IMG/VR virus record: IMGVR_UViG_3300042868_005134
Location: 62,001 to 126,000 of that record
Length of the DNA stretch: 64,000 bases
Origin: a virus
Direction: 5' to 3' (one strand)
Below, piece after piece: positions 1 to 64,000 of this stretch; positions within the stretch are counted from its first letter, which is position 1, and every line of letters begins with the position of its first letter. Made by a program: the position numbers and the translations under genes. The notes beneath the pieces are model-generated. The model did not search any database. It was not told the origin of the DNA and saw only the letters and a list, made by a program, of their open reading frames with translations.

Positions 1-1179
1 GCCAACATCTCCTTGTGATCCAGTATACCCTACATCTCCTTGACTTCCTGTATAGCCAGTATCACCAAATGATCCAGTATACCCTACATCTCCTTGACTT
101 CCTGTATAGCCAGTATCACCAAATGATCCAGTATACCCTACATCTCCTTGACTTCCTGTATATCCTTTTGGTCCTACAATATTACCTACATCTGACCAAA
201 AATTTCCGACCCATACGTTTAAATGTCCGTTATCCAAAGTGATATACCCGTCGCCTGTATCTCCTGTGTAAGATGCCGGGAGGTCTGTATATGTAGCAGT
301 ACTTCCTACAATTTTTACAGAAGTGCCGTCTACGCCCGCACTACCAGTATAGCCAGTATCACCAAATGATCCAGTGTACCCAACATCTCCTTGTGATCCA
401 GTATAGCCAGTATCACCTTTTGATCCAGTGTAACCGATATCTCCTTGGTCACCCTGACTACCAGAATACCCCTGACTACCTAGGAATCCTCTAGATCCTG
501 TATAACCAATTACACCCTGTGGACCTTGCTGCCCCTGACTACCAGTAAAACCTCTAAAACCTTGTTCACCTGAAATACCAGTATCACCTTTTGATCCAGT
601 GTAACCCAAACTACCTGAATAACCATTACTGCCGGTAAATCCATCTCCTCCCTTACTTCCAACGAAACCAGTACTGCCGGTAAATCCTTCACTGCCTGTA
701 TAGCCTATGTTGCCTTGGCTACCCGTAAATCCAGTGATACCTCGACTACCAGTAAATCCACTAATAGGTGTCTGAGCTGCACCAATATCAAGCCATTGAG
801 ATCCGGTCCAAATGTATAGATGTGTATCGTCTATACTGACAAGTGCATCGCCAAGATCACCAACGTAGTTTTGCGGTAAATCGGCTTCGGTATTGACACT
901 GCCTACTAGTTTAAAAGAACTACCCGATGAAGCATCAACAAATTCTAAAGAATCTTCTGTGGCATTTACTGCTAGAAATTTTCCAGCGGCGCCCAAATAC
1001 GAACTTGGTGTATCTGGAAGTTGAAGAAGAGTAAAAATGGGCAGGCCGCCCGAGGTGACACCGTTACCTAGTCTAAACTCTCCGGTTTCGACATTAAAAA
1101 CTATTTGGCCTTCTTCGGCTACATAATCTTCAAAGTCACTCTTTACTAAACCTGCTTTTATCTTTCGAAAGAATGCCAT
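1..1179 (-). CDS. Collagen-like tail fibre/adhesin protein (C-terminus cut by window edge)
   Basis: The reading frame is open from the ATG at 1179 to the left edge (393 codons) without a stop. The N-terminal ~60 residues contain a GQIVFNVETGEFRLGNGVT segment like the N-terminal domain of phage tropism/tail-fibre proteins. From about residue 140 it becomes a Gly-X-Y repeat (GYTGSQGDVGYTGS type) typical of phage collagen-like fibres, interrupted by a second non-collagen module (IVGSTATYTDLPASYTGDTG). Collagen-like stretches form trimeric rods in virion fibres; host-receptor binding is inference. The leader CAGGAGCGAAA carries the same GGAGCGAA ribosome site as many early genes. Confidence 0.85.
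   Translation of the reverse strand, partial: MAFFRKIKAGLVKSDFEDYVAEEGQIVFNVETGEFRLGNGVTSGGLPIFTLLQLPDTPSSYLGAAGKFLAVNATEDSLEFVDASSGSSFKLVGSVNTEADLPQNYVGDLGDALVSIDDTHLYIWTGSQWLDIGAAQTPISGFTGSRGITGFTGSQGNIGYTGSEGFTGSTGFVGSKGGDGFTGSNGYSGSLGYTGSKGDTGISGEQGFRGFTGSQGQQGPQGVIGYTGSRGFLGSQGYSGSQGDQGDIGYTGSKGDTGYTGSQGDVGYTGSFGDTGYTGSAGVDGTSVKIVGSTATYTDLPASYTGDTGDGYITLDNGHLNVWVGNFWSDVGNIVGPKGYTGSQGDVGYTGSFGDTGYTGSQGDVGYTGSFGDTGYTGSQGDVGYTGSQGDVG
17..160. repeat. 54-bp tandem repeats coding for collagen-like units
   Basis: Near-identical 54-bp units start at 17, 71 and 125 (marker GATCCAGTAT). Each encodes 18 residues, or six Gly-X-Y triplets, of the fibre gene. The identity at DNA level suggests recent expansion by slippage or recombination, so fibre length may vary between isolates. 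Confidence 0.85.
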
Positions 1180-1197
1180 TTTCGCTCCTGGCCGTTC

Positions 1198-1467
1198 TTA
1201 TCTAGTAAACGGGCTTCTTAATGGACTTAGTGGAGGTGATGGTTCTGTTTCGTTCTGTGTCAGGTCTTGGATGACCGGACTTAGTTTGCCTACCTGCGCT
1301 TTCTTTAATTCCAACTCCTGTTGTAGTGGACTAACCATTACGGGATTGTCGTCTAATTCTGCTGGATCTGTCGCCTGGTCGGTTCCGGACATGTCTATCT
1401 CAGGATCGCCGTCGCCGTTGATCTTGATAGTGATTGGTACATTAATGGTAAATTCTCTTGCTCTCAT
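1198..1467 (-). CDS. Small acidic protein with PLQQELELKKA motif
   Basis: 89 aa of unknown function. It contains NPVMVSPLQQELELKKA, which closely matches SPVLLPPLQAKLEILKK in the protein at 4216-4554, so the two are probably paralogues. Both genes lie directly beside a tail-fibre gene, suggesting a role in fibre assembly or attachment (inference from position only). A late-type box lies upstream at 1487-1494 and CTGGAAAA serves as a weak ribosome site. Confidence 0.7.
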   Translation of the reverse strand: MRAREFTINVPITIKINGDGDPEIDMSGTDQATDPAELDDNPVMVSPLQQELELKKAQVGKLSPVIQDLTQNETEPSPPLSPLRSPFTR

Positions 1468-1486
1468 ATGTTTTTCCAGTATTAGA

Positions 1487-1494
1487 TATTTATC
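1487..1494 (-). promoter_or_regulatory. T4-type late promoter box GATAAATA
   Basis: On the minus strand the sequence reads GATAAATA, one base from the T4 late consensus TATAAATA. It is 19 nt before the ATG of the 89-aa gene, leaving room for a short leader. Confidence 0.6.
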
Positions 1495-1500
1495 GTATAG

Positions 1501-1529
1501 TTGACATGCTCAGTGAAAGACTGTATAAT
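1501..1529 (+). promoter_or_regulatory. Consensus sigma70 promoter, ATG at predicted +1
   Basis: TTGACA (1501-1506), 17-bp spacer, TATAAT (1524-1529). The ATG of the plus-strand gene begins at 1535, five bases after the -10, so the predicted transcript starts at or beside the start codon. Confidence 0.8.
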
Positions 1530-1534
1530 AACTT

Positions 1535-1849
1535 ATGCGAATAAAACCTAACGAAAGTATTGCTGATTGGGCCAAAAGAGTCCAACAATACGAGTACGGC
1601 TACGCACTACAGCAAGTGGCCAAAGGTCAAGATGTAAATTTGGTTATGGAAGCAATGTCTGCTAGGATTGTTCAAAAAATGATACATCCCATGGTAAAAG
1701 CCTTACAAACTGGTACAGAAATTAGTCCTGAAGAGTTTGAAAAACATAAAACTCAGTATAACGAAGCTTATGCCAAACGCAGTCCCGTTGCTGACCACGT
1801 GGTTGATGACTCAGACGAGACTGATCAACTGGGTAACACCAAAGACTAA
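1535..1849 (+). CDS. Conserved phage hypothetical protein, predicted leaderless
   Basis: 104 aa, soluble, helix-rich (ADWAKRVQQYEYGYALQQ...), with an acidic C-terminus (DDSDETDQ). It is the only plus-strand gene in this part and has its own perfect sigma70 promoter. There is no Shine-Dalgarno site between the promoter and the ATG. Its 3' end overlaps the convergent gene at 1811-2041 by 39 bp. No function recognised. Confidence 0.8.
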   Translation: MRIKPNESIADWAKRVQQYEYGYALQQVAKGQDVNLVMEAMSARIVQKMIHPMVKALQTGTEISPEEFEKHKTQYNEAYAKRSPVADHVVDDSDETDQLGNTKD

Positions 1850-2041
1850 CATCTGCTTAGATTCCAAGCTATCTGCTTCTGCTTCCAAAGCGTCAGTTCT
1901 AACCAAGTCTTCCAGTATGGCTCGATATTCATCTGTGCTCACTTGTCCTGCTTGGTGTGCCGCTACTAATTGTAACGCATACTGAGCACGTTGGGCAGCA
2001 GGACTGTTGCCTGCGGCCAATTGTTGTAACGCTTGAGTCAT
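1811..2041 (-). CDS. Hypothetical protein, 76 aa
   Basis: Helical, Gln/Ala-rich protein (MTQALQQLAAGNSPAAQRAQ...) with no recognised domain. The start touches the stop of the lipoprotein gene at 2041, and the GGGAGATTCTA stretch before the ATG gives a ribosome site. Its 3' part overlaps the plus-strand gene 1535-1849 head-on, so the two mRNAs would be complementary over about 39 nt. Confidence 0.65.
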   Translation of the reverse strand: MTQALQQLAAGNSPAAQRAQYALQLVAAHQAGQVSTDEYRAILEDLVRTDALEAEADSLESKQMLVFGVTQLISLV

Positions 2042-2427
2042 TAGAATCTCCCTTGTACGGTTTTGGCAGCGATATCAGCCTGCTGTATCATCAGCTTCTT
2101 CTTGATGTCGCAATAGATAGCACTGACTGGTTGCGGCCTGTCTGAGAACTCTTTAACAGTGGATCGCATGGTGTCCAACAACTTGTTGACATCTTTAGTA
2201 TCTTTGCTTTCACTGTACAATTGAAACCATTGTAAGTTGGTTGTGATAGCTTTTAGCTGTGCTGTTTGATCCTGCTTACAATCAAAGTTATGTGTTTGTT
2301 GTCTAAGATCCGTTACCACTTTAGCTTGGTTAACATCCCAACGACTGGGAATCCAATCCTTAACAGATTGAACTGTTGAGCAACCTTGTAATAAAACTAT
2401 CGCTGATAAAATTACAAGATGTTTCAT
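2041..2427 (-). CDS. Outer-membrane lipoprotein of unknown function
   Basis: The ATG at 2427 was chosen because it begins a lipoprotein signal (MKHLVILSAIVLLQGCSTVQ) with Cys at position 16. The mature part (~112 aa) is helical and has two further Cys (HNFDCKQ, AIYCDIK) that could form a disulfide. The start follows the stop of the nuclease gene by one base (TGACATG), implying coupled expression. An o-spanin-like or superinfection role is possible but not shown. Confidence 0.75.
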   Translation of the reverse strand: MKHLVILSAIVLLQGCSTVQSVKDWIPSRWDVNQAKVVTDLRQQTHNFDCKQDQTAQLKAITTNLQWFQLYSESKDTKDVNKLLDTMRSTVKEFSDRPQPVSAIYCDIKKKLMIQQADIAAKTVQGRF

Positions 2428-2428
2428 G

Positions 2429-2869
2429 TCAGTTACACCAGCTTTGTTTAGCTTCGCCGTAATACTCGCGGGCAAACCCGTTAGCAATTAACTGAGCACG
2501 TAAGCTCTTACCATTTAGAATGAGGTCGCCCAGTACACGGCCACCGAACTTATCCCAACTGTATAAAATGACTTGTCGCTGTTGGCTGGCGTTAATGAGA
2601 CCTTTAGTGAAAGCGCTAGCGGCTTCGCCACGAGACTTTTCGCTGTCGCATTGACCTCTAAATCCTTTTTCCGGAGTATCGACGCCATAGACTCGTACCG
2701 CAAGTTCGGGCTTAAGGGGCAAGGGTAGAAAGGGTGCGGCGATAACAACTGTATCGCCATCCGTTACTCTGATAATTTGTGCGTCATATGTCACGCCCTG
2801 TGGTGTTTTTTGTGCTAGGGCAGGAATTGCTGCAATTGCTAATAATAGAGATAGTAATAGTTTTTTCAT
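2429..2869 (-). CDS. Secreted thermonuclease (staphylococcal nuclease family)
   Basis: 146 aa with a Sec signal peptide (MKKLLLSLLLAIAAIPALAQ). The SNase fold motifs are in order: RVTDGDTVV (catalytic Asp), VRVYGVDTPE, and WDKFGGRVLGDLIL, followed by SLRAQLIANGFAREY. It should hydrolyse DNA/RNA in the periplasm with Ca2+. It lies in one unit with the lipoprotein gene. Degrading incoming or host DNA in the periplasm would fit a phage, but that is inference. Confidence 0.88.
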   Translation of the reverse strand: MKKLLLSLLLAIAAIPALAQKTPQGVTYDAQIIRVTDGDTVVIAAPFLPLPLKPELAVRVYGVDTPEKGFRGQCDSEKSRGEAASAFTKGLINASQQRQVILYSWDKFGGRVLGDLILNGKSLRAQLIANGFAREYYGEAKQSWCN

Positions 2870-2900
2870 AATTTGTATTTAAGTCAGTGTTGATATTTCG

Positions 2901-4205
2901 TTATCTTGGAGGTTCTTCATCAGGTGGGGGAGTTGGATCTGCTGCGATGTAGGTTATGGTGCCTATCATGACATAGTCTTGATCTGGGAAAGTAAGGTTA
3001 GTTTCATTCAGTAGTGCGATATAGGCACTGGGACCTGAAGCCAAGCCATGCCAATACAGATCTACCTTGGTACTGCCACCTAATACCTTGCCAGACACAT
3101 GTGTTGGTGTAAGACCAAACTCAAAATAATCCAACACAAGATTGCCTATGTGTTCTGACACGCCTGCTCCTCCTGTGGTGTCAAAGGCTGTGAATGGTAG
3201 ATCTATCAGCTGTATTGAAGTAGGTATAGCAATGGTGTGTGCGCTGACTTGTATGGTAAAATAGCAGGTCACATGCTTGCCAGTTTTCACATAACGGCCT
3301 TCTTGTTTGGCATAGGTAAAAGAGCCAAAACCTGTGTTGGTTTTTAATGCGGGAGTCCATGTGCCCAACAGTTGGGTAATGCCAGTGATAGTAACATCGG
3401 CCACACCAGCATTATAAACTGCTGACACTGTGTCGCCAATGAAATTAATTGCTGTAACTGGCAGGCTCAAAGACAAGCCTTCGTCTTTGACTATGATGGT
3501 GTTGCTGGCCGCTGCTGCTGGAATGGTCACTGTGACGTCATTGGACATGGATACTGTGGCAGTGACTCCTGCACCCACAAAATTAATCATATTTGGATGA
3601 CTGGTCAACACAGAATTTTCATCTCTAATTTCTATGCCTCTAACTTTTACCTCTACATTACCTGGAGTAGGCACTGTGGCAATGACACCTGGGCCAACAA
3701 AGTCCAAGGTAGAAACAGCAGTGCTTAAAGTTGTGCCTTCGTCTTTGGCCGCGATGGTGTTGCTGGCTGCGGCAGCTGCTGGAATGGTCACTGTGACCAC
3801 ATTTCCCACAGCAGTGGCAGTGACTCCTGCGCCAACAAAATTCATGCTGTTGGCTGTAGCCGCAACAATGGAGCCTTCGTCACTGACTGCGACTCCAGCA
3901 ATGCCGCCTGGAATGGTCACATCCACATCACCAGTAAGTGGATTGCCCACTGTGGCTGTGACTCCTGCACCTATAAAGTTAAGGCTGCTGGCAGCAGCAG
4001 TCAAAATAAGATTTTCATCTTTGACCAATATGATACCACTGCCGCCACCGCCGCCCAGTATGATTATGCCACCAGGAGTTACTCCGTCACCTATACGCAG
4101 AGTGTGCGTGACTTTGTCATACCAAATTCTATCTTCTTGACCTATTCTGGTGGATCCGTCGCCGTAGTTGCGTCTACCTGAAAAAATATCTTGTGTAAAC
4201 GGCAT
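2901..4205 (-). CDS. Repeat-containing tail fibre/adhesin protein
   Basis: 434 aa. The N-terminus has RIWYDKVTHTLRIGDGVTPGG, like the N-terminal domain of tropism-determinant fibres, then a Gly run. Residues ~55-285 hold five repeats of about 45 aa built on V-K/S-DEG...LNFVGAGVTATV...VTIPAA. The ~145-residue C-terminal part (TQLLGTWTPALKTNTG...) is a separate beta-rich domain with a proline tail and probably forms the tip. Virion fibre role is inferred from domain style and from the neighbouring fibre genes. Confidence 0.78.
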   Translation of the reverse strand: MPFTQDIFSGRRNYGDGSTRIGQEDRIWYDKVTHTLRIGDGVTPGGIIILGGGGGSGIILVKDENLILTAAASSLNFIGAGVTATVGNPLTGDVDVTIPGGIAGVAVSDEGSIVAATANSMNFVGAGVTATAVGNVVTVTIPAAAAASNTIAAKDEGTTLSTAVSTLDFVGPGVIATVPTPGNVEVKVRGIEIRDENSVLTSHPNMINFVGAGVTATVSMSNDVTVTIPAAAASNTIIVKDEGLSLSLPVTAINFIGDTVSAVYNAGVADVTITGITQLLGTWTPALKTNTGFGSFTYAKQEGRYVKTGKHVTCYFTIQVSAHTIAIPTSIQLIDLPFTAFDTTGGAGVSEHIGNLVLDYFEFGLTPTHVSGKVLGGSTKVDLYWHGLASGPSAYIALLNETNLTFPDQDYVMIGTITYIAADPTPPPDEEPPR

Positions 4206-4215
4206 GGTTTATTCC

Positions 4216-4554
4216 TTAGCCAAGTGGGTCTTCGTTGTCAGTTTCGTGTTGCATCACGGCCTTGATTCCTGTGAGTTTTTTGATGTCTTGTAACTCATCT
4301 GTTTCTTCATCATAAAAACTGTCAACCCCTGCTGATTTTTTTAAAATTTCCAACTTGGCCTGTAAAGGAGGAAGTAGAACAGGACTAGGATCTAATTCAA
4401 CATCGCCGTTAGCTGAATCGGCGCCGTCATCTACATCTTGTTGAAAGTGATCGTCAGTTGGGGCAGTGTTTCTTGGACGAGTTGTGTCATCGCCGCCTTG
4501 AGCGTTACCGTCCAGCTCGTCTGCTAGATTGCGTAGTATGTCTGCCATTTTCAT
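4216..4554 (-). CDS. Acidic fibre-associated protein, paralogue of 1198-1467 product
   Basis: 112 aa. It shares the SPVLLPPLQAKLEILKK segment with the 1198-1467 product. The N-terminal MKMADILRNLADELDG is a short amphipathic helix and the rest is acidic and low-complexity. The ATG at 4554 is preferred over an upstream TTG because AGGAT sits 7 nt before it. A late box GATAAATA precedes it at 4576-4583. Confidence 0.7.
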   Translation of the reverse strand: MKMADILRNLADELDGNAQGGDDTTRPRNTAPTDDHFQQDVDDGADSANGDVELDPSPVLLPPLQAKLEILKKSAGVDSFYDEETDELQDIKKLTGIKAVMQHETDNEDPLG

Positions 4555-4575
4555 ATACAATATCCTATTAACTAA

Positions 4576-4583
4576 TATTTATC
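4576..4583 (-). promoter_or_regulatory. T4-type late promoter box GATAAATA
   Basis: Minus-strand GATAAATA 21 nt before the ATG at 4554, followed by an AGGAT ribosome site. This is the classical leadered arrangement, in contrast to the leaderless ones elsewhere in the window. Confidence 0.65.
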
Positions 4584-4651
4584 ACTGGGTCACGGTTTCC
4601 ACTGTAGAAATTTTTTCGTATTAGTGCTATAAACTGCTAATATTTAGTCAT

Positions 4652-4673
4652 AAAAATAGGACCTTTCGATCCT
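4652..4673 (-). terminator. Rho-independent terminator after GT2 gene
   Basis: On the minus strand AGGATC-GAAA-GGTCCT forms a six-pair stem with a GNRA tetraloop followed by ATTTTTA. It lies about 50 nt downstream of the glycosyltransferase stop. Confidence 0.65.
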
Positions 4674-4722
4674 ACTGCTGACTATTTGTCCTATTGTACG
4701 CCGTCAGCCCGGCGAGTAATAA

Positions 4723-5433
4723 TTAACTCCAATACTTAGATGAATCTAACTTGTCCCAGTATGCTTTATTATTGCGATTGACAAAGTTCTTAACTAGATA
4801 CTTGGCCATGCCCATGTAGCCCATCTTCTTGAATCTGCGGCTGTCTTGGCCAAAGTGATGACGAATGATTCTAAACTTTTTAGGACTGTATTTGCGGCTC
4901 AAGAAGAAGTCCTCGCTGGTTGAAAACTGTTCAGGAAAGCCACCAAATTCTTCAAAACGGTCTCTACGTGTCAGCATGAATGCTCCCACAGCAAATGGTG
5001 AGAAGAATTTCAATGCGTGGTTTATAGTGTTAAAAATAACAAAACCAATCTTGGCTCTTGGATCCCGATCATAGCATTTGATTTTTAACCCTATGAGATC
5101 CAAGTTCTTTGATTCCATTGTGTTAACAGCATCATGAATCACAGTATCTTTAAAGAAACGCACGTCAGCATCGATGAACAGAATGTAGGGCGTAGTGACT
5201 AGACGTGCTCCATTATTCTTAGCCAATGACACAGGGCCGCCGTCAATAACTTCAACATTCAGTTCACCTTTCATTATTTCTATAACTTCACGGGTGTTGT
5301 CAGTTGAGCAGTCAGCAATGATAATTCTAGTATCTCCTATAGACTGTTGGCGTAAGTGCATTAATAAGTGAGCAATGTAGTTTTCCTCATTCTTACAGGG
5401 CACAACAATAGTAATTTTATCATTGAGATTCAT
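4723..5433 (-). CDS. Family 2 glycosyltransferase
   Basis: 236 aa GT-A fold protein. The N-terminal nucleotide-sugar site reads ITIVVPCKNEENYIAHLL, followed by IIADCSTDNT and the metal-binding DxD as LFIDADVRF. The C-terminal part (SEDFFLSRKYSP) carries the ED acceptor/base region usual in this family. It overlaps the LpxH-like gene by 14 bp. With that gene and the epimerase at 9460 it suggests remodelling of a surface glycan or lipid; the substrate is unknown. Confidence 0.85.
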   Translation of the reverse strand: MNLNDKITIVVPCKNEENYIAHLLMHLRQQSIGDTRIIIADCSTDNTREVIEIMKGELNVEVIDGGPVSLAKNNGARLVTTPYILFIDADVRFFKDTVIHDAVNTMESKNLDLIGLKIKCYDRDPRAKIGFVIFNTINHALKFFSPFAVGAFMLTRRDRFEEFGGFPEQFSTSEDFFLSRKYSPKKFRIIRHHFGQDSRRFKKMGYMGMAKYLVKNFVNRNNKAYWDKLDSSKYWS

Positions 5434-6184
5434 GATTGTCTTTCTCCTTGGTCCAAGTTATGATTTCCCAGCGACCACTGTGGTGTTCTACCAATGCGGT
5501 ACACGACTCAACCCAGTCGCCATCATTCATATAAGTTACACCGTTAATCTCTTTGATCTCTGCGTGATGTATGTGTCCACATATAACGCCATCAAAGCCA
5601 CGCTTCTTACAGTAGTTGGCCAAATTTTCTTCAAACTTGAACACAAAGTCTACTGCTTTTTTAACCTTGTACTTAAGATAACGGCTAAGGCTAAAGTACC
5701 CAAAACCCATACGGCGACGAATCCAATTAAACTTATTGTTGAGTGTAAGAATAAAGTCATATGCTCGATCTCCCAGGAATGCTATCCATGGTGCAAGACG
5801 AGTAATACCGTCGAACAAATCTCCGTGTACTACCAAATAGTGTTTGCCATCTGCACCTATGTGTTCTGTTTGATTTTGTATTTCAATGAGACCAAACGAA
5901 AAACCATAAGGTATCATTGGTCTTAAAAACTCGTCATGATTGCCTGCTACATAAACAACTCTAGTACCACGCTTGGCATGCCCTAGTACTCTACGAACAA
6001 CATTGGTATGGCTCTGTTTCCAACGCCATTTGTTTTGTTGTATCTTCCAGGCATCTATTATATCGCCTACTAGATATAATGTATCACAACTGTTGTGTTT
6101 GAGGAAGTTGTTGAGCTTGTCCGCTTGACAGTCTTTGGTTCCGAGATGTACATCACTAACAAAGATCGAGCGGTATGTCTTCAT
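5420..6184 (-). CDS. LpxH-like metallophosphoesterase
   Basis: 254 aa calcineurin-like phosphoesterase. Motifs in order: FVSDVHLG, YLVGDIIDAW, VAGNHDEF, VVHGDLFDG and VICGHIHHAE, then NDGDWVES. The layout matches UDP-2,3-diacylglucosamine hydrolases of the LpxH/LpxI type acting in lipid A synthesis, but other phosphoester substrates are possible. Minus-strand GGTAAATA lies 6 nt before the ATG, suggesting late transcription with almost no leader. Confidence 0.85.
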   Translation of the reverse strand: MKTYRSIFVSDVHLGTKDCQADKLNNFLKHNSCDTLYLVGDIIDAWKIQQNKWRWKQSHTNVVRRVLGHAKRGTRVVYVAGNHDEFLRPMIPYGFSFGLIEIQNQTEHIGADGKHYLVVHGDLFDGITRLAPWIAFLGDRAYDFILTLNNKFNWIRRRMGFGYFSLSRYLKYKVKKAVDFVFKFEENLANYCKKRGFDGVICGHIHHAEIKEINGVTYMNDGDWVESCTALVEHHSGRWEIITWTKEKDNHESQ

Positions 6185-6227
6185 ATACCATATTTACCGC
6201 CTAATCGATTACAATAAGATTACAAAG

Positions 6228-6647
6228 TTAAAAACTGTTATTGAACCAGCCTATCTTTCGGCCGTTGGTTATGCGTTTGTCATGTTCTTCCACACTGCTG
6301 GGATAACGCCAAGCCCATACAGCAACCATGGCCATGAAGATGCCTGTGTAAACAACACCTCGCATTGGCACACTGCCAAAGTACATGATTGCGAGACTCA
6401 CACTCATACTGGCCAACATGAAAAACTTTAGTTTTAAGGGGAACACACGTTTCTGTCCCCAGTTGGTTATGAACGGGCCGAAGGTTTTGTGATTCATAAT
6501 CCATGCGTGCATACGGGGACTACTCTTGGCAAAGCAATAGGCTGAGAACACCACAAAAGGACTATAGGGGATGCCAGGTGTGACAACCCCTATGTAGGCA
6601 AAACCCAAACTGACAAAACCTAAAACTTTCCAAAGAAACTGTTTCAA
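6228..6647 (-). CDS. YbaN-like (DUF454) inner-membrane protein
   Basis: The TTG at 6647 is chosen as start: it overlaps the HNH stop (TTGA) and has GGAG 8 nt upstream. The product (139 aa) has the DUF454 signature: LWKVLGFVSLGFAYIGVVTP, then FAKSSPRMHAWIMNHKTFGP, and two C-terminal membrane helices (FFMLASMSVSLAIMYFG; GVVYTGIFMAMVAVWAW). The family is common in proteobacteria with no settled function. Host origin is likely. Confidence 0.82.
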   Translation of the reverse strand: MKQFLWKVLGFVSLGFAYIGVVTPGIPYSPFVVFSAYCFAKSSPRMHAWIMNHKTFGPFITNWGQKRVFPLKLKFFMLASMSVSLAIMYFGSVPMRGVVYTGIFMAMVAVWAWRYPSSVEEHDKRITNGRKIGWFNNSF

Positions 6648-7156
6648 GCTAGGTACTCCAACCAACTTTCGTGTTTGACGTTGAACGGCAACTTCTTGCG
6701 CTTGTTGACCAGTTCATAGAAGTCTGGCTTGTATGGCTTGTATCTAGGCTTCATCTTGGTACTGGCGCCTTTGTTGGCATTACAAGTTCCGCAGGCCGTG
6801 ACAGTGTTATCAAAGGTTGTTTTACCACCCTTGCTCACGGGTATAACGTGATCCAAAGTACAGTCTTTCTTCTGTAAGTGTTTTTCACAGTAGGCGCAAA
6901 CATATGAGTCGCGTAGGTACACGTTGCTTCTAGAGAATCTAACAGTGGACTTGGCTTTCATGTAATCTCTCAACATGATGATGCTAGGCACAGGAGTTTC
7001 CCAATTGGCACTGTGTACGATCCAGTTGTCATGCCATGCTAGTACATGGGCCTTGTCTAAGACCATGTATCTAATGGCTTCCTGCCAGTCCACTGTAGAA
7101 ATTGGCAGAAAGCTGACTGGTGCGCCATCGGCGTTAAGTACGAGCGTATCTGACAT
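6644..7156 (-). CDS. HNH endonuclease (McrA-like)
   Basis: 170 aa. The zinc/HNH module is near residues 85-130: CAYCEKH, then TLDHVIPVSKGGKTTFDNTV, then CGTCNANKG. The N-terminal part (VLNADGAPVSFLPISTVDW...) is the usual one of phage free-standing HNH proteins. Promoter 7190-7218 provides its own transcription. Homing or host-DNA cleavage is possible. Confidence 0.88.
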   Translation of the reverse strand: MSDTLVLNADGAPVSFLPISTVDWQEAIRYMVLDKAHVLAWHDNWIVHSANWETPVPSIIMLRDYMKAKSTVRFSRSNVYLRDSYVCAYCEKHLQKKDCTLDHVIPVSKGGKTTFDNTVTACGTCNANKGASTKMKPRYKPYKPDFYELVNKRKKLPFNVKHESWLEYLA

Positions 7157-7189
7157 TTTGAATATCCATTAAGTTGTTGCGAATACTGT

Positions 7190-7218
7190 ATTATACAGTC
7201 TTCTTTGTATTTAATCAA
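7190..7218 (-). promoter_or_regulatory. Sigma70 promoter for HNH gene
   Basis: Minus strand TTGATT (7218-7213), 17 bp, TATAAT (7195-7190). The -35 lies within the last codons of the YqgE-like gene. Confidence 0.65.
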
Positions 7219-7759
7219 GTATTGATTGTGCGAATTCGGATCCTGAATGCTCAATTGATTCGGTCCATTGTGTTTGGCTGTTCAAACCAAATACCAGTTC
7301 ATGATTAGCTGTGGCTATTAGCCAACTGCTGTCATGTCTATAAGGCGGATTACCCTGTAGTTCATTTTCCAATTGATCCGCTGTCCATCCGCATAGTCCC
7401 ACGAATATGCGCCAACGTTTTGGCACATTGCCCATGGCCAAATTGTTTAATATGTCAGCACTTGAACTTAGGCTGAATTGTTCATTTACTCTTAGTGTGT
7501 TGGCACAACTCCATTCACTGCTGTGAAGCATGGTGAATGCTTTGACATTGACTGGGCCGCCCACATGTACAAAACCTTTAACATCCAAGTTCACATTGTG
7601 TTGGCTAGCAAACTCTGATACAGACATTTGACTTGGCTTGTTAAGTACCAGGCCAACTGCTCCACGGCCACTATGCTCTGTTAAAAATATAGTAGATTTT
7701 TCCCAGAAGTTTCCACGTACCTTGGGAGGCGCGATTAATAAATTACCTGTTAAGTTCAT
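7211..7759 (-). CDS. YqgE/AlgH family (DUF179) protein
   Basis: 182 aa from the ATG at 7759 (MNLTGNLLIAPPKVRGNFWE). Family hallmarks: GAVGLVLNKPS, HVGGPVN and the late FVGLCGWTADQLENEL segment (usual GYAGWGPGQLE). Length matches bacterial YqgE. The cellular family is linked to envelope gene regulation (AlgH) and nucleic-acid binding; its role in a phage is unknown. It ends seven bases from nothing but the downstream HNH promoter. Likely acquired from a host. Confidence 0.85.
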   Translation of the reverse strand: MNLTGNLLIAPPKVRGNFWEKSTIFLTEHSGRGAVGLVLNKPSQMSVSEFASQHNVNLDVKGFVHVGGPVNVKAFTMLHSSEWSCANTLRVNEQFSLSSSADILNNLAMGNVPKRWRIFVGLCGWTADQLENELQGNPPYRHDSSWLIATANHELVFGLNSQTQWTESIEHSGSEFAQSILD

Positions 7760-7766
7760 GGAATAT

Positions 7767-9200
7767 TTAAGCCGCAAATATAGAGTTACCAACCACTTCG
7801 CCGCCTTTGGCCAGTAATTTATCTTTGTAGCTAATACTAGCACGACCTTTGTATGCCGCGTCAATATTAGATGTAAAGTTAACAATTTTATTTGGTACGC
7901 TTGGTAATATTTCTTTAGCACCAACAAGAATAGCATTAAGTTTTCTTCCGCTTGGAATTGGTAACATATTCAGACGTTTTTCTTTGCCCGAGGCTCCAGT
8001 GACTGGTTCAAACTGATATGGCGCACTGACTACCGAAACTACACTGTTACCCCATGTGCCTCTATTGGTACGATTCAATATTGCTGCCATTACCCATGCC
8101 ATAGCTTTAGTATCAGCTTCTTCTGCGGCTGTAACTTTAACCAGTGCTGTCCATTCCTCATCACTCATTTCTCTACCTAGGTATTTTTCAGCAGATTTTC
8201 TAGCAGATGCTACAGCAGGGTCATCGTTATTCATGATGTCGCCCACGTCCTGTGGATCAGTTGCGCTTACAAATTTACCTTTTACATCAGCTGGTGTGCT
8301 TTTTACAAACGAAATCTTTTTAGTAGCAATCAGTCTGTTCATTGCGCCAATTGTTTCTGGTCCAGGATCTCCGTCCACTGTTAAGCCGTTATCTCGTTGA
8401 AATTGTTTTACAGCGGCGCGGGTTTCTGGGCCTCTGGCGCCGTCAACACCGTGTTTGGGTAATTTGTATCCCAATGCCAACAATACTTTTTGTATGTCAG
8501 CCACAGCTGGATTTATGTTGCCGGTAGGCACACTTAATGATTGTGTTGCTGCCGCATGAGCCATTTTGTCTTCGCCTGGCTTCATGTTGTTGGCCGGGTC
8601 TTGTTTGTCTTTGGTTGTTGGTGCACCAGGTTTTGCGCCAGCAGGTCCAAGTGTAATGCCGCCTTTGGCTTTGACTTGGTTAGCAACATCTTTATATACA
8701 GCCATTGTGGCATGAACGCCGTCTGTTAATGGTTTGCCATTAATGTCAATAATCTCAACATTGATCGCTCCTTTAATTGCACTACGCACATCTTCTTGAT
8801 AGTCACCGCCATAGTATTTGGCTAAACTTGATCCACGGCCTGGTCCATTAGGAAACAGCATAAAGATTACAGTGGCACCCTGTGCCTGTACTTTGCTAAC
8901 TACATTGGCCACGTTGGCTGCAATGGCTTTAGGATCTTTTGGGGGCTTTTTAGACTGCTCCGATGCTTTCATAGCATTGGCAGTATCGTTCGCGCCCTGT
9001 GAAACCAATACTGTAGCACCTTTTGGTACTTTAGCAATATTTGCCAACATGGCGCTATCAGTACTACTTCTGCCGCCTATGGCTAAGTTAGTCCAATCTT
9101 TACCGCCTGCAGTAGCCACAGCCACAGCATGACTATCGCCAATAGTATAAAACTTACCAGCATCTTCTTTAAGAACTATCTTGAATTCATTGAATCTCAT
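7767..9200 (-). CDS. Modular lysin: SGNH esterase + PG-binding + SleB-like hydrolase
   Basis: 477 aa with three domains. Residues ~17-185 are an SGNH hydrolase: YTIGDSHAV (nucleophile Ser), AIGGRSS, SQGANDTAN, and DGVHAT with the catalytic Asp/His. Residues ~228-292 are a PG_binding_1 repeat (IQKVLLALGYKLP...GARGPETRAAVKQFQ). Residues ~340-477 resemble SleB-type cell-wall hydrolases (AAEEADTKAMAWVMAAILNR...YQFEPV). The N-terminus MRFNEFKIVLKEDA resembles a T4 capsid-targeting leader with an L-x-E cleavage site. Probably de-esterifies and cleaves peptidoglycan; whether in the virion or at lysis is open. Confidence 0.82.
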   Translation of the reverse strand: MRFNEFKIVLKEDAGKFYTIGDSHAVAVATAGGKDWTNLAIGGRSSTDSAMLANIAKVPKGATVLVSQGANDTANAMKASEQSKKPPKDPKAIAANVANVVSKVQAQGATVIFMLFPNGPGRGSSLAKYYGGDYQEDVRSAIKGAINVEIIDINGKPLTDGVHATMAVYKDVANQVKAKGGITLGPAGAKPGAPTTKDKQDPANNMKPGEDKMAHAAATQSLSVPTGNINPAVADIQKVLLALGYKLPKHGVDGARGPETRAAVKQFQRDNGLTVDGDPGPETIGAMNRLIATKKISFVKSTPADVKGKFVSATDPQDVGDIMNNDDPAVASARKSAEKYLGREMSDEEWTALVKVTAAEEADTKAMAWVMAAILNRTNRGTWGNSVVSVVSAPYQFEPVTGASGKEKRLNMLPIPSGRKLNAILVGAKEILPSVPNKIVNFTSNIDAAYKGRASISYKDKLLAKGGEVVGNSIFAA

Positions 9201-9448
9201 TGGCCTTTCCTTGTACCGTAATCTGGTAAGGGGCCACCGTAGGCTTTTCCCTTGATTTTTTTGCCGCCCACAGTGATTCTAACACTGCTTTTGCCGTGTC
9301 CTATCAAATGGCTCTTGTTGCCTTCGCGGGATCTCCAGCCTTGGCTTTTACAGCTGGCAAGATTACTAGCACCCAGATCTGCGTTAGATCTAGCACTTTT
9401 ACATAGTTCTTCGCTGGCTTTTTCTGTTATTATATCACGGACTTTCAT
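9197..9448 (-). CDS. Small basic protein with capsid-targeting-like N-terminus
   Basis: 83 aa, Lys/Gly-rich, with Cys at the SEELCKSAR and ASCKSQGWR segments and a VGGKKIKGKAYGGPL tail. The N-terminal MKVRDIITE|KA resembles the T4 leader (MKTYQEFIAE|A) removed by the gp21 protease. An internal head protein is therefore plausible (inference). Overlaps the lysin start by 4 bp (ATGA). The late box AATAAATA lies exactly 5 nt before its ATG. Confidence 0.72.
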   Translation of the reverse strand: MKVRDIITEKASEELCKSARSNADLGASNLASCKSQGWRSREGNKSHLIGHGKSSVRITVGGKKIKGKAYGGPLPDYGTRKGQ

Positions 9449-9453
9449 GTATG

Positions 9454-9461
9454 TATTTATT
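9454..9461 (-). promoter_or_regulatory. Late promoter box AATAAATA, 5 nt before ATG
   Basis: Minus strand AATAAATA-CATAC-ATG. If the box occupies -13 to -6 as in T4, +1 falls on the A of the start codon of the 83-aa gene, so the mRNA would be leaderless. Confidence 0.6.
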
Positions 9462-10281
9462 AGCTTTCAAGATCAAGCCATTCATATACATTTAGCCAAG
9501 GCCGTTTACCAATAGTTTCTTTTAGATGCTTGAGATCCGCACAGGTTTTGCTACGAAAACGTTGTAGTTCTTGTTGCGGAACTGCTTCATATTCGAGCTC
9601 CACACCTTCCTGTTCTGCGATGTATTCAGCAATGTCTAGAAACGAGTGCGGGAGTCCGCTACCCACATTCCAGATGCCACTACCATTAACAGTGGTCATA
9701 AAGTCCGTGTGTAGTCTACAAACATCGCCCACCCATGTCCAATCTCTGTACACATGTTCAGCATTTTCCCACACAGTGATCTTGCCTTCTTTGCGGGCTT
9801 GCTGGCGCCACTTGTAGATAGCATTGGCACGACGGCCACGCAGGTGCATCCACTTGCCGTACACATTGAAGTAACGAAACCCTTGTACCATGATAGTAGG
9901 CTCTTGTTGGAATACCCAGCGGTCAAACAAGTACTTGCTCCAAGCATATGGAGTCTGTGGATGACAGGGAGCGAACTCACTGAAGTCTTTGGTTTGTCCG
10001 TACACTGTGCTACTGCTGGCATACTGTAAGTTTACACCGTTGTACTGGCAAGCAGTGAATATCTCTTGACTGAATTCGAAGTTTTGTTTCAGTACAAGAT
10101 CAACATCTGTATTGGAAACGTCTGCTAGTGCTCCAAGATGAATAACCCAGTCGTAGGGTTTTACATCAGGAAAGTCATCATGTATCCATTCCCACCCGTC
10201 AGCATCGTGTCCTTGCTGATGTAACCAACTCATTATATTTCTGCCAATGAATCCTTCATGGCCTGTTACTAGGATTTTCAT
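9460..10281 (-). CDS. NAD-dependent sugar epimerase (RfaD/GalE-like)
   Basis: 273 aa short-chain dehydrogenase of extended type. The nucleotide site is VTGHEGFIGRN (GxxGxxG), followed by HLGALADVS, the Ser of YASSSTVYG, and the YxxxK catalytic pair in YAWSKYLFDR. GFRYFNVYGKWMHLRGRRAN resembles ADP-heptose 6-epimerase. Probably modifies an LPS or virion sugar precursor. Overlaps the methylase gene by 4 bp. Confidence 0.85.
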   Translation of the reverse strand: MKILVTGHEGFIGRNIMSWLHQQGHDADGWEWIHDDFPDVKPYDWVIHLGALADVSNTDVDLVLKQNFEFSQEIFTACQYNGVNLQYASSSTVYGQTKDFSEFAPCHPQTPYAWSKYLFDRWVFQQEPTIMVQGFRYFNVYGKWMHLRGRRANAIYKWRQQARKEGKITVWENAEHVYRDWTWVGDVCRLHTDFMTTVNGSGIWNVGSGLPHSFLDIAEYIAEQEGVELEYEAVPQQELQRFRSKTCADLKHLKETIGKRPWLNVYEWLDLES

Positions 10282-11192
10282 ACTGTTGCAAAGAGTGTTT
10301 TAGGTAACTGTACTTTCTTAACTCTAGGTTGCGTAACCACAGGAGCCGTAGGCACATAATTCATAATAAGGATCTCAGTGCCTTTGCTTTTGGTTTTATA
10401 GTTGGCATTGTTGCCACTTCTAGTGGCAGCACTACGATAGACACTTTGCTTGTGCCACGTGAATTTGTCTTCTGGATAGAATACTTTTAGGTCATCAAAG
10501 TCATAATAGCTGAGAGCAAACTTGCCTTTGATATTGGCCAGTGTGTCAGCAAGCTGTTGGTGCTTTTCTCTAGGAAAGTCTTTGCTGTAGTAAAATTCCA
10601 TGTTGTAGTAGGGAGGATCAACATAAAAGAATGTGTCGGGGCTGTCATACTTCTTGATCAAGTCAACGCAATCCATTTGCTCTACACCTGTAATCTCTTT
10701 AAGTCTATCTGTGATAGTGTCGTTGGCTAACTTCTTACGTAGTGTATCGTACTTGCTGGGATACTTGCCTCCGGCTTTGGTCTCAGTAAAGTAGGGAACA
10801 TTTTTAGTGCTTAGTGGTGTACCTGCGAACACCTGTGTTTGTAGATACAAATACTTTACAGCCAAGTCGATGTCACCCAGTGTAACCTTAGTCCAATCTA
10901 ATTGACCAAACAGTTCCTGCTGATACTGTCGATACAGTGCGACATCGCTCTTGGGTGTGGCAGTCATCTTGGCTAACACTGCCGAAGGGTCTGTTCTTAA
11001 ACATTCATACACATTAGCCAACAGGGGATTGAAGTCGTTATAGACTCTAGTTGTAGCCGTTGCTACCTTTGGACTTTTAACACTGACCCAGCCTGCTCCG
11101 CCAAACACTTCAACAAACGTGCCGAATTGATGTGGAAACAAGGGATCCATCCAACCCACATGATGTGCTTTACCACCGATATATGGAAACAT
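10278..11192 (-). CDS. dam: Dam-type N6-adenine DNA methyltransferase
   Basis: 304 aa D12-class methylase. FPYIGGKAHH and VEVFGGAGWVSV form the AdoMet site (FxGxG), and FFYVDPPYYN contains the DPPY catalytic motif. The length fits the Dam/DpnII family. It is followed 9 bp upstream in the operon by a possible PD-(D/E)XK nuclease gene, so the pair may be a restriction-modification or self-protection unit. Target sequence cannot be read from the protein. Confidence 0.9.
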   Translation of the reverse strand: MFPYIGGKAHHVGWMDPLFPHQFGTFVEVFGGAGWVSVKSPKVATATTRVYNDFNPLLANVYECLRTDPSAVLAKMTATPKSDVALYRQYQQELFGQLDWTKVTLGDIDLAVKYLYLQTQVFAGTPLSTKNVPYFTETKAGGKYPSKYDTLRKKLANDTITDRLKEITGVEQMDCVDLIKKYDSPDTFFYVDPPYYNMEFYYSKDFPREKHQQLADTLANIKGKFALSYYDFDDLKVFYPEDKFTWHKQSVYRSAATRSGNNANYKTKSKGTEILIMNYVPTAPVVTQPRVKKVQLPKTLFATV

Positions 11193-11201
11193 AATTTTGC
11201 C

Positions 11202-12038
11202 TTATTTAATAAATGCGTTGCCTATAAAAACATTGAAGCAGGCAGTGGCGCCTCCTTGACAGATGTTCTTCCAATGTACACTAAATCGAATTACATCTTT
11301 ACCGTTGGCATTGTAAAACTTAATGCTCTGACCCGATGCCGCAATCTTGGCGATTGTTCTATCCATGTCAGCAAAGTTATAAAACTCCACAGTTTGGTAT
11401 TCCGTTTCGAAATGTTGTACCACACAGTAAGATATATCTTGCTTGGGTGCTTCAGCACCTGTCACATTTAAAATACGTCCCACTAAACTATTTACTTCTG
11501 TAAGATGGTTGTTCAATTCTTTAGCCGCATACTGTGCGTAGGCCATTTGACCCGGCTTGGTAATGTCGGCTATTTGTGTATGTACATCGCCTTTTCTCGG
11601 AAACTTCCTAAGCTCATTACCGTAGTCTGTAGCAGTCTTAAGTTTACGTCCAATCAAAGATTCTACAAGAGCGTATCGTTGTAGCTTGTAAGACTCTTCA
11701 AACTCTAGATACGGCAGTATGTTTTTAGACACACTCTTATAAAAAGTTTTAGCACCTAGGTTCTTGGCTGTGCCACTGCCGCCTGTCTTGCTCATTTTGA
11801 GTTCGACTCGTTCTCGACGACCACTGGCTAATATCACATGAACATCGCCTGGATCTTTATAGTTGTTGCCGCCACTCCATTCAGCACGGACCAGTAGGTC
11901 GTTGGGATTGACTACAGCTATCTTATTTTGGATAGCTGTAACAATACGTTGTATGTAGTCAGTTACTGGCAGACCGTTAAGTCCATCAGTAACTAATATT
12001 TCGGCTTCTTCAGCCCAGTCTCTTTCGTGTTTGCCCAT
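11202..12038 (-). CDS. Possible PD-(D/E)XK endonuclease partner of the methylase
   Basis: 278 aa, not clearly assigned. Residues ~64-84 read DPGDVHVILASGRRERVELK, then MSKTGG. This has the D-x(n)-E-x-K spacing of PD-(D/E)XK nuclease cores. The gene lies directly before the Dam-like methylase on the same strand, as restriction genes often do. It has its own perfect promoter with the ATG 7 nt after the -10, so it is predicted leaderless. Function is inference; alternatively a phage-specific protein of another kind. Confidence 0.55.
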   Translation of the reverse strand: MGKHERDWAEEAEILVTDGLNGLPVTDYIQRIVTAIQNKIAVVNPNDLLVRAEWSGGNNYKDPGDVHVILASGRRERVELKMSKTGGSGTAKNLGAKTFYKSVSKNILPYLEFEESYKLQRYALVESLIGRKLKTATDYGNELRKFPRKGDVHTQIADITKPGQMAYAQYAAKELNNHLTEVNSLVGRILNVTGAEAPKQDISYCVVQHFETEYQTVEFYNFADMDRTIAKIAASGQSIKFYNANGKDVIRFSVHWKNICQGGATACFNVFIGNAFIK

Positions 12039-12045
12039 AGTAACT

Positions 12046-12073
12046 ATTATACAATATATTTGTAGTTTGTCAA
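12046..12073 (-). promoter_or_regulatory. Sigma70 promoter, ATG near +1
   Basis: Minus strand TTGACA (12073-12068), 16-bp spacer, TATAAT (12051-12046). The ATG at 12038 follows after 7 nt (AGTTACT) with no ribosome site. Confidence 0.78.
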
Positions 12074-12076
12074 CTA

Positions 12077-12541
12077 TTATGAAGCAGTGCCTTTACGCCA
12101 GTCTTCGTTGATAATAGTTTTATCTGAGTTACAATTCAAACACATGGATCGAATGTTTTCTTCAGAGTCGTCACCACCGTCTGCTTGCCTAACCTGATGA
12201 TCGCCTATAATACGATTACGACACAGTCTATTAAACAGCACAGGGCTGGTTGTTTCTAATGTGGGATACTTTAGTCTAACCTGTTCAGATACATCTACAC
12301 CACACTCATCGCACTGCCATTTGCGATGCAATGTGTGCAGTCTGTCTATTTTGCCAGGGCCACCGTATTCAACAAGTTTAAGACTGTGCTCTCTACACAG
12401 TAGATCACTGCCAGGACCCTCAAACATGGACAACGGATTTTTACATCCGTCCATACAACAGATTCGATTTTGACGAATCTGTTCTTTGAGGACACTCTGA
12501 CCTTTTAATTTGTCTTTGCTAGGATCACGTAGTATAGACAT
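12077..12541 (-). CDS. HNH endonuclease
   Basis: 154 aa with two zinc-like pairs. CCMDGCKNP near the N-terminus and CDECGVDV in the middle are followed by the HNH core: GDHQVRQADGGDDSEENIRS, then CLNCNSDK. The start follows the stop of the DGQH protein by one base. Context (methylase, putative nuclease, ParB-like) suggests a DNA-processing module. Confidence 0.8.
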   Translation of the reverse strand: MSILRDPSKDKLKGQSVLKEQIRQNRICCMDGCKNPLSMFEGPGSDLLCREHSLKLVEYGGPGKIDRLHTLHRKWQCDECGVDVSEQVRLKYPTLETTSPVLFNRLCRNRIIGDHQVRQADGGDDSEENIRSMCLNCNSDKTIINEDWRKGTAS

Positions 12542-12542
12542 A

Positions 12543-13706
12543 TTACCACAAGTCCGCTTTGTTAACTACAGTAAAACCATTGTTAGGTACAAACTTAGGC
12601 ACTTTCAACTTGGTACTCTTCTTAAGTTGTGCAATAAGGAATGGAATACCTGTACGCATTTCTGTTGTAAAGCCACGTATGATTAAATTGCCATCCTTGT
12701 CCACGTCAGTACTACCTTGATTGGCAGTCATGTACCAAGACCCATAAGCCAAACGTACCTTAGCCCAAAATGTGCCAGTAGGACTAAAGTCAGCGTCAAA
12801 GTTGCTACGTGTGAAGTTGACAAACTCCAACAAGTAAGCCTTGTCTACCGTAATGTCTTGTTCGTAGCAAAGATTAAAGAACTCGTATAATTGTCTAGCT
12901 TCCTTGGCGTCTACTGGACGTTCCACTGCCAAGTAACTCCAATATTCTGCAAACATGCGAGTAACCTCTGGATGTTTACGTGTCTTAAGGCTCTTACTCA
13001 TAACAGTGTCAGCCAGCAAGGTAAATGCTCCAGGCTTGTCGTCATCACCTAGTTTACTATGTGTGGCAAACAGGCCAGCGGCGGCAAAGTAGTCGTTTTT
13101 CTTGGCAGTGTCAACCCATTCCTCGTCGGTGGCTCCATCTACTTTGGTGCCCGAAACCATTTGTCCATACTTGTCAAAGAAATCCAGTTCCTGCTTGGCA
13201 GTTCCGTTAAGCAAAATAAAGTTACGACGAATTTCTAACTTGTGCTTGACGTTGTAGACAACTACGGGAATCATAGCACTAGCAGTTTGTTCGCCAAATA
13301 CTCTAGTAAGGATAATATAAAGGCTGATGGCAGTGTGTTGCCCGTCCCATGCTATGTAATAGCCAGGTTTTTCGGGATCCTCATATACCTGTATGGCCAT
13401 GGCCATTGTGCTCTTAAAGTACTGTAGGATTTTGAGTATGTGTCGCAGATTCAAACTGCGTTGCATGGTAGTATCAATTAAGACCTTGTCCATGGAGACC
13501 ATAATGGCTTTACATAGTTCGAGATGCTTGAATGTAGTCCATTCTTTATGGCGTCGTTTGAACTCGTCTGTCATGCCATCTATCATGGCAACAAACAATG
13601 GTGCGTGTTTGAGTGCTTCGTTTAGTCGTTGCTGTAACGATATGAAGTTAGAGGCGCTGTTTAGATATCGTGAATTGACGATATCAGCGTGAGATAATGC
13701 TGTCAT
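12543..13706 (-). CDS. DGQH/ParB-like nuclease-superfamily protein
   Basis: 387 aa. The centre has YYIAWDGQHTAISLYIIL followed by MIPVVVYNV, resembling the DGQxR core of ParB/DUF262/DndB-type proteins. The C-terminal ~200 residues are specific. The start at ATG 13706 is supported by TAGGAAA upstream. Own promoter at 13791-13819. Members of this superfamily act as NTP-dependent nucleases or modification sensors. The phage role may be defence or anti-defence, but this is uncertain. Confidence 0.6.
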   Translation of the reverse strand: MTALSHADIVNSRYLNSASNFISLQQRLNEALKHAPLFVAMIDGMTDEFKRRHKEWTTFKHLELCKAIMVSMDKVLIDTTMQRSLNLRHILKILQYFKSTMAMAIQVYEDPEKPGYYIAWDGQHTAISLYIILTRVFGEQTASAMIPVVVYNVKHKLEIRRNFILLNGTAKQELDFFDKYGQMVSGTKVDGATDEEWVDTAKKNDYFAAAGLFATHSKLGDDDKPGAFTLLADTVMSKSLKTRKHPEVTRMFAEYWSYLAVERPVDAKEARQLYEFFNLCYEQDITVDKAYLLEFVNFTRSNFDADFSPTGTFWAKVRLAYGSWYMTANQGSTDVDKDGNLIIRGFTTEMRTGIPFLIAQLKKSTKLKVPKFVPNNGFTVVNKADLW

Positions 13707-13790
13707 ATAATTTCCTAATGTTGGCATACTTGCCGTTTTGTGGTCATACTCGACCTGTGTTATCTAGCGGAAATGCTACATAACAAGTTT

Positions 13791-13819
13791 ATTATATGTT
13801 CAAACAATTCTTTAGTCAA
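13791..13819 (-). promoter_or_regulatory. Sigma70 promoter for DGQH/HNH genes
   Basis: Minus strand TTGACT (13819-13814), 17 bp, TATAAT (13796-13791). An ~80-nt leader precedes the ATG at 13706. Confidence 0.75.
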
Positions 13820-13820
13820 C

Positions 13821-13845
13821 AAAAAAGGCTACCTAAGTAGCCTTT
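13821..13845 (-). terminator. Rho-independent terminator
   Basis: AAAGGCTAC-TTAG-GTAGCCTTT stem (9 pairs) followed on the minus strand by TTT. It ends the 13865-14137 transcript just before the next promoter. Confidence 0.85.
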
Positions 13846-13864
13846 GATTATTAAACTTTAAAGA

Positions 13865-14137
13865 TTAAAGTGTAATGCCCATTTGCTTGGCTTTGTAACC
13901 AAGAGCAACGATTTCACGGCTTGGCTTGCCCATTTCGTACTCAGTAACCTTGACACTGTTACCAGCAACACGGCTCTTGGTATAAACTGCGTAACCATTG
14001 TGACGGATACGGCTTGCTTCTGCAGCAATGTTCTTGATACCAAAACGCTTGGTTGCTTCTGATTGGGTAACTTTCTCGCCATTGTACAATGCGTCGAAAA
14101 GTTTGAATGTCTTAGTTTCTTTAGAGATAAATTTCAT
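13865..14137 (-). CDS. Winged-helix-like small DNA-binding protein
   Basis: 90 aa, basic. KTFKLFDALYNGEKVTQSEA followed by KRFGIKNIAAEASRIRHNGY has the pattern of a helix-turn-helix with a wing (TKSRVAGNSVKVTEYEMG). Monocistronic: own promoter (14184-14212), AAGGAAAC ribosome site and terminator (13821-13845). A regulator of phage transcription is plausible but the target is unknown. Confidence 0.7.
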   Translation of the reverse strand: MKFISKETKTFKLFDALYNGEKVTQSEATKRFGIKNIAAEASRIRHNGYAVYTKSRVAGNSVKVTEYEMGKPSREIVALGYKAKQMGITL

Positions 14138-14183
14138 TTTAAGTTTCCTTGTTAGTGTTAGCTTTACTCGCTAACGTTCTATA

Positions 14184-14212
14184 AGTATAAACTATGTAGA
14201 ACTAAAGGTCAA
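14184..14212 (-). promoter_or_regulatory. Sigma70 promoter of the winged-helix gene
   Basis: Minus strand TTGACC (14212-14207), 17 bp, TATACT (14189-14184). A GTTAGCG / CGCTAAC inverted repeat in the leader (about 14154-14176) may form a hairpin. Confidence 0.72.
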
Positions 14213-14230
14213 TGAAAACGGCAAGATAAC

Positions 14231-14581
14231 TTATACCTTAATGTCCAAAGCGTCCACTTGTTCTTTTGATAAGTGGCCTTTGAAATTCATATCTGGAAAA
14301 CGTTTGTTAACCAAATCCAATGCTTCTTGTAAGGTAGTACCCTGAGCAAGAAATTCATTCGTTTTATCGTTAAACAAATAAATCACGTCAGCATGTCGTT
14401 CAACTCTTAATGGATTGAAATCTGTTGATTCGCCAGCTGAGTCTTCTCGTTTGTATTTTTCCAGTAACTTAATTACACCGTCTGGATTACTCAACAGTCT
14501 AGCTATCAATCTGTAATTGGCAAACCAATAGCCTATCAAGAAGCCGCCAAACATCAACAATAAAGTTTCAATAATGTCCAC
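14231..14581 (-). CDS. Membrane-anchored hypothetical protein
   Basis: 116 aa. An N-terminal membrane helix (TLLLMFGGFLIGYWFANY) precedes a ~90-residue cytoplasmic part with a beta-type segment (VERHADVIYLFNDKTNEFLA) and HLSKEQVDALDIKV at the end. Overlaps the upstream 63-aa gene by 14 bp. No known family. Confidence 0.68.
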   Translation of the reverse strand: MDIIETLLLMFGGFLIGYWFANYRLIARLLSNPDGVIKLLEKYKREDSAGESTDFNPLRVERHADVIYLFNDKTNEFLAQGTTLQEALDLVNKRFPDMNFKGHLSKEQVDALDIKV

Positions 14582-14759
14582 TGTTCATATCCTTAACAAA
14601 ACGACTGACAAATGCTTCGATCAAACAGTTATAATGTTTATCCGTACCATAACGACTATAATGAATCCAAGTACCTTGTTGATCATGTACTATATCATTA
14701 ACTACAAAATGACTACCTTCTCTAATTGTCCATTTTGATCCAATTGTAACTTGTTCCAT
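14568..14759 (-). CDS. Small hypothetical protein, 63 aa
   Basis: MEQVTIGSKWTIREGSHFVV... suggests a small beta-barrel (SH3-like) fold, with GTWIHYSRYG in the core. AAGGACAAGT gives the ribosome site and promoter 14780-14808 lies just upstream. Function unknown. Confidence 0.65.
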   Translation of the reverse strand: MEQVTIGSKWTIREGSHFVVNDIVHDQQGTWIHYSRYGTDKHYNCLIEAFVSRFVKDMNSGHY

Positions 14760-14779
14760 ACTTGTCCTTTTCAGTATTT

Positions 14780-14808
14780 ATTTTACTGTCAATTTTGTAC
14801 TGTGTCAA
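14780..14808 (-). promoter_or_regulatory. Sigma70 promoter
   Basis: Minus strand TTGACA (14808-14803), 17 bp, TAAAAT (14785-14780). The -35 overlaps the stop codon of the gene ending at 14805. Confidence 0.65.
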
Positions 14809-15059
14809 TGACCGTTTCCCCATTTGAGCACCCAGAAGGTGTAATCCTTCGCAGTTAATTTTGCCACTACTATGTATTCCAAATGGTAACCAACATGGTC
14901 AGTGTATCTACGCCACTCTGGCTGATCCACAGCATGATTCATGACCCATTGTCCCATTTCACTTTGTTGCCATTCCCAAAGTGGTTGGGCGGCATAGAGA
15001 TCTGGGTCTTCTACATCGCCCATCTTAAAACGGTGTACTACCACAGTCTTAACTTCCAC
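14805..15059 (-). CDS. LKW-family small protein (VVVHRFKMGDVEDPD type)
   Basis: 84 aa from a GTG at 15059, just after the stop of the upstream gene. The in-frame extension to 15182 would overlap that gene by 116 bp and is less likely. The C-terminus DYTFWVLKWGNGH matches the WF-x-LRW ending of the paralogous family at 15.4-17.9 kb. The core GDVEDPDLYAAQPLWEWQQ is compact and conserved-looking. Function unknown. Confidence 0.65.
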   Translation of the reverse strand: MEVKTVVVHRFKMGDVEDPDLYAAQPLWEWQQSEMGQWVMNHAVDQPEWRRYTDHVGYHLEYIVVAKLTAKDYTFWVLKWGNGH

Positions 15060-15066
15060 AACTCGA

Positions 15067-15432
15067 TCATGGACTAGATTGAACTGATTGGGATAAGTTT
15101 TCTGTAGAGTCAACCAATCTCTTGAAGGTTTTGAAGTTGTCTCTAGCTTTGCCAAGTCCTGGGTATTTTTCGCATAGCTCATCTAGTTGTTGTTCCTCTT
15201 GCATTTTCTTTTTGGCCCAATTCAAGATAGCCTGGGCCTCCACAGTTAGTTCAACTGTGGCATAGCTTGACTCTAGTTGTTTCCACATGTTGCCATCATT
15301 AACTTCTATACAGTTCATGTTGCCATTGTATCGCATCATGCCTGAACCTACTGCACCTGGGCTGATGTAGGGATTACTTGGACTGCCGCCACTTACTGTA
15401 ATGTACTGACTGGGTGTTATTCCTTTAATCAT
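15067..15432 (-). CDS. Hypothetical protein with C-terminal helical region
   Basis: 121 aa from the ATG at 15432, which follows GGAGTGGAGAAGA. That ribosome site is made of the last codons of the upstream LRW-family gene. The N-terminal half has turn-rich GSPSNPYISPGAVGSGMMRY and the second half is helical (AILNWAKKKMQEEQQLDEL). The style resembles small virion or fibre-associated proteins. No assignment. Confidence 0.6.
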   Translation of the reverse strand: MIKGITPSQYITVSGGSPSNPYISPGAVGSGMMRYNGNMNCIEVNDGNMWKQLESSYATVELTVEAQAILNWAKKKMQEEQQLDELCEKYPGLGKARDNFKTFKRLVDSTENLSQSVQSSP

Positions 15433-15647
15433 TCTTCTCCACTCCAACGTAGAATAAACCAATCTCGTTGACTGGGTTTTCGAAAGCTAAACAGTCGCTC
15501 GGACATACGCATGCCTTTGCCAAATTCACTGTTACACCAATCTTCCATTTCTTTTAATCGTTCTTCAGAGATAGACTCATCTTCATCTGCCTCGATAACT
15601 ATGCCGGGCAGTCTAAACATTCCCACTTCACATGTTTTCATTTTCAT
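15429..15647 (-). CDS. LRW-family paralogue 1
   Basis: 72 aa. ATG 15647 has GGAGGAAAC before it. LKEMEDWCNSEFGKGMRMSE corresponds to the EMEKWC...GPG region of the paralogue at 16685, and the end is RDWFILRWSGEE. Family: one WC-containing helix, then a K/R-D-x-x-WF-x-LRW C-terminus. Function unknown. Confidence 0.68.
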   Translation of the reverse strand: MKMKTCEVGMFRLPGIVIEADEDESISEERLKEMEDWCNSEFGKGMRMSERLFSFRKPSQRDWFILRWSGEE

Positions 15648-16132
15648 AATGTTTCCTCCAACCAAAGTTTACAGGCTTCCCATGTGCGGTAGATATGTGC
15701 TTGGCCGCCTGCTTGAATCCATTCTGTACAGTTGCTTGTGCGGTCATCAATCAAGATATCACCCGGCTTACAATGACGCCACTTGTCGTGACTAAATGGT
15801 CCAAGGAACACTGTGATGTCTGGAAAGTGTTCGTGCGCCCACCAAACTTTATCGCTGGAAGCATAAGGCATACTATAGTCGTGTGGCAATGCTGTTAGAA
15901 AGAATAGTCCGTCTGCCTTACCAGATACTACCGCATCGCGACAATATTCAACAAGTTCTACTGCACCGTGCTTCAATGGTAGTGTGCGATAAAAGTGGCT
16001 GTCTTGTTTAACACGATCCCAATCCTCTTTAGGAATACGTTCGTTGTCTTTGTTCCAACGCATCTTGAGAAAGTCCTGAGCGGCGGTGTGCCAATCGGCA
16101 ACAACATCATCCATGTCTAGATATATAATCAT
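15644..16132 (-). CDS. 5'(3')-deoxyribonucleotidase-like HAD phosphatase
   Basis: 162 aa. HAD motif I IYLDMDDVVADW carries the nucleophile and acid Asp. The later ILIDDRTSNCTEW holds motif IV, and FFLTALP is motif II-like. Length and the DxDDVxADW start fit the NT5C family found in T-even-like phages, which dephosphorylate deoxynucleoside monophosphates. Overlaps its neighbours by 4 bp on both sides (ATGA). Confidence 0.82.
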   Translation of the reverse strand: MIIYLDMDDVVADWHTAAQDFLKMRWNKDNERIPKEDWDRVKQDSHFYRTLPLKHGAVELVEYCRDAVVSGKADGLFFLTALPHDYSMPYASSDKVWWAHEHFPDITVFLGPFSHDKWRHCKPGDILIDDRTSNCTEWIQAGGQAHIYRTWEACKLWLEETL

Positions 16133-16509
16133 TTTCTTGCTAACTCCAATAACATAACATACTTTTGATAGGCTTTTTCCACTGCGGGGTTAGAATCTCG
16201 CACCTGTCTATCTTCACGTTGCTGTGCCCATAATCGTTTACCTTGCCGGGCATCGGTGCTGAGTCGTTGCATGTGTTCCTGCTCTGCAACTAATCTTGCT
16301 AGGTTGTCTGAAGTCAAATGAATAGCCTTCATGGGAGTGATCTTGGTTTCCATTCGGAAATCGTCACTAGAGCAAACATCACGGTAGTAAGGTGCGGGTC
16401 TCACATACTGATTGTACACACGACTGTCTTCAACACGGCACTCAAACTTGCCAATAAAATACTCCAAGTCTCCAGCATTGTCTCTATGTTTGACATAGTT
16501 GTGTCTCAT
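16129..16509 (-). CDS. Hypothetical protein, 126 aa
   Basis: Starts at ATG 16509 (MRHNYVKHRDNAGDLE). The upstream ribosome site AAGGTGGAG is encoded by the LRW codons of the preceding gene. The second half is a charged helix (HLTSDNLARLVAEQEHMQRL). No recognised domain. Confidence 0.6.
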   Translation of the reverse strand: MRHNYVKHRDNAGDLEYFIGKFECRVEDSRVYNQYVRPAPYYRDVCSSDDFRMETKITPMKAIHLTSDNLARLVAEQEHMQRLSTDARQGKRLWAQQREDRQVRDSNPAVEKAYQKYVMLLELARK

Positions 16510-16688
16510 GAGCTCCACCTTAATACAAACCACATGGCATCTTTTTCGTTGCCAAAAAAATAATCAATTCTTTTGGCATCGTATGAATTGCCATATTTGT
16601 GTATGTCGTTAGTGATGTAACTTGGGCAATATCGTTTGGCCCATTCTAAAGGGGCCCATAACGGATCGTAGGGTAAAGTAACTGTCAT
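16506..16688 (-). CDS. LRW-family paralogue 2
   Basis: 60 aa from ATG 16688. LEWAKRYCPSYI followed by GNEKDAMWFVLRWSS gives the family C-terminus. Overlaps paralogue 3 by 4 bp and its own 3' end supplies the ribosome site of the next gene. Confidence 0.66.
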   Translation of the reverse strand: MTVTLPYDPLWAPLEWAKRYCPSYITNDIHKYGNSYDAKRIDYFFGNEKDAMWFVLRWSS

Positions 16689-16912
16689 GACCACCTCAAC
16701 ACAAACCAAGTATAATCTTTTTCGTTCTTAAAAGAAAAGGTAGTATTACCAAACATACTATCAATAGTCCACAGGTTGGTGCCCATGCCTTCCCATGTAC
16801 GGGCTTTACCAAATGTCCAACATCCTGGTCCTACATTCTCTTTACACCATTTTTCCATTTCGCTTTGTAGATGATATCTAGTGTTATCAAATGTTATATC
16901 GAGTTCTTTCAT
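16685..16912 (-). CDS. LRW-family paralogue 3
   Basis: 75 aa. MEKWCKENVGPGCWTFGKAR and SFKNEKDYTWFVLRWS show the complete family pattern. The ribosome site AAGATGGA lies in the last codons of the upstream paralogue. Function unknown. Confidence 0.7.
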   Translation of the reverse strand: MKELDITFDNTRYHLQSEMEKWCKENVGPGCWTFGKARTWEGMGTNLWTIDSMFGNTTFSFKNEKDYTWFVLRWS

Positions 16913-16913
16913 G

Positions 16914-17270
16914 TTAATTCCATCTTAATAAAAACCAATCACGATCTTTTTGTTCTTTAAACCAAAACTTACGATTGTTCATATACCAACGCTGTAATGG
17001 CTGTGGGGTTAGATTTTTAGTCTCATTCCATAAACTGCCAGTCTCTCCAAACGTATCCAGACACCAAGTTTCCATGTCTAACCAACTGCCACCTTCGGGC
17101 TGCACTGTATAGTATTGATGGCCGTATACTTTGCCTTCTGCGCAAATTAATGCTTCAACAGGACGTTGTCGTATATCGTCAATTAGTCTGCTGTATGCAG
17201 TACGGCCTTTGTTTGCGTATTGATTTACCATAGCTTCGAATCCTGCTTGTTCGTGATTGTTTATAGCCAT
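16914..17270 (-). CDS. LRW-family paralogue 4
   Basis: 118 aa from ATG 17270 (MAINNHEQAGFEAMVN). MetWC region: WLDMETWCLDTFGETGSLWN; end: FKEQKDRDWFLLRWN. The start codon overlaps the TGG of the previous gene's LKWL end. Longer N-terminus than the other members. Confidence 0.68.
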   Translation of the reverse strand: MAINNHEQAGFEAMVNQYANKGRTAYSRLIDDIRQRPVEALICAEGKVYGHQYYTVQPEGGSWLDMETWCLDTFGETGSLWNETKNLTPQPLQRWYMNNRKFWFKEQKDRDWFLLRWN

Positions 17271-17656
17271 TTTAATTTGAACCAATTGACTTCCTTGTCA
17301 GTTGTCATGTAGATTTTAGTTTCACCAAACTCAGTGTGCCATGTCCAATGTGTGTTTAGACTAGACGCATCTGTTTTGGCTATTTCCAAATAACTTGAAC
17401 GTTCACAACTCATGCCCCAAGTCTGTATACACCAAGCTCTTACTTCGTTAAAGTCAGTTAGTCGTTTGGACAGTCTAACTTGTAGTCCCCCAATGACTGG
17501 TATGTTGTATCGCTCTGCTGTGATATCGGCTACATAATGGAACAGTTTACTGCCCGTGAATCGTGCGTCTGTTTTACGTATCTTTATTTTCATAGTGGAT
17601 ATTGTTTTATTAACTAGAACAATCGTTTGACCTAGTACCGTGATTGAACCTTTCAT
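17261..17656 (-). CDS. LRW-family paralogue 5
   Basis: 131 aa from ATG 17656. An alternative start is the internal Met 22 (MKIKIRKTD). VRAWCIQTWGMSCERS corresponds to the WC helix and TTDKEVNWFKLKWL is the family end. Overlaps the upstream gene by TCATGA. Confidence 0.66.
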   Translation of the reverse strand: MKGSITVLGQTIVLVNKTISTMKIKIRKTDARFTGSKLFHYVADITAERYNIPVIGGLQVRLSKRLTDFNEVRAWCIQTWGMSCERSSYLEIAKTDASSLNTHWTWHTEFGETKIYMTTDKEVNWFKLKWL

Positions 17657-17874
17657 GACCATTTTAACGCAAACAATGTTGCGTATTTTTCTGTATAAAA
17701 AGTAAACACAGTATGCCTATCGGTAATTGAATGTCCGTTGATAGGATCAAACGTGGCCTTACGATAGGCAAAGTCAAAGTCAACACCTTGTACCAAACCT
17801 TGGCTTCTCAATGAGCGCACTATGTTCATGACTTCGTCTACTTTTTTGTGTAAAATGGCCACTTCAACTGCCAA
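17653..17874 (-). CDS. LRW-family paralogue 6 (divergent)
   Basis: 73 aa if translation begins at TTG 17874, which has AAGGA 8 nt upstream; GTG 17862 is an alternative. EVMNIVRSLRSQGLVQGVDF replaces the WC helix and the end is EKYATLFALKWS. Overlaps the upstream gene by 11 bp. Confidence 0.55.
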   Translation of the reverse strand: MAVEVAILHKKVDEVMNIVRSLRSQGLVQGVDFDFAYRKATFDPINGHSITDRHTVFTFYTEKYATLFALKWS

Positions 17875-18328
17875 CTGTATGATCCTTTGTGAGCTGACAA
17901 ACCATTTGAAAACGTTCGAATGCTTTGCGTACACTTGGATTTTGTAGTAGCTGTTCGGCTTCTAACATCATGGCCTTGACACCTGCTTCGGCACAGTCGT
18001 GTACACTAAGTCCATGGAGCGTGGCCAGTTCGTCACCAAATGCTTTAGCCAATTGTTCCCATGCTTGTTTTTGTGTAGGAGTTATTGGAGTTTGTTTCGG
18101 CCGTAGTTCGCTGGCCTTGCTAATGGCTCGACAGATAGCATCTTCGGCTACACGACCAGCTGCAATCATGGCAGCATAGTTTGGATCGATGTTGAATCTA
18201 CGGCTGGTGCCGCCTGGGTAACTCATAACCAAATGGTTACCTTTAGGAAAACTGTCTAGAAACTCGTTGTCGTACTCAGCAACTGGAACGTATTTGCGGC
18301 CTTGTTTTTCGTAATAGATTTTTTTCAT
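17864..18328 (-). CDS. Conserved phage hypothetical protein
   Basis: 154 aa. The N-terminal ~50 residues are beta-rich (GRKYVPVAEYDNEFLDSF) and the rest helical with a single Cys pair region (DAICRAI; VHDCAEAG). Repeated Ala-rich helices suggest a soluble globular protein. No function recognised. Confidence 0.68.
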   Translation of the reverse strand: MKKIYYEKQGRKYVPVAEYDNEFLDSFPKGNHLVMSYPGGTSRRFNIDPNYAAMIAAGRVAEDAICRAISKASELRPKQTPITPTQKQAWEQLAKAFGDELATLHGLSVHDCAEAGVKAMMLEAEQLLQNPSVRKAFERFQMVCQLTKDHTVGS

Positions 18329-18336
18329 ATGTCATA

Positions 18337-19104
18337 TCAATTGAGTTTACCCATGATATGATTATACATTATATCTTTGACTTTGTCAAGCCTAGCCTGT
18401 TTGGTTTGATAACCTAAAACCACAATGTAGTGTGTTTGACCCGCTTGTTCTACAACCATGCTGACACACCATCCAGCTGGAGTTGTCAATCCAGTCTTGC
18501 TGATCTGAACGTTTTTGAATTCGGTGAGCACAGGCTTGTTGGTATTGTCAAATTTTAACTCTGACAGTTTCTTTTTGTTTTCCCATGTGACACTGCTATT
18601 AATTCTAGTAGTAATATCTTTAATAATGGCAATCTTGTGTACTTGCTCAAGCAAGTTGAGCAAGTCTCTTGCGGTGCTCACATTGAGCTTGCTGAGTCCT
18701 GACGCATCATCAAAATGAGTATGTGTCATACCCAACTGAGTTGCCTTGGCATTCATGGCACCAATAAAGGCAGTTCTGCCGCCAGGATAATCCTGTGCCA
18801 AACTTTCAGCGGCACTGTTGTCACTGCGTACCAACATGGCTGTTAGTAGTTCCAGTCTGGTATAACTGCGTTTGGGCAACACAGTACTCCAACGATTGAT
18901 TAACTGTGCTCTGCTTTCCAAACTTAACCCTGACTCTAGTGCTACCACGGCAGTCATCAGCTTGGTAATGCTGGCAATGGGTCTAACTTGATCAGTGTTT
19001 TGATTGATTACAGCAGTGTGTTTGCTGTGATTAAAAACAAACACACTGGGCTCTGCGTGAACAGGCCCAGTGATGAGAGCTAGAAACAGTAACAAATAAC
19101 GCAT
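18337..19104 (-). CDS. Secreted D-alanyl-D-alanine peptidase (S11, PBP5/PBP7-like)
   Basis: 255 aa with a signal peptide (MRYLLLFLALITGPVHA). All three penicillin-binding motifs are present: SITK (nucleophile Ser, lysine), SDN and KTG (ISKTGLTTPAGWC). Length fits the catalytic domain alone, without the C-terminal membrane anchor of DacA, so it is closest to PbpG-type endopeptidases. It should cut peptidoglycan stem or cross-link peptides in the periplasm. Carried by a phage it could aid lysis or alter the wall. Sits within the long small-gene operon. Confidence 0.86.
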   Translation of the reverse strand: MRYLLLFLALITGPVHAEPSVFVFNHSKHTAVINQNTDQVRPIASITKLMTAVVALESGLSLESRAQLINRWSTVLPKRSYTRLELLTAMLVRSDNSAAESLAQDYPGGRTAFIGAMNAKATQLGMTHTHFDDASGLSKLNVSTARDLLNLLEQVHKIAIIKDITTRINSSVTWENKKKLSELKFDNTNKPVLTEFKNVQISKTGLTTPAGWCVSMVVEQAGQTHYIVVLGYQTKQARLDKVKDIMYNHIMGKLN

Positions 19105-19114
19105 GGTGCGTTAT

Positions 19115-19660
19115 TTACCCTAAATCTTGCGGGTAGTCCTCTATGAATTTGCCTAATTTATGATCTTCAAGAGCTTTGACAAGGGCATGTTCAACAAACT
19201 CGTTGAATGTGATATCCATGTCATGTGCCATTTTCATGTATTGAAGTAACTCTGTGTCTGAAAAGTCAACTGGCACTTGAACACGAGTATCATAGTCTTC
19301 GCCTTCTTGAATAGCCAATGCTTTTTGGAAGAAGTCATCATCTACATCCAAATCTACATATTCAACATCATCCCATGCTTGGCTCATCCAACTGTCACGT
19401 TGTGTGGCTTCGGCAGTATATGCTTCGAGATAGTCAGGATTGATTCTGCGATAGGCACGTTCATTTTTATAATCGTGTGCCTGTACTTCGTACACAGCCT
19501 GTGTCTTGTTGTCAAAGATGATGCTAAAGCTGGCACCATCTTGCTCACCGTCCCAACTGTCCAAACTGTAGGCATTTGCGCCATAGCATTGCCATCCATA
19601 TGTACTACCTTCTGTAATGCGGTAATCAACCAATTCCATCCATTCTTTTAACGAGATCAT
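19115..19660 (-). CDS. Conserved phage hypothetical protein, acidic
   Basis: 181 aa. A globular N-terminal half (GWQCYGANAYSLDSWDGEQD...AVYEVQAHDY) is followed by an acidic middle (YVDLDVDDDFFQKALAI). The C-terminal helix TFNEFVEHALVKALEDH resembles the Arc/CopG-type short segments found in phage proteins. Function unknown. Confidence 0.7.
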   Translation of the reverse strand: MISLKEWMELVDYRITEGSTYGWQCYGANAYSLDSWDGEQDGASFSIIFDNKTQAVYEVQAHDYKNERAYRRINPDYLEAYTAEATQRDSWMSQAWDDVEYVDLDVDDDFFQKALAIQEGEDYDTRVQVPVDFSDTELLQYMKMAHDMDITFNEFVEHALVKALEDHKLGKFIEDYPQDLG

Positions 19661-19971
19661 TTTATTAATTCCTCTTCTCTATGTGTTTTAAAAACATTCT
19701 GTCCACAGCGCCTAATTGCGTCTGCTAACTCTTGCGGTTGCTCTTCAGCATACTCATTCAACTCATCCAAACTAATCTCACTTTCAAATGCCCAAATCTC
19801 TGGAAATCTCTGTGGGTTAGCTCTTGCCCTTAGTATAGCATGTCTGGGTATAGGGAAGTCAACCTTGTCGTCACCTTTTAACACAGCCCAAAACTTTTTC
19901 TTTTCATAGTCGGTAACATCGAATATCCATTCAAATCCCAACGTGTCAAAATATGCCATGTATGCGTTCAT
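19657..19971 (-). CDS. Hypothetical protein, 104 aa
   Basis: Starts at ATG 19971 (MNAYMAYFDTLGFEWIFD), overlapping the upstream stop by 4 bp. The region YEKKKFWAVLKGDDKVDFP looks like a beta hairpin and ends in a charged helix. No assignment. Confidence 0.62.
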   Translation of the reverse strand: MNAYMAYFDTLGFEWIFDVTDYEKKKFWAVLKGDDKVDFPIPRHAILRARANPQRFPEIWAFESEISLDELNEYAEEQPQELADAIRRCGQNVFKTHREEELIK

Positions 19972-20162
19972 TCTTGTGTCCTCTGTGGGTAATAGTAATA
20001 ACAATACGGCCTGTTGGTGTTCCAATCTCCAGCCATGCCATCCAAATCTTGTAGACTTGATACAGCACGAGCCGTCATGTTGGCATGCACAATCCATGGA
20101 GTGTCACGCCTTGCCCGCAGGTATTGCCTAAGATAGATCCGGCTTTGTTCCAGTTGGTTCAT
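19968..20162 (-). CDS. Hypothetical basic protein, 64 aa
   Basis: From ATG 20162: Arg-rich helix (IYLRQYLRARRDTPWIV) then a Tyr-rich tail (YCYYYYPQ). ATGA overlaps link it to both neighbours. No assignment. Confidence 0.55.
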   Translation of the reverse strand: MNQLEQSRIYLRQYLRARRDTPWIVHANMTARAVSSLQDLDGMAGDWNTNRPYCYYYYPQRTQE

Positions 20163-20260
20163 TCTGTAGTTGTCCTGGAATCTATATTTGAACGGTATGC
20201 CATGTATAGCACACCCACTATGTATCCTGCCAAGAATCCCCAAAATAAATCCCAAGTCAT
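20159..20260 (-). CDS. 33-aa single-pass membrane peptide
   Basis: MTWDLFWGFLAGYIVGVLYM followed by a short polar tail. It starts within the stop of the GVEE-family gene (ATGA) with GGAG 8 nt upstream and overlaps the next start the same way. This exact coupling supports it as a real gene. Confidence 0.6.
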   Translation of the reverse strand: MTWDLFWGFLAGYIVGVLYMAYRSNIDSRTTTE

Positions 20261-20517
20261 TCTTCAACTCCGAAATGTTCTTTAATCGCTACATAACTAT
20301 CAACCCCGCACTGGACATAACCATCCCGATGCGTGTCCTTCATCATAAGTTCATCTTCTAGCACGGGCAGATATTGTTCTCTTACTTGATTCATGCATTC
20401 CTTGACAATCAACTTGGCGAACATTCTATAATCAAAATCCCGCAACCCTTCACGATCACTTCCGTAAGGCGCAATTAGGCCAGCCTCTCTAGCAAGTTGG
20501 TTAATTCGTTCGTTCAT
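20257..20517 (-). CDS. MNERI...EHFGVE family paralogue 1
   Basis: 86 aa. Family layout: MNERINQLAREAG, then FAKLIVKECMNQV near the middle, then IKEHFGVEE at the C-terminus. Four members occur in 20.2-22.0 kb. The family is common in T4-like phages with no known role. The GGA-GTT-GAA codons at the end double as the ribosome site for the next gene. Confidence 0.72.
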   Translation of the reverse strand: MNERINQLAREAGLIAPYGSDREGLRDFDYRMFAKLIVKECMNQVREQYLPVLEDELMMKDTHRDGYVQCGVDSYVAIKEHFGVEE

Positions 20518-20705
20518 TCTTCAACTCCGAAATGTTCTCTAATCTCTTCGTAAATGTCCAATGCATCATGGTTGGCAGCAACATTAGCACATTCCCTCAC
20601 AATCAACTCGGCGAACTTTTTGCAAAATTCATCAGGAATGTTCCAAGGACCAGAGGGCATGTCTTCAACAGCCTTATCAGCAAGTTCTAGAATTCGTTTG
20701 TTCAT
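20514..20705 (-). CDS. MNERI...EHFGVE family paralogue 2
   Basis: 63 aa from ATG 20705. MNKRILELADKAVEDM, then FAELIVRECANVAA and REHFGVEE. The upstream ribosome site is GGAGAG, in the last codons of the zinc-knuckle gene. Confidence 0.7.
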   Translation of the reverse strand: MNKRILELADKAVEDMPSGPWNIPDEFCKKFAELIVRECANVAANHDALDIYEEIREHFGVEE

Positions 20706-20938
20706 AGTTTCTCTCCACAATGTGGACACAGTTTGGTATTGACTTTACGCATTTCTTTCAGTGTCTTGTTGAGTTTACGAGCATCGGTCAAGTGACTTTT
20801 GATTATCTTACGGTCTCGTTCGTGTTTGGCCTTGCCCAGTTCAACTTTAAGGTGCATCTTCATTTTGGCTAGTCGACCCTCAAAGATTTCAATAAAGCCC
20901 GTTATGCCCGGACCTTTGTCTGCTGGCGTACCACTCAT
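20702..20938 (-). CDS. Helical protein with C-terminal zinc knuckle
   Basis: 78 aa. The middle is a charged coiled-coil-like helix (MKMHLKVELGKAKHERDRKI) and the end LCPHCGEKL is one CxxC zinc half-site, so dimerisation or pairing with another Cys pair is needed to bind zinc. Overlaps both neighbours by ATGA. Confidence 0.62.
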   Translation of the reverse strand: MSGTPADKGPGITGFIEIFEGRLAKMKMHLKVELGKAKHERDRKIIKSHLTDARKLNKTLKEMRKVNTKLCPHCGEKL

Positions 20939-21315
20939 AGTTCAACCCCTTCAACCGGTTCTTCTACAGGTTGATCAGGTATGTTGTTGGAGTCACCATC
21001 GGTGGCAATGACAAATCCCAAGTCCAGCATAATTTTTTGTTCGTCCCAGACACAGTGAGGGCGGAATACAAACAGTCGACGAGTAAGATTGTCTTTGGAA
21101 TAGTATATTCTGTAGCTGACACGCACCGCTTTCAACCGTTGTTCAAGTTCGGCTATTGTAACACCTTGCGACCATTCGTCGGCAACCGATTCTCTAGTCT
21201 GCTCAAAGTAGAAATCCGTCATACGCTGTATGGCAGTACCCCTGGGCCAAAACATATTTTGTTGGCACCATGCCATTGTGCGGTCCAGCATTTCTGTTGT
21301 GATTTCATTAGTCAT
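20935..21315 (-). CDS. Hypothetical protein ending in VEGVEL
   Basis: 126 aa. N-terminal helices (MLDRTMAWCQQNMFWPRGTA) and a beta region (VSYRIYYSKDNLTRRLFVF). It is unrelated in sequence to the MNERI family but ends in the same GVEL, encoded by GGGGTTGAACTATGA, which acts as the downstream ribosome site. Confidence 0.62.
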   Translation of the reverse strand: MTNEITTEMLDRTMAWCQQNMFWPRGTAIQRMTDFYFEQTRESVADEWSQGVTIAELEQRLKAVRVSYRIYYSKDNLTRRLFVFRPHCVWDEQKIMLDLGFVIATDGDSNNIPDQPVEEPVEGVEL

Positions 21316-21572
21316 AGTTCAACTCCGAAATGTTCTTTAATCATCTTTGCTGCCGTTGACCTACCTGCTGCCATCCATCCAGCAACTTCTGCAGTTGAGA
21401 TTGTGCCGCTATCTTTGAACACAGCAACTTTTATACATTCAAACACAATCAACTGGGCGAACTTTTCTTTATCAAACTTATAGTGTTGAACGGTCTTGTG
21501 ATTATATTCATCAAAAGTTTCGTAATCAAGTTCATTAGCCTGCTCAATAAGCACTTTAATTCGTTCGTTCAC
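21312..21572 (-). CDS. MNERI...EHFGVE family paralogue 3
   Basis: 86 aa: MNERIKVLIEQANEL, FAQLIVFECIKVAVF, MIKEHFGVEL. The middle insert carries SGTISTAEVAGWMAAGRSTA. Function unknown. Confidence 0.72.
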   Translation of the reverse strand: MNERIKVLIEQANELDYETFDEYNHKTVQHYKFDKEKFAQLIVFECIKVAVFKDSGTISTAEVAGWMAAGRSTAAKMIKEHFGVEL

Positions 21573-21766
21573 GGTGTGTCCTTGAACTGCCCATCAGCTA
21601 TAATGGTTTCAAAGGTGCTCCACAGCAGTTTGAATTTGAATTCATACACGCAGGCCAAGCTAGTCATGTCTGCGGTATTGGCACCTTGAGACTCCATCAT
21701 GGCAATATCATCAGTGATCTTCCAGCAGTCCATGATTTGTTGTTCTAAATCAAATCTATCAGTCAT
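21569..21766 (-). CDS. Hypothetical protein, 65 aa
   Basis: Helical protein (MTDRFDLEQQIMDCWKITDD) with two Cys. Overlaps the upstream paralogue by 8 bp and the next by 4 bp. Function unknown. Confidence 0.6.
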   Translation of the reverse strand: MTDRFDLEQQIMDCWKITDDIAMMESQGANTADMTSLACVYEFKFKLLWSTFETIIADGQFKDTP

Positions 21767-21959
21767 AAGTTACTCCAAAGTGTTGTTTAATTTTTACAGC
21801 AAGTTTATCATACAAAATCCAGCGGCCATAAAGATCCACTATACTTGCACATTCTGCCACAATCAACCGGGCGAATTCCAGTTCCACAGGGCTCAACGCA
21901 GTTTCCGATGGAAACTTTAGGCCAGACTTTTTAGCAAGTTCTAAGATGCGTTCATTCAT
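21759..21959 (-). CDS. MNERI...EHFGVE family paralogue 4
   Basis: 66 aa: MNERILELAKKSGLKFP, FARLIVAECASIVDLYG, KIKQHFGVTYD. The C-terminus is a diverged GVE, and GGAGTAACT still serves as the next gene's ribosome site. Confidence 0.72.
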   Translation of the reverse strand: MNERILELAKKSGLKFPSETALSPVELEFARLIVAECASIVDLYGRWILYDKLAVKIKQHFGVTYD

Positions 21960-22312
21960 TCTTCAACTCCTTCTACCCGTTGGCCTTCTTTAAGGGTACG
22001 CAAGAGTTGACGGTTACGTTCTTTTTGTTCGGCTTTGAAACGCTTTTCGTCATCACTGACACGCAACATCCTGTCGTAGTCACGGGCCCATTGTACGCCA
22101 GCCAGCCAATCTTCAAGCCGTTCTAGGCTACCCACAAACAGTTCCGCATCACGTGTGTACATGGGTAAAGCATCTGCATCCCGGGGCACAAGGCCAAGGG
22201 CTCCGTGATTGTCCGTCCACTCCGTGTGCTTGCTCTTGGCAAACTTGAAGCCCAAGTGGCTTACTTGTTCTTCAATGCGCTTGATTTGTTGGATTGTGTT
22301 CCAGCCCGTCAT
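21956..22312 (-). CDS. Hypothetical protein ending in VEGVEE
   Basis: 118 aa from ATG 22312 (MTGWNTIQQIKRIEEQVSHL). Strongly helical, with WLAGVQWARDYDRMLRVSD in the middle. Like the MNERI family it ends GVEE (GGAGTTGAAGAATGA) although the rest is unrelated. Confidence 0.64.
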   Translation of the reverse strand: MTGWNTIQQIKRIEEQVSHLGFKFAKSKHTEWTDNHGALGLVPRDADALPMYTRDAELFVGSLERLEDWLAGVQWARDYDRMLRVSDDEKRFKAEQKERNRQLLRTLKEGQRVEGVEE

Positions 22313-22530
22313 GTAATTCTCCCCAGTCCCAACCAAATCAGTTGATCCAGCTCAGTTTGATAATCTTGACCCAATCTGCGCCGTTCGTAGATGGCCTGTA
22401 AGATTTCCTTGCCATCACCATATTCGCCTGTACCAGCGCCACGGCTAGCCAATTCTTCAATGAGGTCATCAGTGTCAAATTCACTGAGCTCCACATCCAC
22501 TTCAACTTCTGTGTATATTGTCTTGTACAT
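22309..22530 (-). CDS. Small acidic phage protein
   Basis: 73 aa. VEVDVELSEFDTDDLIEELA is followed by a helix (EILQAIYERRRLGQDYQTEL). This resembles the conserved acidic small proteins of T4-like and T5-like early regions. Function unknown. Confidence 0.65.
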   Translation of the reverse strand: MYKTIYTEVEVDVELSEFDTDDLIEELASRGAGTGEYGDGKEILQAIYERRRLGQDYQTELDQLIWLGLGRIT

Positions 22531-22531
22531 G

Positions 22532-22771
22532 TTAACTCCTTATGCCTCGAATATCATCGTAACCGACCCTGATATAACTCACCCATTCAGAGCCAATCCT
22601 CATAGGTAGGTCCAAGTGTATGCTGACCCTGGCGCCTTCCAGTTCGTTCACCATGTTGTCTCCATAGGCTGTACCCACGTAGGGTATGCCTTGATACCGA
22701 CCCTCTACCCTCGCCCCAAAAGCATACCGAGGTTTGGGCCTATTGGCCTCAAAGTATTCTGCCAAGTTCAT
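22532..22771 (-). CDS. Hypothetical beta-rich protein, 79 aa
   Basis: RYAFGARVEGRYQGIPYVGT suggests an SH3-like barrel, then VSIHLDLPMRIGSEWVSYI. GGAG-type coupling is absent; it starts 4 bp inside the upstream gene's end. No assignment. Confidence 0.6.
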   Translation of the reverse strand: MNLAEYFEANRPKPRYAFGARVEGRYQGIPYVGTAYGDNMVNELEGARVSIHLDLPMRIGSEWVSYIRVGYDDIRGIRS

Positions 22772-23103
22772 GCCAGCTCCCTAACATGCTTACACACGCC
22801 CCTGAATGTGTAGCCCTGGCAGGTACAGGTCTTCGTGCGTGTGTTCACTGTGTACACACTGCCATTGCTACCCGCTACCTCTTGAACATCAGGGTCCGCT
22901 TGAACACTGCCAACATCAAATGGGTCGGCCTCCAAGCGAACAAACTTGCGTCCCGAACGGCTGATGGTGATGGGTTTCTTAAACCAAAAGGGTGTCGTGG
23001 TGCCCTGACGCACATAGGCCCACATAGTGTTACCCTCAAAGAGGTACACATGATTGGCAGCGACGCTGTCTTTCCATGCCGTGACTTCTTGTACAGCTTC
23101 CAT
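22768..23103 (-). CDS. SWIM-type zinc-finger protein
   Basis: 111 aa. TKTCTCQGYTFRGVCKHVRE has the C-x-C-x(n)-C-x-H SWIM arrangement that binds zinc and usually nucleic acid. The N-terminal part holds beta strands (VYLFEGNTMWAYVRQG). Second gene of the operon behind the lipoprotein gene. Confidence 0.72.
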   Translation of the reverse strand: MEAVQEVTAWKDSVAANHVYLFEGNTMWAYVRQGTTTPFWFKKPITISRSGRKFVRLEADPFDVGSVQADPDVQEVAGSNGSVYTVNTRTKTCTCQGYTFRGVCKHVRELA

Positions 23104-23112
23104 GTGACTCTT

Positions 23113-23328
23113 TCAATAACAGTTGTTTCTGATGTCAATGCCCTGTCGGCATAATGAATTTCTACGCTGTGCTTCATGCTCAAAATTGGGCAGTTGTTGC
23201 CAAGTTTCGCCGCAACGAATGCAGGGGTCATAGGGCTTGTAGCCCATGGAGGCCTTCTTTAAGCTGTAGTAGTCCACACTAGAACACCCAGCCAAAAGCA
23301 CCGCAACAGTAGTGATTAAGTATCTCAT
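23113..23328 (-). CDS. Small lipoprotein, first gene of the 14-23 kb operon
   Basis: 71 aa. Signal peptide and lipobox: MRYLITTVAVLLAGCSSVDY (LAGC, Cys 15). The mature part contains CIRCGETW and two further Cys. The ATG is 6 nt after a perfect -10, so the long operon mRNA would begin at this start codon. Function unknown. Confidence 0.75.
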   Translation of the reverse strand: MRYLITTVAVLLAGCSSVDYYSLKKASMGYKPYDPCIRCGETWQQLPNFEHEAQRRNSLCRQGIDIRNNCY

Positions 23329-23334
23329 GTGCTA

Positions 23335-23363
23335 ATTATACATGCTTATAGACAAGTTGTCAA
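23335..23363 (-). promoter_or_regulatory. Consensus sigma70 promoter of the 14-23 kb operon
   Basis: Minus strand TTGACA (23363-23358), 17 bp, TATAAT (23340-23335), then TAGCAC-ATG. It is the only strong promoter seen for about 8.5 kb of overlapping genes. Confidence 0.82.
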
Positions 23364-23365
23364 CA

Positions 23366-23373
23366 GTTAAATA
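23366..23373 (+). promoter_or_regulatory. Late-type box GTTAAATA, 5 nt before ATG
   Basis: GTTAAATA-TGATT-ATG on the plus strand. It sits back to back with the minus-strand sigma70 promoter 23335-23363. Confidence 0.45.
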
Positions 23374-23378
23374 TGATT

Positions 23379-23552
23379 ATGAGCAACCAAACCAAAGAAC
23401 AAGAAGTCCAGGGTTTTCTAATGAAGATTCTCAATCACACGGGCAAACTGTACACTTTGGGCCTCATGATGGGCATTTTGACTAGACTGAGTAAGTCAGA
23501 CTACAACCTATATCAAGAGCTCAAACAGCGTAGTCAAGACATCAATAAATGA
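23379..23552 (+). CDS. Small helical protein, 57 aa
   Basis: MSNQTKEQEVQGFLMKILNH and a Leu/Met-rich middle (LYTLGLMMGILTRL) that could be an amphipathic or membrane helix. ATG 23379 chosen for its 5-nt distance to the late-type box; ATG 23373 (adding Met-Ile) is an alternative. Function unknown. Confidence 0.55.
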   Translation: MSNQTKEQEVQGFLMKILNHTGKLYTLGLMMGILTRLSKSDYNLYQELKQRSQDINK

Positions 23553-23745
23553 CTAGATGAGCCCCGTAGCGTAACAATAGCCAAGTCAACTGCCGACAGG
23601 GCTCACACTCAATACGCCAAGTCCAATAACTATCTCCCACATAGACATAGGCGCCGGGACACATAACAATTGAATTGATTTGACAATAATGATAGATTTC
23701 ATCAATAACAGGATTGTTACTGGCAACGGTTACACATATACGCAT
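23542..23745 (-). CDS. Probable LRW-like small protein
   Basis: 67 aa. IDEIYHYCQINSIVMCPGAY and GDSYWTWRIECE recall the WC helix and middle of the LRW family. The end TWLLLRYGAHLVIY is a variant of WF-x-LRW. Converges with the 57-aa gene (11-bp overlap). No clear promoter, so moderate confidence. Confidence 0.5.
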   Translation of the reverse strand: MRICVTVASNNPVIDEIYHYCQINSIVMCPGAYVYVGDSYWTWRIECEPCRQLTWLLLRYGAHLVIY

Positions 23746-23764
23746 AGTAGCTGTATTTACAAAG

Positions 23765-24081
23765 AGACCCCGCTGCGCACCGGTTTGAACGCATGTAGTA
23801 GCAATCTATATAGTGAAGATTCGTATAGTGTCTAGAACTCATATAGCAGTAGTCTATATAGTGTAGAGATACACGGGCACTACGCTGACACATGCCAAGG
23901 CTGCGAAGCAGCCAGCGCCTGGCAGCGTTTTTGAGCACCTTATACACACAGTCAAACAGAGTACACACACAGCGCACAAAAGACCCCGCTGTGAGGTTCT
24001 GCTCGAACTAACACTACACGCACAGAGACCCCGCTGCGCGACCCGGGGTCCTCACACTATACAGCATGATAGACCCCGCTG
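23765..24081. repeat. Four direct repeats AGACCCCGCTG
   Basis: Exact copies at 23765-23775, 23981-23991, 24026-24036 and 24071-24081. The last three are spaced exactly 45 bp apart. The third is part of a GACCCC...GGGGTC inverted repeat. The region has no credible gene and lies beside the DnaA-box cluster, so these may be protein-binding iterons. Confidence 0.7.
23883..23932 (+). terminator. Nested hairpin followed by T5
   Basis: TGCCA-a-GGCTGC-GAA-GCAGCC-agcgcc-TGGCA, then GCG and TTTTT. Reads as a rho-independent terminator on the plus strand, though no strong upstream plus-strand gene besides the 57-aa one is seen. Confidence 0.55.
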
Positions 24082-24547
24082 TAGCTATCTAGGATTGAGC
24101 ACTGTGGCGGCATGATTAGAGTATTTGAACTATGCCTCTCTGCCCCACCGTGTTGAAAAATTTTTAACTCTAAGCCGCGGTATTCTGATTCGCGAAAGTG
24201 ACATGTATTCTAGAATCAGTCACACAAAATCACACTTTCTCACACTTTTAGACACTTTTTGGTCCCACCAACCGCACTCGTTGACTCTATACGCAAGGTG
24301 GTGGTAGTCTAGTTGCACTAGATCGCACTATAGAAGAATATAATTCACTATAGACAACTATAATTCAGTATAAAGCACTCTAATTCATATGCCAGTAGGG
24401 TGTCCACTGACTCAAACTGTCTTATACAGTGTTCAACCCAACACTACAGTAGAGTACTGTATACGCTGTAGTCACTATATAGACCTTTCACACTATATAG
24501 AATACTCTCGCACTGTGTGATATATACACTATACAAGGACTTACTAT
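24082..24547. other. Gene-poor AT-rich region with palindromes and iterons
   Basis: No credible CDS. It holds CCACCAACC...GGTGGTGG inverted repeats (24257-24304) and several TATATAG/CACTATA words. Three TATAATTCA-type words start at exactly 24339, 24359 and 24379 (20-bp period, third copy TCTAATTCA). Such helical-phase AT repeats are typical of origin iterons or unwinding elements. Interpretation is inference. Confidence 0.55.
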
Positions 24548-24754
24548 ATGCGCTTTGAACCACTTGCTCACTTGACTTACTCAACTCATCAGGTATTCTT
24601 ATCAAGAGAACTGGAGAGGGGCCATATACACTGTTTCAAGTATGATGACAATCGCTGTGATTATCAAGTATTTGAGCCCCGGGATTGGGACGCGGGAAGT
24701 CATTATGTTCTCGAGGCGCTTCCCAAATGGGGATGGGGTTTTGTAGAGGATTAA
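24548..24754 (+). CDS. Hypothetical protein between iterons and DnaA boxes
   Basis: 68 aa. HIHCFKYDDNRCDYQVFEPR and YVLEALPKWGWGFVED; AAGGACTTACTAT precedes the ATG. Position inside the candidate origin makes it worth testing as an origin-binding or regulatory protein, but the sequence shows no known DNA-binding motif. Confidence 0.6.
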   Translation: MRFEPLAHLTYSTHQVFLSRELERGHIHCFKYDDNRCDYQVFEPRDWDAGSHYVLEALPKWGWGFVED

Positions 24755-24759
24755 TATTA

Positions 24760-24889
24760 TGTGGATAACCGTGTGGACAACCTTTATCCACAAGTTATTC
24801 AACTGTTATCCACATGTGAGCAAGCTGTGGATAACTTGAGTTTTAAATTTCTGCCCCAAATCCAAATAGTTATCCACAGCTTATCCACA
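24760..24889. other. Cluster of seven DnaA boxes (candidate origin)
   Basis: TTATCCACA/TGTGGATAA at 24760-24768 (-), 24784-24792 (+), 24806-24814 (+), 24826-24834 (-), 24870-24878 (+) and 24881-24889 (+), all matching the consensus 9-mer. A one-mismatch box TGTGGACAA is at 24772-24780. A perfect 9-mer is expected about once per 130 kb per strand, so six in 130 bp is not chance. Strong evidence for host DnaA binding; origin function is inference. Confidence 0.88.
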
Positions 24890-24944
24890 TAGCTACGCTC
24901 GCCCGCAGTCGCCGTCCACCCCCACTATGTTCGAACATGTCATT

Positions 24945-24973
24945 ATTATAACACGTTTTGAGCATTCAGTCAA
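24945..24973 (-). promoter_or_regulatory. Sigma70 promoter firing into the DnaA-box cluster
   Basis: Minus strand TTGACT (24973-24968), 17 bp, TATAAT (24950-24945). Downstream there is only a 16-codon frame, then the DnaA boxes. It is divergent from the plus-strand promoter at 25018. It could supply a replication primer or transcriptional activation of the origin. Confidence 0.7.
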
Positions 24974-25017
24974 CTCGATCGCAAAGACCCTGATCGCAGT
25001 GTGGGTATCTTTTTGAG

Positions 25018-25046
25018 TTGACTGTTTGGCTCTTTTGCAGTATAAT
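25018..25046 (+). promoter_or_regulatory. Sigma70 early promoter
   Basis: TTGACT (25018-25023), 17 bp, TATAAT (25041-25046). First of the rightward early array. Confidence 0.8.
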
Positions 25047-25066
25047 TAGTTTTTAAGGGAGCTAAA

Positions 25067-25207
25067 ATGCAAACATACAAACAGCAACTCGACATCGCCA
25101 TGCTACAATTACAAGCATTAATTGACGAAGAATTTGAGTACAACGAAAGTATACAAGACGCTTTTAATGCGCTCGCTTGTGCGCTAGACGAAGTTGTTGC
25201 GGAATAA
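25067..25207 (+). CDS. Small early protein, 46 aa
   Basis: MQTYKQQLDIAMLQLQALID..., an acidic amphipathic helix protein. Preceded by AAGGGAGCTAAA 5 nt from the ATG and a strong promoter. First gene of the early region; such proteins are often host-takeover factors. No specific function recognised. Confidence 0.72.
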   Translation: MQTYKQQLDIAMLQLQALIDEEFEYNESIQDAFNALACALDEVVAE

Positions 25208-25230
25208 CAACATGCGAATGCGGGGCCCGG

Positions 25231-25259
25231 TTGACATTTTGGCTAGACCTTGCTATAAT
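25231..25259 (+). promoter_or_regulatory. Consensus sigma70 early promoter, leaderless geometry
   Basis: TTGACA, 17 bp, TATAAT (25254-25259), then ACACAC-ATG (25266). +1 is predicted at or next to the start codon. Confidence 0.82.
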
Positions 25260-25265
25260 ACACAC

Positions 25266-25595
25266 ATGACAAAGACAAAACGAACAGCAAGAAGCGACAG
25301 CAACTACGTGATCTACGCTATGACTAGCGAGCGTGGGGACTCATACGTGGGCTTGACACGCAAGGGCTCAGTCACAGTGAACAAGGCAGTACTAGAGCGC
25401 TGGCGCAAGCACAAGAGCCGAGCACGTAACGAGAACCGCATGTGGGCTCTCTATGTGTATCTCAAGACTGGCGGGCTTGACATGACTTGGACGCACACTG
25501 TCATAGACGTCATACGTGGCCGCAAAGAGGCTTATGCCTACGAGCGCGAGCTGGTCAAAATGATAGAGCCCGAGCTCAACGACCAGTACTTGTAA
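25266..25595 (+). CDS. GIY-YIG endonuclease-like protein, predicted leaderless
   Basis: 109 aa from ATG 25266. The frame is open upstream, but the promoter lies inside that extension. NYVIYAMTSERGDSYVGLT is the GIY-YIG core (here VIY...YVG), followed by RWRKHKSRARNENRMWALY with the conserved Arg/His and the catalytic Glu candidate in RKEAYAYERELV. Short single-domain form, possibly a homing or host-genome nuclease. Confidence 0.78.
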   Translation: MTKTKRTARSDSNYVIYAMTSERGDSYVGLTRKGSVTVNKAVLERWRKHKSRARNENRMWALYVYLKTGGLDMTWTHTVIDVIRGRKEAYAYERELVKMIEPELNDQYL

Positions 25596-25606
25596 AAGCC
25601 TTATGG

Positions 25607-25635
25607 TTGACAGGGTCTCGGAATCCTGTTATAAT
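25607..25635 (+). promoter_or_regulatory. Consensus sigma70 early promoter
   Basis: TTGACA (25607-25612), 17 bp, TATAAT (25630-25635); followed by leader with AAGGAGCGAAA. Confidence 0.85.
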
Positions 25636-25669
25636 TAAGGCTACAGTAAACAACTAAGGAGCGAAACTT

Positions 25670-25879
25670 ATGCGTGAAATGACTAGCAAACTGATTGCAA
25701 TGATGGACGAAGGCCTCATCAGTGCAGAAGCTGTGGCAGAGATGGCCCTGGCTTACATGAGCGAAGATGACGTGGCAGAGATGATGCGAGCTAACGACAT
25801 CCTCCTGGACGAAGAAGACGAGGATGACGGACAGCCCGACGAAGCCCAGGAGTGGGAATCTTTTGACGCAGACTGCTAA
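25670..25879 (+). CDS. Acidic early protein, 69 aa
   Basis: MREMTSKLIAMMDEGLISAE with repeated EDDVAEMM segments and an Asp/Glu tail (LLDEEDEDDG). Ribosome site GGAGCGAA at 25658-25665. No function recognised; strong acidity suggests DNA mimicry or protein binding (speculative). Confidence 0.75.
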   Translation: MREMTSKLIAMMDEGLISAEAVAEMALAYMSEDDVAEMMRANDILLDEEDEDDGQPDEAQEWESFDADC

Positions 25880-25889
25880 GGAGATGGCT

Positions 25890-26033
25890 ATGCAAGCATG
25901 GGACGTCTTACGCAATGGCAAGATCATTGACACTGTATTCTACGACAAGGACTGTACACTGTGGTATGTGCGCCAGGGGCTCATTGAGCACGATGGCTAC
26001 CCGGTTGACATTGTAGTCCAAAAGGCAGTATAA
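25890..26033 (+). CDS. Small early protein, 47 aa
   Basis: ATG 25890 has AAGGAG 6 nt upstream; the in-frame extension to 25824 would overlap the previous gene. KIIDTVFYDKDCTLWYVRQG suggests a compact beta fold. The last codons hold the next promoter: the stop TAA lies inside TATAAT. Confidence 0.7.
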   Translation: MQAWDVLRNGKIIDTVFYDKDCTLWYVRQGLIEHDGYPVDIVVQKAV

Positions 26034-26034
26034 T
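26005..26034 (+). promoter_or_regulatory. Sigma70 promoter inside the 3' end of the preceding gene
   Basis: TTGACA (26005-26010), 18 bp, TATAAT (26029-26034). The stop codon of the 47-aa gene is 26031-26033, within the -10. Confidence 0.82.
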
Positions 26035-26061
26035 ATACACTTACACACACTAGGAGCGCAT

Positions 26062-26346
26062 ATGAAAGTCAATCACACACTGTACATCTACAAGGCAGAC
26101 AAGCGGTGCAAAAGCGGTGAACGTCTGTTGTCAACCACTGTATGGCAGAACAGAGATGCCGCTGAGATGGCTCGTGAGGTGCGTGAGTTAGAGTACCAAA
26201 CGTGGCCCAAGCGGCAGGGCTACCGCATGGAGTTTGTGCCCACAATGAAGACTGTGAAGAACTTGATGACGGGTGTGGAGATAGAGATAGCACATGACAC
26301 TCCTCGCAGTTGCGACCCATCAAGCGAACTCTACTGGAGCATGTGA
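26062..26346 (+). CDS. Hypothetical early protein, 94 aa
   Basis: MKVNHTLYIYKADKRCKSGE starts an alpha/beta protein with VRELEYQTWPKRQGYRMEFV in the middle, similar in layout to the following 66-aa gene product (AELQRYHPAMRFTL), so the two may be related. Preceded by TAGGAGCGCAT. Confidence 0.72.
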   Translation: MKVNHTLYIYKADKRCKSGERLLSTTVWQNRDAAEMAREVRELEYQTWPKRQGYRMEFVPTMKTVKNLMTGVEIEIAHDTPRSCDPSSELYWSM

Positions 26347-26546
26347 TGGTCAAATGGGAATGTCAGATGTTCTACAAGGACAAGCTCTATTCAGGACACT
26401 ATTGGACTGATGAGCTTAGTCTGGCCCGTGCCCGCAGAAAGGTTGCGGAATTACAACGATATCATCCTGCCATGCGATTCACATTGACTGATTGGCAAAA
26501 AGGCAGTATAATTGACTTACGCAAACAAACAAAGGAGCTGGCATGA
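26346..26546 (+). CDS. Hypothetical early protein, 66 aa
   Basis: Starts at ATG 26346 (MVKWECQMFYKDKLYSGHYW), overlapping the previous stop (TGATG). RARRKVAELQRYHPAMRFTL parallels the preceding protein. Its 3' end contains the next promoter. Confidence 0.7.
   Translation: MVKWECQMFYKDKLYSGHYWTDELSLARARRKVAELQRYHPAMRFTLTDWQKGSIIDLRKQTKELA
26484..26512 (+). promoter_or_regulatory. Sigma70 promoter inside coding sequence
   Basis: TTGACT (26484-26489), 17 bp, TATAAT (26507-26512), fully within the 66-aa gene. Confidence 0.78.
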
Positions 26547-26923
26547 CACGCTATTACGACACACTGGCAGAATTTGAAAGAGACGGCTATGACATCATCG
26601 TGGACAAAAGCTATGAAGACCTCAACCCTCGCGACTGCTTCGACGACTCAGTCTGTGACATTGACGAGATCATCAAGGACATCGATCGCGGCCACCTCGA
26701 ATGGTTCATGCTCAGGGTCCGGGTACTGGTCGAGGGACTTGAGTTGGGCTCAGCTTACCTCGGCGGATGCTTATACGAGGACCCCCGAGAGATCCTTACT
26801 GACGGGACTGCCGAGGACTTCATTGCTGAGGCGATGGTAGAGGCCAAGAGCCAAGTGTACAGACTGAGCCGCAAGTTCACTGAGTTGAGCTATGCTGTGG
26901 ATCGTGAAGGTGTCACGGTATAA
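26543..26923 (+). CDS. Hypothetical early protein, 126 aa
   Basis: Acidic alpha/beta protein: YYDTLAEFERDGYDIIVDKS, then LGSAYLGGCLYEDPREIL. ATGA overlap with the upstream gene and AAGGAGCTGGC ribosome site. No family recognised. Confidence 0.7.
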   Translation: MTRYYDTLAEFERDGYDIIVDKSYEDLNPRDCFDDSVCDIDEIIKDIDRGHLEWFMLRVRVLVEGLELGSAYLGGCLYEDPREILTDGTAEDFIAEAMVEAKSQVYRLSRKFTELSYAVDREGVTV

Positions 26924-26950
26924 CCCTGACAGCAGTAGGGTCTTTGCTTT
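26923..26950 (+). terminator. Weak terminator hairpin
   Basis: ACCCTgacagcagtAGGGT, then CTTTGCTTTTT. Short stem; likely partial termination before the next promoter. Confidence 0.45.
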
Positions 26951-26955
26951 TTGAG

Positions 26956-26984
26956 TTGACACTCTGCCCAAAAGGCAGTATAAT
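26956..26984 (+). promoter_or_regulatory. Consensus sigma70 early promoter
   Basis: TTGACA (26956-26961), 17 bp, TATAAT (26979-26984). Confidence 0.85.
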
Positions 26985-27013
26985 AAACACTTAAACAGCA
27001 AAAAGGAAACGCA

Positions 27014-27274
27014 ATGTCTACAGTGTATAACGCAAACACAGCAAAAGCTAAAGTAATTTATTACAAAGACAAAGAGACATACAAGATTATCTTTGCTTTT
27101 AATGTACACAAAAAAGTAAAAGATAACGGGGACATTGTACACATGTTCCCTACACAAGCAAAATGCGCTTATGTAAGCGGAGATATTAACTACGAGACAC
27201 TACAAGCAGACAAAGAGCGCATTATAGAGCAAGCTAAAAAAACAATGCGCACAAACAGCGTGGAGTTTGTATAA
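27014..27274 (+). CDS. Hypothetical early protein, 86 aa
   Basis: Lys-rich, A/T-rich codons compared with neighbours (VIYYKDKETYKIIFAFNVHK). C-terminal helix LQADKERIIEQAKKTMR. AAAAGGAAACGCA ribosome site; own promoter and terminator make it monocistronic. Confidence 0.75.
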   Translation: MSTVYNANTAKAKVIYYKDKETYKIIFAFNVHKKVKDNGDIVHMFPTQAKCAYVSGDINYETLQADKERIIEQAKKTMRTNSVEFV

Positions 27275-27280
27275 CCCTTC

Positions 27281-27298
27281 AGCCCGTAAGGGCTTTTT
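27281..27298 (+). terminator. Rho-independent terminator
   Basis: AGCCC-GTAA-GGGCT followed by TTTTT, six bases after the upstream stop. Confidence 0.85.
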
Positions 27299-27307
27299 AT
27301 AGCACAC

Positions 27308-27336
27308 TTGACATTTTGACTAGAGTGCGCTATAAT
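27308..27336 (+). promoter_or_regulatory. Consensus sigma70 early promoter
   Basis: TTGACA (27308-27313), 17 bp, TATAAT (27331-27336). The spacer TTTTGACTAGAGTGCGC resembles that of promoter 25231. Confidence 0.85.
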
Positions 27337-27365
27337 AAGTTTTTAACAAGCACTAGGAGCGAACT

Positions 27366-27767
27366 ATGCAAATCTTTACTACACTACACACCGACGGCAT
27401 GGGCTATTGGAGTCGCACTGCTACAGCAGTAGACATTACCAAATTGGACTTGCAGTACATTAACAACGAGAGAGACTTCGGCGAGCTGTGTGTATACTTT
27501 ACAACAGACGAGCTGGGATGCAATTGCTGGGAAACTGAAGTTGACGGTCTCATTTACACAGACAAACTGTTTATGACTGAGCTACGTGCTTATTTGCAAA
27601 CAATTGGTTTCTCTGAAGCAGAAGCCGACGACGTTAGCTACAGCGAGCAGGGCATGCAGGGAGACGAGTACGTTAGCTGTGACGTGGGAGCTGTGTTTAT
27701 AGCGGGCTTGGAGCGTTTGGACCCTGCGCATGTTGCAGCAGTATACAAGGAGTGCGAGGATGTTTAA
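27366..27767 (+). CDS. Hypothetical early protein, 133 aa
   Basis: MQIFTTLHTDGMGYWSRTAT starts a beta-rich protein with a Cys-containing region (TTDELGCNCWETEVDG). GGAGCGAA leader at 27356-27363. No function recognised. Confidence 0.74.
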   Translation: MQIFTTLHTDGMGYWSRTATAVDITKLDLQYINNERDFGELCVYFTTDELGCNCWETEVDGLIYTDKLFMTELRAYLQTIGFSEAEADDVSYSEQGMQGDEYVSCDVGAVFIAGLERLDPAHVAAVYKECEDV

Positions 27768-27945
27768 CGACAAGCAAAACAAACTGATGCTGGCGGCTGT
27801 CGAAGCATTACACAAAGCAGACGCATTAATGCAAGAGGCACTAGGTGCCAGCGACGAGTGCTACGACTTACACTGCGGCATCGAAAGCATGGCCGACGAC
27901 CTGCTTGAGCTTATACAAGAGAACAACCCTGCGGAGATGGAATGA
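27760..27945 (+). CDS. Hypothetical helical protein, 61 aa
   Basis: ATG 27760 overlaps the previous gene's end; AAGGAGTGCGAGG is the ribosome site. MFNDKQNKLMLAAVEALHKA, then ECYDLHCGIESMADDLLELI. Probably a small helical bundle. Confidence 0.68.
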   Translation: MFNDKQNKLMLAAVEALHKADALMQEALGASDECYDLHCGIESMADDLLELIQENNPAEME

Positions 27946-28178
27946 CACGTACACAAATAGACGAGGCACTACAGTGGGCGGGCGCTGCAGCAATCATTGC
28001 GGGCCATGTGCTTAACGCTGTAGGGCCCAGCATGTACCCCTACAATATTGCTGTGTTCGCTGTGGGCACAGTACTATTTTTGACGTGGGCCGCGCGAGTG
28101 CGCAATGTACCGCAGGCCGTTGTCAACGTTGTAGCATTGACCATTGGGCTAGTAGGGTTATACAACGCATACAGTTGA
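27942..28178 (+). CDS. Small polytopic membrane protein
   Basis: 78 aa with three hydrophobic segments (AGAAAIIAGHVLNAVG; IAVFAVGTVLFLTWAA; VVALTIGLVGLYNAY). It resembles short inner-membrane sugar-transporter-like phage proteins. The stop TGA lies within the next -35 TTGACA. Confidence 0.75.
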   Translation: MTRTQIDEALQWAGAAAIIAGHVLNAVGPSMYPYNIAVFAVGTVLFLTWAARVRNVPQAVVNVVALTIGLVGLYNAYS

Positions 28179-28203
28179 CATTTTGGGCAGGGCCTGTTAT
28201 AAT
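28175..28203 (+). promoter_or_regulatory. Consensus promoter; -35 overlaps upstream stop
   Basis: TTGACA (28175-28180) contains the stop TGA of 27942-28178; 17 bp; TATAAT (28198-28203). Confidence 0.85.
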
Positions 28204-28230
28204 ACATACATAGCAACAAAGGAGCACACG

Positions 28231-28386
28231 ATGAGAGACGTAATACTAGCAAAGCTGGCAGAGGTAGAAGACTTGCTACAGGCTGCAACGCTGGACGGCG
28301 AGAGCTTGACAGAGATGGCGTGCTTTAGCGAACTAGAAGGTGCGCTTAACACACTAGTACAAGCGGTTGACTACTACGTAGATTGA
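28231..28386 (+). CDS. Small early helical protein, 51 aa
   Basis: ATG 28231 after AAGGAGCACACG. MRDVILAKLAEVEDLLQAAT, then FSELEGALNTLVQAVDYY. Promoter 28367-28395 begins inside its last codons. Confidence 0.68.
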   Translation: MRDVILAKLAEVEDLLQAATLDGESLTEMACFSELEGALNTLVQAVDYYVD

Positions 28387-28395
28387 TGCTATAAT
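28367..28395 (+). promoter_or_regulatory. Sigma70 promoter inside 3' coding end
   Basis: TTGACT (28367-28372), 17 bp, TATAAT (28390-28395). Confidence 0.8.
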
Positions 28396-28421
28396 TAAGA
28401 CTTATTAACAAGGAGCGAACC

Positions 28422-28688
28422 ATGTTAGACATTAGTAAAATTGCCAAAGTGTACAGCGGCAAGCTGGGCACCTGTATGTGCGGATGCGCCGGCAAGTACA
28501 GCTACACGGCAGAAGGTGCTGTGTCAGACAACCCGGGCTATGACGTAAGCGACAGCGTGAACGAGCGCAGTGTACGCATTATCGCTGGCAAGGTCATTGG
28601 CAATGCCAATGCAGTCAACGACGGCAACTTTGTTTATGTAGAGGATGGCAATCGCATCCGTGTTGTTTATTTTAAGGAGCAAGCATGA
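28422..28688 (+). CDS. Cys-rich early protein, 88 aa
   Basis: GKLGTCMCGCAGKYSYTAEG contains three closely spaced Cys (CxCxC) that may bind metal. The rest is beta-rich with VRIIAGKVIGNANAVND. GGAGCGAA leader at 28412-28419. The motif recurs in small phage proteins but no function is known. Confidence 0.74.
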   Translation: MLDISKIAKVYSGKLGTCMCGCAGKYSYTAEGAVSDNPGYDVSDSVNERSVRIIAGKVIGNANAVNDGNFVYVEDGNRIRVVYFKEQA

Positions 28689-28939
28689 AAGTATCCCAAC
28701 TCATAGAGCAGTTGCAGGACATGAATCCCGAAGCAGACGTACACTTTGCCTATAACTATGGCGACCACTGGCGTACAGAGGTAGCCCCTAGTGTAGGCCG
28801 TGTTGACGAGGGTGCAGTAGTCTACAGCGAGTACCACCGCATGGACAAGATACTTGACGCTGACGGCGACTGCGAGTTTGACGATGACGGCAATGAAGTT
28901 GTCGATGAGTCCACACGCCGCGTAGTGGTATTGAGTTGA
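28685..28939 (+). CDS. Conserved small phage protein (MKVSQLIEQLQ type)
   Basis: 84 aa. The N-terminal MKVSQLIEQLQDMNPEADVH is a widespread phage small-protein signature; the end is acidic (ADGDCEFDDDGNEVV). ATGA overlap with the upstream gene. Stop TGA lies inside the next -35. Confidence 0.74.
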   Translation: MKVSQLIEQLQDMNPEADVHFAYNYGDHWRTEVAPSVGRVDEGAVVYSEYHRMDKILDADGDCEFDDDGNEVVDESTRRVVVLS

Positions 28940-28964
28940 CATAGTGAGCAAGTGAACGTATACT
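28936..28964 (+). promoter_or_regulatory. Sigma70 promoter; -35 overlaps upstream stop
   Basis: TTGACA (28936-28941) contains the TGA stop; 17 bp; TATACT (28959-28964). Confidence 0.8.
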
Positions 28965-28992
28965 ATAGACTAAGTTAACAAAAGGAGCAGAG

Positions 28993-29247
28993 ATGATTAC
29001 AGCAGACACACTTGAAGCATTGACTACATACAGCCCACAGTTCCTAACTCGTGCGGCACAGAACGCAGGATACAAGGGCCCGGAGTTCAGCTCTTGTAAG
29101 TTCATTGGCATTACCAATGGTGGTCAGTTCTGCTACACTGCTGTCTTTCATGTGAAAGGCGGCACTGACAGCACAAAGATCTTCTTGTCCTATGACCATG
29201 CTGAGGACAAGGTTATTGCTGACTACCATTTGACAGAGTTGGCATAA
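28993..29247 (+). CDS. Hypothetical early protein, 84 aa
   Basis: MITADTLEALTTYSPQFLTR then a beta meander (FCYTAVFHVKGGTDSTKIFL). AAAGGAGCAGAG precedes the ATG. Promoter 29230 starts inside its last codons. Confidence 0.72.
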   Translation: MITADTLEALTTYSPQFLTRAAQNAGYKGPEFSSCKFIGITNGGQFCYTAVFHVKGGTDSTKIFLSYDHAEDKVIADYHLTELA

Positions 29248-29258
29248 GGCGTTATAAT
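29230..29258 (+). promoter_or_regulatory. Consensus promoter of an RNA without ORF
   Basis: TTGACA (29230-29235), 17 bp, TATAAT (29253-29258). The -35 lies in the 3' end of the previous gene; the transcript carries no CDS before the next promoter at 29442. Confidence 0.85.
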
Positions 29259-29264
29259 TGAAGC

Positions 29265-29401
29265 ATATTAAGTAAAAAGGTTACCTACACCGTTAGGGAC
29301 TGTAAGAGAGGAGCACAGAGGGCACTCTACGCAATCTTACAGTCCATGAAATAGGGCAATAATGCCTGGAGACGCGGCGGAGTATGTAGGAAGTAATGAC
29401 C
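29265..29401 (+). ncRNA. Orphan structured RNA A
   Basis: No ORF of note. GGACTGTAAGA (29297-29307) pairs perfectly with TCTTACAGTCC (29335-29345). An outer helix CCTACA (29284-29289)/TGTAGG (29385-29390) is extended by GGTTA/TAA-tg-ACC. GGCA-ATAA-TGCC forms a further hairpin. The closed multi-helix layout and own consensus promoter support a stable RNA. No match to tmRNA, 6S or RNase P RNA recognised. Confidence 0.68.
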
Positions 29402-29441
29402 GTCAAGGCCCGTGAGAGATGCGCTTACAGGTAGACATAGA

Positions 29442-29470
29442 TTGACAATGGTTCCTTTTTATGTTATAAT
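29442..29470 (+). promoter_or_regulatory. Consensus sigma70 early promoter
   Basis: TTGACA (29442-29447), 17 bp, TATAAT (29465-29470). Confidence 0.85.
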
Positions 29471-29501
29471 ACATACATCAACAACGCAATAGGAGCGAAC
29501 T

Positions 29502-29711
29502 ATGTCAGCATTGGTAGAAGGCAAAGTGGTTAATGTTGGAGACTACGTGGGCTTTAAATCAGACATCGAGCAGTACGGCAAAATTGTAGAGATCAAACAG
29601 AGCTACATGGGTGCCAGCCTAGTACTAGAGAACGCAAGTGGCTTCTCTGGGGGCTACATAGGCGGGCAAACAATAACCACAGAGCTAGCCAGGGATTGTT
29701 GGATTGATTGA
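29502..29711 (+). CDS. Small KOW/SH3-like early protein, 69 aa
   Basis: GDYVGFKSDIEQYGKIVEIK is a KOW/SH3-like strand-turn pattern. GGAGCGAA leader at 29492-29499. The stop TGA is within the next -35 TTGACA. Function unknown. Confidence 0.7.
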   Translation: MSALVEGKVVNVGDYVGFKSDIEQYGKIVEIKQSYMGASLVLENASGFSGGYIGGQTITTELARDCWID

Positions 29712-29736
29712 CACAACGCCTAATTCATTGTATAAT
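29708..29736 (+). promoter_or_regulatory. Consensus promoter; -35 overlaps upstream stop
   Basis: TTGACA (29708-29713) contains the TGA stop of the 69-aa gene; 17 bp; TATAAT (29731-29736). Confidence 0.85.
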
Positions 29737-29764
29737 ATACACTTACACACACTAGGAGCACACA

Positions 29765-30202
29765 ATGGGAACACGAAGCACAATCGCATTGGAATTCGCA
29801 GACGGCACAGTAGAGCAAGTCTACTGCCACTGGGACGGCTATCTTGAGCACAACGGCAAAATCCTTGCTGAACACTATAGCGACCCGTTTGTTCTGCAGA
29901 AGCTGATTGACTTGGGTGATATGTCCAGCTTGGGCGAGCGCATTGGCACACAGCACGCCTTTGAAAAAGCTCCCGAAGGCGAGTGTACTTTCTACAAGCG
30001 AGATCGCAACGAAGACGGGTGCGGCAAGAAGTCGTTCGTTGACTTCCAGGACTATTTGGCTCATCACCAGTATGAGGAATACGACTACATCCTGCGCAAC
30101 ATTAACGGCAAGGCCACTTGGTTCGTATCGGATCATGACGGAGCCTATGTTGAATTGACGCAGGCTATTATGGACAAACAAGACAACGAGGCCACAGCAT
30201 GA
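29765..30202 (+). CDS. Conserved early protein (MGTRSTIALEFADG type)
   Basis: 145 aa. MGTRSTIALEFADGTVEQVY and CHWDGYLEHNGKILAEHYSD are a recurrent block in unrelated large phages; the middle has CTFYKRDRNEDG and the end DYILRNINGKATWFVSDHDG. Function is not established. Confidence 0.8.
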   Translation: MGTRSTIALEFADGTVEQVYCHWDGYLEHNGKILAEHYSDPFVLQKLIDLGDMSSLGERIGTQHAFEKAPEGECTFYKRDRNEDGCGKKSFVDFQDYLAHHQYEEYDYILRNINGKATWFVSDHDGAYVELTQAIMDKQDNEATA

Positions 30203-30432
30203 CAGGTTTCAACAGCAAACGGGCCATGGCCCAGGACAAACTTAAGGAGCAGGATATGAGCAAAATGGCAGAACTGGCATACGACATTGAGCAACTGTAC
30301 ATTGACGGCTTCAACAGTCGAGCAATCGCAGAGGAACTTGGTTGCCCACTTGAGATTGTATTGGGTGCGCTGGCTGAGATGAATGTGGAGGATGCTGAGC
30401 CCTTTGATCCTTACGCAACTGTAAACAGTTAA
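30199..30432 (+). CDS. Small helix-turn-helix-like early protein
   Basis: 77 aa. IEQLYIDGFNSRAIAEELGC and PLEIVLGALAEM have the spacing of a helix-turn-helix (RAIAEELGCPLEIVLGAL). It may regulate transcription. Overlaps the upstream gene by 4 bp and is followed by a strong terminator. Confidence 0.72.
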   Translation: MTGFNSKRAMAQDKLKEQDMSKMAELAYDIEQLYIDGFNSRAIAEELGCPLEIVLGALAEMNVEDAEPFDPYATVNS

Positions 30433-30433
30433 T

Positions 30434-30501
30434 GCCACCGTCCGGGCCACTAGGCCTTGCAACTCGCCCTGGCACTTCGCCCGGACTGTGTGGCTTTTTT
30501 A
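30434..30501 (+). terminator. Long-stem rho-independent terminator
   Basis: GTCCGGGC (30440-30447) pairs with GCCCGGAC (30479-30486), extended by GCCAC/GTGGC, then TTTTTT. Confidence 0.85.
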
Positions 30502-30513
30502 CAACACTGTGAT

Positions 30514-30542
30514 TTGACACTTTGAGCTTTTGGTTGTATAAT
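30514..30542 (+). promoter_or_regulatory. Consensus sigma70 early promoter
   Basis: TTGACA (30514-30519), 17 bp, TATAAT (30537-30542). Confidence 0.85.
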
Positions 30543-30569
30543 TAACACATAGACAGCAAGGAGCACACA

Positions 30570-30713
30570 GTGAAGATTGTAATCAAAGTACCAAAGAAGC
30601 ACAGAGAGCATTTTGTTCTCTTTGCCCAAAATACACCCTTCAAGCAAAAGGTTGTGGAGAGCAAGATCAAATACAAACGTCAACCCAAACACCGAGGCAA
30701 ACACAATGATTGA
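30570..30713 (+). CDS. Very basic early protein, 47 aa
   Basis: GTG start after AAGGAGCACACA. MKIVIKVPKKHREHFVLFAQ, then KIKYKRQPKHRGKHN. High Lys/Arg/His content suggests nucleic-acid binding. Overlaps the next gene by 8 bp. Confidence 0.65.
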   Translation: MKIVIKVPKKHREHFVLFAQNTPFKQKVVESKIKYKRQPKHRGKHND

Positions 30714-30924
30714 GATCCAAGGATTTAGCCCTAAGCAAAAGGCACTGGCAGACATCATGTGGGCCATCAGCACCAAGGAAGGCGTTGATGCGTTCATCGC
30801 AACCCTGCCAAAGGCAGAGCGCCGTGAGTGCGAATTGGTTAAAGAGATGTTGGTCTTGGCCTTCCTGGACGATATTGTTAATACCCAGGAAGCTGACATG
30901 GTTATTGACAAGTTTCGTCTTTGA
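30706..30924 (+). CDS. Hypothetical early protein, 72 aa
   Basis: ATG 30706 (MIEIQGFSPKQKALADIMWA) with weak AGG upstream. Helical (ERRECELVKEMLVLAFLDDI). The last codons carry the next -35. Confidence 0.7.
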   Translation: MIEIQGFSPKQKALADIMWAISTKEGVDAFIATLPKAERRECELVKEMLVLAFLDDIVNTQEADMVIDKFRL

Positions 30925-30933
30925 TGTTATAAT
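30905..30933 (+). promoter_or_regulatory. Consensus promoter overlapping 3' coding end
   Basis: TTGACA (30905-30910) encodes part of VIDKF; 17 bp; TATAAT (30928-30933). Confidence 0.85.
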
Positions 30934-30965
30934 ACATACTTACACACAGCAACTAGGAGCAACAC

Positions 30966-31235
30966 ATGAAAGCACTACAAGAGTTCATTGCCCAGAAGAA
31001 TCACTGGAATTCATTCTTCAAAGGCGAGCAGTATGAGATTGCCACTGCCAAAGGTCGTCAGCGTGTGGCAGACATGATTGATTCAGCTTTGAGCCCAGAG
31101 AACTTGACCTGCGATGGCGAACTGAGCCGCACAGAAGTCAATCGACGCTACAAGGAACTGATGACTGCGGCCAAGCAGTTGAAGAAGTTGGATCCTAAGG
31201 TTTCTTTCTACGAATACGATGCGGAGGTGGCATGA
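30966..31235 (+). CDS. Hypothetical early protein, 89 aa
   Basis: MKALQEFIAQKNHWNSFFKG, then a basic helix (RTEVNRRYKELMTAAKQLKK). TAGGAGCAACAC ribosome site. No assignment. Confidence 0.7.
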   Translation: MKALQEFIAQKNHWNSFFKGEQYEIATAKGRQRVADMIDSALSPENLTCDGELSRTEVNRRYKELMTAAKQLKKLDPKVSFYEYDAEVA

Positions 31236-31408
31236 TGCCAGTGGCGTTGGAAAGCAACATCCCAATCGAAGAGCTCGAGTTGGTTCGAGCTGAGTATCGC
31301 AACAAAGGCATCAGGATCCGAGTGCGGTATCGTGGTCCTAGACATGATTGGATGCGATTGTATTGTTTGAAGCGGAACGCCCGTGCGTTCAGTGTTTATC
31401 TTAAATAA
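31232..31408 (+). CDS. Small Arg-rich protein, 58 aa
   Basis: Starts in the stop of the upstream gene (ATGATG) after GCGGAGGTGGC. VRAEYRNKGIRIRVRYRGPR and LKRNARAFSVYLK resemble small nucleic-acid-binding beta proteins. No assignment. Confidence 0.62.
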   Translation: MMPVALESNIPIEELELVRAEYRNKGIRIRVRYRGPRHDWMRLYCLKRNARAFSVYLK

Positions 31409-31417
31409 GGAGCAACT

Positions 31418-32044
31418 ATGCCTAATTGGTGCAACAACTCAGTGGTTCTAAAACACAACGACCCAGCCATGATTGAACGGGCCCGCAAGGCTTTCAATGG
31501 CGAAGGCCTGCTACAAGAGTTCATTCCAGTGCCGCAGGCTCTGCGTGACACGGTGTCAGGCAGTATGGGCGAGGACAAGCGAGAAGCACACGAAGCACAA
31601 CAAAAAGCCAATGTGGAACAGTATGGCTACGCTAACTGGTATGACTTCTGTGTCAACGAGTGGGGTACCAAGTGGGAGATTGGTGCTGATGGTAATCCAG
31701 CACAGGACATCCCGGGTGGATTGATGTTGGGCTTTGATTCAGCATGGAGTCCTCCTATTGCGGCTTACGAGAAGCTCTTGGAGATGGGCTTCGAGATCGA
31801 AGCCATGTATTACGAACCAGGCATGGCTTATGCCGGCGTCTGGGACAATGGCCACGATGACTACTACGAGTATGGTGGACTGGACAGCGCAGGCATTGCT
31901 GAAACTTTGCCCGCAGAACTAGACGAGGCCTTTGGCATTAGCGAAAGTGTCGCAGAGTGGGAAGCAGAGCAAGAAGAAGAAAACATCGACATCGATCTTG
32001 ATGGCGGGTTGAGTGCTATTAACGAACAGGAACAACAAAAATGA
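31418..32044 (+). CDS. Api92-like/DUF1281 family protein
   Basis: 208 aa. MPNWCNNSVVL is the family hallmark, followed by YANWYDFCVNEWGTKWEIGA and SAWSPPIAAYEKLLEMGFEI. A ferredoxin-like fold protein common on phages and plasmids, function unknown. Acidic C-terminal extension (EWEAEQEEENIDID). Confidence 0.82.
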   Translation: MPNWCNNSVVLKHNDPAMIERARKAFNGEGLLQEFIPVPQALRDTVSGSMGEDKREAHEAQQKANVEQYGYANWYDFCVNEWGTKWEIGADGNPAQDIPGGLMLGFDSAWSPPIAAYEKLLEMGFEIEAMYYEPGMAYAGVWDNGHDDYYEYGGLDSAGIAETLPAELDEAFGISESVAEWEAEQEEENIDIDLDGGLSAINEQEQQK

Positions 32045-32172
32045 AGACTAATCGACAACTTAACAAAGACCATGCGGGTCGCGAACTGCTTAAGGTTCGT
32101 CCCAAACAACCAGCTTGGGATTTCAAATCATTAGAGGCCGTGATTCGTCAGTGGATCACGCAGGCTAAATGA
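32041..32172 (+). CDS. Small basic protein, 43 aa
   Basis: MKTNRQLNKDHAGRELLKVR then AWDFKSLEAVIRQWITQAK. ATGA coupling on both sides supports it. No assignment. Confidence 0.6.
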   Translation: MKTNRQLNKDHAGRELLKVRPKQPAWDFKSLEAVIRQWITQAK

Positions 32173-32426
32173 GCAGGCTAGCACTCTACGGTAGACCATA
32201 TGTGGTGTTCGATGCTACCAATCGAGAGCACAGACAATGGTTCGCCAACTTCAACAAGTCGGGTGCGTGGGGCAACTGTCCGGTTCGTTTTGTAGTTGAT
32301 GACGACCATGGCGATTTGATTACCATGATTCAAAGGCATTTGATCCAGTTCTATGTGGACAAAGAGTTCGCCAAGGATCGGGTGCGCCCAAAAAGTGTTG
32401 TGAAAACACAACGGAAAAAGACTTAG
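32169..32426 (+). CDS. Hypothetical early protein, 85 aa
   Basis: MSRLALYGRPYVVFDATNRE, then VRFVVDDDHGDLITMIQRHL and a basic tail (VVKTQRKKT). No assignment. Confidence 0.68.
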   Translation: MSRLALYGRPYVVFDATNREHRQWFANFNKSGAWGNCPVRFVVDDDHGDLITMIQRHLIQFYVDKEFAKDRVRPKSVVKTQRKKT

Positions 32427-32433
32427 GATTGAG

Positions 32434-32462
32434 TTGACAGGTTAGGGTTTTGGCAGTATAAT
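32434..32462 (+). promoter_or_regulatory. Consensus sigma70 early promoter
   Basis: TTGACA (32434-32439), 17 bp, TATAAT (32457-32462). Confidence 0.85.
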
Positions 32463-32492
32463 TACTACTTCAACAACGCAATAGGAACTAAG

Positions 32493-32822
32493 ATGCTCGC
32501 ACTAGACAACATTGAAAGCGTACACAACATGGCTACCCAAGCGGCTGCAAAAGCCACTGAGGACTTCCTTGCCAAACACGGTGACCGAGACGCTTGTGGT
32601 TTTGCTTGGGTCACAGTCTACGAGAAGGGCTCAACCAAGTTGGGTCGCGCATTGAAGGCAGTGGGCTTCAAGCCTGCATACGGCGGCGGACTTCAGCTGT
32701 GGAATCCAAGCGGTAGCTGGACCCAGTGTATCACTGCCAAGGAAGAAGGCGCAGAGGCCTACGCAAAGGTGCTTCAGTCTTTTGGTATTGAGAAGGCTTA
32801 CGCAGGGTCCAGAATGGACTAA
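32493..32822 (+). CDS. Conserved early phage protein, 109 aa
   Basis: AAAKATEDFLAKHGDRDACG, then FKPAYGGGLQLWNPSG and a C-terminal AEAYAKVLQSFGIEKAYAG. The layout recurs in aquatic phages; function unknown. Confidence 0.74.
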   Translation: MLALDNIESVHNMATQAAAKATEDFLAKHGDRDACGFAWVTVYEKGSTKLGRALKAVGFKPAYGGGLQLWNPSGSWTQCITAKEEGAEAYAKVLQSFGIEKAYAGSRMD

Positions 32823-32835
32823 ACGAATATGGTTT

Positions 32836-32868
32836 GGTTAGCCAAAAGACATTGACAATTGGCTAACC
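32836..32868 (+). promoter_or_regulatory. 10-bp perfect inverted repeat over a -35 box
   Basis: GGTTAGCCAA (32836-32845) and TTGGCTAACC (32859-32868) flank TTGACA (32852-32857). No T-run follows, so an operator is more likely than a terminator. Confidence 0.6.
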
Positions 32869-32880
32869 AGACTGTATAAT
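32852..32880 (+). promoter_or_regulatory. Consensus sigma70 promoter with long leader
   Basis: TTGACA (32852-32857), 17 bp, TATAAT (32875-32880). The ~55-nt leader to ATG 32941 is longer than elsewhere and uses AGAGGAAATT instead of the GGAGC-type site. Confidence 0.82.
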
Positions 32881-32940
32881 AAGAACATGCTGAGAAGATA
32901 GGCTTTGAGGCATTAATTTTACACACAGAGGAAATTTAAA

Positions 32941-33297
32941 ATGGCTACAGATAAATTGTTTACGGTTGCTGGTACTTCAGCTCTCAATGGCGTGACCAAG
33001 GTGCGCTTTGCTAACGATCAGATGCGAGTCAAAGTACTTGCCAAGTCTGGTCATACAGATATCAACCTCGTCGAGCTTCCTGAAGCTATGACCAAGTTGG
33101 ACGCAGTCAAGTTCATTAAGAACCTTGATGAGTTCACCAATGTGGTTGAGCAAGTGGCAATTGCCGACTATCTGGATCGCAAGGATGAAGCTCCTGCCAA
33201 GGTTGTTGCCAAAGTCAAGACAGCTCCTGTCAAGACTAAAGCTGCTCCTAAGGCCAAGGCAGTGTCAACTGAAGGCATGGAAGACGCTCCGTTCTAA
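32941..33297 (+). CDS. Small basic-tailed protein with SSB-like style
   Basis: 118 aa. The N-terminal ~75 residues form a beta-rich domain (LFTVAGTSALNGVTKVRFAN). The C-terminus is a flexible Lys/Ala/Pro linker (KTAPVKTKAAPKAKAVS) ending in EGMEDAPF, reminiscent of the acidic tips of single-strand-binding proteins. Nucleic-acid role is inference. Its leader and operator differ from the other early genes. Confidence 0.68.
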   Translation: MATDKLFTVAGTSALNGVTKVRFANDQMRVKVLAKSGHTDINLVELPEAMTKLDAVKFIKNLDEFTNVVEQVAIADYLDRKDEAPAKVVAKVKTAPVKTKAAPKAKAVSTEGMEDAPF

Positions 33298-33304
33298 ACT
33301 GCCG

Positions 33305-33348
33305 CACCGTATCGCACACTGAGATAATTACTAGTATGCGATACGGTG
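33305..33348 (+). promoter_or_regulatory. 12-bp hairpin occluding a start codon
   Basis: CACCGTATCGCA (33305-33316) pairs with TGCGATACGGTG (33337-33348). The right arm begins at the second base of the ATG at 33336. May act as terminator or translational lock for the next gene. Confidence 0.65.
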
Positions 33349-33518
33349 TTTCATTTTCGGACGATTACATGGGCGGGTGCGTGGTCATCCGTGATTTCAA
33401 AAGCGAACCAGTTGGGCGGGTGCTCTGCTGTATAGTTCGTGACAATAGGTACGAAGCTGAACAAACAGCACAATACCTGTGCGATTTACTCAACAAAGAT
33501 TTAAACAATCAATCATGA
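33336..33518 (+). CDS. Small early protein, 60 aa
   Basis: MRYGVSFSDDYMGGCVVIRD, then CCIVRDNRYEAEQTAQYLCD. Its first codons are inside the hairpin 33305-33348. Weak ribosome site (GAGATAATT). No assignment. Confidence 0.64.
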   Translation: MRYGVSFSDDYMGGCVVIRDFKSEPVGRVLCCIVRDNRYEAEQTAQYLCDLLNKDLNNQS

Positions 33519-33706
33519 GCAACTGGGTTCAATACGAAGTATGGTCCGAGGATGGTAGCGGGCAATCGGAACTGATAGACACTACCGCAAGCAGAAAAGA
33601 TGCTTTAAGCATCGCAGAGCGAACACACCGAGAAACAAATGCCATTGTCACTGTCTATGAAGAGACTGTGGACGGTGATTATGAATTGATCAAAGAGTTT
33701 AGTTAA
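33515..33706 (+). CDS. Small early protein, 63 aa
   Basis: ATG 33515 overlaps the upstream stop. WVQYEVWSEDGSGQSELIDT and IVTVYEETVDGDYELI suggest a ferredoxin-like fold. Last gene before the tRNA cluster. Confidence 0.66.
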   Translation: MSNWVQYEVWSEDGSGQSELIDTTASRKDALSIAERTHRETNAIVTVYEETVDGDYELIKEFS

Positions 33707-33712
33707 GATATC

Positions 33713-33797
33713 GCGACTGTGGTGAAATAGGTAGACACAAGAGACTTAAAATCTCTCGCCGAAGGGTGTACCGGTTCGATTCCGGTCAGTCGCACCA
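33713..33797 (+). tRNA. tRNA-Leu (UAA)
   Basis: 85 nt with a long variable arm. Acceptor GCGACTG/CAGTCGC, discriminator A, encoded CCA (33795-33797). Anticodon loop CTTAAAA gives UAA. T arm GGTTCGATTCC. Confidence 0.95.
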
Positions 33798-33801
33798 TTT
33801 A

Positions 33802-33879
33802 GGGCCGTTAGCTCATGTTGGTTAGAGCAGTGGACTCATAATCCATTGGTGCTGTGTTCGACTCACAGACGGCCCACCA
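33802..33879 (+). tRNA. tRNA with CAU anticodon (Met or Ile2)
   Basis: Acceptor GGGCCGT/ACGGCCC, discriminator A, encoded CCA. Anticodon loop CTCATAA gives CAU. Features fit elongator Met; a lysidine-modified Ile2 identity cannot be excluded by sequence alone. Confidence 0.92.
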
Positions 33880-33882
33880 TAT

Positions 33883-33959
<77 letters not shown>

Positions 33960-33971
33960 ATACCCATTCGG

Positions 33972-34000
33972 TTGACAGGGTCTTTGTTTGGTGCTATAAT
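33972..34000 (+). promoter_or_regulatory. Consensus sigma70 early promoter
   Basis: TTGACA (33972-33977), 17 bp, TATAAT (33995-34000), directly after the tRNAs. Confidence 0.85.
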
Positions 34001-34026
34001 ACATACATCGCAACAAGGAGCAGGAC

Positions 34027-34242
34027 ATGGGATACAAGGTAATCGCTGGCAAGGACGAAATGGACATGATGCGAGTCAAATACGGTGCTCGTCCTGGACT
34101 AGAAGGTCCTTTCAACTTCTCGGGCAGAGTGTTGTATTACTGCAACAAGGAAGGCGCCTACTACGATCCTACCACAGACTTTTTTGTAGAGGACAGCGAA
34201 ATGACCCTGATCCGTGATGGGTTTTTGAAACAGTTCGCTTGA
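34027..34242 (+). CDS. Hypothetical early protein, 71 aa
   Basis: MGYKVIAGKDEMDMMRVKYG, then NFSGRVLYYCNKEGAYYDPT. AAGGAGCAGGAC ribosome site. The stop TGA is within the next -35. Confidence 0.72.
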   Translation: MGYKVIAGKDEMDMMRVKYGARPGLEGPFNFSGRVLYYCNKEGAYYDPTTDFFVEDSEMTLIRDGFLKQFA

Positions 34243-34267
34243 CAGGTTGCCCAAATGGCAGTATAAT
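34239..34267 (+). promoter_or_regulatory. Consensus promoter; -35 overlaps upstream stop
   Basis: TTGACA (34239-34244) contains the TGA stop; 17 bp; TATAAT (34262-34267). Confidence 0.85.
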
Positions 34268-34299
34268 AAACACATACACAGCAACAAGGAGCGAACCAA

Positions 34300-34617
34300 A
34301 TGGCTAAACTATTAATCACTACACAGGTTTACGAGAACTACGGTGCCCATGACTGGGACGGAGAGGGCGAGTGCCCACAGTACTGGAAAGCCAAAGGCGG
34401 CAATGACTATGTGGTCAAGAAGTTCAAAGGCAGCTCTGCTGATGCTACCTTGGCAGTCATGTGCCTGCGAGCACAGATTGAAAGCGACAACGACCACTTC
34501 CGCGAAACGGTAATCGACTTCCGCATTGTCAAGGACGACTACCTTACAGAGTTCGAGCAAAGCCAGATGGACTACGAAGGCTCCATTCGCTACCCAGCCA
34601 AGGAGCTGGCATGGTAA
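34300..34617 (+). CDS. Conserved early phage protein, 105 aa
   Basis: LLITTQVYENYGAHDWDGEG then QYWKAKGGNDYVVKKFKGSS is a block shared by many large phages. GGAGCGAA leader at 34288-34295. Function unknown. Confidence 0.78.
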   Translation: MAKLLITTQVYENYGAHDWDGEGECPQYWKAKGGNDYVVKKFKGSSADATLAVMCLRAQIESDNDHFRETVIDFRIVKDDYLTEFEQSQMDYEGSIRYPAKELAW

Positions 34618-34700
34618 ATCCGGCAATCATCAACTTGGCCATTGTGCTCATGCCCGTATGGATCATGCTCGTAGCAATCATCATAGAGGAGATCATGTAA
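34611..34700 (+). CDS. 29-aa hydrophobic membrane peptide
   Basis: Nearly entirely hydrophobic (IINLAIVLMPVWIMLVAIII), single-pass. Overlaps the upstream stop, has AAGGAGCTGGC before it, and its TAATG couples the next gene. Confidence 0.6.
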   Translation: MVNPAIINLAIVLMPVWIMLVAIIIEEIM

Positions 34701-34885
34701 TGGATCAAACAATGCGAGTTATTCCCACAGTGGGCGAAGTGGGCTTGGACACAGAAGCCAGCCCGGGCAACGGTTCCTTCTATGTGCGTCTCTACGATGG
34801 ATCCTACGATATGTGTGGCTTTGACACCATTGAAGAAGCCTACGAAGATTTGGTTGACATCGCCAGCAATCGACAGTATAATTAA
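34700..34885 (+). CDS. Small early protein, 61 aa
   Basis: ATG 34700 overlaps the membrane peptide's stop. GSFYVRLYDGSYDMCGFDTI and EEAYEDLVDIASNRQYN. The next promoter lies in its last codons. Confidence 0.68.
   Translation: MDQTMRVIPTVGEVGLDTEASPGNGSFYVRLYDGSYDMCGFDTIEEAYEDLVDIASNRQYN
34854..34882 (+). promoter_or_regulatory. Consensus promoter inside 3' coding end
   Basis: TTGACA (34854-34859), 17 bp, TATAAT (34877-34882); both boxes are translated in the 61-aa gene. Confidence 0.82.
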
Positions 34886-34910
34886 CACATAAACAAACAA
34901 GGAGCGAACG

Positions 34911-35150
34911 ATGTTTGATAAAGTAACATTTTATACCGTACACGGCAAAAGCTATGCGCAGAAGCATGGCAACCCATTTGACCGTGGCAGTGCCGACAGC
35001 TACTACGGTCGCCCACGTCAGCCACATCAGGGCGGTGTTGGTGGCGGCAGTGGCCCTCGCGTCACAGAGCTCACAGTGGATGAGCAGGAAGCATACCATG
35101 CGGGCTACGACTACAATGAAGCCACTGGCGACAAGAAGAATTGGTATTAA
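34911..35150 (+). CDS. Gly-rich early protein, 79 aa
   Basis: MFDKVTFYTVHGKSYAQKHG, a Gly/Pro-rich middle (PHQGGVGGGSGP) and a C-terminal EQEAYHAGYDYNEATGDKKN. GGAGCGAA leader at 34901-34908. No assignment. Confidence 0.7.
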   Translation: MFDKVTFYTVHGKSYAQKHGNPFDRGSADSYYGRPRQPHQGGVGGGSGPRVTELTVDEQEAYHAGYDYNEATGDKKNWY

Positions 35151-35158
35151 CCTTTCGG

Positions 35159-35187
35159 TTGACTGGGTCTTTATTTGATGCTATAAT
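35159..35187 (+). promoter_or_regulatory. Promoter of a second RNA without ORF
   Basis: TTGACT (35159-35164), 17 bp, TATAAT (35182-35187). No CDS before the next promoter at 35307. Confidence 0.82.
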
Positions 35188-35193
35188 TAACAC

Positions 35194-35303
35194 AAGAAGA
35201 AGATAAAAGGTGATCCTCGTATGTAAGAACCCAGCTGAAAGGCAAAAAGGGTTGTAACCAAGGGATCCTAAGAGAGTTTGGAGACTCTGCCCATTATGTA
35301 GTT
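35194..35303 (+). ncRNA. Orphan structured RNA B
   Basis: About 110 nt without an ORF. Helices: GATCC (35212-35216)/GGATC (35263-35267) closing, AACCC (35228-35232)/GGGTT (35249-35253) inside, and AGAGT-TTGGAG-ACTCT (35273-35288) 3'. Own promoter. No known RNA family recognised. Confidence 0.6.
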
Positions 35304-35306
35304 AGG

Positions 35307-35335
35307 TTGACAACTAGCCAAATTAGTTGTATAAT
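35307..35335 (+). promoter_or_regulatory. Consensus promoter with palindromic spacer
   Basis: TTGACA (35307-35312), 17 bp, TATAAT (35330-35335). ACAACTA (35310-35316) and TAGTTGT (35324-35330) form an inverted repeat across the spacer, a possible operator. Confidence 0.82.
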
Positions 35336-35366
35336 TAACACTTACACACACTAGGGAGCGACCCAA

Positions 35367-35750
35367 ATGACTAAAGTAAATTATGACAGTTTTGCCTCGT
35401 TTGACATTAACGAGTGCTGTGACCACTTTGACAGTGAGAAGCAGAGCAACTGGAAGAAGATAAACAAGTTCATCGTGGCAGATGGACAAGAGTACGCCCA
35501 CATTATGGAGTCAGAGTTTGACTTTGAAGACACAGGTGATGGCGAGTACGAGGCCTTCCAAGCAGGCGTCAAGTATGCGCTTACCAAGATGAACATTGCC
35601 TTTGAAGCGGCCGCCATAGACCTCCAGGTATGCGAGGTGGACTTGGTAGAGAGCATGGGCTTTGTGCTGGTACGTGCTGACGACGAGCCTGAGGACTTTG
35701 TCAAACGAGTGCTCAAAAAGCCCGTCATGATGGTTGACAGCTGGGTCTAA
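35367..35750 (+). CDS. Hypothetical early protein, 127 aa
   Basis: MTKVNYDSFASFDINECCDH, acidic middle, then FEAAAIDLQVCEVDLVESMG. Helical. GGGAGCGACCC ribosome site. No assignment. Confidence 0.7.
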   Translation: MTKVNYDSFASFDINECCDHFDSEKQSNWKKINKFIVADGQEYAHIMESEFDFEDTGDGEYEAFQAGVKYALTKMNIAFEAAAIDLQVCEVDLVESMGFVLVRADDEPEDFVKRVLKKPVMMVDSWV

Positions 35751-35762
35751 ACGTGTTATAAT
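35734..35762 (+). promoter_or_regulatory. Consensus promoter overlapping 3' coding end
   Basis: TTGACA (35734-35739), 17 bp, TATAAT (35757-35762). The stop TAA of the upstream gene lies in the spacer. Confidence 0.85.
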
Positions 35763-35792
35763 AAACACTTAAACAACACACAGGAGCGACCT

Positions 35793-36086
35793 ATGCGTAC
35801 TATACAAGAGATTAACACAGCTATCATCCAAGGTGGTCTTACCAATGATGAGCTGGTCAGCGTGATTGATGCTGTTAAGTTTGCCCGTAGCCGACTGACA
35901 CAGCTGGCCAAGTACACCTTGCGGGTTGGTGACAGCGTCAAGTTTACCAGCTCAAAGACTGGCATGACCCTACAGGGCCGTGTGGAGAAGATTGCCATTA
36001 AATATGTAACTGTGCGTACAGCACAGGGCGCATGGAGAGTGCCCGCCAACATGTTGTCCAAAATGGATGACTTAGTAGCGGCTTGA
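35793..36086 (+). CDS. KOW-like conserved early protein, 97 aa
   Basis: An N-terminal helical hairpin (IQEINTAIIQGGLTNDELVS) and a C-terminal SH3/KOW-like barrel (LRVGDSVKFTSSKTGMTLQG followed by VEKIAIKYVTVRT). The barrel type often contacts nucleic acid or ribosomes. Function unknown. Confidence 0.74.
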   Translation: MRTIQEINTAIIQGGLTNDELVSVIDAVKFARSRLTQLAKYTLRVGDSVKFTSSKTGMTLQGRVEKIAIKYVTVRTAQGAWRVPANMLSKMDDLVAA

Positions 36087-36095
36087 TAGTATAAT
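36067..36095 (+). promoter_or_regulatory. Weaker sigma70 promoter
   Basis: ATGACT, 17 bp, TATAAT (36090-36095). The poorest -35 of the array, within the 3' end of the KOW-like gene. Confidence 0.55.
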
Positions 36096-36124
36096 TACTG
36101 TTTTAAACACGATTGGAGCGAACA

Positions 36125-37024
36125 ATGACAGGTAAAGCATATAAAGTTTTGAATCTAGAAACCATGAAGACCACACGTAAAGCCGCCACTGCCACAGTGA
36201 GCACACTGGAAATGGATAAAATCAACAAGGACCTCAGCAACGTCACCGACGAAGACATCATGGGCCGACTACGCGAACGGTTCAGCATCTTGGATGACAT
36301 GACCCGTGCTGTGAAAAAGGGTGATGTACGTGCCATGATTGTAACAGGCCCTCCGGGTGTGGGCAAGAGCTTTGGCGTGGAGAAAGTACTAGCCAAACAC
36401 GATGTGTTCGCCACAGTGGCACAGAACGAGAAGCTGAAGAAGTATGAAGTGGTCAAGGGCGCAATGAGTGCCATTGGCTTGTACAAGAAGCTCTACGAGT
36501 TTAGCGATAAGAAGTGTATCCTTGTATTCGATGACTGTGACAGCGTATTGTTAGACGACTTGAGTCTCAACATTCTCAAGGCCGCATTGGATTCAAGCAA
36601 GAAGCGTATGATCCATTGGAACACTGACAGTCGTTTGTTGCGTAGTGAAGGTGTGCCCAATCAGTTTGAGTTCAAGGGTGGTGCTATCTTTATTACCAAC
36701 ATCAAGTTTGAGCACGTTCGTAGCAAGAAGCTACAGGATCACTTGGCAGCACTAGAGAGCCGTTGCCATTACTTGGACCTTACCATTGATACGGATCGTG
36801 AGAAGCTGTTGCGTATCCGGCAGGTAGTCAGCGAGTGCGGCATGCTGGACGACTATGAGTTTAGCGACTTAGAGAAGGAAGTGCTCATTGACTTCATTGA
36901 TGAGAAGCAGGGCCGCTTGCGTGAGCTCAGCTTGCGCATGGTACTCAAGCTGGCAGACTTGAAGAAGAGTATGCCCGGCAACTGGCGTAGTGTAGCGGAT
37001 GTAACATGTATGCGTAGGGTCTAA
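36125..37024 (+). CDS. AAA+ ATPase (MoxR/CbbQ-like)
   Basis: 299 aa from ATG 36125 behind GGAGCGAA (36115-36122). Walker A GPPGVGKSFG, Walker B ILVFDDCDSVLLDD, sensor-type segment GGAIFITNIKF. The N-terminal region is phage-specific. AAA proteins of this size are common in T4-like and jumbo phages; substrate unknown. Largest early gene and last before the anti-SD RNA. Confidence 0.82.
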   Translation: MTGKAYKVLNLETMKTTRKAATATVSTLEMDKINKDLSNVTDEDIMGRLRERFSILDDMTRAVKKGDVRAMIVTGPPGVGKSFGVEKVLAKHDVFATVAQNEKLKKYEVVKGAMSAIGLYKKLYEFSDKKCILVFDDCDSVLLDDLSLNILKAALDSSKKRMIHWNTDSRLLRSEGVPNQFEFKGGAIFITNIKFEHVRSKKLQDHLAALESRCHYLDLTIDTDREKLLRIRQVVSECGMLDDYEFSDLEKEVLIDFIDEKQGRLRELSLRMVLKLADLKKSMPGNWRSVADVTCMRRV

Positions 37025-37190
37025 CCCTACATGTACAGTACAGCTAGCAGCCACTAAGAGCTGTATGCTGTACACTAACTGGCCAACGATTCGCTCCCGG
37101 TAACCAGTTCCTGGCCAGTGAGGCGCACTGGCAGACTAGTCCTGACATCATAATTCCGATTCGCTCCCGGTTGTGTCAGGACTTTTTTTT
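37025..37190 (+). ncRNA. Three-hairpin RNA with two anti-Shine-Dalgarno loops
   Basis: Hairpin 1: TGTACAG (37032-37038)/CTGTACA (37068-37074) plus ACAGCT/AGCTGT. Hairpin 2: ACTGGCCA (37078-37085)/TGGCCAGT (37112-37119). Hairpin 3: AGTCCTGACA (37138-37147)/TGTCAGGACT (37174-37183) with eight T, a terminator. Loops 2 and 3 carry the identical 14-mer CGATTCGCTCCCGG (37087-37100; 37157-37170). TTCGCTCC is the exact complement of GGAGCGAA found in at least eight gene leaders. Probably 3'-UTR derived, as no promoter is seen. Confidence 0.7.
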
Positions 37191-37443
37191 GAGTCGAGTG
37201 ATGACTCGGTCGGGAATATAAAAATAAAAACTATTCTCGAGGGGGTCGGGGCTTATAATATTATATGTAATACTGTAGTTATAAGCCCTTAGTGGTTGTA
37301 AATCACCACCCAGAAAGCATAAGTACTTCTTTTAAAATTTTCGTGACAGAGATTTTTTACCCTACAGGACCCATTTGGACTGTGCGAATTCATCGTGTGT
37401 GTTTCAAACCTCTACTGCGAAGCAGTGCGCTAGAGCGTAGCTA
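37191..37443. other. Intergenic region with hairpins
   Basis: Lies between convergent genes. CGAGT-gatg-ACTCG (37194-37208), a 10-bp perfect stem GGGCTTATAA/TTATAAGCCC (37250-37288), GTGGT/ACCAC (37293-37310) and ACTGC-gaa-GCAGT (about 37411-37425) follow one another. No ORF. They may be terminators for both directions or parts of another RNA. Confidence 0.5.
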
Positions 37444-37713
37444 CTAGCGTTGACAGTGCGTCAAACAAGCTGTTGTCTTGTTGAATTCAATCAAGGTCCA
37501 CGCTCCTGTAGTCAAGTTAACAGTCAACATCACAGTGGTGTTGTTCTGGGCATTATAGCCATGCCATTGTGGAGTTTCCTTGAATTCTTCTGTCATGGCC
37601 TCGAGCACGGTTGCGGTATCCTCACACATGACCCGTTTGCTCAATGTTCGTGGTTCAGCCCACGACACAGTCATACTCACAGTCAACACTACAACAGTCA
37701 ACAAGTTACGCAT
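37444..37713 (-). CDS. Small secreted protein, 89 aa
   Basis: Signal peptide MRNLLTVVVLTVSMTVSWA, then EPRTLSKRVMCEDTATVLEA and TTVMLTVNLTTGAWTLIEF. Two Cys in the mature part. Similar short secreted proteins occur in aquatic phages and bacteria; function unknown. A perfect late box TATAAATA lies 4 nt before the ATG. Confidence 0.74.
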   Translation of the reverse strand: MRNLLTVVVLTVSMTVSWAEPRTLSKRVMCEDTATVLEAMTEEFKETPQWHGYNAQNNTTVMLTVNLTTGAWTLIEFNKTTACLTHCQR

Positions 37714-37717
37714 ACAG

Positions 37718-37725
37718 TATTTATA
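37718..37725 (-). promoter_or_regulatory. Perfect T4 late promoter TATAAATA
   Basis: TATAAATA-CTGT-ATG on the minus strand; predicted +1 falls in the start codon, so leaderless or nearly so. Confidence 0.7.
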
Positions 37726-37836
37726 CGGTGGTTAGAACTATTTGAAATGTGTGTACTTAATCTTGGGAAATTTTGCTTCAAAATTTTTTGCGCTCCGCTG
37801 GGCGAGTCAGGCTTAACGCAATCCATCAATTGACCA

Positions 37837-37844
37837 ACTAAATA
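37837..37844 (+). promoter_or_regulatory. Late-type box ACTAAATA, 5 nt before ATG
   Basis: ACTAAATA-AAATC-ATG (37850). A sigma70-like TTGACC-17-TATAAT (37830-37858) overlaps the same start codon. Confidence 0.45.
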
Positions 37845-37849
37845 AAATC

Positions 37850-38485
37850 ATGTATAATACACCAGCAAAATATATCTTCTTAGCAGGTGCTCCCGGCAGT
37901 AAATGGAGCAGTGTGGCCAAATATCTTTACAATAGTCCGGATATAGACACCACGGATCAAAATAGTTCCAGGGTATTTTATCATTCAGCTTGGGGCGCAC
38001 CTGAAGCTATGCACATGGGCGCCTACTTTGATCCGGGCATGGAATCCAATTTGCCCCAAGATTTGGATCAATACAGCCGACAAGAGCTGGAAGCAATATT
38101 TGATCGAGAATTCACGGGCACGGGTCTTCGCATTATTAAAAGCCATATCTTTAGCAATCACATTGATTTTATCAAGAGCACTTGGCCTGAATGTGCCATA
38201 GTGTTAGTCTATCGCAACGACTTCGACTGTCTATCATGGTGGATAGGTTGTGGACATTTCAATATTACCTATCCCTTGTACCATGAATATTATAAAGACT
38301 TGCCCACCATGACTGTTAAAATAGCAGAGCAAAATGTGGGTATTTTAGCAGCCATTGAAAAATATCAGCCTGGCAATCTCAAGGACAATTTGGAACTGTG
38401 CGGTATATTAAACATAGCAGTGCCCGTACTCAAAGACACCTACCAAGATTATGCCGAGTCAGATGTACATGTTAGGGTAATCTAA
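37850..38485 (+). CDS. Sulfotransferase-like P-loop protein
   Basis: 211 aa. YIFLAGAPGSKWSSVAKYL is the PAPS 5'-phosphosulfate loop, and RIIKSHIFSNHIDFI followed by PECAIVLVYRNDFDCLSWW is the 3'-phosphate binding region of sulfotransferases. Would transfer sulfate from PAPS to a glycan or small molecule, but the acceptor is unknown. Followed directly by a DUF2061 gene. Confidence 0.72.
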   Translation: MYNTPAKYIFLAGAPGSKWSSVAKYLYNSPDIDTTDQNSSRVFYHSAWGAPEAMHMGAYFDPGMESNLPQDLDQYSRQELEAIFDREFTGTGLRIIKSHIFSNHIDFIKSTWPECAIVLVYRNDFDCLSWWIGCGHFNITYPLYHEYYKDLPTMTVKIAEQNVGILAAIEKYQPGNLKDNLELCGILNIAVPVLKDTYQDYAESDVHVRVI

Positions 38486-38686
38486 TTGGAAAGTAAATTA
38501 AGATCTGTGGCTAAAACTGTCAGTTGGCGCATTACAGGCAGTTTTAGCACGTTTGTGATATCCTATTTGATCCTGGGAGACTTTTCCATAGCAGGATCCA
38601 TTGCCCTAATTCAAATAACAGCCAACACTTTGCTGTACTATCTACATGAAAGATTGTGGGACAATATCAAGTGGCAACGTCACTGA
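38486..38686 (+). CDS. DUF2061 membrane protein
   Basis: 66 aa, TTG start right after the upstream stop. SKLRSVAKTVSWRITGSFST, two membrane helices and YYLHERLWDNIKW are the complete family signature. In bacteria the family is often linked to sulfate-assimilation genes, which fits the adjacent sulfotransferase-like gene. Function unknown. Confidence 0.82.
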   Translation: MESKLRSVAKTVSWRITGSFSTFVISYLILGDFSIAGSIALIQITANTLLYYLHERLWDNIKWQRH

Positions 38687-39333
38687 ATAGCCAAACAATG
38701 AGTGGTTAGAGTCTGTACACTCTCCACAGTGATTTCCACATTGAACACTATAAACCAACTGGCAAAGCCCGTGGTAAACAGAGTGTGTTCCAAACAGGTA
38801 TCCATAAAGTAAACTCTGCCCGGTTCAAATGTTATCAATTTGCCATCAAGTATAAAATACATATTGGGAGGGTTACAGTTTTTCAAGGGCACAAACAATC
38901 TAAAACTGCGAATATTCATGCCGCGGTTATCTCTGTGTACTGGAAAGAAGGCACCTTGCTCCATGCGTATAACATGACTGCGCACTATCCAAGGAGTCAT
39001 GGGACCCATCCACGGTTGGGCAAATTCAAATACAGGTGTGGGTGTTTTGATGTCTAGCTCGTTTACCCTGATGCCAGTTTCCCTAGTATATTCCATGAGA
39101 CTGTCCAAGTCAGGCCTGCCACTGAACCCGCCATCCAAACTGGTTATGCTCAGTCCGTATCTAGCAATGGGTTTGCGTGGATTATACTGTTTCCAATCGT
39201 TTCTAAAAGGTTCAATTTCCCTAAGAAAGTCTTCGGGACTTTTAGCCATATTCAGTTGATATAATTTGCCAAATCTAGTTAGGCTGCTGTACAGCAATGT
39301 GGCAGGGTTGTATGAGTCAGGTAATTGTTGCAT
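38680..39333 (-). CDS. Fe(II)/2-oxoglutarate-dependent oxygenase-like protein
   Basis: 217 aa from ATG 39333. FFPVHRDNRGMNIRSFRLFV gives the HxD iron ligands and the following strand; EHTLFTTGF holds the distal His, and FEPGRVYFMDT precedes it. Resembles aspartyl/asparaginyl hydroxylase-type enzymes of T4-like phages. Substrate unknown. Late-type GTTAAATA lies 4 nt before the ATG. Confidence 0.72.
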   Translation of the reverse strand: MQQLPDSYNPATLLYSSLTRFGKLYQLNMAKSPEDFLREIEPFRNDWKQYNPRKPIARYGLSITSLDGGFSGRPDLDSLMEYTRETGIRVNELDIKTPTPVFEFAQPWMGPMTPWIVRSHVIRMEQGAFFPVHRDNRGMNIRSFRLFVPLKNCNPPNMYFILDGKLITFEPGRVYFMDTCLEHTLFTTGFASWFIVFNVEITVESVQTLTTHCLAIQ

Positions 39334-39359
39334 TTTATATTTAACAATGGACACAAGCT

Positions 39360-39367
39360 GATAAATA
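39360..39367 (+). promoter_or_regulatory. T4-type late promoter GATAAATA
   Basis: GATAAATA followed 29 nt later by the GTG start at 39397 with AAAAAGGTGC between: a leadered late gene. Confidence 0.6.
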
Positions 39368-39396
39368 TTTCACAACGTTTAAAAAGGTGCAGTGCC

Positions 39397-40215
39397 GTGG
39401 ATAGACAACTAATCAAACAAACAATGGCCAATGTCATACATCTCACGCCAGCAAGGCAAGCAGAAATATGCTACCGAGTGGTCATATCAGATAGGGACAA
39501 CGAACATATTTCAGTGGTACTAACGCCCAGCTTGGACAACTTTACGTGGACCAGGATTGGAGAGAAAAATCGAGATAGTCTCTACGAAAGCATGGTATTT
39601 CATACTGGATTAGCCTTGGGCAATCTAACAGAGTGGCTGGATCAGTCTGCTGTCAGTTACACAGTGAGTCGCAGTTTTCCGCCAAAACCAGTTGCTGGTC
39701 AGCATAATGCTCGACAAATATTAAGAAACAACATGGATTATATTGCCTATGAAACAGGCACGTGGATAGAACTACAACGTATCAAGCAACAAGGCGTATT
39801 TAAAAATTATCAGTATGACAGTGCTAAATGTCATAGAGATTTGACATTTGTACTTGCAGCAATTTGTCAAGATCTTGAATTTATGAGCAATGAGCATGTT
39901 CGTGCTGTGCTCATGGAATACTTTGATAGAACTGGACATGTTCTAGTTAGACAAAGTGTTGAACTTGCTGCCTATCAATTTGTTAGAAATCTAGTCAGTG
40001 AGATCATGGATCAAACACTGACTAGTCAACGCTATCAAGCACACACTGACTGCCAGCTAAGTGGTCCAGCTGCAGAGCCCGGTACAGTCGAATGGGTTGA
40101 CATTTTACTTGACACTGTGATCACTGTGCTGGGTCAAGGTCTTGATCATATGCCACCCTTGGTAAACAGTGTGCCCAGACAACAAGATCGTATAGAGGTA
40201 ATTGTAAATGCTTAA
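39397..40215 (+). CDS. Hypothetical protein, 272 aa
   Basis: GTG 39397 chosen because AAAAAGG lies just upstream; an ORF to 39325 would include the late promoter. Alpha/beta N-terminus (ICYRVVISDRDNEHISVVLT) and long helical C-terminal half (CHRDLTFVLAAICQDLEFMS). Style fits a virion component but no family is recognised. Confidence 0.7.
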   Translation: MDRQLIKQTMANVIHLTPARQAEICYRVVISDRDNEHISVVLTPSLDNFTWTRIGEKNRDSLYESMVFHTGLALGNLTEWLDQSAVSYTVSRSFPPKPVAGQHNARQILRNNMDYIAYETGTWIELQRIKQQGVFKNYQYDSAKCHRDLTFVLAAICQDLEFMSNEHVRAVLMEYFDRTGHVLVRQSVELAAYQFVRNLVSEIMDQTLTSQRYQAHTDCQLSGPAAEPGTVEWVDILLDTVITVLGQGLDHMPPLVNSVPRQQDRIEVIVNA

Positions 40216-40783
40216 TTTAGAAAAATGGCAAACTTTTAGCCACACTCATCGCACGTTCAATTTTGAAGAAAGATTAGACAGCCATTTGGTACAAGAGCTA
40301 AAAAACTTAACCGTGCCCGTGGCCAATCAGTTTCACGAAATTGTATTCATCGAGGACAAACAGACCATACAAGCTATCTATGATTTAAGCAGTCTTCCTG
40401 CCAATGATCAATTCAAGTTTAAAAACTTTGAAAGTAGAAAGAACAGTCAGCTATTGGCACCGTTGTTAATCATGGCTATACCCCAAGACTACAATCATAC
40501 CAGCATGTCGCTTGTGGGAGAACTTTATAGTCGCTTGGCCCATAGAGCTATCAAGCAAGGTTGTCAAACAGGGTTCTGTATCTGTTACGAAAAGAATCCA
40601 GCAGAAGTACTATTACATCAAGAAAAGTATACCGCGGCCCGTAGACAATTGGAGCAGATTCCTTTTCTTGCTATAGGACATCATGATAGTAGTGTACCAT
40701 TCAACTTTCAACGCAGAGATGTTAACAAGCTGATTGGCAGCTACGAAAAACTATCAGCAGACAGATATATCACTGTAACGTAA
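40208..40783 (+). CDS. Nitroreductase-like protein
   Basis: 191 aa. SHTHRTFNFEERLDSHLVQE resembles the SxRxF start of FMN nitroreductases; the middle QGCQTGFCICYEKNPAEVL and PFLAIGHHD match the flavin-site order. Probably FMN-dependent redox enzyme. Overlaps the upstream gene by 8 bp. Substrate unknown. Confidence 0.6.
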   Translation: MLNLEKWQTFSHTHRTFNFEERLDSHLVQELKNLTVPVANQFHEIVFIEDKQTIQAIYDLSSLPANDQFKFKNFESRKNSQLLAPLLIMAIPQDYNHTSMSLVGELYSRLAHRAIKQGCQTGFCICYEKNPAEVLLHQEKYTAARRQLEQIPFLAIGHHDSSVPFNFQRRDVNKLIGSYEKLSADRYITVT

Positions 40784-40809
40784 ATGTAACATGTTTTTTC
40801 CCTAGTAGA

Positions 40810-40817
40810 GATAAGTA
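40810..40817 (+). promoter_or_regulatory. Late-type box GATAAGTA
   Basis: GATAAGTA 23 nt before ATG 40841 with AGGAAA between. Same variant as the box before gp16. Confidence 0.45.
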
Positions 40818-40840
40818 CGTGTATAACTTCAGGAAATCCC

Positions 40841-41296
40841 ATGCTGCACGTAATTACTACTCTCAACGACCCTTTACTAGAACTCATCAAGGACGACCCG
40901 GTTCGTCCTGAGATCCCCATTGCTGCTAGAGTCTGTGAGGATGCGGCTGAAGTGTTTGTGTTAATTCGAGATGGTGTGCCAGCTGCCGTTACCTGTGTGA
41001 GATACACTCATGATGTTCCAGGCAGTGTGTCGGAATTGGATAACAGTCAATTGGCCCAAGTGGCAGTTTTCTATACTATTTGGAGTTATCGACCGGGTGC
41101 TGGCCGCGAGCTTATTACTCAAGCACAGGCGCATATACAAACAGCCAAATCAGAAATCACTCGTTTTGTCACATTGAGTCCAAAGACTGATATGGCCCGC
41201 ATATTTCATCATAAAAACGGTGCTAGAACTCTTAGGGAAAATCTCGACACTGTTAACTACGAATATCCAGCTGGCGCAACCCTTCGAGCTGTTTAG
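40841..41296 (+). CDS. GNAT-like acetyltransferase
   Basis: 151 aa. VAVFYTIWSYRPGAGRELIT has the R/Q-x-x-G-x-G/A acetyl-CoA loop (RPGAGREL), and RFVTLSPKTDMARIFHHKNG matches the C-terminal beta-alpha of GNAT proteins. Convergent with helicase gp41 (4-bp overlap). Target unknown. Confidence 0.68.
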   Translation: MLHVITTLNDPLLELIKDDPVRPEIPIAARVCEDAAEVFVLIRDGVPAAVTCVRYTHDVPGSVSELDNSQLAQVAVFYTIWSYRPGAGRELITQAQAHIQTAKSEITRFVTLSPKTDMARIFHHKNGARTLRENLDTVNYEYPAGATLRAV

Positions 41297-42774
41297 ACAT
41301 CTTGGGGCAAGTTGTTCAACAGCTGACGCAGTTTGGTGCTTTCCACCTTGGCGGCACTGGGTTTGACAATCATGCCTTCTGTAGGGTCACTGCGGCCCGC
41401 GTTGGGACTAGGGTTAAAAGGATCAAATCCTTCTTTAGGCTGACCTTTTTGGAATTCACTCACGGTGCTGTTACGTTTGATATCAGTGAGAATCTGACTG
41501 CTACGTGTGGTAGACTGCGCCGAGTCTTCACTTTGTTCTTCACTGTTAGTAATGCGCAATGTGTCCACATCAAAGTTTAAATCAATTTTCTGTCCCACAC
41601 CACTGCTACTACGTGTCTTCATTAACTGGATTTGATATTTGCCGCGATCACGCATAGCTCTCGATGTAAAGATACCGAACACGTTATCCGCAGTCTGAAT
41701 CTTGCTTAAGCCACCACTAATGTGACTGTGGTCAAATTCAATTTCTTCTACCGCACCACGATTCAACTGTGCCGCAGTGACAAACACACAGTTCTTTTCC
41801 ACTGCTAGGTTACGTAGTTCTTCACTGACATACTTGTCTTTAACAAACAAGTTTTCAGCACTAATCTTCTTGCTCAAGGGCATTAACAAGTCCATATAGT
41901 CCACCAATAGTACATCGCATTTATGTCCCATTTTGACTTCATACTCTTTCAAATAGGCACGTACATCATTGGCTGTTTTGCCGCTCGGCATATATTTGAC
42001 CTGTAGGTGTCCACTCTTTTTGCCAATAACTCTAACCTTCATTTCAACGTCGTCTATTTGACGAAAGATTTCTCTAGTGGGGATTCCTGTTATCATACTG
42101 TCCACACGCATACTCACAAGCTCTTCACTGAGTTCCAGTGTGAGATAAATTACATTAAGCCCGGCGAGTGCGTAATTTACACCAAGGTTGGCCAAAAACA
42201 AACTCTTACCTGCTCCGCTACCGCCAGCAAAGATGTTGAGTTCTCCGCGATTAAACCCACCAAAGAGTTTCTGATCTACTGCTTCCCAGCCTGTACTAAT
42301 CTGTCCATTCTTGTCCTTGATACGCATCAATCTAGCACGGGGATCTAGAAAGTAATCTGTACCCATGTCCTTCTGTAGGCCAATTTGTACTGCTCGTTTG
42401 ATAAGTTCTTCAACTGGGCCGTATTCGCCTTTCTCCAGCAAGTCGGCACTTTCAAGAATGGCTTTCTCCAGACCTTTATGTTTGATAAAGGTTTCAAAAT
42501 CGGCAAGTAGCCAATCAAAGTGTGCTTCTTGAAGACCGTCAGGTATCTTGAACTCCTGTTGTGTGGCGGCGTTAACAATGTCCACTGTGGGAATAATGTT
42601 ATGGTCATCCACGTAGTCTTTTAGGAATTTTGCCACGCCTTGTAGTTTTCTATCAAACAGAGTGCTATCCCAAATGCCTTGGCAGCGAACAAATGTTTCA
42701 GCATCTGCCAGCATCATTTCTAAATATAATTTCTGGATGTCGTATCCGTAATCTGCGTTTTGTCTTGTTGTCAT
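41293..42774 (-). CDS. gp41: Replicative DNA helicase gp41 (DnaB-like)
   Basis: 493 aa RecA-type hexameric helicase. Walker A FAGGSGAGKSLFLANLG, Walker B CDVLLVDYMDL, and the H3 region VTAAQLNRGAVEE. Moves 5'-3' on the lagging strand with primase gp61, whose gene lies upstream with one gene between. C-terminal ~80 residues are disordered. Confidence 0.93.
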   Translation of the reverse strand: MTTRQNADYGYDIQKLYLEMMLADAETFVRCQGIWDSTLFDRKLQGVAKFLKDYVDDHNIIPTVDIVNAATQQEFKIPDGLQEAHFDWLLADFETFIKHKGLEKAILESADLLEKGEYGPVEELIKRAVQIGLQKDMGTDYFLDPRARLMRIKDKNGQISTGWEAVDQKLFGGFNRGELNIFAGGSGAGKSLFLANLGVNYALAGLNVIYLTLELSEELVSMRVDSMITGIPTREIFRQIDDVEMKVRVIGKKSGHLQVKYMPSGKTANDVRAYLKEYEVKMGHKCDVLLVDYMDLLMPLSKKISAENLFVKDKYVSEELRNLAVEKNCVFVTAAQLNRGAVEEIEFDHSHISGGLSKIQTADNVFGIFTSRAMRDRGKYQIQLMKTRSSSGVGQKIDLNFDVDTLRITNSEEQSEDSAQSTTRSSQILTDIKRNSTVSEFQKGQPKEGFDPFNPSPNAGRSDPTEGMIVKPSAAKVESTKLRQLLNNLPQDV

Positions 42775-42792
42775 TTATATATTATACACTCT

Positions 42793-43743
42793 TTAAATTT
42801 TAATAGCAATATGTTTGACTGGTGCCCAGTCTTTTGTTATTCGTTGTTGAGTATGATACAGTACAGCACCCATACTACTACTTGGATCTCCAGGATTAGG
42901 CAAACTCCAAATATATTTAAATTCGGGTTCTACAAAGCGTTTGTTAGCATCACTGTTCATGGCACACCCGCCCATATAAACGAGGCAATCGGCATTGGTT
43001 AATGTTTTAGCCCTATACATAACTTTGTAAATTTCCAGTTCAAATCGTTCCTGTACCGCGGCCGCAATATCGCATTGTTCTTGAATACGTATAGGTTCCG
43101 GACTCCAATTCAATACTCCTCGGTGAAAATTATAGTCTAACACCACCGGTCCTGATTTAAAATATAAACTCAGATCATTTCGAAATCTTTTAGGATCACC
43201 TTGTTTTGCCATCTGCTGTAATAGGTATTCGTCACGTATAGGTTCAAGACCCAGCATTTTTGTAAAGGCACTATAGAACAGACCCAAACTATGTGGATAT
43301 CTCGCACTCCATACTTTTTTCATTTTGCCGTGACGTGCTTCCCAGATTGTAGCACATTCGAATTCTCCTATAGCATCTAGTACCACAACAGCACAGTGAT
43401 TAAAGGGACTAGTATAATATCCAGCGGCAGCATGACTAGCATGATGCGGAGTATACGTAACTGGTATATTTCCCAAACCCCATTTTTTAAGATGACGACT
43501 GGGCAGATTGTCTAATCTAAATGCTGTACTATATTGTTTAGCATATATTTGTCTAGCTTTCTTGACCCAGGGATTTTCATACCAGAAAATACGATCTGGT
43601 TCCCAACCGGTGAACATAGCGTCACTTATTAGTTTGTGTGGATTATCACGAGTCTTATCAACGCTATTATCTATCAGTTGATCGTTGTGAAACACAGCAA
43701 GACTACTGCCGTGATTAAGAGCGTTTATGCCCCACTGTATCAT
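42793..43743 (-). CDS. Carbamoyltransferase-like (NodU/CmcH N-terminal domain)
   Basis: 316 aa. WGINALNHGSSLAVFHNDQ, TPHHASHAAAGYYTSPF and VVVLDAIGEFECATIWE are the HSP70-like ATPase/Kae1-like motifs of NodU. GGCAMNSDANKRF starts the usual second half, but the C-terminal ~200 residues of full-size enzymes are missing. Located between primase and helicase genes. May carbamoylate a nucleotide or glycan, or have a replication role; unknown. Confidence 0.8.
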   Translation of the reverse strand: MIQWGINALNHGSSLAVFHNDQLIDNSVDKTRDNPHKLISDAMFTGWEPDRIFWYENPWVKKARQIYAKQYSTAFRLDNLPSRHLKKWGLGNIPVTYTPHHASHAAAGYYTSPFNHCAVVVLDAIGEFECATIWEARHGKMKKVWSARYPHSLGLFYSAFTKMLGLEPIRDEYLLQQMAKQGDPKRFRNDLSLYFKSGPVVLDYNFHRGVLNWSPEPIRIQEQCDIAAAVQERFELEIYKVMYRAKTLTNADCLVYMGGCAMNSDANKRFVEPEFKYIWSLPNPGDPSSSMGAVLYHTQQRITKDWAPVKHIAIKI

Positions 43744-43841
43744 TTGTAAATATACGGATCTTTTTTCCGTAGTTCCTTGCGGCGTTTACGTAATTCAAAA
43801 TAATCTTTTATATTATAGTATATATTTTTTAGCCAAGCCAT
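43740..43841 (-). CDS. 33-aa basic peptide between primase and NodU genes
   Basis: MAWLKNIYYNIKDYFELRKR followed by RKELRKKDPYIYK. The start overlaps the primase stop by 13 bp and the stop overlaps the NodU start (ATGA). The tight coupling and charged amphipathic sequence support a real gene. It is too short for routine annotation. Confidence 0.68.
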   Translation of the reverse strand: MAWLKNIYYNIKDYFELRKRRKELRKKDPYIYK

Positions 43842-44806
43842 TTTTTCATCCTTAGTTGTATTTTTAAAGGCATAGATTCTTTACTACTTGCTATGCTCCA
43901 CAGAGTATATAGCTTTCCGTAAAGTCTCACAGAATCATTCACATCTTTAACACCTTCGGGCCAATCAGGCATGCTAACACTCCATCCCAATTCAATCGCC
44001 TGTTCTGCCATTTTTAATCCTGCCTGATCTCTGTCCGGTACAACTACTATTTCTCGCTGTAGTTGATTTAATAGTGCTATTTGTTGCGGGCCCACTTCGT
44101 TACTCATTACAGCACAACCATCCACACAGATAGCATCTAGCGGTCCTTCTGTTACTATAGTAAATTTACGAGCATAGTCTTGTCGGTCTAAATTAAACAC
44201 ATAACCAGGTTGCTGTTCACTAATGTATTTGACTTTACTATCTCGTATCGATCTGGAGGTATAACCCACAAGTCTACCTTGGTAATAAAATGGCACAATT
44301 AATCTGTTTTGAAACCCATCTTCATCAGTCCAGTGCCACGGGTAATCGTCTACAGTAAAACCTCGTGAATACATATATTCTAAAACGGGTCGTAGTTCTT
44401 CTGGATCACTATCTAACCAAGACAGTATGGGCTTTGAGCCCAAGGGCATTGCTTTATCTATAAAAGTAGGAATGACGTTAACTGTTCCCTTATAAGCAGG
44501 ATCTTCGTTTAGTCTTAGTGCTTCTAAACTACATTTTGTAATTAAATCATCTGCCACATTGAGCCACTGTAACAGTCTTTTAAATTTAATTGAAATCTTT
44601 CTACCAGGTTGCCAACTTGCTTTGAAACCGCAATTAAAACAATGATAGCTTACGCCTTCAGTTATCATTATGCCGCCTCGACCCCTAGTATCGAAGCTAG
44701 ATCCATTGTGATGACAGCAGATAGCATTAAAGCTAATCCACCCGCTGGGGGTTGCTTTTCTCTTGGGAGGTAGGTAAGATGTTACTGTGTCTATGATAAG
44801 GCTCAT
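43829..44806 (-). CDS. gp61: DNA primase gp61
   Basis: 325 aa. N-terminal zinc site (ICCHHNG...YHCFNCGF), then a TOPRIM domain with TEGPLDAICVDG (Glu) and VVVPDRDQAGLKMAEQAI (DxD). Makes RNA primers for lagging-strand synthesis together with gp41. Confidence 0.92.
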   Translation of the reverse strand: MSLIIDTVTSYLPPKRKATPSGWISFNAICCHHNGSSFDTRGRGGIMITEGVSYHCFNCGFKASWQPGRKISIKFKRLLQWLNVADDLITKCSLEALRLNEDPAYKGTVNVIPTFIDKAMPLGSKPILSWLDSDPEELRPVLEYMYSRGFTVDDYPWHWTDEDGFQNRLIVPFYYQGRLVGYTSRSIRDSKVKYISEQQPGYVFNLDRQDYARKFTIVTEGPLDAICVDGCAVMSNEVGPQQIALLNQLQREIVVVPDRDQAGLKMAEQAIELGWSVSMPDWPEGVKDVNDSVRLYGKLYTLWSIASSKESMPLKIQLRMKKWLG

Positions 44807-44815
44807 AGACTAATT

Positions 44816-45643
44816 TTACAATCTAATTGTTATCTTGTCAATGTTTCCGACATTATTAGTTGTTCGAACATATTTGACACGTAACCAATTGGCATCTCTA
44901 TTATATTCCGGATTATCGTATGTTTTTGTAATAGCTGTTGTAGCAGTGGTCACTGCGAATGTTTCTAACGTAGTCCACAAAGTATTTGAACTTACTACGG
45001 CGTCCTCAGTATACTCTACTGTGATTGAACCAGCCAACCCGTCGAATATAAAATCAAGTTCTACGCTGTCGTTGACTGCTGCATCTAGGTAGTTTGGCTG
45101 ACGAATTTCCACAGCATCACTATAATAAGTAATTATTTTTGGTTGTGGATCTGTAACTGTGATAGGAGCAAATCTAGTAATGTAACGTGGCTCAGTATCA
45201 GTGCCCATAGCACTTCCAACTAATTCCATATTGCCTTTAACGCCAAATTGTGTATCCGCATAAAACACAGTTTTAGACGTATCTGAGTTGATTTTATAAA
45301 TTGTAAAATTTAAAAATTGCGGATCTAAATTGACTAGATCAGTTTCTTGAATATTAACTGTTGCCAGGCCTTTGGTAGCACTAGGGGTGACAGTGGCTAC
45401 TAGAAATTCTTTTCCCATGACATCTTGAATACTCATTCTAATAGATTCACCTACACCTAATAGCTCGTCGAGATCTATCCGTTTTTGATCCGAATTTTTT
45501 ACATCCAAGGTAAGTACGTTGTCAACGCCTTGATAAAGTTTTATACGATTTTGATACACAATGTTCCACCTTACAGGAAATAGAGTCACATCCGCGACGA
45601 TGTTTATTCGGTTTGGATATAAATAACTTGAAATTTTTTGCAT
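44816..45643 (-). CDS. Virion protein with BppU-like N-terminal domain
   Basis: 275 aa, beta-rich. RIKLYQGVDNVLTLDVKNSD resembles upper-baseplate (BppU-like) domains; the C-terminal ~100 residues (SVELDFIFDGLAGSITVEYT) look like a carbohydrate-binding or fibronectin-like module. Transcribed from a perfect late box TATAAATA (45665-45672) with AAGGA. Tail or fibre role inferred. Confidence 0.66.
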   Translation of the reverse strand: MQKISSYLYPNRINIVADVTLFPVRWNIVYQNRIKLYQGVDNVLTLDVKNSDQKRIDLDELLGVGESIRMSIQDVMGKEFLVATVTPSATKGLATVNIQETDLVNLDPQFLNFTIYKINSDTSKTVFYADTQFGVKGNMELVGSAMGTDTEPRYITRFAPITVTDPQPKIITYYSDAVEIRQPNYLDAAVNDSVELDFIFDGLAGSITVEYTEDAVVSSNTLWTTLETFAVTTATTAITKTYDNPEYNRDANWLRVKYVRTTNNVGNIDKITIRL

Positions 45644-45664
45644 TTGGCTAAAAGTCCTTACTAC

Positions 45665-45672
45665 TATTTATA
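45665..45672 (-). promoter_or_regulatory. Perfect T4 late promoter TATAAATA
   Basis: Minus strand TATAAATA, 21 nt before ATG 45643 with AAGGA in the leader. It overlaps the start codon and -10 of the divergent plus-strand gene at 45672. Confidence 0.75.
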
Positions 45673-46052
45673 TGGTTAAACTTAGAGATAACATAGAGAA
45701 TCAATTACCCTTTATCAGCGTATTAAATTACGGTGAGCTGGAATATGTGGGAATCATCATCAATCAAGATCAGTTTGTTACGAGTTTTTACGACCTAGAG
45801 TCTATTAAAACTCCTGATGAAAAGACTCTATTATTGGAACTTGGAGAAGTTTGGTGGTGGGAATCAAATCGTCAAATTCCTATAACTATATTTCTTCGTA
45901 AAGAAATTGAACCTTTTAAATATAGCATAAAAACATTCAACAGCAAGGATGTGAGAGTAGTACTCGGGCCAGTGGTCAATCTAATGAATTTAACACTCAA
46001 ACGAATAAAACGAAGGAGTGTTCAATTAGTTAGAAAACCACCAAGTCGTTAA
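45672..46052 (+). CDS. Conserved T4-like hypothetical protein
   Basis: 126 aa. LPFISVLNYGELEYVGIIIN, then GEVWWWESNRQIPITIFLRK and a basic C-terminus (LKRIKRRSVQLVRK). Possible promoter TTGCAT-18-TACTAT (45638-45667) only 4 nt before ATG, i.e. leaderless. Seen as a small conserved protein in T4-like phages; function unknown. Confidence 0.7.
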   Translation: MVKLRDNIENQLPFISVLNYGELEYVGIIINQDQFVTSFYDLESIKTPDEKTLLLELGEVWWWESNRQIPITIFLRKEIEPFKYSIKTFNSKDVRVVLGPVVNLMNLTLKRIKRRSVQLVRKPPSR

Positions 46053-46627
46053 CTATATCCATAACTAATCTGTTCACATATTAAATTCATCTGTACCGCT
46101 ATTGCCATTGCATACGCAATGGCATGCGCCTTCTTAAAATAGTACTCACCATCCTCGGGCTTTGTCCAAATAGTCATCATCACTGTCGTCCAATCTGTCC
46201 CAATCAAGTGTCTCTTGGCGGGTCTTATCATAGCCAAAACTGCCGCTAGTTGGAGTATGCTCGTCGGCTTCATCTGTCGTAGTATTGCCCCGTGGCCGTT
46301 GACGTGAAAAAGTAAACTGCTGAAATCGTCCTGCTCTAAAAGGTCCCATAGTGGTTCAGTCTCCATAAGTTGGGTGAGATGTGCCTCATCTCTGATACCC
46401 TTATAAATGTTAACATTCAAAAAGTCTATTTTAAAGTAGCCTCGTTCTTCTGCCTCTTTGTAATCTATGCCTGATAAGTTATTTACAGGATCGCAAGGAA
46501 TTGTCTGTAAGTAGATGCCAGTATTATGTGTTACTAGTTTAGATTCGTCTCGTCGACTTGCTTTGATGTGTTTTATAACATCAAGGGCCTGGCTGCGGTC
46601 TAAAAAATCAATGTCTATATCTGGCAT
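46049..46627 (-). CDS. Miniature DnaE-like (Pol III alpha) protein
   Basis: 192 aa. It begins with MPDIDIDFLDRSQALDVIKH, the C-family polymerase motif that holds two catalytic Asp (D5, D7). KIDFLNVNIYKGI holds the third (D68), and VNGHGAILRQMKPTSILQLA ends with the usual ALxRP-like AMIRP. A bacterial DnaE is over 1000 aa, so only a palm-like core remains and no PHP, thumb or fingers can be present. Probably a repurposed accessory protein. Confidence 0.75.
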   Translation of the reverse strand: MPDIDIDFLDRSQALDVIKHIKASRRDESKLVTHNTGIYLQTIPCDPVNNLSGIDYKEAEERGYFKIDFLNVNIYKGIRDEAHLTQLMETEPLWDLLEQDDFSSLLFHVNGHGAILRQMKPTSILQLAAVLAMIRPAKRHLIGTDWTTVMMTIWTKPEDGEYYFKKAHAIAYAMAIAVQMNLICEQISYGYS

Positions 46628-46645
46628 TAGTGTTTTGTCTCTGAT

Positions 46646-47344
46646 TCATAAGTTAGACTCTTTAACTACTTCTTTAACAAGTTCAAGATCTGCTCGTTGT
46701 TTTTTAAATTTCTTAACCCATACAGTAGGATCTATAACATTACTTATCGAAGCCAACTGCTCGTCACTAAGTGATGTTAGTAAGTGTTTTCCAGTAGTAC
46801 AATTCAATATTAACCACGGGCTAACTTTACCATCTCGTATATCATATGTTGCTCTATTTACGCTAACATATTTAAAATAGTGACTCCATATACTGTTGTT
46901 GTCGTTGGCCCACGACTGCATATGAGTTACACTTCTGTTTAATGCTGTTTCTACTTGTTCTGTATGAATTAACTCTAATACATATTTTTCGTATAATGCG
47001 TCTCTACACCAATGATCTAGTTTGACACCACTACGTACTACCCAATCAATATAATGGTCGGGGTACAAGGGATTTACGTTACTGACATAACTGCCAAATT
47101 TTACAAATGCATTGTAATATGGGCTTCGAGAAAATTCGTTGTATGTTTTTATAGTTTTGGCGTTTTGTGTTAACTGATAAAATCTAACATACGTTTGATA
47201 GCCTATAACAACATGTTTTTCATCTTTGGACAAATGCCTGCGTTTCTGCTCGCACATGTGTACAGCCAGTGTTTTTTCCTGAGTGTATCCATGCCCACAA
47301 AATTGACAGGTATAAGGTTTATTGTTCACGCCGAAACTTAACAT
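46646..47344 (-). CDS. C2H2 zinc-finger protein, T4-like conserved
   Basis: 232 aa. PYTCQFCGHGYTQEKTLAVH plus EQKRRH forms a classical C2H2 finger at residues ~11-36. The rest is helical (TYVRFYQLTQNAKTIKTYNE). Located beside replication genes and conserved in aquatic T4-like phages; DNA binding is likely, function unknown. Confidence 0.76.
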   Translation of the reverse strand: MLSFGVNNKPYTCQFCGHGYTQEKTLAVHMCEQKRRHLSKDEKHVVIGYQTYVRFYQLTQNAKTIKTYNEFSRSPYYNAFVKFGSYVSNVNPLYPDHYIDWVVRSGVKLDHWCRDALYEKYVLELIHTEQVETALNRSVTHMQSWANDNNSIWSHYFKYVSVNRATYDIRDGKVSPWLILNCTTGKHLLTSLSDEQLASISNVIDPTVWVKKFKKQRADLELVKEVVKESNL

Positions 47345-47814
47345 TAAAATAATTTAGCAATTTCTTCTTTGCTATAACCGAGATCCTCTGCCATAGCTTT
47401 TAACTCTGATAACTCCGATAGTTTTGCCAATAATTCGATTTCGTCATCTTTCATATCAGGATATACTAAATTTAAAAACTTAATACGCTTGTTATCTTTT
47501 TTCTTTTTGAATCCAATCCATTCGTGATAGAATATCTTTTTGCTTTCATGGGCGCACATGCTAAGTAACTGCCACATTAACTTAGGATGATTTTGTAAAT
47601 CATACCAGTATTTGTTAAAGTATTCATTAACAGTAAGAACAAAATGTTCTTGTGTATCTCTAGGTTGACCTTTAACATTACTAATGTATCGATTGAGAAT
47701 AAAGAACTCTTGTTTAAGACTTTTTCTTTGAAGGTCGTCCATTTCGTCCCACATTGTGCGGGCACCCATGTCGGCAGCGGCCATTTTTTCTTTTAGTTCA
47801 ATTTTCTCACTCAT
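47344..47814 (-). CDS. gp62: Probable clamp-loader small subunit gp62
   Basis: 156 aa from ATG 47814. FFILNRYISNVKGQPRDTQE, VNEYFNKYWYDLQNHPKLMW and LLSMCAHESKKIFYHEWIGF resemble gp62 of marine T4-like phages, which pairs with gp44 to load the gp45 clamp. Replication-gene context agrees. Sequence divergence from T4 makes this tentative. Confidence 0.6.
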   Translation of the reverse strand: MSEKIELKEKMAAADMGARTMWDEMDDLQRKSLKQEFFILNRYISNVKGQPRDTQEHFVLTVNEYFNKYWYDLQNHPKLMWQLLSMCAHESKKIFYHEWIGFKKKKDNKRIKFLNLVYPDMKDDEIELLAKLSELSELKAMAEDLGYSKEEIAKLF

Positions 47815-48112
47815 CAGCATCTTTCGTTAAAGTTCCATTACTGTGTCGCATACGAATAGTTTCCAGTTCTTGGAATTCTCGCTTTTCTTGGATAGTTAAT
47901 TCGTTCCACGTCTTTCTGGGATTAGCACACATAAAACAATCAGGGTTTCCACAATTCATTACATGATGTTTATGGTATCTATGTGGTTGTGCTAGTTTAG
48001 GATTAAACTCAATGACCTTATGTTCTTTAGCTATCTTCATTTGTTTCTTGATAGCGTTATCGTCTTTGAGCAGGCGTTTACTATGTTTGAATTTGTCTTC
48101 TTCTTTACTCAT
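47807..48112 (-). CDS. Small zinc-binding-like protein
   Basis: 101 aa. HHVMNCGNPDCFMCANPRKT has a CxxxxCxxC site with nearby His, likely zinc-binding; the flanks are basic helices. Conserved in T4-like phages beside gp62. Overlaps both neighbours by a few bases. Confidence 0.72.
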   Translation of the reverse strand: MSKEEDKFKHSKRLLKDDNAIKKQMKIAKEHKVIEFNPKLAQPHRYHKHHVMNCGNPDCFMCANPRKTWNELTIQEKREFQELETIRMRHSNGTLTKDADE

Positions 48113-48387
48113 AATGGTTTGTCCTTGCTTAATCTATATATCATTATAGCACGATCCAAGGCCTTTTGTAAAGCTGGATTGGATGGAGCCATTCGGCGAA
48201 TTTCACCCCACATTTTACTTTCCATCATATGTTCATGTAACGATCTGCCGTCACCGGTACGAGGGTCTGGCGTATGATCCCAGCCAATTTCTTGTCGGGT
48301 ACTTGAGTCAGCACCGTGTTCTCTAGCATACACAGTGTCCCCGTTGCGTTCGTATATGTATGTGGCGCCAGGCTTAAGAGATCCCAT
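48109..48387 (-). CDS. Conserved T4-like hypothetical protein, 92 aa
   Basis: GATYIYERNGDTVYAREHGA, a loop (GWDHTPDPRTGDGR) and a C-terminal helix (NPALQKALDRAIMIYRLSK). Common in aquatic T4-like phages; function unknown. Confidence 0.74.
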   Translation of the reverse strand: MGSLKPGATYIYERNGDTVYAREHGADSSTRQEIGWDHTPDPRTGDGRSLHEHMMESKMWGEIRRMAPSNPALQKALDRAIMIYRLSKDKPL

Positions 48388-48388
48388 A

Positions 48389-48895
48389 TTATAATATTTT
48401 GCTTAAATCAATTAGTTCCATCTGTCTCGAAATTTCTTTAACAAAATAAGAACATAAGGGTTTAGGTTCTTGTCCAAGCGGTACTGCTAGTAATTGTCCA
48501 TTTTTCATTTTAGGAAAGTACCATTTAACATCATTATAAAAATTTACAATTTCAATTTTTTTAAACTCTACTCTAAAACTACTGAGTGGATTAAAACATA
48601 ATGCTTCGAAGCCGCGGTCGTTTAAACTAGTAAGCGGCAGTATTTCTATATCACAACTGCTTTGCGGATCGCCCACTGCTATGCTCCAATCTAAAGGCAT
48701 AGTAACTTCCTCGTCGCCTATTTTAAGTACCATTGCTGGGCTATTAAAACTTTCTAAGAAAATTAACGGCATGAAGAAAAAATCTGGTTCTTTAGGATCA
48801 CTGTTGTCTAAAACCGCGAACCTCATACTTTCATCTACTTCTTCGGGTAGGTTATTAAGGTCGTATGATAAATTGTCTAATGTAAGTATTTGCAT
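48389..48895 (-). CDS. Conserved T4-like protein next to uvsW
   Basis: 168 aa from ATG 48895 (MQILTLDNLSYDLNNLPEEV). Beta-rich core (DFFFMPLIFLESFNSPAMVL; CDIEILPLTSLNDRGFEALC) and helical C-terminus. Position between replication genes and uvsW is typical; function unknown. Confidence 0.74.
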   Translation of the reverse strand: MQILTLDNLSYDLNNLPEEVDESMRFAVLDNSDPKEPDFFFMPLIFLESFNSPAMVLKIGDEEVTMPLDWSIAVGDPQSSCDIEILPLTSLNDRGFEALCFNPLSSFRVEFKKIEIVNFYNDVKWYFPKMKNGQLLAVPLGQEPKPLCSYFVKEISRQMELIDLSKIL

Positions 48896-48933
48896 GTTGT
48901 TATAATACAACATTTAGGTAATGTTGTCAACCT

Positions 48934-50400
48934 TTAATTCCAATCTATTTTGTCTAGAGTAAATGGATACTTGGCTTCTTTGTAGAATTTCTTCCGTGCC
49001 GTAAGATGCCGCTTTGCGTATTTAGACGTCGAGGTAATGTCCCAGATTTGGACAAAGTCCTTGTCGTCTGCTTTTCTAATGCCTCGCCCAATACTTTGTA
49101 TAACGCGGACAAAGCTCTTTCCGGGCTCCAGAAGAACCAAATTAAAAATACGGGGGATATTAATACCCACAGCGGCCACACCGTAAGTCGCCACAATAAT
49201 CTTATTAGTACTAGTTTTAACGTCATCGTATTCTTCTTTTCTATCTTTAGTCTTAACCTCACCAGAAATAAAAACACTGTCAGCTAGCTCGTTAACTATG
49301 AATTTTCCAGTATCGATTCTATTAACAAGCACCAACGTGTTGCCGTTGTCGGCTATACCTTTGATCATTTTACTGATATAAGCCATTCTATCATCATCGG
49401 TAACCAAGTATTTTAATTCTTCTGCGTAGGTTTTAAATTCAGGTAAATCTATCAACTGAGCAATGTTAACGTGACAATTGCTCAGTACACCTTTTTCCTG
49501 TAATTCGTGTGCTTTAATGCCGCCGATTACAGGACCAATACTGGCAAAAATACTTTCGTATTCAAATGCTTCCTTGGGCACTGTACCCGTTAGACCCCAA
49601 CGTACTGGTGCGTTAGCAAGATTTTGTGTAAGCAAATTCTTTAATACTTCAGCTTTTGCCATGTGTACTTCATCAACGATTACGCAAGACACGCCTTCTA
49701 AAAATTCAGCAAGTGACACAATGTCATGTTCTAAGTTTTTACTTTTCTTATCTAGTATGTTAAGACTTTGCCATGTACAAATAGTGTGTGTTTTATTTAG
49801 ATCTTTACGATCACCGTAGTAAACACCCACGTCAAGATCTACGTTAATAAAATCTTCTTCTGTTTGTTCAACAAGACTCTTATTAGGTACAATAGTAATC
49901 GTTCGTCCTAACGGTTCGCATAACTGTGCTAACGTGGCTGTGGTAATTGTTTTACCAGCGCCTGTGGCCACTTCTTGTAAACTTTGCGGATTCTCAAGAA
50001 AGTTATTAATAGTATCTACTTGATAGTCGCGCAACATAATAGGTTGACCTTGTTGCTGATGACCTTTAGGCCAAGTTTTTCCTTGGTCGGCCCAGTAGGA
50101 TTCTGTTACTTTAGAGAACGATAGATTTGTGGGTTGTCTTAAATCTTCTATAGAAGAAACGTCGACTCCTGAGCTATCTAATAGACTTAATATCTTTGGT
50201 AACTGATTGATGTAACCGGTGCCACCGATGCCAAACAATGTTACTTGACCATCCCATCTGCCTAGCTTGTAAGCAGGATGATACTTGGCATAAGGAATAT
50301 CGTACTTGAATGCGTTAGATAGTTTTCTACGCATTTCCACACTGAGACCTTCTATCTTTATGTTAACTTCATCTTTAATTATCAGCTTACACGATGACAT
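48934..50400 (-). CDS. uvsW: Recombination helicase UvsW
   Basis: 488 aa SF2 helicase from ATG 50400, six bases after AAGGA. Walker A as EVATGAGKTITTATLA, DEAH-type box VIVDEVHMAKA, SAT-like WGLTGTVPKE and motif VI QSIGRGIRKADD. UvsW drives branch migration and R-loop removal, switching T4 replication to recombination mode. Overlaps the upstream gene by 14 bp. Confidence 0.92.
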   Translation of the reverse strand: MSSCKLIIKDEVNIKIEGLSVEMRRKLSNAFKYDIPYAKYHPAYKLGRWDGQVTLFGIGGTGYINQLPKILSLLDSSGVDVSSIEDLRQPTNLSFSKVTESYWADQGKTWPKGHQQQGQPIMLRDYQVDTINNFLENPQSLQEVATGAGKTITTATLAQLCEPLGRTITIVPNKSLVEQTEEDFINVDLDVGVYYGDRKDLNKTHTICTWQSLNILDKKSKNLEHDIVSLAEFLEGVSCVIVDEVHMAKAEVLKNLLTQNLANAPVRWGLTGTVPKEAFEYESIFASIGPVIGGIKAHELQEKGVLSNCHVNIAQLIDLPEFKTYAEELKYLVTDDDRMAYISKMIKGIADNGNTLVLVNRIDTGKFIVNELADSVFISGEVKTKDRKEEYDDVKTSTNKIIVATYGVAAVGINIPRIFNLVLLEPGKSFVRVIQSIGRGIRKADDKDFVQIWDITSTSKYAKRHLTARKKFYKEAKYPFTLDKIDWN

Positions 50401-51562
50401 CAACATTTCCTTGAATGGGCTTCTTATCCCCATAATATATAATTAGATCAACGTCGTTACAGTAAACATAACTTTTACTATTTCTAAAACTTGTTGTAAA
50501 CGATATCACACTTTTAGGCTTCCATTTGTCTTTAATGAAGAATTTAGGTAACTTTCCTGCGGCAATACCAGCCACCTGTGATTGGTTTGAAAGATTTTTA
50601 TTGTACCCCAATTCGGAAATGATTTTGTTAAACCCAGCTGGATCATTGCCTTGATTAAATCTGAAATAAATTCCAATGTGGTCATCGACACCGTTGGTTT
50701 TTAATGCGTCCGAGAGCAAATTTAGTGTTTTTTTGTTCACAGCAGAGTCGTGTCCGTCAAAAATTACTAGCAACGGCAGTCTATTAAGACTTTTTAAACT
50801 GTCAACCACATCTACTAGAGTATGCGATAAACTGTTGATAAAAATATTAGTAGCTGGTCGTTGGGCGATAGCAGTGGTCAATGAAATATTCGGTGTTTTT
50901 TCATAGATTTCGTACTGATATCGGATTTTACGGTCATTAAGTAATAGCACGTTATTGTCAACAAGTGGTCCAATATCACTCTCTAGTAGTTTTTTTAAAT
51001 TTTCATTAGTTGTGTTGCCTATGGCAAAATTGATTTTGGAGGTTGTTAATATGCTATCGATGTCTTCATAAAATTTCATAATTTTCCCGTCAATTTCGAA
51101 ATTTTCTCGAAGAAATTCACCTACTAGTAAATGAATGTTTTTTTCGGTAAGTGCCACTGAAAAATGTCTAGTCCCGTGAGTGGATAATGGTCCTTGTAGT
51201 CGGTTGTTAAGACCGGTGAGTTTGTTACGAAGTCTCTTGTCATAGGTAAACTCGATGATGAGGGCTTCTGAATCTTCGGAATCTATGTAAATTTTACGAA
51301 TTTTTTGAATTACTCTAAAAGGTTCAGACCATAAATTGTTATCAAGCACATTGTGGATGTTGCCAACGATGCCTTCTAGGTGTGTCGTATTTTCTTTGAA
51401 GATTTTAGTCAATAATTTCGATTGACTCTCGGTCAAAAAGGTACTTTGTGTCAGTTGTTGAGATAAACTCAGTAATATTCTCTTGTCTTTTGAAGGAAAT
51501 ACTTTTTCAGTCAAAAAAGCATTGTTAAAAAGGTGTACTAGTAAAGCATCGACAGTCATCAT
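50387..51562 (-). CDS. Hypothetical protein between uvsY and uvsW, 391 aa
   Basis: No Walker motif. NRLPLLVIFDGHDSAVNKKT resembles a Walker-B-like strand (DGHD) and FINSLSHTLVDVVDSLKSLN precedes it, so a degenerate helicase-related or nuclease fold is conceivable. Genomic location inside the recombination cluster suggests a role there. Function not recognised. Confidence 0.65.
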   Translation of the reverse strand: MMTVDALLVHLFNNAFLTEKVFPSKDKRILLSLSQQLTQSTFLTESQSKLLTKIFKENTTHLEGIVGNIHNVLDNNLWSEPFRVIQKIRKIYIDSEDSEALIIEFTYDKRLRNKLTGLNNRLQGPLSTHGTRHFSVALTEKNIHLLVGEFLRENFEIDGKIMKFYEDIDSILTTSKINFAIGNTTNENLKKLLESDIGPLVDNNVLLLNDRKIRYQYEIYEKTPNISLTTAIAQRPATNIFINSLSHTLVDVVDSLKSLNRLPLLVIFDGHDSAVNKKTLNLLSDALKTNGVDDHIGIYFRFNQGNDPAGFNKIISELGYNKNLSNQSQVAGIAAGKLPKFFIKDKWKPKSVISFTTSFRNSKSYVYCNDVDLIIYYGDKKPIQGNVDVIV

Positions 51563-51596
51563 AGTAAATTATAACATACGTTTGTAATAATGTCAA

Positions 51597-52052
51597 TTAT
51601 AGTGTGGCATCTTCCATGCCAGCCACTCGTAATTTTATAATATTGCTAAGTTGCCACTGTTTGATGTCAAGCGCCTTGGTAATGCCCAGCCATTTGTTGC
51701 GTAGCAAGGCAAACTCGTTGATAATTTTTTCATAATCAACAACGTCTGCCTCACCTTCCACAAATTTTTCACAATCCCTTGATGATAAAGCTCGTTGGTA
51801 CGTCTCTAAATACTTTCTGAACATTTGACTTTTCAGTCTACGTAGTTCTATATTCAAATATTCTAATATTGCTTCGATTTCTTGTAGTTGACTAAATCGT
51901 TGTTCCACAATACCCGGCATACTTGCTGAAGCTTTTTCTATGTTGCCCGAAATACGAGCGTCGCCTCTAGCTGCCTGTAATTCGGTTTCATAATATGCCA
52001 CAGCATCTGGAATATTTGAAATATCCTTAGAAACTTTTGAATACCAACTCAT
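51597..52052 (-). CDS. uvsY: Recombination mediator UvsY-like
   Basis: 151 aa. The C-terminal block RNKWLGITKALDIKQWQLSN followed by IIKLRVAGMEDATL is the conserved part of UvsY in aquatic T4-like phages; the rest is coiled-coil-like helices. UvsY loads UvsX onto gp32-coated ssDNA, and all three genes are here together. Confidence 0.78.
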   Translation of the reverse strand: MSWYSKVSKDISNIPDAVAYYETELQAARGDARISGNIEKASASMPGIVEQRFSQLQEIEAILEYLNIELRRLKSQMFRKYLETYQRALSSRDCEKFVEGEADVVDYEKIINEFALLRNKWLGITKALDIKQWQLSNIIKLRVAGMEDATL

Positions 52053-52301
52053 TTAATCCTCGTCTTCATCAAAATCCCAATTATCTTCCTCGTCTACACT
52101 TTCTTCACTATCTTGATCAAGATAATATTCGATTGCTTCGTCAAGATCTGAATCGTGGCCCAGCGAATCTTTTAAAACCTTGTCGCTGATGCCATGATCA
52201 GCAAGCAAATCCACATAGCGTTCAGCTAACGACTCCACTGCTTTTTTGTCAGCATATTCTTTAAATAGAAGCCATATATCGGCAATTTGATTTTCGTTCA
52301 T
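52053..52301 (-). CDS. Acidic protein between uvsX and uvsY
   Basis: 82 aa: IADIWLLFKEYADKKAVESL, then a strongly acidic tail (DSEESVDEEDNWDFDEDED). Its start overlaps the uvsX stop by one base. Conserved position in aquatic T4-like phages; perhaps a UvsX/Y partner. Confidence 0.7.
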   Translation of the reverse strand: MNENQIADIWLLFKEYADKKAVESLAERYVDLLADHGISDKVLKDSLGHDSDLDEAIEYYLDQDSEESVDEEDNWDFDEDED

Positions 52302-53371
52302 TATTCGGTCTCCTGATCTCCGTCACTAGTAGTTATCTCGGAAGGAATAATTTCACCGTGATTAGTAACATCTTTCATGATGACATCTAATCCAGATTTT
52401 TCATTTCGCTCCCATGGCTTACGGAATTGTTTGATAATTTCACCATCTTTGGTAATATAAACAAGACTATTACCTTCTTTCTTTAACATGGTCTTGCCTT
52501 CAAACAAATCAACTAATCCGCTATAAGGACTCATGCCAGTAGTGTATGGAATTTCTACTTGTACAGTTTCAAACGGCTTTGAATACCGTGTTTTCATAAT
52601 TTTACATGCGGCGCGAATACCATTAACTGATGTAGTCTTATTGCCATCAGCATCAGTCTTCAATTTTAATTTACGCATGGCAACAACAATAGAGCTGGCA
52701 TAGATAAAGCCCTGGCCGCCGCTAATCTTGTCATCTGGATCGAACATATCCTGACTTGCGTATGTGTGATTGGTACAAACTAATCCAACATTGTATTGAC
52801 CAATCATATTCACTGTATTACGTACAAGACTGGTAAGTGCTTTAGGTTTACGGCCCATGTCACCTTTCATATCACCTGCTTCGAACTGATTAACATCTGT
52901 AGGAGTCAACAACATGCCCAACGAATCAATAACAAACAGGACCTTAGGTCGGTCTTCCATAGCCTTATACTCTTTCATAAATTCACTAATAGTTTTAGCT
53001 ACGTCGTCAATCATGGCCATGTTAAGTTTCAACAATTTTTTATCGCTAGTATCAACACCTAATGCGTGTAACCACGATTCGTCCAATGCGTTTTCACTGT
53101 CAACTAGAATGACATAGATACCCTGTTCTTGTGCGTTCCTGATAATGTTACCGGAACAAATATAACTTTTGCCGGCACCACTTTCACCGGCAAACACCGT
53201 AACCTTACCCAAAGGAATACCCTTGTTAAAATCACCACTAATTAGATAGTTAAGGGCAAAGTTGCCAGTGCTAATCCAATCTGTTGGGTCGTTAAATCCC
53301 ACGCCCAATCCTTCAATACTCTTTGTTAGAGTTTTTCTAAATTTACTTAAATCAAATGCTTTTGTAGCCAT
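52301..53371 (-). CDS. uvsX: Recombinase UvsX (RecA-like)
   Basis: 356 aa from ATG 53371 with AAAGGAAG upstream. Walker A FAGESGAGKSYICSGN, Walker B PKVLFVIDSLGMLL, and the L2-region LVCTNHTYASQD. Catalyses strand exchange in phage recombination-dependent replication. Confidence 0.94.
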   Translation of the reverse strand: MATKAFDLSKFRKTLTKSIEGLGVGFNDPTDWISTGNFALNYLISGDFNKGIPLGKVTVFAGESGAGKSYICSGNIIRNAQEQGIYVILVDSENALDESWLHALGVDTSDKKLLKLNMAMIDDVAKTISEFMKEYKAMEDRPKVLFVIDSLGMLLTPTDVNQFEAGDMKGDMGRKPKALTSLVRNTVNMIGQYNVGLVCTNHTYASQDMFDPDDKISGGQGFIYASSIVVAMRKLKLKTDADGNKTTSVNGIRAACKIMKTRYSKPFETVQVEIPYTTGMSPYSGLVDLFEGKTMLKKEGNSLVYITKDGEIIKQFRKPWERNEKSGLDVIMKDVTNHGEIIPSEITTSDGDQETE

Positions 53372-53402
53372 TATTCTTCCTTTTATAATTCGGTAGCTTG
53401 TT

Positions 53403-53456
53403 TTAACCACTACGATCTACTCGTAGGTGGCAATGAGGGCACGAGGGCCCTCATTT
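53403..53456. terminator. Two hairpins between gp32 and uvsX
   Basis: CTACGA...TCGTAG and ATGAGGG...CCCTCAT. A T-run follows on the plus strand only, so on the minus strand they may attenuate or mark processing between gp32 and uvsX mRNA. Confidence 0.5.
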
Positions 53457-53466
53457 TTAAAAGCTA

Positions 53467-54438
53467 TTATTGCTTTTGACGATTGCGAATCATCGCAAGA
53501 ATGTCTTCTGCTCTGCCGCCGTTAGCGGAAGGTGCAGCTTCTTGTTTGGGTGCTACTGGAGCTACCTTAGCAACAGTAGTGTCATCTTCCCATGGAGCAT
53601 CTTCAGATTCAGCCACTTTGGTCTTGGCTACTGGATCGCCTGTTGCTTGGCTCATGCCAGCAGGCTTGTAGTATTGGCTCCAGCGATCCATATCAAATGG
53701 TTCGCCTTCAACACTTGCTTCGAACATTTCTTTGATAACCTTAAGTTCGACATCGCCTGGCTTTTTAGGCAGGAAGTCTTTGAGATTATACAGGCCGTGC
53801 TCTTTTAAAGCAGACTGTTCAACATCGCTTAATGGACGTTCACGACGGCTCCACTTGCTAGTAGAGTAGTCAGCATAACCACCTTTGCTAGTCTTGATAA
53901 GTTTGAAGTCAACGCCATGAAGTAGGTCTGTTGGCAGGTTGTCCATTTCTGGATCAAGCAATGCGCCACGAATCAATTGAAAGATTTGTGGGCCGATAAT
54001 GAATCGACGAATTGGGTTCGAAGCTGGATTTTCTTCTTTAAGGCCGTCTTCAACAACAAAACCTTGGAAGATATAGCTACGCTTTTTCCAATACTTATTG
54101 GCCATTTGTTTCAGCGATTCGTCTTTGTACCATGGACGCACTTCTGCTAGAATAGGGCATGTGCCGCCATACATTTCCATACAAGGTACTTGGACTTGGA
54201 CTGGACGACTATCTGTGCTGCCACTAACTCCGGCGAATGGCAATTTAATCATTGCTCGTTCTGCCCAGAAAAATGTGTTGTCAGAGTCACCGTCTGGTAA
54301 GAATCTTACTGTTGCTTCAGATCCTTCTTTGAGATTCCAGAATGGATAAATTGAATTATCACCACCGGAACGTTGATTGTCGGAACCACGTGATTCCTGT
54401 TCTTTGAGCTTTGCTCGGATTTCTGCTAAAGATGCCAT
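53467..54438 (-). CDS. gp32: Single-stranded DNA-binding protein gp32
   Basis: 323 aa. N-terminal basic segment (LAEIRAKLKEQESR), OB-fold with VPCMEMYGGTCPILAEVRPW (zinc-site-like Cys pair), KRSYIFQGFVV and IRRFIIGPQIFQLIRGALLD. The acidic/flexible C-terminus binds partners. Coats ssDNA for replication, repair and recombination. Confidence 0.93.
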   Translation of the reverse strand: MASLAEIRAKLKEQESRGSDNQRSGGDNSIYPFWNLKEGSEATVRFLPDGDSDNTFFWAERAMIKLPFAGVSGSTDSRPVQVQVPCMEMYGGTCPILAEVRPWYKDESLKQMANKYWKKRSYIFQGFVVEDGLKEENPASNPIRRFIIGPQIFQLIRGALLDPEMDNLPTDLLHGVDFKLIKTSKGGYADYSTSKWSRRERPLSDVEQSALKEHGLYNLKDFLPKKPGDVELKVIKEMFEASVEGEPFDMDRWSQYYKPAGMSQATGDPVAKTKVAESEDAPWEDDTTVAKVAPVAPKQEAAPSANGGRAEDILAMIRNRQKQ

Positions 54439-54504
54439 AATAATCTCCTATTGTTAGCCTTTAATATTTTATGTGCCTATATTGTTTTAGAACCCTCTAA
54501 AACA

Positions 54505-54536
54505 AAAAACGCATACATGTTATTGTATACGTTTTT
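54505..54536 (-). terminator. Rho-independent terminator upstream of gp32
   Basis: Minus strand AACGTATAC...GTATGCGTT followed by TTTTT ends the 54575-56665 transcript. A second hairpin GTTTTAGA-GGGT-TCTAAAAC follows. GATAAATA lies just upstream and may serve gp32 late expression. Confidence 0.75.
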
Positions 54537-54574
54537 ATTTATCTTAGCAAGAGAAATCTTGCTTAAAAATGGTT

Positions 54575-56665
54575 TTATCTTGCCAATCCTGCCAGTTGCT
54601 TCATACGATTCATTTCGCCGAGACTGCTCAATTTAGCAATTACTTTTTCAGCAATAGGTCCGGCATTATCACCAAATTTCTTTTCGCAAGCAATTTTTAC
54701 ACCTTCTGCTCCTTTTGGAAAATTTCCTTCAACAGTATTGTACATACTCTTAACAAATTCGATTAACTCATCTGCTTTGTTTCCAAACACGTCTTCGACT
54801 TTCATTCCTGCTTTAGTGATTGCTTCGCCCAATGTCATTTCTTTACCGGCAATTCGAATAATCGTTTCTGCAGTTGCGCCTGCCTTTTTGGCTTTTTTAA
54901 TTGCGTCAGCCATACCTTTTTTAGCAAGATGTTTGGCCATATTTTTAGTCTTAACAGTGTTACCAAATTGATCTTTGTTGTCACTTGACTTTTTATAAGG
55001 TCCATCGAATGGTGGATCTTCTTCTTTCTCTTCTGCCATTGGAGGTGCTACCGGCGCTGGTTCAGCAGGTACAGGTTCAGCTGTCGGTGCTTCCGGTGCG
55101 GCCGCTTCCGGTTCGGGTGATGCCGGTGCCGCGTCCATGCCGCCATCGTCAGCAGGAAATTGGATCTGTGTCAAAATATCTGTGCCGTTTTCTTGGTCTT
55201 TAATTTTGATGTAATCTTTGAGGATATCTCTTACATCATGTTCGGGATCGATATCAGCAAGCTCTTTGAAAACATCTGTTAGTTCGTCATCGTCGATAAT
55301 ATCAGAAAGACTTTCAACAGCATTACTTCCGTCAGTGCCCACAGGCATCGGTTGTGCCACTAGTTGATTTAATTTTTCTACAGCTTCTCGTTTGCTGTTC
55401 TCATCATCACTAAAAATATCAACACGCTCGCCTATAATATGATTGAGTTGTCTTTCGTAGTCGGCAAATTCTTTTATTTGTCCGCCAATTTCTCGCTGAG
55501 CGGAATTGATTGCTCCCCACAAACCGCCCATACTACCTGCCATACCGTTGTTTGGACCTTGAACTCCTAGTTCTTTAGCAACTTGCTCAACAGTCATGCC
55601 TTTGGCTAATAATTCTTTTGCTTTGCGATTTACTTCAAGCCACTCCGGTGAAACACGTTCTGCCAATAAATCATCTGCTGATAATTCCTTAACAGGAATG
55701 TCACCCTCATCTATCAATTTAAAGATATAAGGGAATACATTTTTAAGTTCTTCATTGAATGTACGAATAGTCAATCTATCTATCCAATCATTCATCACAT
55801 CTTCTGGAATCTCTTTAGCATCGATAGCATGAAAATTTTCAGCAAATTCAACGTAACGAGTAGCACTTTGTAAACCATGAATTTCTTTTTTAACAGCGTC
55901 AATCCGTTCCATCACTTTGGTATGTATGCTACCCATTGCTTCGCTGACCATGGGATTTCTAGAAACATAATGTTTAAACATTCGCAGATTGCTTAATTCT
56001 TCGCTAAGACCAATCACATGTCCGCCAATGGAATCGTATGGAGTTCCGCCGTGCGCTACGTGTGTAGCCAATGCTCTAGCACCATTTAAATGTTTGAAAG
56101 GATACTTAAATCTTTCGCCTTGAGCATTTTCAATATAGATGCTTTCAATACGTTGAGCGCGACCTGCCGGGTTCTCAAAATTGACTGGGGCACTATGTTT
56201 AACAATTAACTTAGCATCGCCTAATTGCTGATAGCTAGTTTTGCTAGTGCCATATAATTTACTTTCAGACATAGTGTCTTCTCCGTTGTTCTTTTTAGAC
56301 ATGAATTCGTAGTCTCTTTTATCTAGATTGCTTTTAGAAATATCCCTAGTATCAAAATTCATCAGGCGTTGTTTGGCAAATTCTCGTAATTCTTGAAGGA
56401 AATTGTAAAATTTATTTTTTACAAATTCATCTTTTTCTTCCACAATATCGTTGGAGTAAATTATTACGAGACCGTCTTTTTCTGAAATACTTATATCGAT
56501 AGCTCCTAATGGAACTCGATTATGATGGTAATCAAAATTAAAAAATCTTGCTAATTCAGGTTCATCCGTTGTGTTACGATCTTCGTCGCGAAGTTTTACT
56601 TTGGGAAATTGTGTTCTAATTTTTCCAAATAGTTCTTCAGCAATGTTGCTTAGATTCTTGTTCAT
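54575..56665 (-). CDS. Large conserved T4-like protein, probably virion-associated
   Basis: 696 aa. Contains a helical middle (AMGSIHTKVMERIDAVKKEI), a helix-turn-helix-like ELLAKGMTVEQVAKELGVQG, a Pro/Ala/Glu linker (residues ~520-570), DNKDQFGNTVKTKNMAKHLA and a final LSSLGEMNRMKQLAGL. The gene sits between gp32 and gp17. Function unknown. The late box GATAAATA is exactly 5 nt before the ATG. Confidence 0.75.
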   Translation of the reverse strand: MNKNLSNIAEELFGKIRTQFPKVKLRDEDRNTTDEPELARFFNFDYHHNRVPLGAIDISISEKDGLVIIYSNDIVEEKDEFVKNKFYNFLQELREFAKQRLMNFDTRDISKSNLDKRDYEFMSKKNNGEDTMSESKLYGTSKTSYQQLGDAKLIVKHSAPVNFENPAGRAQRIESIYIENAQGERFKYPFKHLNGARALATHVAHGGTPYDSIGGHVIGLSEELSNLRMFKHYVSRNPMVSEAMGSIHTKVMERIDAVKKEIHGLQSATRYVEFAENFHAIDAKEIPEDVMNDWIDRLTIRTFNEELKNVFPYIFKLIDEGDIPVKELSADDLLAERVSPEWLEVNRKAKELLAKGMTVEQVAKELGVQGPNNGMAGSMGGLWGAINSAQREIGGQIKEFADYERQLNHIIGERVDIFSDDENSKREAVEKLNQLVAQPMPVGTDGSNAVESLSDIIDDDELTDVFKELADIDPEHDVRDILKDYIKIKDQENGTDILTQIQFPADDGGMDAAPASPEPEAAAPEAPTAEPVPAEPAPVAPPMAEEKEEDPPFDGPYKKSSDNKDQFGNTVKTKNMAKHLAKKGMADAIKKAKKAGATAETIIRIAGKEMTLGEAITKAGMKVEDVFGNKADELIEFVKSMYNTVEGNFPKGAEGVKIACEKKFGDNAGPIAEKVIAKLSSLGEMNRMKQLAGLAR

Positions 56666-56670
56666 ACTGA

Positions 56671-56678
56671 TATTTATC
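56671..56678 (-). promoter_or_regulatory. Late promoter GATAAATA, 5 nt before ATG
   Basis: GATAAATA-TCAGT-ATG on the minus strand, inside the 3' end of gp17; +1 predicted on the A of ATG 56665. Confidence 0.65.
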
Positions 56679-58269
56679 CTAAATTAGACGAAATAAAGAT
56701 AGGCATCGGCATTTCCCAGTCATCGTCTGCGTGTCCTGAATGGCTGCTAATACTGTCAAACACCCGTTCATCCCAGTCCGCTAACACCTGGCTCATGCGT
56801 ACCATTAGCAGTGTGGCACTGACTAAATCGTCTTGTTCTCCCGATTTCGCTTTGAATGTTACACCGGCTGCTATATATGCTTTTAGTTCAGATATCAAGG
56901 GCTTGCTGTTAATTTTCATTTTACCGCTTTCGATTAAGAACTTTAGGCGGGCACTTGCTGAAATCTTACTGCCATGCGTGGTATTAAATCCTTTACGAAA
57001 TTTACGTACATGACCTTTTCGTACTGGTTCGCTCACAAACAAGCCTGCAAAATTTTCTTCGCCTATGTCCTTGATACAAACCAATCCTGCTTCGCCCACT
57101 GTGTTGTTTTCTATAGTCCAATAGAGATTGTTGACAGTTTCACCTGTTTCGTCTTGTATATATTTTAATATTTCCCTAAGAACCTTGATTTGTCCTTGGA
57201 TGGGTGTTAAATTGTGTTGCCACTCGGCCACTTGCGTAAAACTGGGTAATTCAAATACTTCAATTGCAGCACTATTGCCGCCTGTACCTAAACTAGGGTC
57301 TAATGTAACTGCGTACATGCTGTCTCGATTTAATTGTTTATACCAGCGAGTTTGACCCATTCTTTGCGTGGGTTCCTTGCCTTCTAGTCCCGCAAGACAG
57401 ATACTGTTAATAAGTGTTTCGTCGTAGACTAAGAATTCACAATTATATTCTCGGCGAAAACGCTCTTCACCAATACGGCCACGCTCTGTACGTTCCCATA
57501 TTTCATCTCTATCGGGGTGCTCATGCCACTTACAAGTGAATGGAAAAAACCCGTTTATGCCAGTTTCTTGTTCATTACCAAATTCGTCAAACTTCTTGTT
57601 AGCTTCTTTCCAAATAGTGGCAAATGTATCTTCGTCACTGTTAGGAGTTGAGGTAATGATAGCCTTACCACCAGTTGCCAGTGTGGGAGATATTGATGTC
57701 CAAAATTCTTCTGCGATGTTGGGTGGCACAAATGCAAACTCGTCACAGTATAGTAATGATATACTCATACCACGACCAGTGTTGCCCGTAGTTGTTGTAC
57801 TAACAATACGAGACCCGTTGTCAAATTCAATAGAACCTTTATTGTAGTTTGTCACTCCCGATCGAATAAAATCAGGACACAACTCATAGGCATATCGTAT
57901 ACGTTGCATAATTTCTTGCGAACCCGTATACTTGTGAGCTGAGATTAAGATAGTCTGGTCAGGATGGAACATGGCATACCATAGCAAATAGCCAGCAGCA
58001 CATGTTGTCTTGCCCATCTGCCTGGGTAACATGTTAATATTAAATCTATGTCCGTGATATGCATCTAGCAGTCTTGTTTGAAACTCAAATGGGTCAAACA
58101 ACATTTTGCCTTTGACTGGATGCTGTATATAAAAATAATGGCTACAAAAATAATGATATCCGTTATCAGGATCTGAGCAGGCAGCAAGATGCCGAATGTG
58201 TTCTTCGGTGAATGTTTCTCTTGCGTGTGCTTTTTTAGTTAGTACGCCGTCTAGACTTTTATTTGCCAT
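56674..58269 (-). CDS. gp17: Terminase large subunit gp17
   Basis: 531 aa. ATPase: Walker A LPRQMGKTTCAAGYL, Walker B SLLYCDEFAFV, coupling motif IITSTPN. Nuclease: AVTLDPSLGTGGN with the first catalytic Asp, and DDLVSATLLM at the end. Packages DNA into the prohead by headful cutting. Preceded (upstream) by gp16 and two unassigned genes. Confidence 0.95.
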   Translation of the reverse strand: MANKSLDGVLTKKAHARETFTEEHIRHLAACSDPDNGYHYFCSHYFYIQHPVKGKMLFDPFEFQTRLLDAYHGHRFNINMLPRQMGKTTCAAGYLLWYAMFHPDQTILISAHKYTGSQEIMQRIRYAYELCPDFIRSGVTNYNKGSIEFDNGSRIVSTTTTGNTGRGMSISLLYCDEFAFVPPNIAEEFWTSISPTLATGGKAIITSTPNSDEDTFATIWKEANKKFDEFGNEQETGINGFFPFTCKWHEHPDRDEIWERTERGRIGEERFRREYNCEFLVYDETLINSICLAGLEGKEPTQRMGQTRWYKQLNRDSMYAVTLDPSLGTGGNSAAIEVFELPSFTQVAEWQHNLTPIQGQIKVLREILKYIQDETGETVNNLYWTIENNTVGEAGLVCIKDIGEENFAGLFVSEPVRKGHVRKFRKGFNTTHGSKISASARLKFLIESGKMKINSKPLISELKAYIAAGVTFKAKSGEQDDLVSATLLMVRMSQVLADWDERVFDSISSHSGHADDDWEMPMPIFISSNLG

Positions 58270-58285
58270 ATTGTTATTTACTGAA

Positions 58286-58311
58286 AAAAATAGCCTCCGA
58301 AGAGGCTATTT
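58286..58311 (-). terminator. Rho-independent terminator
   Basis: AAATAGCCTC-TTCG-GAGGCTATTT (10 pairs, UUCG loop) followed by TTTT on the minus strand, just before gp17. Confidence 0.9.
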
Positions 58312-58345
58312 GGCACTATAAACAGAGTGCTAACTGCGACGAATC

Positions 58346-59332
58346 TTATCGTTCCATACGATCGTTATAATCGTTACGCATACGTTCTTTTTTATCTTTC
58401 AATGCTTGTAAACGCTTCTTAGCTGACTCGTCTCCGTCTGCTGCTTTTTTCTTTAAGCTATCTTCTTGTGATTTTTCAAGGCCGCGACGATGTTCAGCAT
58501 CTACTGAGTTAGGATTGTATGCTTCTTTCATTTTTGATAAAAGTTTTTTACCCGGTTCTGCTTTTTTATCAGCGGCCATTTTATCTTTTGCTGCTTGAAC
58601 TTTAGCTTTGGATTCTGAACTGTTCCTGTCAACATACTTGCTGTGTGCTTTTTCCTTAGGGCCTGAACCTTCTCTTAATTTGATATCGCTATACAGACCT
58701 TTGAGCTGTTCAGCAATTCGCTCTGCCATGGGTTGCATTGGGTTGTCGCCGCCTGCCACTTTTGGAAATGTTTGCTTTGGTTTATTTAAATCGCCGCCAC
58801 CTTGTGGCTGAGTAACTGCGTCGATGCCGTAATACATTTCGTCTCCCAATGGCATCCTTTCTTCTTCGTCGTGTCCTGTATCGCCCTGGTCTCCGCCTAA
58901 CGCTTTCATAACAATTGGCATTTCAGAATCCATTCCATCATGTCCGTGATCCATGCCTGGCATTTCTAAATCCATTTGGCCGCCTTCATCGCCGTCTAGA
59001 TTGCGTAGTATATCCATTAGATCACGAATGCCGTTTGCGCCGGCACCGTTCATGCTTAGATTCATTGACACAGAATCTTGCTGCGGAGGTGTTCTCATAC
59101 CCATCATGCTACCAGGCATGTCCATGCCGCATTCTTCAATGAATGATTCATCAACTTCCTTTTCTTTTTCTTTGTCTTTAGGAAAAGCAGCTTTCATTCG
59201 ACTGCCGTAGTACTCGTCTTTACCGCTTTCGATTTCGCCGTCACCGTCGTAATCTTTCTTGGCTTTGTCGCTTTCTTGTACCGATTGTTGATCCAGGGTA
59301 TTTAAGCGTGATAATAATTCTTGAAAATTCAT
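58346..59332 (-). CDS. Acidic/charged protein between gp16 and gp17
   Basis: 328 aa, low-complexity. MNFQELLSRLNTLDQQSVQE precedes a Ca-binding-like DYDGDGEIESGKDEYYGSRM, then Met/Gly/Asp-rich segments and a Lys-rich helix (LKKKAADGDESAKKRLQALK). Typical of disordered head-core or scaffold-like proteins. A V-Q-E|S at residue ~20 could be a prohead protease site. Confidence 0.68.
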   Translation of the reverse strand: MNFQELLSRLNTLDQQSVQESDKAKKDYDGDGEIESGKDEYYGSRMKAAFPKDKEKEKEVDESFIEECGMDMPGSMMGMRTPPQQDSVSMNLSMNGAGANGIRDLMDILRNLDGDEGGQMDLEMPGMDHGHDGMDSEMPIVMKALGGDQGDTGHDEEERMPLGDEMYYGIDAVTQPQGGGDLNKPKQTFPKVAGGDNPMQPMAERIAEQLKGLYSDIKLREGSGPKEKAHSKYVDRNSSESKAKVQAAKDKMAADKKAEPGKKLLSKMKEAYNPNSVDAEHRRGLEKSQEDSLKKKAADGDESAKKRLQALKDKKERMRNDYNDRMER

Positions 59333-59343
59333 GATTGTTCCTT

Positions 59344-59946
59344 TTATTTCTTAGTAGAAAATAAACTCTTAGCAGGACCTACCTTAGGCATTGCTTCTGC
59401 TTTTTCTTTGTGCGTACTCTTTGCTAATAGCTTTTCGTTAACACCTTTTATTTGTGTTAACTGTTTATCCTTGGATGCTTTAGCAACGTCTTTCAAGAAA
59501 CTACTAATCATCTTGTCTCCAAACAATCCTTGATTGTTGGACTTTTCATAACCTTGCGACAATAATGCTTGACCTTTGTCATCTAACGTCATGTTTTCTG
59601 CTTCAATGGCAGCGTTTGCTTCTTCGAGCGGTGTACGTACACGAATTGATTCTCTACCAATACCAGTACAGTTTGCTAACAACTCAGATAGCACAGAACT
59701 TGTAGCTGGATAATCTAATTCTACTTCAAACACTGTCATTGAACTGTTCTTAAGTGTGGGAAAGTCTAATAGGTGAGATTGAATAGGAGTATTTTTACCT
59801 TTGGTAAATCTGCTTACTTTGTATTGTTGTAGTGCAGTTTCCATAACATCTTCGCAGTTATCCGGAAGGTCGCCCGCTACTTTAATTTTAAAAGTATATT
59901 TTTTCTCTTCTACACTTTCTTGTAGGTATGCGCTGAATAGTTTCAT
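59344..59946 (-). CDS. Hypothetical head-region protein, 200 aa
   Basis: MKLFSAYLQESVEEKKYTFK has an L-Q-E|S site after a short amphipathic leader, like T4 capsid-targeted proteins. Middle: FEVELDYPATSSVLSELLAN. The last 70 residues are Lys-rich. Conserved neighbour of gp16 in aquatic T4-like phages; function unknown. Confidence 0.7.
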   Translation of the reverse strand: MKLFSAYLQESVEEKKYTFKIKVAGDLPDNCEDVMETALQQYKVSRFTKGKNTPIQSHLLDFPTLKNSSMTVFEVELDYPATSSVLSELLANCTGIGRESIRVRTPLEEANAAIEAENMTLDDKGQALLSQGYEKSNNQGLFGDKMISSFLKDVAKASKDKQLTQIKGVNEKLLAKSTHKEKAEAMPKVGPAKSLFSTKK

Positions 59947-59963
59947 ATTATAATCCTGATACC

Positions 59964-60440
59964 TTATTTATTCATATTTTTAAGTTTCTCAATCAAACTA
60001 TTACGGTCTGAAATGATAACTCCACTGCCTGGAATGTCAATGCCTTCTTCTGGGCCAGCTTTTTGATCAAGTTGTTGTTTTTTAAGCTGAAGTTCAATCA
60101 TCTTAAGTTTTTTGTCAATTTTAGCACTTTTTGCATCTATAGCATTTTTAAGCATGCCGCCCGCCACTTCAAAAATACGTCCGCTGTATCTAGCTTCTAC
60201 ATTCATACCCAAATCCATTAGATCATCATAGGCATCTGTAGCTCTTTGTGCTAGTGCGTCAAATTCTGCGTCGGCTGCATCGCCCAGTCCCTTGACAGCG
60301 GGTAAACTAGCGGCAATTTTGTCAAATTCTGATAAATCTCTAAGAAAAGGTGGCGGCATAACTTTTGCCGATTCCTTCTCTGATTCTTTAATCAGTTTCT
60401 TATTTTCAGGTAAGTTGAGCAGTTCTTCTAATTTTTTCAT
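59964..60440 (-). CDS. gp16: Terminase small subunit gp16
   Basis: 158 aa. The central helical block DAYDDLMDLGMNVEARYSGR followed by IFEVAGGMLKNAIDAKSAKI has the length and layout of the gp16 coiled-coil oligomerisation domain; the C-terminus GSGVIISDRNSLIEKL matches the end of the family. Position beside gp17 supports the call. Late-type GATAAGTA is 5 nt before the ATG. Confidence 0.78.
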   Translation of the reverse strand: MKKLEELLNLPENKKLIKESEKESAKVMPPPFLRDLSEFDKIAASLPAVKGLGDAADAEFDALAQRATDAYDDLMDLGMNVEARYSGRIFEVAGGMLKNAIDAKSAKIDKKLKMIELQLKKQQLDQKAGPEEGIDIPGSGVIISDRNSLIEKLKNMNK

Positions 60441-60445
60441 AATAA

Positions 60446-60453
60446 TACTTATC
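60446..60453 (-). promoter_or_regulatory. Late-type box GATAAGTA, 5 nt before ATG
   Basis: GATAAGTA-TTATT-ATG on the minus strand; overlaps the stop of gp4. Confidence 0.5.
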
Positions 60454-60886
60454 TATTTCTACCGTTAATGAATAAGTCTTGTTCGTTGATTACACGGAAC
60501 TTTATTCCTTGTGCTTTACACCATGCCATGGCAGCTCGCCATTTGGCCACGTTTCTAACATATTGAATTTGATTATTTTTATTCTTGCCTACTTTTTCTC
60601 GTAGTGTTTGATTTTGCGGTTTAACTTCAATTAGCTCCACAAACATTTTGCCATTTTTATCGGCATACTGAATAAAAAAATCCGGAATATAGATAGTTTG
60701 CTTGCCAGTAATAGGACATCTGTAAGGAATACTGATAGCCTCACTAGCCCATTTTTGTATACTAGGATGTGTGTCGCAAAATCTCATGAACGCAAACTCC
60801 CAAGAGCTGCGATATGTTGGAGTTTTCTTTCCTACATATTTCTCTGGGTTTGTTATTGCGAATTTACCTTGAGCAAATCGACTCAT
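60449..60886 (-). CDS. gp4: Head completion protein gp4
   Basis: 145 aa. YRSSWEFAFMRFCDTHPSIQ, SIPYRCPITGKQTIYIPDFF and MFVELIEVKPQNQ form the nuclease-like (PD-(D/E)XK-type) core of T4 gp4/50, needed to finish DNA-filled heads before tail joining. Confidence 0.88.
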   Translation of the reverse strand: MSRFAQGKFAITNPEKYVGKKTPTYRSSWEFAFMRFCDTHPSIQKWASEAISIPYRCPITGKQTIYIPDFFIQYADKNGKMFVELIEVKPQNQTLREKVGKNKNNQIQYVRNVAKWRAAMAWCKAQGIKFRVINEQDLFINGRNR

Positions 60887-61251
60887 ACTCTAATGTTTCT
60901 GCTCTCTGTAGTTTCTTCAATTGTTAATAATTTAAAACCAAGAGTACTAGTTTTTTCTCTATAAGCGTTCAGTACTTGTGTAACCACATTACTAAGTTGA
61001 GCATCATTGAGAGTTTTGATAGTGTCGAGAAGTTCCATAACTTCAACGTTATCTATCTTGGACTGAGTTAGTAATACTATTGCGGTACTACGTGCAGCTT
61101 CTAGATCCCACCCTCTTTTTAAAAAGAATCCTAATACAATATCTATTTGATTAGATGGAAATGTTATTTGCTGTCTAAAATATTTGTCGAAGAAACTTTT
61201 AACTTCTCCGCTGCTATCATCATTAATTTTTGATGGTAAATTATAAGCCAT
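60883..61251 (-). CDS. Conserved structural-region protein, 122 aa
   Basis: SSGEVKSFFDKYFRQQITFP and WDLEAARSTAIVLLTQSKID, all-helical. Conserved between gp4 and the tube-like gene in aquatic T4-like phages; may be a tail or baseplate assembly factor. ATGA overlap with gp4. Confidence 0.7.
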   Translation of the reverse strand: MAYNLPSKINDDSSGEVKSFFDKYFRQQITFPSNQIDIVLGFFLKRGWDLEAARSTAIVLLTQSKIDNVEVMELLDTIKTLNDAQLSNVVTQVLNAYREKTSTLGFKLLTIEETTESRNIRV

Positions 61252-62321
61252 TATGGTCCGCCGCCTCCACCAAATTGTATAGGTTTAGCAGATGTTGTTG
61301 CTGATGGATTATTCACAGGAAAACTTATTGTGTTTTGTCCACTTAATCCTATTACAGCCGCACTTTGAAGACCGCGGACGGCTGCGCCTGTTAATTCACT
61401 TCTTACACCTGTTGATGTTAACGATTTGGCATTTTGATATGTATTTACTGCAGCGATAGCGGTGCTTATAAAATTTGCCGGACTGTCAAATGCCTTGCCA
61501 GATCCTAATGCGCCAAACACTGCTTCGGCTCCAGCAAGGAAACCACCTTGACCAAACAGTGTTCTTGTGCCGCCACCGTATATACTTAACGGACTTGGCA
61601 TAGTGTCATAATGTTCGACACCAAATCCTGGAGGATTACCTTGGCTCACGTAACCTGTGTTATAGGTAACTGCTTCGTAATCTAGTTGCATGGATTGTTC
61701 AGCACTTTGTCCTGAACTCATGTCCATAGCGTCATGATTCCAACTCTTGATAATAGGATTTACTAATTTGTAACTATACCAAGCCTTTTTTGCCATCTGA
61801 TAAATTGTAATATCATTAAAAAACGGCATACTGCTGTTGTTATCTAGACCGTACCTAGAATTCATAAAAGCAGGAGCTTTCATGGCGTTTCTGTTATAGG
61901 CTGTACCATTTTTGGCAGCTTGACTGTCTCCATAGTAGTAACCAAAATAATTTTGCCATAGCTGACCAACTACACCTAAATTGTCATCATGAAAGGCAAT
62001 ATTAATAGGTTGGTATTCTATTTTATTTTGTACAACTTTTTTCCTGTTATACTGATTTAGTGTTTCAGTTTGTATAGTAAACTTAGGAAGATCACATTTC
62101 TTTACCAGCATATTGATTTCGTTTCTATGCTGATAGGTAAAGTTTAAACTTTTTAATGCGTTGGTATTGATGTTAAACACCACATGAAATAAAAACTTTT
62201 GCTTAGGAGCAAGTCTTAAATCACTGTCTACATGGAGCCGTGAAGCATGTTGAAAATCTCCCACATTTCCGCGGGGATTAGTTGCACCACTTACAAATTG
62301 ATTCCAGGCTTTGCTTGTCAT
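61251..62321 (-). CDS. Tail-tube-fold protein (gp19/gp54-like)
   Basis: 356 aa. FLFHVVFNINTNALKSLNFT, VKKCDLPKFTIQTETLNQYN and KIEYQPINIAFHDDNLGVVG are tube-fold motifs of the gp19/gp48/gp54 type. A C-terminal extension (AEAVFGALGSGKAFDSPANF) is extra. Likely a baseplate-tube initiator. GATAAATA lies exactly 5 nt before its ATG. Confidence 0.76.
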   Translation of the reverse strand: MTSKAWNQFVSGATNPRGNVGDFQHASRLHVDSDLRLAPKQKFLFHVVFNINTNALKSLNFTYQHRNEINMLVKKCDLPKFTIQTETLNQYNRKKVVQNKIEYQPINIAFHDDNLGVVGQLWQNYFGYYYGDSQAAKNGTAYNRNAMKAPAFMNSRYGLDNNSSMPFFNDITIYQMAKKAWYSYKLVNPIIKSWNHDAMDMSSGQSAEQSMQLDYEAVTYNTGYVSQGNPPGFGVEHYDTMPSPLSIYGGGTRTLFGQGGFLAGAEAVFGALGSGKAFDSPANFISTAIAAVNTYQNAKSLTSTGVRSELTGAAVRGLQSAAVIGLSGQNTISFPVNNPSATTSAKPIQFGGGGGP

Positions 62322-62326
62322 GTAAT

Positions 62327-62334
62327 TATTTATC
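62327..62334 (-). promoter_or_regulatory. Late promoter GATAAATA, 5 nt before ATG
   Basis: GATAAATA-ATTAC-ATG on the minus strand; +1 predicted on the A of ATG 62321. Confidence 0.65.
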
Positions 62335-62370
62335 GACTACAGAAAACTACGTAGTTAATGAAAAGTCGTA

Positions 62371-62396
62371 AAAAAAGGCTGCTGCCAGCCTTTTTA
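62371..62396 (-). terminator. Rho-independent terminator after gp19
   Basis: AAAAAGGCTG-GCAG-CAGCCTTTTT with further T on the minus strand, right after the gp19 stop. Confidence 0.92.
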
Positions 62397-62402
62397 TTTT
62401 GA

Positions 62403-63041
62403 TTAAGTTCGGCCTGGGCCGGTAATCATTGACGATGCTGCTACACTTCGGCCAAGGCCTGTAGTGATACCAACACCTGCGCCGCCACCTACCTGACTTG
62501 CGTTATCATACTTGATGGTCATGGTGATAGTAACTGCTTCGTTAGCACTGTAAGCTAAGTTGTTATAGTTAACGTTTTCTAGATAGCAACCGTATAGTTC
62601 CCATGTTTCTAACACTGTCGGAGCATTGTTGCCGTTGCCGCCGTCTAAGATTTCGTATTTGGTTGTAAACTTATAGTCGATACCAGCTGCTGCAGAACTC
62701 ATTTCTAAGAAGTCGAATTGTTTCTGTAGTTGCTCGCCTACTAGTTTGCTTACGCTACCGTCTACAGAATCGCGAACGTTTAAAGCCACTGCTGTCCAGC
62801 TGTGTCTGCCTGCTAGATAGACTCTGCTGTTGTAAGTAGGGACTTCAATTGCTTCGAATGCCACTGTTGGTCTTGCGATATCGATAACTTGTTTAGTTAG
62901 TTCAGTTGCTTGTCCTCCTGTAACGCCAAAACCAATCAAAGTAACTCTAAAGCGATACTTTAACTTTGGCATCAACAAGCCCTGTGAACCAGCTCCACTT
63001 TCTAGTGGAACTGTAAAGTTGTTTAATGATGAAATTGCCAT
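62403..63041 (-). CDS. gp19: Tail tube protein gp19
   Basis: 212 aa. KYRFRVTLIGFG, ARPTVAFEAIEVPTYNSRVY, WTAVALNVRDSVDG and ETWELYGCYLENVNYNNLAY are gp19 hallmarks. Stacked hexamers form the inner tube of the contractile tail. AAGGAAAC lies 10 nt before the ATG; followed by a strong terminator, giving high independent expression with gp18. Confidence 0.92.
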   Translation of the reverse strand: MAISSLNNFTVPLESGAGSQGLLMPKLKYRFRVTLIGFGVTGGQATELTKQVIDIARPTVAFEAIEVPTYNSRVYLAGRHSWTAVALNVRDSVDGSVSKLVGEQLQKQFDFLEMSSAAAGIDYKFTTKYEILDGGNGNNAPTVLETWELYGCYLENVNYNNLAYSANEAVTITMTIKYDNASQVGGGAGVGITTGLGRSVAASSMITGPGRT

Positions 63042-63069
63042 TTTGTATGTTTCCTTTTATAATTTAGGA

Positions 63070-64000
63070 TTAACCTAACGCAGCGATTTCACCAGTATTC
63101 TTCAAGCGTAGTGGAATAAAGATAAATTCCACAGCCTTGACTGGTTCAATAGCAATGTCTAAGTATAATTCATTTCTATCAATTCTTGCTGGCGTATTGT
63201 TACTTTCGTCGCATACAACAATGTAGTCATACAACGCACGTTGTCCTACAAGTTCTAGCATTAAACTTTCTGCTGCAGATTTGATCTGATCTCTAGTGAT
63301 TTTATCATTAGGTTCAAAGATATATGGTTTAGCCAAAGCACTTAGTTGTCTACGTAAGTAAATTACCAAGCGAGCTACGTTGATACGATCCAATGCACTT
63401 GCTGCCTTGGCGCGGGTCTTTTGTCCGTAGTTAACCAAGCCGGTTCCTGTTAGGAATGTGATTGGATTAATCTTAGCTTCGTACAATGTATCACGTTGTC
63501 CGTTGTTTAGAGCAACACTGTCAAATTCACCTTCGCTAGTAACATAACCAACTGCAGTTGCGTTAGTAATACCACCACGTCGCACACCTGCTGGAGCAAA
63601 CCAAGGATAAGCCACTTGGTCATTCAACGCAATAGTACGTAAAATCATGTGACTTGGAGGAACAACAACATTGTTACCAAAGTTATCGCTTGTGAAGCCC
63701 CATGGATAGAACATACCCATGTATTCGTCGTAGCTGACGCCGCCTAGGTCGTTGTCTTCTAGTGCCAAACGTTGATTTGTACCCCATGCTAGCAAACTGG
63801 TTGCGTCAGGTGTTAAACGAGCCGGAGTATCACCTACCACAAATGCTGTCAAGCCTCTGTCGTAGTTTAATGTGACCAATTCGCCAATTAGTTCTGGATA
63901 ACCAGGGCAAGCTAACAAGTTAAACACACGACTTTCTTCATCGCGAATTTCTTGATTGCTGTTCACTGTTGCTTGAATAGCACGTACAACAACTTTACGC
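63070..64000 (-). CDS. gp18: Tail sheath protein gp18 (N-terminus beyond window)
   Basis: C-terminal ~310 residues; the frame continues to the right edge. RVFNLLACPGYPELIGELVT near the N-terminal part, RGGITNATAVGYVTSEGEFD, and the C-terminal YDYIVVCDESNNTPARIDRN then VKAVEFIFIPLRLKNTGEIA are sheath domain motifs. Forms the contractile outer tail. Confidence 0.93.
   Translation of the reverse strand, partial: RKVVVRAIQATVNSNQEIRDEESRVFNLLACPGYPELIGELVTLNYDRGLTAFVVGDTPARLTPDATSLLAWGTNQRLALEDNDLGGVSYDEYMGMFYPWGFTSDNFGNNVVVPPSHMILRTIALNDQVAYPWFAPAGVRRGGITNATAVGYVTSEGEFDSVALNNGQRDTLYEAKINPITFLTGTGLVNYGQKTRAKAASALDRINVARLVIYLRRQLSALAKPYIFEPNDKITRDQIKSAAESLMLELVGQRALYDYIVVCDESNNTPARIDRNELYLDIAIEPVKAVEFIFIPLRLKNTGEIAALG

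Follow-up and report, generated by a model that had tools for sequence, protein, structure and literature searches.

A structured RNA at the end of an nrdC.10-like ATPase gene of a large phage carries two loops complementary to a set of ribosome-site leaders

The window, by which we mean the whole stretch of 64,000 nucleotides that was analysed, belongs to a virus record of 383,411 bases, from a phage known only from metagenomes. On its plus strand lies an AAA ATPase gene, the product of which is 48% identical to that of a gene of the jumbo phage PA5oct and is related to T4 nrdC.10. The gene is followed by a structured non-coding RNA that begins after the stop of the gene and reaches the last letter of a T-run. 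The features of this region are given below.

36067 to 36095, plus strand: promoter-like site, ATGACT-17-TATAAT, the closest start upstream of the ATPase gene and the RNA
36115 to 36122, plus strand: GGAGCGAA, the ATPase gene's own target leader (candidate feedback site); the leaders of orthologues begin GGAGCG in most relatives
36125 to 37024, plus strand: nrdC.10-like AAA ATPase gene (phrog_1250, PHROG E 2.9e-80, T4-type nrdC.10 homologues), the RNA being most simply the 3′UTR of its mRNA
37025 to 37190, plus strand: structured non-coding RNA, from the ATPase gene stop to the end of the T-run (fold z = -4.0; 80 of 80 relatives)
37038 to 37073, plus strand: hairpin H0, with a non-conserved loop (from the fold)
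37078 to 37108, plus strand: hairpin H1, anti-Shine-Dalgarno hairpin 1, with a CCAA/GYAA internal loop (from the fold and from covariation in 27 relatives)
37089 to 37097, plus strand: loop 1, AUUCGCUCC, in which 37090 to 37097 is complementary to GGAGCGAA
37111 to 37134, plus strand: spacer hairpin Hm, variable in relatives and missing from some (from the fold)
37138 to 37183, plus strand: hairpin H2, anti-Shine-Dalgarno hairpin 2 and at the same time the stem of the intrinsic terminator (from the fold)
37159 to 37167, plus strand: loop 2, AUUCGCUCC, in which 37160 to 37167 is complementary to GGAGCGAA
37183 to 37190, plus strand: T8 tail of the intrinsic terminator (from the sequence), the first T of which pairs within the H2 stem

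No promoter was found between the ATPase gene and the RNA, neither in this phage nor in its relatives; the best promoter scores before the RNA were mostly 7 to 8 of 12, the level seen inside the gene. The ATPase gene was preceded by a TTGACA/TATAAT promoter scoring 10 to 12 of 12 in 56 of 61 relatives. We therefore regard the RNA most simply as the 3′UTR of the nrdC.10-like ATPase mRNA. Among the features of a 3′UTR-derived sRNA, the position downstream of a coding gene, the absence of an own promoter and an end in the terminator of that gene were found here. In some relatives (L136, L150 and L189) hairpin 1 overlaps the stop codon of the ATPase gene.

Folding of the segment from 37025 to 37190 gave -62.4 kcal/mol, and none of 200 shuffled sequences was equally stable. 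Both H1 and H2 present AUUCGCUCC as a loop of 9 nt, and the pairs that close it are CG/CG or CCG/CGG. An earlier, sequence-only reading of this DNA had described three hairpins ending in a T8 terminator, with two loops presenting an identical 14-mer. The T8 terminator after H2 was retained, the hairpins were found to be four, and the 14-mer, CGATTCGCTCCCGG, does occur exactly twice in the window, at 37087-37100 and 37157-37170. The displayed loop, however, is 9 nt long, the outer letters of the 14-mer forming the closing stem, and the match to the leader covers 8 nt, with UUCGCUCC within the loop as the exact complement of GGAGCGAA. A UUCG tetraloop within the loop was considered and rejected, since it would require an A-C closing pair. 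The tail of at least 7 U after the terminator hairpin that marks Hfq-dependent sRNAs is present as T8 in the window, and of 65 distinct relatives 46 have T8 as well. The hairpin that precedes the two anti-Shine-Dalgarno hairpins, H0, resembles its counterpart in several relatives (CAGC...GCUG) outside the loop.

Relatives were retrieved with the ATPase protein alone and the loop was not used for selection. All 80 of them carried the loop at most 300 bases 3′ of the ATPase gene, 75 with at least two copies. Only four 8-mers were common to all 65 distinct downstream regions, TTCGCTCC being one of them, and all four lie within GATTCGCTCCC. Of 122 loops, 118 read ATTCGCTCC and 4 read AATCGCTCC; this rare variant (L133, L140, L186, L192, L195) affects a single hairpin of the pair and leaves the second loop unchanged. 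The possibility that variant loops are matched by variant leaders was rejected, AATCGCTCC loops being found without accompanying GGAGCGATT leaders. Because the loop hardly varies, no compensatory change between loop and leader is visible.

The stems behave differently from the loop. In an alignment of H1 from 27 relatives 100% of the cells were paired and double changes occurred at 6 of 6 outer pairs, with a covariation score of 0.777 compared to 0.195 after shuffling and at most 0.157 with slid partners. This alignment was selected by the CCAACG motif plus loop, and those letters are therefore invariant in it by construction. Across 114 distinct hairpins the outer stems reached 8.8 bp with the real arms and 4.7 bp with swapped arms, and the closing triplets varied (CCG/CGG, GTG/CAC, CTG/CAG, GCG/CGC and CGG/CCG). 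When IMG/VR was scanned with any letter allowed at the four selective bases of the loop, TTCG was found at these bases in 45 of 47 distinct matches, and the remaining 2 look like chance matches in coding sequence. The combination by which the sRNA class is recognized, a conserved seed on a scaffold that drifts with compensatory changes, was thus found here. The pattern is that of a putative trans-acting seed held fixed by several targets while its scaffold drifts. Among cultured phages no DNA match to the RNA region or to the hairpin of the second family described below was found.

The leaders in the window that match the loop, in addition to that of the ATPase gene, are the following.

25658 to 25665, plus strand: target leader of the gene with ATG at 25670
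27356 to 27363, plus strand: target leader of the gene with ATG at 27366
28412 to 28419, plus strand: target leader of the gene with ATG at 28422
29492 to 29499, plus strand: target leader of the gene with ATG at 29502
34288 to 34295, plus strand: target leader of the gene with ATG at 34300; GGAGCGAA is kept by 26 of 27 orthologues
34901 to 34908, plus strand: target leader of the gene with ATG at 34911
35355 to 35362, plus strand: near-target leader GGAGCGAC of the gene with ATG at 35367
35783 to 35790, plus strand: near-target leader GGAGCGAC of the gene with ATG at 35793
1181 to 1188, minus strand: target leader of the gene that starts at 1179, which is tail-fibre-like and has collagen repeats

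In the window GGAGCGAA occurred 12 times, two of these being the loops, against 1.06 expected, a number reached by none of 100 shuffles. The whole 383,411-base genome contained 15 sites, the two loops and 13 others, and 11 of the 13 are ribosome-site leaders: those of seven early genes, of the collagen-like tail gene, of a holin, of a CsgF-like gene and of a small membrane-protein gene. The sites at 9968 (plus) and 52405-52412 (minus) are not leaders, and the reversed pattern had 0 sites in the phage's own genome. A single-stranded seed that complements the Shine-Dalgarno sites of several mRNAs, by which trans-acting anti-Shine-Dalgarno sRNAs are defined, was accordingly found with 11 leaders. 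The seven early leaders are concentrated in about 11 kb of the early cluster.

These results strongly support the sequence-only reading in its core, a phage RNA with two anti-Shine-Dalgarno loops directed against early leaders: covariation is seen in the stems, the loop barely changes among relatives selected by protein, and relatives have either both the loop and the leader cluster or neither. All eight leader positions that it listed were correct, each followed closely by the ATG of an ORF of 40 aa or more. Its proposal that the RNA shuts off the early genes globally has to be given up. Only 7 of the 21 GGAGC leaders in the early cluster are GGAGCGAA and 2 more, GGAGCGAC, are near-perfect, so that the match is selective and concerns a defined set. 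Selectivity is also suggested by the calculated duplex energies, about -13 kcal/mol for the loop with a GGAGCGAA leader, -8.8 kcal/mol for the loop with GGAGCACA and -5.6 to -8.5 kcal/mol for the leader with a generic 16S tail. An escape of GGAGCAC leaders from the RNA, as that reading had proposed, is plausible in terms of these energies. Cofolding of the full RNA with the leaders was uninformative, loop-loop pairing lying outside the model.

In the relatives of this first family GGAGCGAA was the commonest GGAG leader, with 271 of 966 cases compared to 55 for the next, GGAGCGAC. The columns beyond GGAG favour C, G, A and A, the part that pairs with the loop and not with the ribosome; the base following GGAGCGAA is mostly A or C, and the match therefore stops at 8 nt. 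Orthologues of the early genes that carry GGAGCGAA in the window kept it in 86 of 164 cases, whereas orthologues of other early genes had it in 58 of 306. The match between loop and leaders is confirmed as real, conserved and far beyond chance.

The same leader also precedes late genes, among them a holin. The holin, with three transmembrane segments (PF11351, phrog_3427; G000:C1:281116, L351), and a small membrane protein (phrog_18771; G000:C1:375979, L352) have GGAGCGAA leaders, and a CsgF-like gene (PF10614, E 7.5e-12; G000:C1:3519, L350) has the leader GGGAGCGAA behind a TTAAATA late-type promoter. A TAAATA late-promoter-like site lies upstream of both the CsgF-like and the membrane-protein genes. 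The holin and the small membrane protein are possible lysis-timing targets, and lysis and other late genes would probably also be masked by the RNA. Among holin relatives selected by protein, 32 of 67 had exactly GGAGCGAA; the large contigs that were tested showed no loop, which makes the evidence for the holin weaker than that for the early genes. A domain of CsgF, a curli secretion accessory protein, is itself an observation in a phage gene, and relatives of it were seen in several further viral contigs.

A further type of late leader was found in a pattern scan, 12 of the 19 matches of which are late genes with the leader CCG-GGAGCGAAU-CGG behind TAAATA; these genes were selected by that very sequence. 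The sequence is the exact mirror hairpin of the RNA loop, with the Shine-Dalgarno site in a 9-nt loop, and could possibly allow loop-loop kissing with the RNA. Mirror-hairpin late leaders were seen at L035, L038, L039, L074, L339, L341, L344, L346 and L349.

Other large phages with the phrog_1250 gene form a second family, in which two separate single-hairpin loci lie about 7 kb apart, each with its own terminator, and in which one loop sits 3′ of a different gene. For 42 hairpins of this family the own arms paired over 8.2 bp and exchanged arms over 6.2 bp, a smaller margin than in the first family. Here too GGAGCGAA was the commonest GGAG leader, with 165 of 630 cases, the next having 38. 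Searches of complete records returned two loops each in G009, G010, G011 and G013 and likewise in most first-family records. Two loops per genome were seen even where these belong to two RNAs about 7 kb apart (G001, G009, G010, G011 and G013).

The arrangement of the second family bears on a cis-acting explanation, in which the main partner of the loops is the 5′ leader of the ATPase mRNA that carries them, to give a message closed from 5′ to 3′, controlling only that gene or its decay, all other matches being secondary. The location of the RNA in the 3′UTR of this mRNA with no promoter of its own and the extension of hairpin 1 over the stop codon in some relatives agree with such a role, as does the leader of the ATPase gene itself, which in 80 relatives starts GGAGCG in 77, reading GGAGCGAA in 31 and GGAGCGAC in 23. 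Against it, this leader frequently reads GGAGCGAC or GGAGCGTA, many further early genes and a holin show an enrichment of GGAGCGAA, and in the second family one loop follows another gene at a distance of about 7 kb. We therefore consider a mainly cis-acting element unlikely.

The presence of the loop was then compared with the density of the leader. Fourteen loop-bearing records contained 1.1 to 11.9 non-loop GGAGCGAA sites per 100 kb, most of them grouped in the neighbourhood of the RNA. In contrast, seven records that have the ATPase gene and lack the loop (PA5oct, Acj9, G021, G027, G030, G032 and G036) contained 0 to 1.0 per 100 kb; these relatives lack the leader cluster as well. In five relatives without the loop the ATPase gene is followed by other sequence, where no anti-Shine-Dalgarno hairpin was noticed, and the cultured phages PA5oct and Acj9 share the ATPase gene and lack the loop. 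A rank test of the GGAGCGAA densities gave p of about 9e-6 for records that are not independent; the loop-free ones cluster in the gene tree, so that presence and absence follow phylogeny and represent fewer independent events. The check that the sequence-only reading had proposed, covariation of loops and leaders in relatives, thus came out as joint presence and absence and not as base changes, the loop being nearly invariant.

The same comparison makes it quite improbable that the loop is a protein-binding or terminator element, acting in antitermination or RNA stability, with an incidental complementarity to the leaders. H2 is indeed the intrinsic terminator, and hairpins that bind proteins also typically show invariant loops on variable stems. 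An incidental match would nevertheless have to account for an invariant loop that exactly complements the commonest leader of the same genomes, for the joint absence of loop and leader, for the position of H1 and of many second-family loops outside a terminator stem and for late leaders that are exact mirror hairpins of the loop. An action chiefly on host mRNAs with GGAGCGAA leaders, with minor effects on phage genes, appears still less probable: pairing is open to any GGAGCG mRNA, but GGAGCGAA leaders gather in the early cluster of the phage (7 in about 11 kb, and 11 of the 13 non-loop sites in 383 kb being leaders) and track the presence of the RNA. A host-encoded origin of the RNA was rejected separately; a loop plus T7 pattern, that is, the terminator form only, was searched for in 84,980 genomes of bacteria and archaea and returned 5 matches, 0 of them with the loop hairpin.

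Several bacterial sRNAs, among them S. aureus RNAIII, the alphaproteobacterial AbcR type and cyanobacterial Yfr1, use a C-rich single-stranded seed that pairs with the Shine-Dalgarno sites of several mRNAs. For RsaE, also a multi-loop sRNA of S. aureus, the UCCC motif was reported to block formation of the ribosomal complex (PMC9266662). The phage RNA resembles these in its C-rich seed. It differs in being phage-encoded, in lying in the 3′UTR of an early gene and in presenting two identical 9-nt loops, and it has no sequence or Rfam relation to them; its seed reaches 4 nt beyond GGAG and thereby selects one leader type. Out of 4227 Rfam models only tRNAs scored above the gathering cut-off in the window and the RNA itself was unmatched. 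The weak Infernal match to anti-hemB (RF02837, Burkholderia RNA 7; 19.8 bits, cut-off 49.5) does not make it a member of that family, which is similar in its C-rich start and T-tailed hairpin and different in its single C-rich loop, CCUCCCU. Regulatory RNAs encoded by phages include VpdS and PreS (lambda), trans-acting sRNAs reviewed in PMC12197685, as well as antisense OOP, aQ and c4, and VpdS of VP882 acts on phage and host mRNAs (PMC12197685). The reports on those concern single temperate phages and their near relatives, whereas the RNA described here spans a large clade of large phages and is matched to a common leader of its own genomes. No report of this RNA was found in the open-access literature.

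Masking of a Shine-Dalgarno site normally prevents 30S binding. That pairing would protect or activate the targets, for example by shielding GGAG from a nuclease until release, with no repression, has on this ground a very slight probability, even though the evidence for pairing gives by itself no sign of regulation and T4 RegB cuts GGAG in early leaders, so that masking could protect (PMC3014915); no RegB homologue (PF10715) was matched in the records searched, in a search without positive control. In T4, RegB cuts early Shine-Dalgarno sites at GG/AG and RegA competes with ribosomes on about 30 mRNAs (PMC3014915). Control here would likewise be post-transcriptional and exerted on early genes at translation starts, the agent being an RNA. 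RegA (PF01818) gave no match in 14 of 15 records searched, including this genome, and matched in Acj9 as positive control.

We thus favour, with a probability of roughly 0.7, the interpretation that a 3′UTR-derived sRNA of the ATPase mRNA masks the Shine-Dalgarno leaders in front of a particular set of the phage's genes and so keeps ribosomes off them. The 3′UTR ends at the intrinsic terminator and would probably be released or stabilised as a small RNA, which we infer to be a separate species. In the cell each AUUCGCUCC loop would pair over 8 nt (UUCGCUCC/GGAGCGAA) with a leader and block 30S binding, from which we infer repression. Its targets would be mainly early genes with their own sigma70-type promoters and a few late genes such as the holin. 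With the ATPase gene among the targets, a negative feedback would result, and since early mRNAs including the parent mRNA are targets, accumulation of the RNA would damp the early genes. For late genes the RNA could set a threshold to be exceeded before holin is made. From its complementarity to these leaders, the RNA is probably a built-in switch of the phage that turns the matched genes down.

A wider picture is conceivable, and we put it forward tentatively as one that may well not hold in full: throughout a clade of large phages a single RNA at the tail of an early message might act as a phage-wide translational timer, in the role that RegA and RegB have in T4. It would turn down the early genes marked by GGAGCGAA, feed back on its own mRNA and set a threshold for late lysis and surface genes (the three-transmembrane holin, the CsgF-like gene), some late leaders kissing it via the mirror hairpin. 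What is known of early-gene switch-off in lytic phages is mostly protein-based, as for RegA and RegB. Masking by the ATPase 3′UTR, if true, would constitute a switch made of RNA, the code of which can be read from a fixed 8-nt leader tag and its mirror in the loop. Since this code is spread over many uncultured large phages, targets could be listed directly from sequence. A function would be given to a conserved 3′UTR in a phage group nearly devoid of experiments, with a possible RNA control of lysis timing.

Finally, the early cluster itself shows two further features. Between 25231 and 35762 on the plus strand, over about 10.5 kb, 18 perfect TTGACA/TATAAT sites precede small early genes, 17 of them with a 17-nt spacer; consensus sigma70 promoters are rarely so dense. 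At 33713-33959 on the same strand the cluster also contains three tRNA genes (Leu-taa, Met-cat and Arg-tct).
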